From positions 1-20,928 of IMG/VR virus record IMGVR_UViG_3300030390_000523: 20,928 bases of DNA. One strand, given 5' to 3'. This DNA comes from a virus. A program made the translations under genes and the position numbers. Under the pieces are notes generated by a model, which searched no databases, was not told where the DNA came from, and saw nothing but the letters and a program-made list of their open reading frames with translations. Of this stretch, positions 1 through 20,928 are shown one piece after another. How positions within the stretch are numbered: the first letter of the stretch is position 1; each line of letters begins with the position of its first letter.

Positions 1-3000
1 GCTTTGTAAGCGTCTGTAGTTTTTAGTACAGCTACAGCACTATCAATCTTAGCTTGAAAACTCTTACCTCTCTTGCCTGTCTTCTCGTACTTACTTACTA
101 AATCGGTAATGATGTCAAACATCTTCATACCACCCTTAACGGTGGTCTCAATCTTAGAGCCTTTGATTTTTTTATTAGCCTCCTTAACCTCAGCCATTGC
201 TTCGGTTATAGACTTAGCGTCTAAACCTCTTTGCTTTAATGTAAATTCTATTTGCTTATCACTCATACCAAGAGCTAATGCTTCTTTGATTGCAGCCTTA
301 ACATCTCTACCTACCTCGAACCTAGCCTTAGATGATTGAGCTTCAGTCTTTGCGTCAAACTTAGCCTTAGATTTTGCGTCTAAAGGTTTACCACCAAACA
401 AGTCAGCAAGACCTGTGTTAATAAATTCGTCAAGCGTTAGATTCTCTATATCCTTCATCTTTAACTCTTCAGATGTAGTAAACTTCTCTTGAATATATTT
501 AAAGGTAGCGTTCATCCACTCCTTAAACTTAGATTGTTGGGCAGCATTAGCGATAGTCTCACCTTTAGTAGCCATAAGCTCTACTAAGGCTTCCTCTCTA
601 GCTAACTTAGTATCACCATACTTTTCAATCGCAGCTTTTAAGGCATCAGTACCTTCAACTAACTTTAAGCCACGAGCCAAAAGAGCTGTACCTTTTTTAC
701 CTGAAGCATCTGAGCGTAAGAAATCAGTCCATATATGACCGAACTCGTGTATTGGCGTAGCTAAGGAATCAAAAGCAGGGTTTATAAATATCTTACCATC
801 CTTAGTTAAACCAAGAATAGTTTTGCCATTAGACTCTTGAGTTCTAACGCCGGGTTGGTCTAGTATAGCATCAAACTCAACCTGACTTGTTGCTACATTA
901 ACTGATGGGAAGGCAAACTTTAATTTACCTATAAGTATGTCAAGGTTTGACTGCTTCGTTTTAGCAGCGTCAGATTGAAAAACCTTATCATTAAAGAAAG
1001 ACCCACCAACTTGCTGTGTTGCAAACTCTTTAGTTGGGAACTTCCCTGTTTTTTCTCTCTTAAAAACTCTACTAGCTTTAGCTCTCCAAGTTGAGAATAC
1101 ATCAATACCGTGTTTTGGTTTAGAGATTAAAGCTATCGCTTTACCTTTAGGTCCGAAGCCATAGTTGTCGTGATTTACTTTTGTTACACCGCCTTTATCC
1201 GTAACATCAATACCAACAACAGCCACAATATCTCCGTGCTCTCCCTTCATCATTGAAGGTTCTCCGATTGCTTTGTATATGTTATCAGCAAAGAAAGCGT
1301 CTGTATTAAACTTAGGATTCCCTTCAGCTAAAGATTTTATTACAGCCCTACTACTTGTTTTAGCCCCCGGTGGATATATCAATGATTCAAATAATAACTT
1401 TCTCTCGTCAAGAGTTAGGGTATTCATATCACCTTTAGCTCTTTGGTTTGCTTGTTTAACAACTAAGTCAGTTAACTGACCTAGGTTTTTAATCTTATTC
1501 TTATTAATAAATTCCTTCAGTTTAATCGCTGAAGCAACTTTCTTTTTACCTACCGTAGATTTTTGAGAGGCATTCATTACTGCGTCTAAAACAGATTGCA
1601 AATCTGCTAAAGCCTTTACTTGATTCTTTTTTGGTGCAGCCTTTATTGCAGGGCTTACATATCTAAATATAGCTTCATTAGAATTTATGGCGCTATCAGA
1701 CATTCTAGCTATAGCCATAGGTACGTGACCTTGAGGTAGCTTTCCGTCAGCCCATAGCTTGTCAAACAACACTTTATTTTTTTCATATAATTTTACAGCG
1801 TTGTCAAATTGAGTTTTAGCACCATCTTTATTCACACCCGCCCAAGCGGCTTCTGTATTCTTACCTAGTATATTAAACATTAAACCCCCATCAACATCCA
1901 TATTGTTCCCTTGAGCATCTTTTACTGTACCGGAAGCGAGGATGTCTGACATACCTGTTAGCATAGGTATACCATCAAAGAAGTCAATAGGTTTAATTAA
2001 ATCGTTCTCACTTTTAACACCTATAAAGTCTAAGACTTTTCGTGAAATCTTTTTAATCGAGTTACTTTCTTTTATTGGGTTAACTTCATAATCCCTAGAA
2101 GCTCCTGATGCTTCAAACTCAATCTCATTCTTATCCATCTTATTCATCTCCTCAGTAATAGAAGATGTTTCTTGGTCTTGAGTTTCTAATCCATCTAATC
2201 TAAACCTAGGTCCACCATCTACCCCCGTTTCGACATCAGATTCTTGAACTTCTTGTGTAGTCTCTGTGGTAAGTTCGCTGACTTCGCTGACTTCGGTGTC
2301 TCCCTCTCCCACTGTTTGGCTATCTCCGGTTTGTTCTTGTACATCCACCGTCTCTGTGCTTGGCTCTTGAATGGCATTGGCTTGTTCTTTTAAAAGTTGT
2401 TCTTTCTTTGATTGTATCTGTTCTGCAGTTGGGTTTACTACACCTTCTTTATTAAGAGCTTCTACTGCAAACTCTTCAGTCACTATATTAGTTGTTGTGC
2501 TAACATCGTCACCATCAACTATTGTCTCAGTTTCTCTAGCTTCACCTTCTGTAATAGGATTCTCCTGAAGGGATTTAATCTTAGACTTTATCTCTGATGA
2601 TTTATCTTTAGCAAATTGAGTATCATTACCTTTTAAACCATCTAACTCAACCTGAAGCTCTGTTATTGCGTTTAATGTAGGTTCATTAATACTAGAGTCT
2701 ACCTTTAAAATATCATTCTTTATAGTAGCCTCCTTAAACTTCTCGTCATAAATTGCTTGAAGTTCAGAATCGTTCTCTATATTAATATCTGCTTTAAGTA
2801 ATTGCTCGGGAGTTGACTCTCGTAAAAACTTAGCCATCATAGGCCCCGACACCTTAGCGTCATTACCCGTACCATTAATCTTGTACTTAGGAGACTTATA
2901 TAGACCATATCCTACGGATATTGGAGCTGTAGCTGTACCTGCCACACCTTCAAATAAAACCTCTGCCACGTCCATCTCTTGACCTGCAGCTACCCTACCT

Positions 3001-4193
3001 GCTATCTCACCTACAGAACCACCTACAGCTTCAGTTGCCCCACCGGCTGCTGAAGCTAATAATTTTCTACCCGTAGACTTAGCTACAGAGGTTGTTAATT
3101 TACTCGCTACACCACCAAACGCTGCGTCTACAGCTCCGATAGTTAAACCTCTAGCTACAGCTTTAAATCTAATATCGTCCATCATCTCTTCATCCTGAAG
3201 AACTTCACGAATATTTTCATTAGTCATTGGCTTATCACCAAGCTGTTCTTGAAGTAGCTCTGAGTACGTAAGACCTGCTTCTAGAGCTGTACCTGCACCA
3301 CCCATAGCTCCCGCTATAGCTCCTGCTCCAACACCAAAAGGTGTAAGTGTAGCTGACCCTGCAACAGCTCCTGCACCCGCACCTGTGGCTGCACCTGCTA
3401 ATACTGCAGGCGTTAGCATAGCACTAACCGAGGATACGAATAGTTGTGGTATAACAGTTGGGTTAGCGGCAACGCCTTTTATAAAACCAAGGACACCACC
3501 ACCATCTTTTTGATATATTTTTTGGAAGTCACGCATTTCATCAGATTCACCTGCGTCCTGCATTCTTTTTTGTGCAGCTATAAAGTCTTGTATATCTTCA
3601 TCGCTTGCGTCAGCGCCCTTTGCAAATAATTCAAGTGACTCATCTACTGAACCACCCTGTGCTTGACCTGCTGCACCGGCTCTATATAAGTCACCAAATA
3701 AATCTGTAACTACATTCTTACCGAATGCTCTTTCAAGGGCTGTATCTTTCTCGCCTTGCTCAAACTCAGCATCTGAGAAGTCAAAATTAATATCTCTATC
3801 CCTTAAGGAAAAACTCTCTCTTTCTGTTGAGGTAAAGTCTGTTGGAACAGACTCATCTACAATTGAAACCTCTTGCTCTTGTATTGATTGAGGGTTAGCC
3901 TCTTGTATTGGAACTGAAACATCCGATGAGATAACTTCTTCCTGCTCTGTTGGTGTAATGGATTCCGTAACGTCCTCTTGAGTAATAGAATCGGACTCGT
4001 CTTTTTTTTTTACTCCAACAAGGGTTGAGAATTCTTCTATAGATTTTCCGTACCCTTGTTCTTTGACATAATTATAGTTATCATTTAAAACATCATTATC
4101 TTTATTAAGTAATAATGAAAACTCTTCTATAGATTTTTGGTATCCTTTTGATACAGCCCTATTATAAAGGTCTTTTAAAACTTGCTCGTCCAC
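1..4193 (-). CDS. Giant internal virion/ejection protein with HEFGH zinc metallopeptidase domain (C-terminus beyond window)
   Basis: An open frame of 1397 codons runs off the left edge without a stop. I chose the GTG at 4193, 5 nt after the stop of the upstream gene, because an in-frame stop lies just before it and the next in-frame ATG is about 200 codons later. Visible regions are: residues 1-60, two copies of a G-Y-x-K-S-I-E-E-F-S repeat; about 233-430, a Gly/Ala-rich hydrophobic stretch likely to meet membranes; about 535-685, a Glu/Thr/Gln-rich probably disordered linker; about 1110-1210, a metallopeptidase-like domain with H1149-E-F-G-H followed by REEALVELMA at 1199-1208, which supplies a candidate third zinc ligand. 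Known: HExxH followed by a downstream Glu-rich helix is typical of gluzincins, and similar domains occur in ArdC and phage polyvalent proteins. Inferred: it is packaged and ejected with the DNA, filling the T7 gp16 slot as last gene of a gp13-16-like cassette. No lytic transglycosylase motif was seen. The peptidase substrate is unknown. Confidence 0.7.
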   Translation of the reverse strand, partial: MDEQVLKDLYNRAVSKGYQKSIEEFSLLLNKDNDVLNDNYNYVKEQGYGKSIEEFSTLVGVKKKDESDSITQEDVTESITPTEQEEVISSDVSVPIQEANPQSIQEQEVSIVDESVPTDFTSTERESFSLRDRDINFDFSDAEFEQGEKDTALERAFGKNVVTDLFGDLYRAGAAGQAQGGSVDESLELFAKGADASDEDIQDFIAAQKRMQDAGESDEMRDFQKIYQKDGGGVLGFIKGVAANPTVIPQLFVSSVSAMLTPAVLAGAATGAGAGAVAGSATLTPFGVGAGAIAGAMGGAGTALEAGLTYSELLQEQLGDKPMTNENIREVLQDEEMMDDIRFKAVARGLTIGAVDAAFGGVASKLTTSVAKSTGRKLLASAAGGATEAVGGSVGEIAGRVAAGQEMDVAEVLFEGVAGTATAPISVGYGLYKSPKYKINGTGNDAKVSGPMMAKFLRESTPEQLLKADINIENDSELQAIYDEKFKEATIKNDILKVDSSINEPTLNAITELQVELDGLKGNDTQFAKDKSSEIKSKIKSLQENPITEGEARETETIVDGDDVSTTTNIVTEEFAVEALNKEGVVNPTAEQIQSKKEQLLKEQANAIQEPSTETVDVQEQTGDSQTVGEGDTEVSEVSELTTETTQEVQESDVETGVDGGPRFRLDGLETQDQETSSITEEMNKMDKNEIEFEASGASRDYEVNPIKESNSIKKISRKVLDFIGVKSENDLIKPIDFFDGIPMLTGMSDILASGTVKDAQGNNMDVDGGLMFNILGKNTEAAWAGVNKDGAKTQFDNAVKLYEKNKVLFDKLWADGKLPQGHVPMAIARMSDSAINSNEAIFRYVSPAIKAAPKKNQVKALADLQSVLDAVMNASQKSTVGKKKVASAIKLKEFINKNKIKNLGQLTDLVVKQANQRAKGDMNTLTLDERKLLFESLIYPPGAKTSSRAVIKSLAEGNPKFNTDAFFADNIYKAIGEPSMMKGEHGDIVAVVGIDVTDKGGVTKVNHDNYGFGPKGKAIALISKPKHGIDVFSTWRAKASRVFKREKTGKFPTKEFATQQVGGSFFNDKVFQSDAAKTKQSNLDILIGKLKFAFPSVNVATSQVEFDAILDQPGVRTQESNGKTILGLTKDGKIFINPAFDSLATPIHEFGHIWTDFLRSDASGKKGTALLARGLKLVEGTDALKAAIEKYGDTKLAREEALVELMATKGETIANAAQQSKFKEWMNATFKYIQEKFTTSEELKMKDIENLTLDEFINTGLADLFGGKPLDAKSKAKFDAKTEAQSSKARFEVGRDVKAAIKEALALGMSDKQIEFTLKQRGLDAKSITEAMAEVKEANKKIKGSKIETTVKGGMKMFDIITDLVSKYEKTGKRGKSFQAKIDSAVAVLKTTDAYK
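4026..4136 (-). repeat. In-frame tandem repeat in the N-terminus of the giant protein
   Basis: Two near-identical 21-bp blocks, at 4116-4136 and 4026-4046, lie exactly 90 bp (30 codons) apart and both encode KSIEEFS. The surrounding residues also repeat: a Tyr about 10 residues before, a GY pair, and a Leu after. The unit is therefore about 30 residues, read as Y-x(6-8)-G-Y-x-K-S-I-E-E-F-S-x-L. Comparable N-terminal repeats with a 'Y...EEF' pattern are, from memory, common in large virion proteins of Bacteroidota phages. The function is unknown; a packaging or docking signal is possible. Confidence 0.75.
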
Positions 4194-4198
4194 TGTTT

Positions 4199-6439
4199 TT
4201 ATTTTTTAGTATAGTCTACTTTGCCGTCTTCATAATTTACTTCATTAGGTGACTCATATCCTTCTTCATCAAACCCATAGAACTTAGCCATATTGCTTGC
4301 GTCAGATTTACCTCTCTCCTTTAAAAAGTCTCTTAGTTTTTTCATTTCAGCAGTATCTCCGGAGTCGGTCCAATTATTTGTATCTATAGTTATAGATGTT
4401 TCTTCATCAGGGAATGATATATAAATTTCGTTAGATATTATTTTCCCTGTAGCATCTTTTGATGTTTCAATTACCATATCATCAAACGCTTCCAATGAAC
4501 CACCTACCTCAGTTAATCTTAATAACTCCGTCTTAAAGTCAGATTCTTTGTCAATATTATCAAACATATCTCTAGATATAGCATTGTCAACTATTACAGA
4601 AATTTCTTTTTTATAACCTGCTTCTTTCTCTTCAGCAGTTTGAACCTCAGTAGAGGCATCGTAGTCAGTGTAAGTACCTTGGTCATCGTAACCCATATCA
4701 TCCATAATGTCTACAACATTAAGCTCATTAGCTACTAACGCTGACATAGACTCAACAAAGTCTCTTTTGTTCTCTATTGGTATACGTTTAACTATAGGCG
4801 TCTTTCCATCAACATCAAACATCTCAATAACAACCTCGTTGTTATTTCTTTCAATGCTTGTAATATCTCTGTTAGCATTAGATATATAGTTTAGAGCTGC
4901 ATCAATTTGGGATTCAGAGCCATCAAACACGTGGCCAATCTTACTAACGTAGTTAGATACAAGTTTCTTCTCCTTATTATCTTTAGCTTCCCACTGCGTA
5001 GGTTTGTTTATTTTTGTAATCTGTGCTTCAGTATATATATTTCTTAACTTTTTCTCCTCGTCAAGGTACTTAAGCTCTATTCTTTCTTTCTCCTCCTTAG
5101 TCTTAGCCGCATCCATATCAGAATCGTGCTTAGCTGCACGTTCTTTCATAATAGCTTCAGTGTTTTCAATAGATAAGTCCATTGTCTCAAGCTCCTTAGG
5201 ATTTTTCAGGGCAAGGTGTTTTATCACTTGGTCTAGCTTTTGATTAGATAACCCCATAGCCTCCAACTCAAGTGGAGTTTTCTGAGCTATAACTAATATT
5301 TGTTGTTTAGCAGCTTGATTGTCTAATATTAATTTTCCCTTCTTAAGATTTTTTGTATCCTCAAAGAAGTCAATGGCTTGCTGTGTTTGTTCGTTAGCCA
5401 ACTTTTGAGACTCTCTTTTAACTTCCAAGCTAGAAGTTTCTGTAACACCTATCTTAGAATCTATAGCCGTTCTAAGTATTTCGGCTGCTTCTTCCTCCTG
5501 CTTCACGGTAAGTAAAGGTTGCGATGCTCCGCTATTAGGATTGGTTGGGTCAGGTGCTAGATATATAACACCCTCTTCTTGTACCTCAGGTAGCTTGTTG
5601 TTTGGTAGTGTTTCAAACCTGTACTCTTTACCTGCTCTATTTGTAAGTATACTAGCTGCGTTATGAGTGTTGACCAACTCTCTCTGTATTAAATCATTCG
5701 TGGCTTTTACAAAGTCAGGATTTCCCTTCATATCATTAAGAAGACCAACATCACCACTTTCAATAACCCTTTGATACTTCACGTCATATGCTCCCTTGAT
5801 TCCTTCAGAGAACTCATTAACATTGAAGTTATCTATCTTACGCTCAACGGTATTCTTTAGGCTAAAGATTGACTTTCTGTCGCTAGGGTTTGAAGACATA
5901 ACCATATTTCCGTCACCATCATCAACCATCTTACCTACCGACATCTGTCCTGTAACCGGGTCAATATATACACCTGAGTTTGCAGGGTCACCAAATGCTT
6001 GTATCTGTGCGTTTTGGTATATCTCTTCAGCCGAAGCATTACCCGAATTAGCTCTTTCTAAACTAGCTGAATAATCAGCATTAAACTTTTTTGAAACCTC
6101 AAACATATCTGTTGTTCCTTGCTTAAGGTTTGCACGCATTGCGTTGTATTGCTTAAGAGGTAACTGACCTGCCTTTAGTTTCTTATCTAAGTCAAGCATA
6201 TATGCAGACGCATCAGAGGCAAATCTAGACATCCTTTCGTTAGCACCATCGTGCTGACCCTGAGGGGTGTCATTAAACTCACGCATATAATCACGTGACT
6301 CCTCGTCAAGTTTTATCTTTAAATCCTCACGTCTCTTTTCTTCAGCTAATAACTTAGCACTAAGGTCAGTACTAATTTGTCCCCAATTAACACCTTCAAC
6401 AACAGGTCTTTCGCTTTGCTTATAATATGACTTAGCCAT
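4199..6439 (-). CDS. Coiled-coil-rich internal virion/ejection protein (T7 gp15 position)
   Basis: The 746-residue protein is rich in charged residues and has no signal peptide or membrane segment. Long stretches (about 25-75 and 335-480) are dense in Lys, Glu, Ala and Leu and look helical or coiled-coil. A repeat of about 25 residues, P-(L/K)-E-L-E-(A/T)-M-(G/D)-L-S, appears near residues 387 and 412. The acidic C-terminus is rich in Asp and Tyr. The ATG overlaps the stop of the upstream gene by one base (TAATG), indicating translational coupling. Its length (T7 gp15 has 747 residues) and its place between a small Ala/Gln-rich protein and a giant protein match the T7 gp14-gp15-gp16 ejection cassette and the crAss-like cargo proteins. 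This assignment comes from position and composition, not sequence identity. It could instead be another inner-core structural protein. Confidence 0.6.
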   Translation of the reverse strand: MAKSYYKQSERPVVEGVNWGQISTDLSAKLLAEEKRREDLKIKLDEESRDYMREFNDTPQGQHDGANERMSRFASDASAYMLDLDKKLKAGQLPLKQYNAMRANLKQGTTDMFEVSKKFNADYSASLERANSGNASAEEIYQNAQIQAFGDPANSGVYIDPVTGQMSVGKMVDDGDGNMVMSSNPSDRKSIFSLKNTVERKIDNFNVNEFSEGIKGAYDVKYQRVIESGDVGLLNDMKGNPDFVKATNDLIQRELVNTHNAASILTNRAGKEYRFETLPNNKLPEVQEEGVIYLAPDPTNPNSGASQPLLTVKQEEEAAEILRTAIDSKIGVTETSSLEVKRESQKLANEQTQQAIDFFEDTKNLKKGKLILDNQAAKQQILVIAQKTPLELEAMGLSNQKLDQVIKHLALKNPKELETMDLSIENTEAIMKERAAKHDSDMDAAKTKEEKERIELKYLDEEKKLRNIYTEAQITKINKPTQWEAKDNKEKKLVSNYVSKIGHVFDGSESQIDAALNYISNANRDITSIERNNNEVVIEMFDVDGKTPIVKRIPIENKRDFVESMSALVANELNVVDIMDDMGYDDQGTYTDYDASTEVQTAEEKEAGYKKEISVIVDNAISRDMFDNIDKESDFKTELLRLTEVGGSLEAFDDMVIETSKDATGKIISNEIYISFPDEETSITIDTNNWTDSGDTAEMKKLRDFLKERGKSDASNMAKFYGFDEEGYESPNEVNYEDGKVDYTKK

Positions 6440-7272
6440 TAGTATACTTTAAAAGGGTTATATAGTAGATTTGCAGAATTAAAATTGTTTGCTGTATTTT
6501 GAAACTGCTGAGCAGGAGTCATCATATTTTGATTAATCAACTGAGGGTTTTGCAAATTAAACATTGCCGATGTGTTTTGAAACTGCTGAGCAGGAGTCAT
6601 TGAGGATGACATATCAGGTCTAATTAATTGTGCTTGATTTGTAGGGATGGATGAAGGTGTTATAGTATCTAAAGTTACAGCCGTGTTAGTGTCACCTGCT
6701 AACCCTGCAGCTCCCCCAACTCTATCCTGCTTATATAGCTCAGAGTTCTCGTACAATGACATACCTGCATTAGCAAGCCCTGTAACGCCTGACATTATAG
6801 CTTGGTTTTGTTGGTTCTGCGCTTGTGCTGCAGCTATTCCTGCACCTTCTGCTTGGTCTAAAGATAGGTTAGCTCTTTCTCCCGCCAACCTTGACTCCTC
6901 TGCAGCAACCAATTTATTTAAAGCCTCTAAATCTTTTGTTTGCTTATCTGTAATGCCTTGCTGTGCTATGTTAGACTGAGCAAGGACTCTACCTGCAGTA
7001 GCAGCACCACCTCTCTCTGACTCACGACCAATCTCCATTGCTTGCGCTCCTGCTTGAGCTATCGCTTCTCTTTGGTTATCGTAAGGCGTCTTACTAATAC
7101 CAAGCTGCTCGAAGTAATTAACGTCAAGCTGAGCTTCAGCCTTTTTAAACGCTGCGTCTGCCGCTGCTTGTGCGTCTTTAGCTAACTTTTTTTGTTTACC
7201 TGCTTGTGCAAAAGACATCCCTGTACTTGCTAAAGTTGTACCCGCTGCTATTATTGATGTTACTGCTGCCAT
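6439..7272 (-). CDS. Ala/Gln-rich internal virion protein (T7 gp14-like position)
   Basis: The 277-residue protein opens with a mildly hydrophobic helix (about residues 2-24, rich in Ala, Thr and Ser). A long Ala/Gln/Glu helical region follows, with basic patches (K-Q-K-K-L-A-K near 27), then a Gly/Ala stretch near 155-170. The C-terminal third is rich in Asn, Gln, Pro and Met and holds two exact MTPAQQFQNT repeats. An N-terminal amphipathic or hydrophobic helix plus an Ala/Gln-rich body is typical of small ejected core proteins of podoviruses such as T7 gp14. It sits 1 nt after the GNAT-like gene and overlaps the next gene by one base, so the three are probably translated together. No enzymatic motif was found. 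The functional call is an inference from composition and gene order. Confidence 0.6.
   Translation of the reverse strand: MAAVTSIIAAGTTLASTGMSFAQAGKQKKLAKDAQAAADAAFKKAEAQLDVNYFEQLGISKTPYDNQREAIAQAGAQAMEIGRESERGGAATAGRVLAQSNIAQQGITDKQTKDLEALNKLVAAEESRLAGERANLSLDQAEGAGIAAAQAQNQQNQAIMSGVTGLANAGMSLYENSELYKQDRVGGAAGLAGDTNTAVTLDTITPSSIPTNQAQLIRPDMSSSMTPAQQFQNTSAMFNLQNPQLINQNMMTPAQQFQNTANNFNSANLLYNPFKVY
6497..6600 (-). repeat. Two copies of a 26-bp repeat, 78-bp period, inside the internal virion protein gene
   Basis: Identical 26-bp copies lie at 6497-6522 and 6575-6600, 78 bp apart, which is 26 codons, so the repeat keeps frame. Both encode MTPAQQFQNT near the C-terminus. The identity at DNA level suggests a recent in-frame duplication. 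Confidence 0.85.
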
Positions 7273-7273
7273 A

Positions 7274-7678
7274 TTATAATACTTTAATCATTTCTTTATT
7301 GTATGAATCCCCTATTGTATAACCCTGCTGCTCATAAACACCAATAAGTCCGTTATGCTTTATAAGGGCATAAGCGAACTTATTATCTAGGTTCTTTGCA
7401 ACTGATGTTAATGTCTGTATCAATATTGATAACGCTTCTTTACGTGATTCTTTATACTCCTTGTTAGATATAATCCAATCTACCCACGCTACTTTTGAGT
7501 TGGTGTTATACAAAAAGCCTGCGCATACAGGCGTATCACCGTCCCAAACCATTACACCACCTTGACCATCCTGAGGTAAGAAATCTCTGCTAGGAGCTTC
7601 CCATCCCCAATCCTTCCACCATCCCTTAAGGATGTTGTCGTAATCTTCGTGCTGTAGTGGAGTTGTATTAAATTTCAT
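7274..7678 (-). CDS. Degenerate GNAT-fold protein (T7 gp13-like position)
   Basis: The 134-residue protein has the general layout of a GNAT acetyltransferase. A strand of small and hydrophobic residues (VMVWDGDTPVCAGFLY, about 42-57) leads to a central strand (WVDWIIS) and a long helix. Near the C-terminus comes KHNGLIGVYEQQGY, which resembles the typical GNAT 'N...lYek.GF' segment. The usual acetyl-CoA-binding Q/R-x-x-G-x-G/A turn is not visible; Y-K-E-S-R-K-E-A lies in its place, so catalysis is doubtful. T7 gp13 (about 138 residues) is a virion assembly protein in the same position just before gp14, and from memory it also looks GNAT-like. A structural or assembly role is therefore as likely as acetylation. 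The start ATG follows a 22-nt gap with a promoter-like box. Confidence 0.6.
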   Translation of the reverse strand: MKFNTTPLQHEDYDNILKGWWKDWGWEAPSRDFLPQDGQGGVMVWDGDTPVCAGFLYNTNSKVAWVDWIISNKEYKESRKEALSILIQTLTSVAKNLDNKFAYALIKHNGLIGVYEQQGYTIGDSYNKEMIKVL

Positions 7679-7685
7679 CTAGTAG

Positions 7686-7693
7686 CAAAGATA
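7686..7693 (-). promoter_or_regulatory. Candidate Bacteroidota -7 box before the ejection cassette
   Basis: In the 22-nt gap before the GNAT-like gene the minus strand reads TATCTTTG, matching the TAnnTTTG consensus of Bacteroidota promoters. It ends 7 nt before the ATG, so a transcript from it would be almost leaderless. No clear TTG-type -33 box was found upstream. An 8-mer with two free positions can occur by chance in AT-rich DNA, so this is weak. Confidence 0.35.
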
Positions 7694-7700
7694 CTAAATT

Positions 7701-8498
7701 TTAAGGATAACTTTTCATTAACTCAGACTCAATAGCAAAAAGCTCACTAGCTGTGGTTACCGTGTTAGGAAGCGTAAGAGTTATCTCAGTATAATGCCCC
7801 ATCACACCAAGCGATTCAGCCTGTGCGTTCTTAAAGTACATAACGAAATCACCTGCACTTGGGATTGTACCTCCTGTATTGTTTATTCTAATATAGTTGG
7901 TGCCTATAGTATCACCATTGCTCACTGCGGTAACAACTCCGGTAAAAGAAAGAGTAGAACCTGACCCTGCATATATTGAATCACCTACAGATAATTGACT
8001 ATTAATATCAATAGAAGTAGCGAATCTTAAATCAGTTACTGAACCTCCACCAAAAAAAGAATTTACCTCACCAACACCACCATTAGCTCGTGACTTAAAG
8101 TCAGACTCAGTTAATGCACCGCCTGAAGCTGCACCATTAGTCCGAACGTAAGCAAAGTAGTTACCTTCTTTTTTTACAAACGATGTGTTATCTATAGAGC
8201 TTGACTGAGCCGCTACATCTGTAAGTAGTTCAGCAGACCACGCATCAGTAGACTCAAGATTAAGCGTTTTAAAGAGCTTATTATCTAGAGGCATTTCATT
8301 TATCACAGTCTTTATAGTAGACGCATACGTAGTGCCGTAATAGCTATTACGAGTCTCATTGGTATTATGCCTATATAGCTGACCATTCTTAAAGCTATAA
8401 AAGAAATTATTCATCCCTATCATATACTCAGGATTGTAGCTATAGAATGAAGGGAATCCTTTAGAACCTTCGCTGTATGTAAGTGTATAGTTTGGCAT
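7701..8498 (-). CDS. Muzzle/stabilisation-associated tail protein, stand-alone domain
   Basis: In this 265-residue protein, residues 10-90 contain the run G-F-P-S-F-Y-S-Y-x-P-E, then N-N-F-F-Y-S-F-K-N-G-Q-L-Y-R-H-N, then L-F-K-T-L-N-L-E-S-T-D-A-W. From memory, this series recurs near the C-terminus of muzzle or stabilisation proteins of crAss-like phages, where it is usually part of a larger polypeptide. Residues 165-222 look like a small beta-barrel, starting LSVGDSIY and ending AGDFVMYF; a similar block occurs in the 451-residue protein at 17492-18847. The C-terminus ends in a helix (SELFAIESELMKSYP). It follows the 345-residue tail protein by 9 nt in the same operon. Most likely it decorates the tail tip or muzzle. 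No enzyme motif was found. Confidence 0.6.
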   Translation of the reverse strand: MPNYTLTYSEGSKGFPSFYSYNPEYMIGMNNFFYSFKNGQLYRHNTNETRNSYYGTTYASTIKTVINEMPLDNKLFKTLNLESTDAWSAELLTDVAAQSSSIDNTSFVKKEGNYFAYVRTNGAASGGALTESDFKSRANGGVGEVNSFFGGGSVTDLRFATSIDINSQLSVGDSIYAGSGSTLSFTGVVTAVSNGDTIGTNYIRINNTGGTIPSAGDFVMYFKNAQAESLGVMGHYTEITLTLPNTVTTASELFAIESELMKSYP

Positions 8499-8507
8499 AT
8501 CTTTATT

Positions 8508-9545
8508 TTAACAATCTTGTACTTGACTAATTATCCCATCCTTTGAGTAAAAAATGCACGTGTAATCCGGTGTAGGTGTACCTTGGGTAGCTTCAGGAAA
8601 ATCTATAGATAAAGCCTTCCACCAACCGTCATCAAGTTTTTCATAATCAAGGCTGCTTGTGCTACTTGCTATAAAAATATAATCTCCCATTTTAAACTGA
8701 CCGTCTACAGTTCCTCTAACTTTTCCGTGAACTAGTTTCCTACCTCCAAGGCCTTTATCGCAAGCCGAACCTTGGGTTGTACTAACGATTGTACTTAAAC
8801 TTGAGTTAAAGGTGTGTAATGCAGTAGGGCACTCAACATTAACCGTTGGTGTAGGACCACCACAAGGGTAGACTGCAATAACATCTATAGTGTCAAGTGC
8901 TGCGGTAGTCTTTGGTATATAAGTCACAATATCACCAACAGTTGTTGGTAGTCCATTAGTAGGGTCTGTCATCTTATTGCTATACGAAAAGCTACTTGTA
9001 GTTCCGGTTGGTGCAAATAATCCTGTATTTGGGTTATACTTATACTCAGGAAGCTCAGCACTAACATTACTCCAACCTTGACAAACCCTCATGCCGTTAA
9101 CATAAAAATAACTAGGTACTGAGCTGTTAGGAGCTGTAATGACATTATTCTGAATACCTGCTAATCCTGTAGAAGAGAATGTGTTGTACGCTGCAGTTAA
9201 ACCCCCCGTACCTCTTATAGATATACCTATAGGCCTACCACTTGATTGAGTTATTCCCGTAATAGTAACCTTTATAGCACCTCGAGAAGCATTCATCTTA
9301 TAATTAATACGACATTCAGATGCTGTCACAGGCTGTATTGTAATATTTTTCTCGCAATTAAATTCACCGCACGCAGGGCAGTCTTCCACAGGAAGTAAAC
9401 CAATGCCTGTTACTTGTCTTCTAACAACTAAGCCGTCAGAGTAATAACCATCTGCAGCAAAAGTGGTTAAAGCACTTGTTGTGTAGACCGCAGTTGAGCT
9501 CTGAAGATTAGCTCCGTCTAAAAAAAAATCTAAATATTCTGCCAT
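8508..9545 (-). CDS. Cysteine-containing tail/fibre-like structural protein
   Basis: The 345-residue protein is rich in Thr, Ser, Gly and Asn, as in extended beta structure. The N-terminus (YLDFFLDGANLQSSTAVYTT, then ADGYYSDGLVVRRQ) resembles a segment I recall from tail proteins of marine Bacteroidota phages. It is followed by LLPVEDCPACGEFNCEK at about 50-66, a CxxC...C cluster, and further cysteines lie at about 78, 153, 227, 238, 261, 329 and at the very C-terminus (QVQDC). It has no signal peptide or transmembrane helix. It directly follows the 1556-residue muzzle gene (15-nt gap), which itself ends in a cysteine-rich tip. A role at the distal tail, possibly in receptor contact, fits the context but is an inference. 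The T9 run near its start codes for Phe-Phe-Leu. Confidence 0.5.
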   Translation of the reverse strand: MAEYLDFFLDGANLQSSTAVYTTSALTTFAADGYYSDGLVVRRQVTGIGLLPVEDCPACGEFNCEKNITIQPVTASECRINYKMNASRGAIKVTITGITQSSGRPIGISIRGTGGLTAAYNTFSSTGLAGIQNNVITAPNSSVPSYFYVNGMRVCQGWSNVSAELPEYKYNPNTGLFAPTGTTSSFSYSNKMTDPTNGLPTTVGDIVTYIPKTTAALDTIDVIAVYPCGGPTPTVNVECPTALHTFNSSLSTIVSTTQGSACDKGLGGRKLVHGKVRGTVDGQFKMGDYIFIASSTSSLDYEKLDDGWWKALSIDFPEATQGTPTPDYTCIFYSKDGIISQVQDC

Positions 9546-9560
9546 TTTTTATTTTAATTA

Positions 9561-12500
9561 TTAACAATCACAATCTACAATCTCTATAGTAATACCTGTA
9601 GCACCTATAGGAGTGTAGGTTGGGTAAATACTTGAACACTCAACAATAGAATGACTAGTGAAAACCTCCTGACTTCCTCCTGATGTAGTCACGTCTATAG
9701 TACTAGTACCATTGTTGGTAATTCTATAAGTGGTATTTACAGCAGCGTTACAAGCACACTCACAGCAAACAGCCTCTAATCCTGTTGATGTAGTATCCGA
9801 GTCATAACATAACAAAGTTTCATTTGCTGCTCTTAAATCCCAAACTAAATACAATATATTATTGCTACCCGTTATAGTAGGTAAATCAAACGTATCGACA
9901 AAAGTAGGGTTTACACCTGTAGGGGTAGCTGAGTTACCCGCAGGAATAGCGTTTAATAAGTTACGTAACCCTGTCTGATTGTTTGCATAATCTATTGGGG
10001 TTACAAGGAACTTAAATTTATCAAGCCTATCGCCTGTATTTCTAACATCGTAAGTATCACTCGAATACTTAAAGGTAGACATATCCATAGTGGCACCGCT
10101 AAATGGTATAATTCCATGGCCTTGGAATCCATCATATATTACATATGAAGACGCAAAAGGTGGTTGAGCATTTTGCACAAAGTTAGATACCTGAGTGGGG
10201 CCTGATACCAAACCTTCAACACCCGAGCCAACTCTGTATGTCCAACGATAATGTATTGACTTGCCTTCTTCTTCGTTGTTTGTAAGAACAATAGCTCTAA
10301 CCTGAAGTGCATTAGCACTTGGACATATAGATGTAACTGTTATAACAGGTTTATCTTCAGCATTAACTTTAGATATAGTTATTGTAAGTTCGTTAGGAAA
10401 TATTAAGTTTTTTACAAAATCAGGAAAGTAAGTAGATGAAACTACCGCAGAAAATTTTTGAACTCCATTCCAAGTTCCTGTAACATTAACCGATGCGGTA
10501 GTGCTAAACTCAGTTCTTACCGTACCAATATCATCAGATAGATTAATAACGTACGATATTGAGTCCTCAGTATCAAGAGTAATTGTATTTGAAGAACCAC
10601 AAGGTATAGATTCAATTTTTTGAGGTAATAATACATCGTTGCTAGATAGAACGTACTCATTCATATAAGGGTCGTAGCCACCTAATTTTTGAGTATTAAA
10701 ACTATCTTGAAATAAATCTCTAAACCAACCACGCATACCATACTCCGATATAACATTTAACTGCTCGTTAGAAGCACTGCTTCCTTTAAGCTGTATTAAA
10801 GAACCTCTCTTGGCGTCAGTAAAAAACTTATCAACTCCATATGAAACGAAACTCTCAGTGTTGTCACTAATACCAAAGTCTTCAATTCTAGCTATCTGCT
10901 TACCTAACACCTCAGGCACTGACGTAAGAACATCTCCCCCTGATGCGTCTGACAATAAGTTCTTACCCGATAGAACGTACGAAATCTTATCCTCTTGCAA
11001 TGCAAGTATGTCAGTCTCACGAGCAAACATTTTATTGATAGGCCCAAAAGAAGACTCAAGTGGCTTAAAGTTTAGCAGCCCTAAGTTAAATTCGTTAAGT
11101 CTATTTAAGTTGGTTTCATCGTTATATAAACCACTATATGTTATATCAGAACTTCTATGAGCTCTCTTGTAATCCTGCTCTGAAACAGTTGTCACACGAT
11201 TACCCATACTCATCTCCTTACCCTTAATAGAATCTCTAATTTTATAACTTTCAGCACCATTACCAAATGAATAGCAATTAGAAAAATTCAAATTAAATAT
11301 ACCATCAACAGATGAGGTTTGATTGGTATCTCCTGTAATGTTAGACTCGTGAAAACCTAATGCAGATACAGGGTATGAGTCCTGACCTTCATACCAAACA
11401 TCAGGTAAAGACTCTGATGGTTCAGTTTCAAATATAACAGTACCATCAGATAATATAATCTTAAAAGAAGCCTTAATCTTAGCGGTTCCACTCGAACTAT
11501 AATAACTTGATGGACAAGCATCAAAACCTCTAATTAAAAAGATTATCTCATTAAGATTAGTAGCGGCAGTACTTTTAAACCAAGCAAAGTTTACTTTAGT
11601 ATTAGATGCTGATGTAGTGTTACCACGCCAAGTAAAAATATTTGTTTGTTCCTGCGTATCGTAATCAAAAGAAATCCCGCTACTAGTATTTGCAGATGAG
11701 AACGTAGAAGCTATATTATCACCATTAAACCAATCAATAATATCATCATAGTTATCTGAAGCTGTAAATGTTCTATTAAATTTAAAGTAAAGATAATCAC
11801 AAGATTGAGTAAAGTTAGTAGACGCATTCCTATATAAATCAAGATTCATCTCTATTGAAGAACCTTGAGGTATAGCGTAATTACTAAACGTATTAGTTGT
11901 TATGCTCTCTTCAAAGTTTCTATAATTTAAGAAAGTAGGTTCTGCGTCAACTGAAGATGGTGATTCTTGCGAGCCGGGATTTACGTAACTATTCTCCTCA
12001 AGACTTGTAGAAAAATTAGAAGGTTGTATTTTCATATACGTACCTGCAGGTACGGTTATATTAGAGTCGGTTGATATTATATCCCCTTCAGCTAAAGTAA
12101 CCTTCTCAAGAACAGTTGCATATAAGCAACTATTTGAAGGGCCTGATGCTGACCTTTTTACAATGTATCTATCACCTTCTTCAACCTTTGCTATACTCTC
12201 TCCTTCTAATTTAAAATATGTAAAACTTGTACCCGCTTCCTCAAAGTATAATTGAGAGTATATAGTCTCGTAATCTTCACCATCAGGTTTTATTACAAAC
12301 TTAAATCTTTTAGCAAACTCAGGAGCTATTTGAGATGTAGGCATTGTAAGTTTAATAGTATTTTTATTTATACTATTAGCACACGGTATGTATATATTGT
12401 TGTTATTACTAACTAAAGCTGTTGAAGCTCTATTAAACTCATCCATATAAACAATACCAACCTCATATCCTCTATTACTATGCAAACTTAAAGAGCTACC

Positions 12501-14231
12501 TATTTCTGAATACGAGAAGTCAATGTTTGTTAAATTAAAAAGCTCGTAAACTGTATTGGATGTTGATGGAGCCGAAGTATCTGTAGTATAACCCATAGTT
12601 ATAACAGATAAATTTAAAACAACTGAACCTGTGGCTGCAGTAACTAATATAGGTTCTCCTGCCGTAGCTATACCGCTTTCAAATTTAGTGTATGAACCTA
12701 TTTCAGTTAGTAATGAATCGTTTATTATATCTGTAAAAGTAGAACCTGTCCCTGAAAGAGCTACTGTTTTAATATTACTTGCCGTACCCATTTTCTCTTG
12801 AAAATCAATACTATTAACTAACTCAGATACGCTATTAAAATCTTGTAAAAGAGTATAATTAAACGCAACTGTAGTAGGAGGGTTTATACTTGTGGGAATA
12901 GGGGCACTCGGAGTTGAAGGCTCCCAATCATCGTGTTCAATTGTAAAGCTAAGTGTAAGATTACCTCCTGCTTTTAATTCTGTTATTTCACTAAGAGTTA
13001 CTTCTACTCTACCACTAGACTCTTCTGCGTTTGCTAAGATATATTCTTGCCCGTTTGAAGGAACATTAAAAGTAGTTATTGGTGTAAGCCCAAACGACTC
13101 ACTAATTGACTCAATATAATAATCAAATTTAGTTTTTACACCATCACGCTTTAAATCATACCCGTCAACATAATTACCATACATAAGTCTATTTCCCATA
13201 AGGGTTTGACTTTTAGCTAATAAAGGTACATTATCGTAAAGTCTTAATATCTCGCCACTTGAAAGTATCGTAAATATTTTACTGTCTTCAAAAGTATATT
13301 GTTGGTCTGTATTATTAGGAAGCGTAGTCGCATCTATAGATTCAATTACCTTTATAATATTAGATGATGATTCTTTAAATAATATCTCTACCTCAACAAC
13401 CTCACTACCTCCTGTGTTATACGTAAGAGTAGCTCCGTTTTTTGAGTTGACCATCCCTTCATTTAAAAAGTTATCTGAAGATAGTGAAAATGGTTGAGGA
13501 ACAAAGCTAGGGTTTGTGAATTGAGACGTGGCTGAGTACTCGTTGTTTTTATATTTATACCTATAAGAAAAGCAAATAAACCTTTCTTGCATAAACGTAT
13601 CTAAAGAACCTGTAACTGTATTTATAACAGATGGAGCATATGACGGTGGTTTAACTACAACAAGAATATCATTGTAGTGAAAGTTATCCACCCCACCAAT
13701 ACTCGTAGGGTAAGCATACGAATCGTTTACATTAATTTTTCTAGGAGGGTTGTAGTTATCTGTAAAAAATAATAAATCACCAATTTTATTTACATTAGAT
13801 ATAAGGTGTGATGAGCTAAAGTTTAAGGTAGTGTTAGTAACATCTTCAGAGTTCTTAAAACTTTTTACGTGGTATCTTAAGTTAAATGTTTTAGTATTAA
13901 ATGATACTATCAAATCGGCCTTACCTGTAGATGTTGATGGAGAATTGCTGTCGTGTATAAACCAATATATAGTTTCATTTACACCATCCTCAAAAGCACC
14001 TATACATCGAGCGTTTGCACTAAGGTTGTAAGTGGTTATACTAAAAATACCTAGATTTACTGAAGTCAAAATAGTATTACCCTTTGAGTTTTCTACAGAA
14101 CCAATCTCTGAATCCTCAGTAGAACCAAGGCGTACGTTCATTGCATCAATATACTGACCGTTAGGTACAAGTCTCTCATCAAGCGACTTGTTCATCTTAC
14201 CCGCTATAAAATTTCTTTTACTATTAGCCAT
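9561..14231 (-). CDS. Giant tail muzzle / stabilisation protein (crAss-like)
   Basis: The 1556-residue protein starts with F-I-A-G-K-M-N-K-S-L-D-E-R-L-V-P-N-G-Q-Y followed by I-D-A-M-N-V and G-S-V-E-N. From memory this is a hallmark N-terminus of crAss-like muzzle or stabilisation proteins, functionally equivalent to the nozzle proteins T7 gp12 and P22 gp10. Around residues 1070-1195 come N-K-M-F-A-R-E-T-D-I-L, then S-Y-G-V-D-K-F-F-T-D-A-K-R-G, and GGYDPYMNEY at about 1184-1193, the propeller-like part of these proteins. The middle is Ser/Thr/Asn-rich beta structure. The C-terminal 70 residues hold CCECAC (about 1487-1492) and end in DCDC. The gene starts 1 nt after the ring protein gene. It should form the tail exit and hold packaged DNA before ejection. 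The assignment is good at family level; residue-level function is inferred. Confidence 0.8.
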   Translation of the reverse strand: MANSKRNFIAGKMNKSLDERLVPNGQYIDAMNVRLGSTEDSEIGSVENSKGNTILTSVNLGIFSITTYNLSANARCIGAFEDGVNETIYWFIHDSNSPSTSTGKADLIVSFNTKTFNLRYHVKSFKNSEDVTNTTLNFSSSHLISNVNKIGDLLFFTDNYNPPRKINVNDSYAYPTSIGGVDNFHYNDILVVVKPPSYAPSVINTVTGSLDTFMQERFICFSYRYKYKNNEYSATSQFTNPSFVPQPFSLSSDNFLNEGMVNSKNGATLTYNTGGSEVVEVEILFKESSSNIIKVIESIDATTLPNNTDQQYTFEDSKIFTILSSGEILRLYDNVPLLAKSQTLMGNRLMYGNYVDGYDLKRDGVKTKFDYYIESISESFGLTPITTFNVPSNGQEYILANAEESSGRVEVTLSEITELKAGGNLTLSFTIEHDDWEPSTPSAPIPTSINPPTTVAFNYTLLQDFNSVSELVNSIDFQEKMGTASNIKTVALSGTGSTFTDIINDSLLTEIGSYTKFESGIATAGEPILVTAATGSVVLNLSVITMGYTTDTSAPSTSNTVYELFNLTNIDFSYSEIGSSLSLHSNRGYEVGIVYMDEFNRASTALVSNNNNIYIPCANSINKNTIKLTMPTSQIAPEFAKRFKFVIKPDGEDYETIYSQLYFEEAGTSFTYFKLEGESIAKVEEGDRYIVKRSASGPSNSCLYATVLEKVTLAEGDIISTDSNITVPAGTYMKIQPSNFSTSLEENSYVNPGSQESPSSVDAEPTFLNYRNFEESITTNTFSNYAIPQGSSIEMNLDLYRNASTNFTQSCDYLYFKFNRTFTASDNYDDIIDWFNGDNIASTFSSANTSSGISFDYDTQEQTNIFTWRGNTTSASNTKVNFAWFKSTAATNLNEIIFLIRGFDACPSSYYSSSGTAKIKASFKIILSDGTVIFETEPSESLPDVWYEGQDSYPVSALGFHESNITGDTNQTSSVDGIFNLNFSNCYSFGNGAESYKIRDSIKGKEMSMGNRVTTVSEQDYKRAHRSSDITYSGLYNDETNLNRLNEFNLGLLNFKPLESSFGPINKMFARETDILALQEDKISYVLSGKNLLSDASGGDVLTSVPEVLGKQIARIEDFGISDNTESFVSYGVDKFFTDAKRGSLIQLKGSSASNEQLNVISEYGMRGWFRDLFQDSFNTQKLGGYDPYMNEYVLSSNDVLLPQKIESIPCGSSNTITLDTEDSISYVINLSDDIGTVRTEFSTTASVNVTGTWNGVQKFSAVVSSTYFPDFVKNLIFPNELTITISKVNAEDKPVITVTSICPSANALQVRAIVLTNNEEEGKSIHYRWTYRVGSGVEGLVSGPTQVSNFVQNAQPPFASSYVIYDGFQGHGIIPFSGATMDMSTFKYSSDTYDVRNTGDRLDKFKFLVTPIDYANNQTGLRNLLNAIPAGNSATPTGVNPTFVDTFDLPTITGSNNILYLVWDLRAANETLLCYDSDTTSTGLEAVCCECACNAAVNTTYRITNNGTSTIDVTTSGGSQEVFTSHSIVECSSIYPTYTPIGATGITIEIVDCDC

Positions 14232-14232
14232 A

Positions 14233-15156
14233 CTACTTAATCCACTTGTTTTGTCCTCTTAGATTCATAAGCAATCTACCCGGATGTATGTTACTGATTC
14301 TTATCTTTGCGTTACGTAGAAGTGATGACTTCTTTTTCCTTGCTCTATTTACAATGTATTCCTGAACGCCCAACTTGCTATCTAAGATAGAGTATTGAAT
14401 GTATGCGTACACGTACTCTTCAAATAGTTTATTAACTGTTATAAGAGAATTATCACCACCCTCCATACCATCAGATACGTACTCTACTATCACGCTCTTA
14501 CCTGACATCGTAGAATCAAAATTAATAACCCCTGCTTTCGAATCTATTCTAAATGTAGGGTTAGCATTAGCCGTCTCCGTATTAAGCCCGTAACGAGCTC
14601 CTATTGCAAAATCAAAGTACCACATACCATCACAACAATAACCTTCTGCATTGTTGTATGCGCTATTCTCATTTAAGTATATCGTCTTCTTAGTACCTGT
14701 AATCCTATCAACGTCAATTGGTGAGAACTCAGGCTTTAATACACTACCCGATTCGTCAAATAATATCTTAGCATTATTATCTTGCAAGTATGCTTGCGCT
14801 GATGTCAACTGAATATTCTCAGTCATTGGATACAATACACCATTCTCATACAAAGAAACACGAACCCAATTAACATAGTCTGAAGGCAACACGAATCGTA
14901 CTGCATCATTCACTGTAAGTTGAAGAGTCTTAATCTCCTTAAACGCATCGTAGTTAAGCTCCTGCACTGCACGCTTAGCGTGAAATAGAATCTTAAAACG
15001 GTCCTCGTTATTTACCAAAGAGTGGTTTCCTTGGTACATCAACATAAAGTTATTGACAATATCCTTTAGGCTAACGTATTGGTATGAACCCCAATTAGCA
15101 TCCTCAGGGTTTGCGCCTGAATTTTCGTAGTACTGATACTGAGATATATATGCCAT
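14233..15156 (-). CDS. Connector/ring (tail tubular) protein, crAss-like
   Basis: The 307-residue protein starts M-A-Y-I-S-Q-Y-Q-Y-Y-E-N-S-G and contains N-W-G-S-Y-Q-Y-V-S-L-K-D-I-V-N-N-F and F-H-A-K-R-A-V-Q-E-L-N-Y-D-A, then VLPSDYVNWVRVSLYENGVL (about 93-112). I recall this pattern as a strongly conserved protein of Bacteroidota podoviruses. An N-terminal helical part followed by a 'LP.DYvn.vrv' beta part is the layout of tail tubular/gatekeeper proteins (T7 gp11, P22 gp4). Its basic C-terminus (RARKKKSSLLRNAKIRIS...) may contact DNA. The ATG overlaps the preceding stop by one base (TAATG), so the two connector proteins are translationally coupled. It should sit between portal and muzzle. 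Which ring it is cannot be told from sequence alone. Confidence 0.7.
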   Translation of the reverse strand: MAYISQYQYYENSGANPEDANWGSYQYVSLKDIVNNFMLMYQGNHSLVNNEDRFKILFHAKRAVQELNYDAFKEIKTLQLTVNDAVRFVLPSDYVNWVRVSLYENGVLYPMTENIQLTSAQAYLQDNNAKILFDESGSVLKPEFSPIDVDRITGTKKTIYLNENSAYNNAEGYCCDGMWYFDFAIGARYGLNTETANANPTFRIDSKAGVINFDSTMSGKSVIVEYVSDGMEGGDNSLITVNKLFEEYVYAYIQYSILDSKLGVQEYIVNRARKKKSSLLRNAKIRISNIHPGRLLMNLRGQNKWIK

Positions 15157-15869
15157 TATTGTTGTAAGTTATTTTGTTGTTCTTCTCCTTGTGCGTACTG
15201 CACCACCATTGCCTCACGTATCTCAACACCTGCGTACTGACATATCTTTACAACCAAATCATTTAGGTTGTCAAGCGGTAACTCAAAGTCTTGATAATCA
15301 ACTGCGGATTCATTAAACACAGGGCCTTGTTCTTCTAAAACTGCCCTGTAAGTCCATTTAGGTGTTAAAGGGTATCTAACGTACTGAGCTGATATATCTG
15401 CAGCACCATTAAATGTACTAGGATAAATTGTCATTACAGACCCTTCAGTCGTGTATGCAGGAAAGTCAACGCTAGGTGCTGTAAGAATTGAAGCGTTAAG
15501 CATTGTAATCTTTGACTGACTAACCCTTTCAGCTTCTCCTTTAAACGCACCACCACTTGAGCAAAGCACCTTGTTGATTAGGTAATAATCTGAAGGCGTT
15601 GTGTATGTGTTGGTCGCAACTTGAACTAACGGAGCTGTCTTTGAAAACAAATCAATAGTCTCAAGTATGCCTTTAGATAAATTAGCGTACTCAGTTCCTG
15701 ACCTACGTGCATTTTCTAAGTTAAGTTGTGTGTTGTATTGGTAAAAGCAATCCTCAAATATCTCTAACTGTGCTTTTTGTGCATACAGGTTAAAGTCTGA
15801 TGGGGAAAGGTATCCGTAGTTATTCTTATTAAGTATAGCAAGGACTGTATTTCTTACTGCATCTATCAT
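15156..15869 (-). CDS. Head-to-tail adaptor/ring protein, crAss-like
   Basis: The 237-residue protein begins M-I-D-A-V-R-N-T-V-L-A-I-L-N-K-N-N-Y-G-Y and continues S-P-S-D-F-N-L-Y-A-Q-K-A-Q-L-E-I-F-E-D, a helical N-terminus. The motif P-S-D-Y-Y-L-I-N-K-V lies near 90-100 and parallels the P-S-D-Y-V-N-W-V of its neighbour. A beta part follows, with I-S-A-Q-Y-V-R-Y-P-L-T-P-K-W at about 160-173, and a Gln-rich tail. This layout is shared by head-tail connector proteins of podoviruses, and I recall close look-alikes in marine flavobacterial phages. It is the first gene after a terminator and a promoter-like box (15 nt between box and ATG), so it probably opens the long downstream operon. The exact ring position is inferred. 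Confidence 0.65.
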   Translation of the reverse strand: MIDAVRNTVLAILNKNNYGYLSPSDFNLYAQKAQLEIFEDCFYQYNTQLNLENARRSGTEYANLSKGILETIDLFSKTAPLVQVATNTYTTPSDYYLINKVLCSSGGAFKGEAERVSQSKITMLNASILTAPSVDFPAYTTEGSVMTIYPSTFNGAADISAQYVRYPLTPKWTYRAVLEEQGPVFNESAVDYQDFELPLDNLNDLVVKICQYAGVEIREAMVVQYAQGEEQQNNLQQ

Positions 15870-15884
15870 CTTAAAATCTTTTCA

Positions 15885-15892
15885 CAAATATA
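15885..15892 (-). promoter_or_regulatory. Promoter-like TATATTTG box opening the connector-to-ejection operon
   Basis: The minus strand reads T9-GCG-TATATTTG-TG directly after a terminator. TATATTTG fits the Bacteroidota TAnnTTTG element, and its distance to the ATG at 15869 would give a very short leader. The same T9-GC-TATATTTG arrangement recurs at 19534-19552, which strengthens the call. No TTG-type -33 element is visible at the usual spacing, because the terminator stem occupies that space. Confidence 0.6.
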
Positions 15893-15895
15893 CGC

Positions 15896-15926
15896 AAAAA
15901 AAAAGAGCCCTATAAAAAGGCTCTTT
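15896..15926 (-). terminator. Rho-independent terminator after the paralogue array
   Basis: The minus strand has an 8-bp stem (AAAGAGCC at 15919-15926 pairing with GGCTCTTT at 15902-15909), a 9-nt loop and a run of T down to 15896. It lies 22 nt after the stop of the 513-residue gene. Confidence 0.85.
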
Positions 15927-15948
15927 AGTAGTTTATTTACTTGATTTA

Positions 15949-17490
15949 CTAGCTTGCAACTATGTCAGTTATAAGCACCGGAGGAGTTATCTCTAAAACC
16001 TCAGCAGTATTATTACCATTTGCTAAACGGATAATGCTGTCTTGGAAGAAGTTTCTCATCTGCACTCTTGAAGATGCGGATGCACCTGCATAAGTTATAG
16101 TAAGAGTATCAGCTCCATCAGTAAGCCCGTTGTTTATTACAACAGTGTTTTCTGTTGGTGCACTTACCATTGATACATTATCAACTCCAATTAGCTTTGG
16201 TTGGTTCACAACCTCTTGCAATGATATGCTATTAAGCGTAAACGATGAGCCTATATCAGCGGCAGAATTAACATCAATACCAAAATATATACCACTATCA
16301 GAACCTTGCCTTGTGTATCTAAATTCATTTTCACCTAGCTTTAATTTAATACGGTAGTAGCCTGAGCCATTATACCAAATAAAATCAGAAGTACCTACTA
16401 TTGATTCAACATCAATTTTAAGAAGATACTCTTGATTCGTAGCTGTAAAATTATCTGACGCTGCAATATGATTGAAGCCTGTAGTTGCTGCGATAAACCT
16501 AACAGTCTTAGCTTGTAAATCAAATACAGAGTTTTGGCCTCCTGCATTATCTGAACCAAACCTTTCGTACCCATAAGCAAACTGATTGGTTGCTTGTAGA
16601 GAGATGTTTGCGTAGTTTGTTTGTTTAGCACCTGACCTGTTCCCTGCATAAAAGTTTACAACAGTGGATGTACCGTCAGCTACAAACGTAAGACTACCTG
16701 AACCACTCGTAACATCAACATCTACTGCAGCTAATCCGTTAACATTCCAAATAGCTATACTATTGTCAGCTAAATCTCCTGTAACACTAGCTACATTAAA
16801 CTTATATTCAGTACCTATAACTGTAGGGATGTTTAATTTAACCAATTGACCACCACTACTAGATATAGCTTGAAGTACACTAGATTGAATATTTGCTGAA
16901 GAAAGATTGTTGGTAGACCACTGAGGTAAAGTAATTACAGCAGTACCGTCAGCTATATCCGTAAAATTACCGTCACTTACAAGTTCAACAATACCTACCT
17001 GTTTAACAGATATATTATCAAACTCCATATATGCTCCTGATGTAACTGTCCCTGTTTTTATTAATAAATATAGGTCTTGAGTTGAAGTTGCAGTAAAAAT
17101 GTAACTATGAATCCCATTTGTTTGAAACCTAGTTCCACTCAAAACATCACCTGTATTAAATGTTGTTCCTAAAAAAAGTTGAGATTGTGCATTTGAAGAC
17201 GTTCCTTGAAAACTTTCATATTTTATCTCATACGTTTTACCTGAAACTACTGATAACGTAGGTACTCCATTAATAGATGTAAATCCTGCAGCACTTCCAT
17301 CTCCATTTGTTACACGGATTTTATCATTAACAATACTTAACTCTGCTGCAGAGTCATTGCCGGTCCAACCCGATAACCCTGATGAGAAATCACCGTTTGC
17401 TATCAATTCAGGACCGTACCCCTCAAAAGAACCATTACTTAGGACCTCAGGTCCCAAGTATGATTTGTTTAGTTTTAAAAAATTTGCCAT
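15949..17490 (-). CDS. Paralogue 4: putative capsid decoration/head-fibre protein with two to three jelly-roll modules
   Basis: The 513-residue protein starts MANFLKLNKS, like its three upstream neighbours, and ends in the shared small domain (about 430-513), with T-L-T-I-T-Y, then R-V-Q-M-R-N-F-F-Q-D-S-I-I-R-L-A and L-I-T-D-I. Between these lie inserts resembling carbohydrate-binding (CBM4/9-like) jelly rolls. Module 1 (about 28-165) begins LIANGDFSSGLSGW and closes with M-E-F-D-N-I-S-V-K-Q-V. Module 2 (167-300) begins LVSDGNF and closes Y-A-N-I-S-L-Q. A less clear module 3 (301-428) closes L-N-S-I-S-L-Q-E-V. Residues 13-23 and 26-36 look like a short partial duplication (GPE.L.NG.F). The gene follows the previous paralogue with a 1-nt gap and ends before a terminator. 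Surface exposure and glycan binding are inferred. Confidence 0.55.
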   Translation of the reverse strand: MANFLKLNKSYLGPEVLSNGSFEGYGPELIANGDFSSGLSGWTGNDSAAELSIVNDKIRVTNGDGSAAGFTSINGVPTLSVVSGKTYEIKYESFQGTSSNAQSQLFLGTTFNTGDVLSGTRFQTNGIHSYIFTATSTQDLYLLIKTGTVTSGAYMEFDNISVKQVGIVELVSDGNFTDIADGTAVITLPQWSTNNLSSANIQSSVLQAISSSGGQLVKLNIPTVIGTEYKFNVASVTGDLADNSIAIWNVNGLAAVDVDVTSGSGSLTFVADGTSTVVNFYAGNRSGAKQTNYANISLQATNQFAYGYERFGSDNAGGQNSVFDLQAKTVRFIAATTGFNHIAASDNFTATNQEYLLKIDVESIVGTSDFIWYNGSGYYRIKLKLGENEFRYTRQGSDSGIYFGIDVNSAADIGSSFTLNSISLQEVVNQPKLIGVDNVSMVSAPTENTVVINNGLTDGADTLTITYAGASASSRVQMRNFFQDSIIRLANGNNTAEVLEITPPVLITDIVAS

Positions 17491-17491
17491 C

Positions 17492-18847
17492 TTATGAAAG
17501 TGTTATAGCTGTTGTTGTCAACACCTGATTATATTTATGGTCTCTAAACTCATTAAGAGGAATATCTAACCTACTAGCCGTTGCTGACCGAGCGTTTAAT
17601 CTCTGAACAAACATCTCAATCACGTCAGCCACAAAGTATGTGTTAACCGCATCGTTAAGCTGTGTTAGAGTTACCTTATCGGCTTGAGGGCCTGCAGCAA
17701 ACCAAAAAGATGATAGGTTAGGCGAACTTGAAGCCTCGTCATACTCAGAGATAATGTAATTGTCTATACGAAGAAGTTGATTCCCTCTTGTATCACCGTT
17801 AGGCGCAAAGATAAAGAATGAGTCTCCTGCATCTGAAAGAATATCGTTAGATAATAACAATACGTCATTGCTTATTACTTGCAAAACAACAGCCTCGGTA
17901 TCATCGCTATAGTTAAACACTACATCACCAACCTTACATTGCTTTAAGAAATCACCACCCACTACCTGTAGATAGTTGTACTGAACCTCTTTAACTGTAA
18001 TACCACTTAATGTAAATGTTAGGGCATTAGTTCCTGAAACAAATCTTAAATCAGGAGATGTGCCTTGGCCTTCATCATAAACAGAGTAAAATAAGTTACT
18101 ACCATCAGTAGACCTAAACTTCAAGTCAGTTCCAACCTGACCAAATGCTCCCGTACTACTAATACCTGCAGTGCTTGCTTGACTCATATCAGATAAGGTA
18201 AACCCTACTTGATATGACTTACTGTCTACAAGTTGTGAGGTTATATTAGATACTAAATAGTCAGTATTAGTAGCTACACCTCTAGAAGCTGACGAACCAT
18301 TCAAAGTCCAACCATTTCCTGCGGTAAAGTTTGCAGGGATATAATCACTAGAAACTATCTCTTCACCTAAAACAAACGGTACTTCTTTAATGGATATAGA
18401 ATCTACATAGAATTGTGCTACAGCACTGTCACCTCTTAAAAATATATTTCCTGAATTTGTTCGTGCGCCTGTAAAGGTACCTGTTAGTGTTTGCCAAGAA
18501 CCTGTTGTTGTTGTAGAAACAAAATCATTAGGTGCATCTTCATCTACAGCATCAACTCTAAAAGCTCCACTAACTAAGAAAACTTCTACAGTAATTTGGT
18601 ATTTTACGCCATTAACAAAATCAAAAGGTTGCTTTACTCTTGATTGACCTGTAGCAGTAACATTAATATTTGCAACATTACTTCTGCCCTCGTGTGTACC
18701 AATCGTAATGGTAGCTCCATTTTCAGCTTGCCAAGCAGTTGTACCCGCCGGAAAGTCTCCATCAACAACCAACTCCTGCGACCCGTAGGTTGGAGTGACT
18801 GCTTGACCGCCTGCCACTTGAAGTGGTATTCCTAAATACTTTGCCAT
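17492..18847 (-). CDS. Paralogue 3: putative capsid decoration/head-fibre protein with two jelly-roll modules
   Basis: The 451-residue protein starts MAKYLGIPLQ and ends in the shared small domain (about 360-451: D-K-V-T-L-T, N-T-Y-F-V-A-D-V-I-E-M-F-V, then T-T-T-A-I-T-L-S). Insert 1 (24-156) opens ELVVDGDFPAGTTAW and closes F-Y-V-D-S-I-S-I-K-E-V, the usual signature of CBM4/9-like jelly rolls. Insert 2 (160-289) opens LGEEIVSSDY, has G-N-G-W-T-L, and closes T-L-S-G-I-T-V-K-E-V. Residues 298-350 form a small beta block (CKVGDVVFNY to AGDSFFIF) resembling one in the 265-residue tail protein. It lies 10 nt after paralogue 2. The most likely role is a virion surface protein; whether it decorates the capsid or forms a fibre cannot be told from sequence. 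Confidence 0.55.
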   Translation of the reverse strand: MAKYLGIPLQVAGGQAVTPTYGSQELVVDGDFPAGTTAWQAENGATITIGTHEGRSNVANINVTATGQSRVKQPFDFVNGVKYQITVEVFLVSGAFRVDAVDEDAPNDFVSTTTTGSWQTLTGTFTGARTNSGNIFLRGDSAVAQFYVDSISIKEVPFVLGEEIVSSDYIPANFTAGNGWTLNGSSASRGVATNTDYLVSNITSQLVDSKSYQVGFTLSDMSQASTAGISSTGAFGQVGTDLKFRSTDGSNLFYSVYDEGQGTSPDLRFVSGTNALTFTLSGITVKEVQYNYLQVVGGDFLKQCKVGDVVFNYSDDTEAVVLQVISNDVLLLSNDILSDAGDSFFIFAPNGDTRGNQLLRIDNYIISEYDEASSSPNLSSFWFAAGPQADKVTLTQLNDAVNTYFVADVIEMFVQRLNARSATASRLDIPLNEFRDHKYNQVLTTTAITLS

Positions 18848-18857
18848 ACCTATATAT

Positions 18858-19184
18858 TTAAGATAAAACTACTCCTGTAATAGCCATTAAAGAGCCGTCT
18901 GCTGTTTTAATAGAAGCTAAGTTTAAAGTCTGAATTGTTTCTCTCCAATTAGAGCTATGTAGATTTACAATAGCGTCTTGTATAGCATCTCTCATTGCAT
19001 AAATGTTAGATGCGTTAGGTTCCGTGTGAGTTAAAGTTATAATATCGTCAGAAGCAGACCCCGCACTATAATGAATTATAGTTGTGGTATCAGTACCTCT
19101 CTTTATTGTAGCTATCATATCAATACCTATAGTTACACTTGGACCACTATTTCCTGTTACCGGTAATTTTAAAAACTTTGCCAT
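18858..19184 (-). CDS. Paralogue 2: minimal-domain putative capsid decoration protein
   Basis: The 108-residue protein is the shared core without any insert. It starts MAKFLKLPVTGN, then has T-T-T-I-I-H-Y, I-I-T-L-T-H, Y-A-M-R-D-A-I-Q-D-A-I-V-N-L and the C-terminal L-N-L-A-S-I-K-T-A-D-G followed by I-T-G-V-V-L-S. The last two segments align well with paralogues 1 and 4. It has no signal peptide or membrane helix. It starts 2 nt after paralogue 1. Its small size and place between the capsid protein and the connector proteins fit a capsid-bound decoration protein, but no known family was recognised. Confidence 0.55.
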   Translation of the reverse strand: MAKFLKLPVTGNSGPSVTIGIDMIATIKRGTDTTTIIHYSAGSASDDIITLTHTEPNASNIYAMRDAIQDAIVNLHSSNWRETIQTLNLASIKTADGSLMAITGVVLS

Positions 19185-19186
19185 AA

Positions 19187-19498
19187 TTATGCGAATGTTA
19201 TACTAGTTAATTCTACTTGAGTCCCATCAGCCGCATTAATTCCTTTTAAATCTAAAGGAAAAACTACATCAGTATAAGAACTCTTCATTGATTCAGCCAT
19301 AGCATTTGAAATTGCTATACGTACACTATGGTCATTAGCAGCCATTGCACTATGTCCTATAGTAGCTTTATTACCACCTGCATAACTTGCAAAATCAATT
19401 ATTGTTTGTGTTGTTGAATTAGTTTCGCATAATAATAAAGGAAATACTTGAAGCAATTGCTTACCTTGATTGCCGTCTATTGAAAGATATTTAACCAT
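19187..19498 (-). CDS. Paralogue 1: minimal-domain putative capsid decoration protein
   Basis: The 103-residue protein starts MVKYLSIDGNQG and ends with L-D-L-K-G-I-N-A-A-D-G followed by E-L-T-S-I-T-F-A. The middle has T-T-Q-T-I-I-D-F, A-T-I-G-H-S and R-I-A-I-S-N-A-M, which line up with the same places in paralogue 2. It is the first gene after a terminator and a TATATTTG box (35 nt between box and ATG), so it probably heads a four-gene transcription unit. No Shine-Dalgarno sequence is visible; the leader is A/T-rich, as is common in Bacteroidota. The function is unknown. Confidence 0.55.
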   Translation of the reverse strand: MVKYLSIDGNQGKQLLQVFPLLLCETNSTTQTIIDFASYAGGNKATIGHSAMAANDHSVRIAISNAMAESMKSSYTDVVFPLDLKGINAADGTQVELTSITFA

Positions 19499-19533
19499 TT
19501 TATAAAGTTTTTAGTTAATAAAAAATATCCCTA

Positions 19534-19541
19534 CAAATATA
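19534..19541 (-). promoter_or_regulatory. Promoter-like TATATTTG box opening the paralogue array
   Basis: The minus strand reads T9-GC-TATATTTG-TAGGG immediately after a terminator, matching the Bacteroidota TAnnTTTG element. The predicted leader is about 28-30 nt. A nearly identical arrangement is found at 15885-15904. No -33 TTG element is visible. Confidence 0.6.
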
Positions 19542-19543
19542 GC

Positions 19544-19575
19544 AAAAAAAAAGGAAGCATTTCTGCCTCCCTTTT
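19544..19575 (-). terminator. Rho-independent terminator after the 250-residue gene
   Basis: On the minus strand GGAGGCA (19564-19570) pairs with TGCTTCC (19553-19559), with one G-T pair and a GAAA loop, followed by nine T. It starts just after the stop codon. Confidence 0.85.
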
Positions 19576-19576
19576 A

Positions 19577-20329
19577 CTACTTAGTCTCTGCGACTTTTTC
19601 TAGAAATTCTAGAACGTCTAGACCATCATCACTTTGTAAGTAAGATGAGACCACGTACAACGGGTCCTCTCCAAACGGAATAACAAGCATCCGTTTTTTA
19701 TTAGTAGGAGTATTAAAGAATACTTCCTTCTTATTCTTTCTAAAAGCTAACACGCCTTTATCAAAGAATGATTGTATCATTGAGTCGATATGTAAAGATG
19801 AGTCTCCTACAACCTGTAAGAATGCCGCAGGGTTCTGCTTAGCAAATAATAAAATATCTCTACGAAGCTCAGATGATGTAATTGTACTAGGGTCAGTACC
19901 AAACGCTACACGAGTAACCGCTTCTATTTGGTCTATACTTAACTCACGAGCTGCAATCAATGCATCAGCCTCTAAGTTTAAATCCTCTAGTACTTCAGAA
20001 GCCTCTTTGTTTTTATCAACTAAAGAATACTTAACATCCTTTGCAGGGTGTAAATCTAAAAACTTCTGTAATGCTTGGTTTGATTTTGGAACTGTTAAAA
20101 ACCCATCCTCAAATACAATTGGCTCTAGTATTGCGTTGCCATCTTGCTCATCCTCAAACGGACTCTGTTGGTTTCTTGCATATCGAAGTGCTCTTTGCTC
20201 TCCTTTATCCTCATCAAACCATAGTAATGGGAATCTTCTTGAATTTCTTGAAGCAAGCATAAACGATAAAGGTGCGTCTTGACCTAATAGCTTGTACTGC
20301 TTATCTACGTACTCTACTGTTTTTTTCAT
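19577..20329 (-). CDS. Conserved phage protein of unknown function next to the capsid gene
   Basis: The 250-residue protein is mostly soluble and mixed in charge, with no signal peptide or membrane helix. The region P-L-L-W-F-D-E-D-K-G then L-R-Y-A-R-N-Q-Q-S-P-F-E-D-E-Q-D-G-N-A (about 34-65) is one I recall as conserved in Bacteroidota phages near the capsid gene, without a known function. Later segments include L-N-L-E-A-D-A-L-I-A-A-R and R-R-D-I-L-L-F-A-K-Q-N-P-A-A-F-L, both helical. The ATG at 20329 is preceded by an A/T-rich leader with two AAATTCAAAT copies and no Shine-Dalgarno sequence. The gene sits between two terminators, so it may be expressed by read-through from the capsid unit. 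A head-associated or assembly role is possible but unproven. Confidence 0.6.
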   Translation of the reverse strand: MKKTVEYVDKQYKLLGQDAPLSFMLASRNSRRFPLLWFDEDKGEQRALRYARNQQSPFEDEQDGNAILEPIVFEDGFLTVPKSNQALQKFLDLHPAKDVKYSLVDKNKEASEVLEDLNLEADALIAARELSIDQIEAVTRVAFGTDPSTITSSELRRDILLFAKQNPAAFLQVVGDSSLHIDSMIQSFFDKGVLAFRKNKKEVFFNTPTNKKRMLVIPFGEDPLYVVSSYLQSDDGLDVLEFLEKVAETK

Positions 20330-20348
20330 TTGAATTTAATTTGAATTT

Positions 20349-20389
20349 AAAAAAAAAGTAAAAGGAGTCTGTTCGAACAGACTCCCTTT
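20349..20389 (-). terminator. Strong palindromic terminator after the major capsid gene
   Basis: A perfect 22-bp palindrome lies at 20364-20385 (half-site GGAGTCTGTTC), flanked on the minus strand by AAAG before and a long T-rich tract after (TTTTAC then nine or more T). It begins about 10 nt after the capsid gene stop. Confidence 0.9.
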
Positions 20390-20397
20390 ATAATCTA

Positions 20398-20928
20398 CTA
20401 CTCTTGGAATAAGAAGAAGTTGTTTGCACCTAAGGTACATACAGCTCTCTCAGACAAGAAGTTAACCTCCATTGCATCCAAGTCAGAAGTAGCTGCGCCA
20501 CCTGCTGAACCTGTAATCCAAGTCTTGTAACGTCTGTCTTCAGTTTGTGAAGCTCTGTAACGTACGTGTAAGAAAGGACGCTTAGCGTTCTTACCTAAGA
20601 TTTGGTCATATACTGAAGTTGAACCTGCAGGTACTAATAACCCATTGATTCGACCTGAACCTGCACCTGTCGGTAAACCACCACGCATAGTTGGGTCATT
20701 CAAGTACTTCCAATCAGACTTGTAGAAGTCATAACCTCTACGGAATCCTGTGAATCCTAAGTTCAACGCCATCTCTTGGTCATTGTCAAATAAACCATAT
20801 GAAGTACCACCTGCTCCGTAAGAGTTTTGTGCTGCTAACATATCGTCAATATCAAATCCAAACTGACGGTCAACGAATATTACGTTTTCCTCAATAGAAC
20901 CTTGCTTATCAAGACGTTGGATAATTGA
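20398..20928 (-). CDS. Major capsid protein, C-terminal 176 residues (5' end beyond window)
   Basis: The reading frame stays open to the right window edge: codons before the internal ATG at 20841 encode S-I-I-Q-R-L-D-K-Q-G-S-I-E-E-N-V-I-F-V-D-R-Q, so that ATG is not the true start. Segments A-L-N-L-G-F-T-G-F-R-R-G, Y-D-F-Y-K-S-D-W-K-Y-L-N-D, P-A-G-S-T-S-V-Y-D-Q-I-L-G, R-P-F-L-H-V-R-Y-R-A-S and E-V-N-F-L-S-E-R-A-V-C then N-N-F-F-L-F match, from memory, the C-terminal part of HK97-fold major capsid proteins of crAss-like and related Bacteroidota phages. It forms the shell of the head. A palindromic terminator right after the stop is usual for this very highly expressed gene. The family call is good; the exact lineage is less sure. 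Confidence 0.8.
   Translation of the reverse strand, partial: SIIQRLDKQGSIEENVIFVDRQFGFDIDDMLAAQNSYGAGGTSYGLFDNDQEMALNLGFTGFRRGYDFYKSDWKYLNDPTMRGGLPTGAGSGRINGLLVPAGSTSVYDQILGKNAKRPFLHVRYRASQTEDRRYKTWITGSAGGAATSDLDAMEVNFLSERAVCTLGANNFFLFQE

Follow-up and report, generated by a model that had tools for sequence, protein, structure and literature searches.

RESULTS

Four tandem genes lie between a gp33-like gene and a ring-protein gene

We analyzed a 20.9-kb fragment of virus DNA (the window; IMG/VR record IMGVR_UViG_3300030390_000523, positions 1-20,928), whose structural genes resemble those of the Flavobacterium elemo phages, Maribacter phage Panino, Cellulophaga phages phi38:1 and phi19:3, and Tenacibaculum phage Gundel_1. 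This group of marine phages is common, with at least 600 relatives of one tail gene in IMG/VR, and its cultured relatives infect flavobacteria, bacteria that often live on algal polysaccharides. On the minus strand, the gene order runs from the probable major capsid protein through a 250-aa protein, a four-gene cassette, and a 237-aa ring protein to two structural proteins of 307 and 1556 aa (Table 1). The 250-aa protein aligns with crAss001 gp33 (hhalign prob 73.5%, E 3e-5, 152 columns), and the 237-aa protein is linked more weakly to the crAss001 ring protein gp34 (hhalign prob 34%, E 4e-4, 132 collinear columns). Since gp33 and gp34 are neighboring genes in crAss001, the cassette sits between the counterparts of two genes that are adjacent in that phage.

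Table 1. Features of the cassette and its surroundings, in order along the minus strand (positions are those of the window)
Feature	Position	Strand	Basis
Probable major capsid protein, truncated at window end	20398..20928	-	phrog_13704, head and packaging
250-aa protein, left flank of the slot, crAss001 gp33 homologue	19577..20329	-	hhalign and phrog_34748
Terminator following the 250-aa gene, upstream of the cassette	19548..19575	-	sequence
TATATTTG (TAnnTTTG) ahead of the first cassette gene, presumed -7 element of the Bacteroidota type	19534..19541	-	sequence
103-aa family member, domain alone	19187..19498	-	E 7e-22, profile without window rows
108-aa family member, domain alone	18858..19184	-	E 4e-27, profile without window rows; AlphaFold model
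451-aa family member with inserts	17492..18847	-	profile searches, intermediates
N-terminal anchor strand, 451-aa protein (residues 1-12)	18812..18847	-	100% identical in close orthologs, whatever the insert
Inserted CBM_4_9 jelly roll, 451-aa protein (residues 22-156)	18380..18784	-	Pfam PF02018 and VIA
Small KVGD beta domain, 451-aa protein (about residues 290-348)	17804..17980	-	also in other slot proteins
C-terminal anchor part, 451-aa protein (residues 350-451), divergent	17495..17800	-	profile searches
513-aa family member with large insert	15949..17490	-	E 9e-15, profile without window rows
N-terminal anchor strand, 513-aa protein (residues 1-12)	17455..17490	-	100% identical in 15 of 21 loci compared
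Variable insert, 513-aa protein, jelly-roll-like repeats	16207..17454	-	ortholog identities
C-terminal anchor part, 513-aa protein (last 85 residues)	15952..16206	-	ortholog comparison, profile
Terminator closing the cassette	15902..15926	-	sequence
TATATTTG ahead of the ring-protein gene, where the next unit begins	15885..15892	-	sequence
237-aa protein, right flank, ring protein like crAss001 gp34 (R4/R5)	15156..15869	-	hhalign and phrog_14543

The four cassette proteins share one small domain

Four ORFs of 103, 108, 451, and 513 aa lie on the minus strand at the places given by a sequence-only reading of the window, and all four proteins start with M-[AV]-[KN]-[FY]-L, as that reading had noted. 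Its claim that one domain is common to the four is secure for the 103-, 108-, and 513-aa proteins (profile E 1e-15 to 1e-27) and holds more weakly for the 451-aa protein; the letter motif by which it described the domain is likewise clear in the former three and unclear in the latter. The domain is not limited to a C-terminal block, as had been proposed, and comprises an N-terminal strand (the first ~12 residues) together with the C-terminal ~85 residues, which we refer to jointly as the anchor.

Pairwise, the 108-aa protein matches the 103-aa protein over its full length (E 6e-7) and the C terminus of the 513-aa protein (E 2e-6). Profile-profile comparison, the check that had been suggested for the shared domain, was carried out with four separate ortholog sets, using unrelated neighbor proteins as controls. 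Significant matches were found among the 103-, 108-, and 513-aa sets (103/108, E 1e-7; 108/513, E 3e-10), and each of the three matched other slot proteins at E 1e-13 to 1e-16, as against E 0.1-0.6 for the control neighbors. In addition, a test profile built from 66 relatives, with no row from the window, gave 86 bits for the 108-aa protein, 69 bits for the 103-aa protein, and 46 bits for the 513-aa protein, scores that none of 500 shuffles of each protein equaled.

For the 451-aa protein, the same profile gave a collinear alignment of residues 352-444 with a direct score of 6.9 bits (E 0.016), a value that one of 500 shuffles equaled. Its ortholog in L119 was found at E 5e-5 with a profile containing no 451-type row, the window protein itself was reached through 250-aa intermediates at E 5e-6 before its own inclusion, and its relatives align to the same place in the domain. 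On these sequence comparisons, we take the 451-aa protein to be a divergent family member.

That the core domain belongs to no known family, as had been supposed, is borne out by searches of Pfam, PHROGs, and PDB sequences, which returned no match for it, and by literature searches, which returned no description of the domain family. The AlphaFold model of the 108-aa protein (pLDDT 83.8, pTM 0.76) consists of five strands, a helix (residues 63-77), and two further strands. A Foldseek fold search of the PDB with this model gave nothing under E 0.5; its best VIA match, to PH/PTB/FERM-F3 domains, has a Z of 4.9, below the level for a shared fold; and its matches in BFVD are uncharacterized marine virus proteins (TM up to 0.87). 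The AlphaFold prediction for the 451-aa protein gave pLDDT below 50 over the C-terminal 100 residues and did not resolve the anchor fold.

Large inserts interrupt the anchor in the two long proteins

Counterparts of the 451- and 513-aa genes in four relatives (L003, L004, L006, and L152) encode proteins of about 180 and 100 aa that do not contain the central part. Since such insert-free relatives exist, the central part of the long proteins is an insert, placed after about residue 12 of the domain. In the model of the 108-aa protein, this point corresponds to the loop that joins strands 1 and 2 (residues 4-8 and 16-20). This organization of the two long genes had been overlooked in the sequence-only reading.

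The insert of the 451-aa protein is composed of a CBM_4_9 jelly roll, a second, less certain beta-rich region, and the small KVGD beta domain. Residues 25-129 match CBM_4_9 (PF02018) at E 1.9e-9, with 38.5 bits for a gathering cut-off of 25.9, and VIA aligns the jelly roll with CBM4, CBM16, CBM22, and a porphyran-binding CBM (Z 13-14.8 over about 130 residues, mostly at 2.3-3.1 A). The 513-aa window protein gave no Pfam match and does not reach the CBM_4_9 cut-off; its ortholog in L081 scores just below it (E 1.7e-5, 25.7 bits). An insert domain similar to those of the cassette is found in a virion structural protein of S-PM2.

The KVGD domain is also present inside the ring proteins of relatives. 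Longer ring proteins in genomes with an empty slot were considered as possible fusions with a family member, and this was rejected because the extra length is the KVGD module.

The anchor is conserved and the inserts diverge

In close orthologs of the 513-aa protein, the first 12 residues are 100% identical and the last 85 are 93-99% identical, and the insert between them is 45-63% identical. The DNA of close orthologs follows the same pattern, with 88-96% identity in the anchor versus 58-72% in the insert. The insert is 84% identical in a nearer relative (L117); in the distant orthologs of L137 and L145, the anchor is 55-79% identical and the insert about 30%. Inserts have also been exchanged between paralogues: residues 161-298 of the 451-type protein of L120 match the first insert of the 513-aa protein of the window (49% identity, E 3e-39).

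The family is confined to one slot of variable copy number with its own transcription signals

By iterated profile search, 148 contigs yielded 186 family ORFs, each located inside the slot between the gp33-like and ring-protein genes, with none outside, and whole-record searches agree that the family is confined to this slot. Among the 95 contigs with both flanks, the slot holds no copy in 33, one in 33, two in 14, three in 5, four in 7, six in 2, and nine in 1, counts that include near-identical contigs and from which divergent copies may have escaped. No family member was found in six named phage genomes of relatives, complete or near-complete, that were searched whole, nor in the bacterial genomes searched. 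Among isolate phages, tblastn with three small family members gave no match, and the 513-aa protein matched cyanophage proteins only, via its insert. The slot of some relatives contains a CHU_C protein that bears a signal domain for type IX secretion.

The cassette had been described as its own transcription unit flanked by terminators, and both terminators were found on the cassette strand. Each is followed by TATATTTG, of the form TAnnTTTG, which we take to be the Bacteroidota -7 element. Among genes that come first in the slot, 49 of 56 have this element within 90 nt, as do 57 of 70 ring genes; the corresponding counts are 5 of 61 for genes later in the slot and 9 of 100 for copies of the 307-aa gene, and 7% of random stretches contain it. 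These counts overstate the evidence, since the upstream sequences are related and not independent. Judged by such signals, the slot is a separate transcription unit.

DISCUSSION

Our results describe a constrained anchor that carries fast-changing, apparently displayed domains, is encoded in a putative late unit beside the capsid gene, and is missing from relatives, a combination that fits decoration proteins. We consider it probable that the four genes encode optional virion surface proteins, most likely bound to the capsid, in which an anchor is combined with glycan-binding inserts. The sequence-only reading had suggested a multi-copy decoration set, which is compatible with the location among structural genes, the separate unit, the range of 0-9 copies, the absence from six relatives, and the contrast between anchor and insert. 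In such a set, each protein would have a small alpha/beta anchor formed by its N-terminal strand and C-terminal ~85 residues, the short proteins would be anchor only, and the jelly rolls of the 451- and 513-aa proteins, placed in the first loop, would thus be held away from the particle. The need to fit the particle would explain the strong constraint on the anchor, contact with changing glycans (of the host surface or of algal polysaccharide) would explain why inserts diverge and swap, and the cassette would be transcribed as its own late unit. Presence in the virion, capsid binding, and glycan binding are properties that we infer for the cassette proteins: gene order and analogy point to attachment at the capsid rather than the neck, and the predicted fold of the inserts suggests that they bind glycans.

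The main alternative, which we regard as unlikely but deserving of weight, is that these proteins are neck- or tail-associated whiskers or fibers, located at the ring or connector and not on the capsid. The slot does adjoin the ring-protein gene; however, that gene opens its own unit, with its own TAnnTTTG, behind the cassette terminator. The KVGD beta domain is common to the 451-aa protein and the ring proteins of relatives, and a KVGD-bearing slot protein of relatives matches the tail fiber family phrog_1980 in its KVGD region (E 5.6e-6), but the module occurs in several protein types, which makes it a weak pointer to location. Jelly rolls similar to those of the inserts are found on phage tailspikes, and, against a neck position, up to nine copies and many single-domain members would be accommodated more readily on a capsid lattice with many sites than on a 12-fold collar.

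We find it improbable that the genes encode non-structural late proteins, such as exported or cell-surface glycan binders that alter the host surface or block superinfection. The cassette proteins are dispensable, variable, and CBM-bearing, as would be expected of such binders, and the CHU_C protein in the slot of some relatives, with its type IX secretion signal domain, points the same way. However, the window proteins start with MAKFL or MAKYL and have no signal-peptide-like start, their genes form part of the structural block and have transcription signals of their own, and an anchor so constrained (93-99% identity in close orthologs) would imply a conserved docking partner. A role as internal head or ejected proteins seems more doubtful still: the capsid gene is nearby, and crAss001 gp33, the homologue of the left neighbor, is annotated with a DNA-binding domain, but CBM jelly rolls and fast-changing inserts would have no obvious use inside a head.

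Building on capsid decoration as the preferred reading, we propose, more tentatively and with a little less than even confidence, that flavobacterial podoviruses possess an undescribed, modular system for display, of which the cassette is an example. A single anchor fold in up to nine tandem paralogues, a fixed slot, and interchangeable glycan-binding loop inserts would allow the adhesion of the particle to be changed by an insert swap, leaving assembly untouched. If the proteins decorate the particle, these phages would naturally carry an anchor on which glycan-binding heads can be exchanged. It could then be tested directly whether the binding of particles to glycans of algae or hosts is a driver of phage ecology beyond the mucus setting in which Hoc was studied, and the anchor would provide a compact scaffold able to accommodate large inserts in a loop.

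Among known systems, T4 Hoc pairs variable Ig-like domains with a capsid-binding domain that is conserved, and in some Hoc proteins the displayed domains are of another type (PMC10385173). The cassette proteins resemble Hoc and Hoc-like proteins in being dispensable and in the occurrence, in some phages, of two copies of different length (PMC10385173), and they resemble T4 Hoc in joining a conserved anchor to variable displayed domains (here, 93-99% versus 45-63% identity in close orthologs). They differ in that the Ig-like domains of Hoc are strung before its anchor, whereas the CBM jelly rolls are placed in a loop inside the anchor, and in having up to nine tandem paralogues; by hhalign (prob 0.2%, E 0.3), the family profile matches neither T4 Hoc nor its final 96 residues.

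In crAss001, an inserted domain interrupts the PH-like domain of the auxiliary capsid protein gp36 (PMC10172136). Interruption of a domain by an insert is likewise the plan of the 451- and 513-aa proteins, and the weak best resemblance of the 108-aa model is to PH/PTB/FERM-F3 domains (Z 4.9), too low for a shared fold. Moreover, gp36, gp21, and gp29 are capsid proteins of a Bacteroidota podovirus (PMC10172136) whose gene order is related to that of the window. However, gp36 is a single gene located after the ring genes gp34 and gp35, whereas the family described here has a separate slot, 0-9 copies, and CBM inserts, and the anchor has no sequence match to gp36 (hhalign prob 0.5%, E 0.12) or to the head fibers gp21 and gp29. 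The gene for the phi29 head fiber gp8.5 likewise adjoins the major capsid gene; comparison of the anchor with phi29 gp8.5 and crAss001 gp21 by hhalign gave no match (prob 0.9% and 0.1%, respectively). As for CBM_4_9 modules (PF02018), the insert of the 451-aa protein is a member by Pfam score and fold, with predicted polysaccharide binding, but it is an insert in a phage late protein and not a module joined to an enzyme. Altogether, the cassette family is a member of none of the described families compared here, and its features fit proteins that would work in the manner of decoration proteins.

Slot contents in relatives

The slot between the gp33-like gene and the ring-protein gene holds its highest observed copy number of the anchor family in the relative L145, where nine members stand in tandem within a single slot, six of them short and three of 534-606 aa. 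In some other relatives the slot is occupied by a protein of about 400 aa whose N-terminus resembles a signal peptide and which contains a CHU_C domain, a signal for type IX secretion; this is uncommon in a phage late gene.

Features in the window and in relatives (L-handles)
Feature	Location	Strand	Match
CHU_C-type slot ORF	L046 2166-3386		Pfam CHU_C (type IX secretion signal), E 7.5e-15
ORF similar to L046 slot protein	L035 2-883		
ORF similar to L046 slot protein	L064 5985-7271		
Nine-copy tandem set	L145 659-7605		
S-PM2 p176	L155 1513-4689		
Very long gene, 1397 aa, truncated by window end	window 3-4193	minus	phrog_32588, unknown function
134-aa protein	window 7274-7678	minus	phrog_17252

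Other genes of the window

The 1397-aa product contains an HEFGH metallopeptidase-like motif. The 134-aa protein is encoded within the structural gene block; the protein at the corresponding position in MW202828 carries the annotation "N-terminal acetyltransferase complex subunit".

Domains shared with virion proteins

The ring proteins of many relatives (e.g., L043, L044, L059, and L066) carry an inserted KVGD beta domain of about 70 aa, which resembles that of the window's 451-aa protein; in most of these relatives, the slot is empty. The insert of the 513-aa protein has a region in common with p176, a virion structural protein of the cyanophage S-PM2 (25% identity, E 2e-5).
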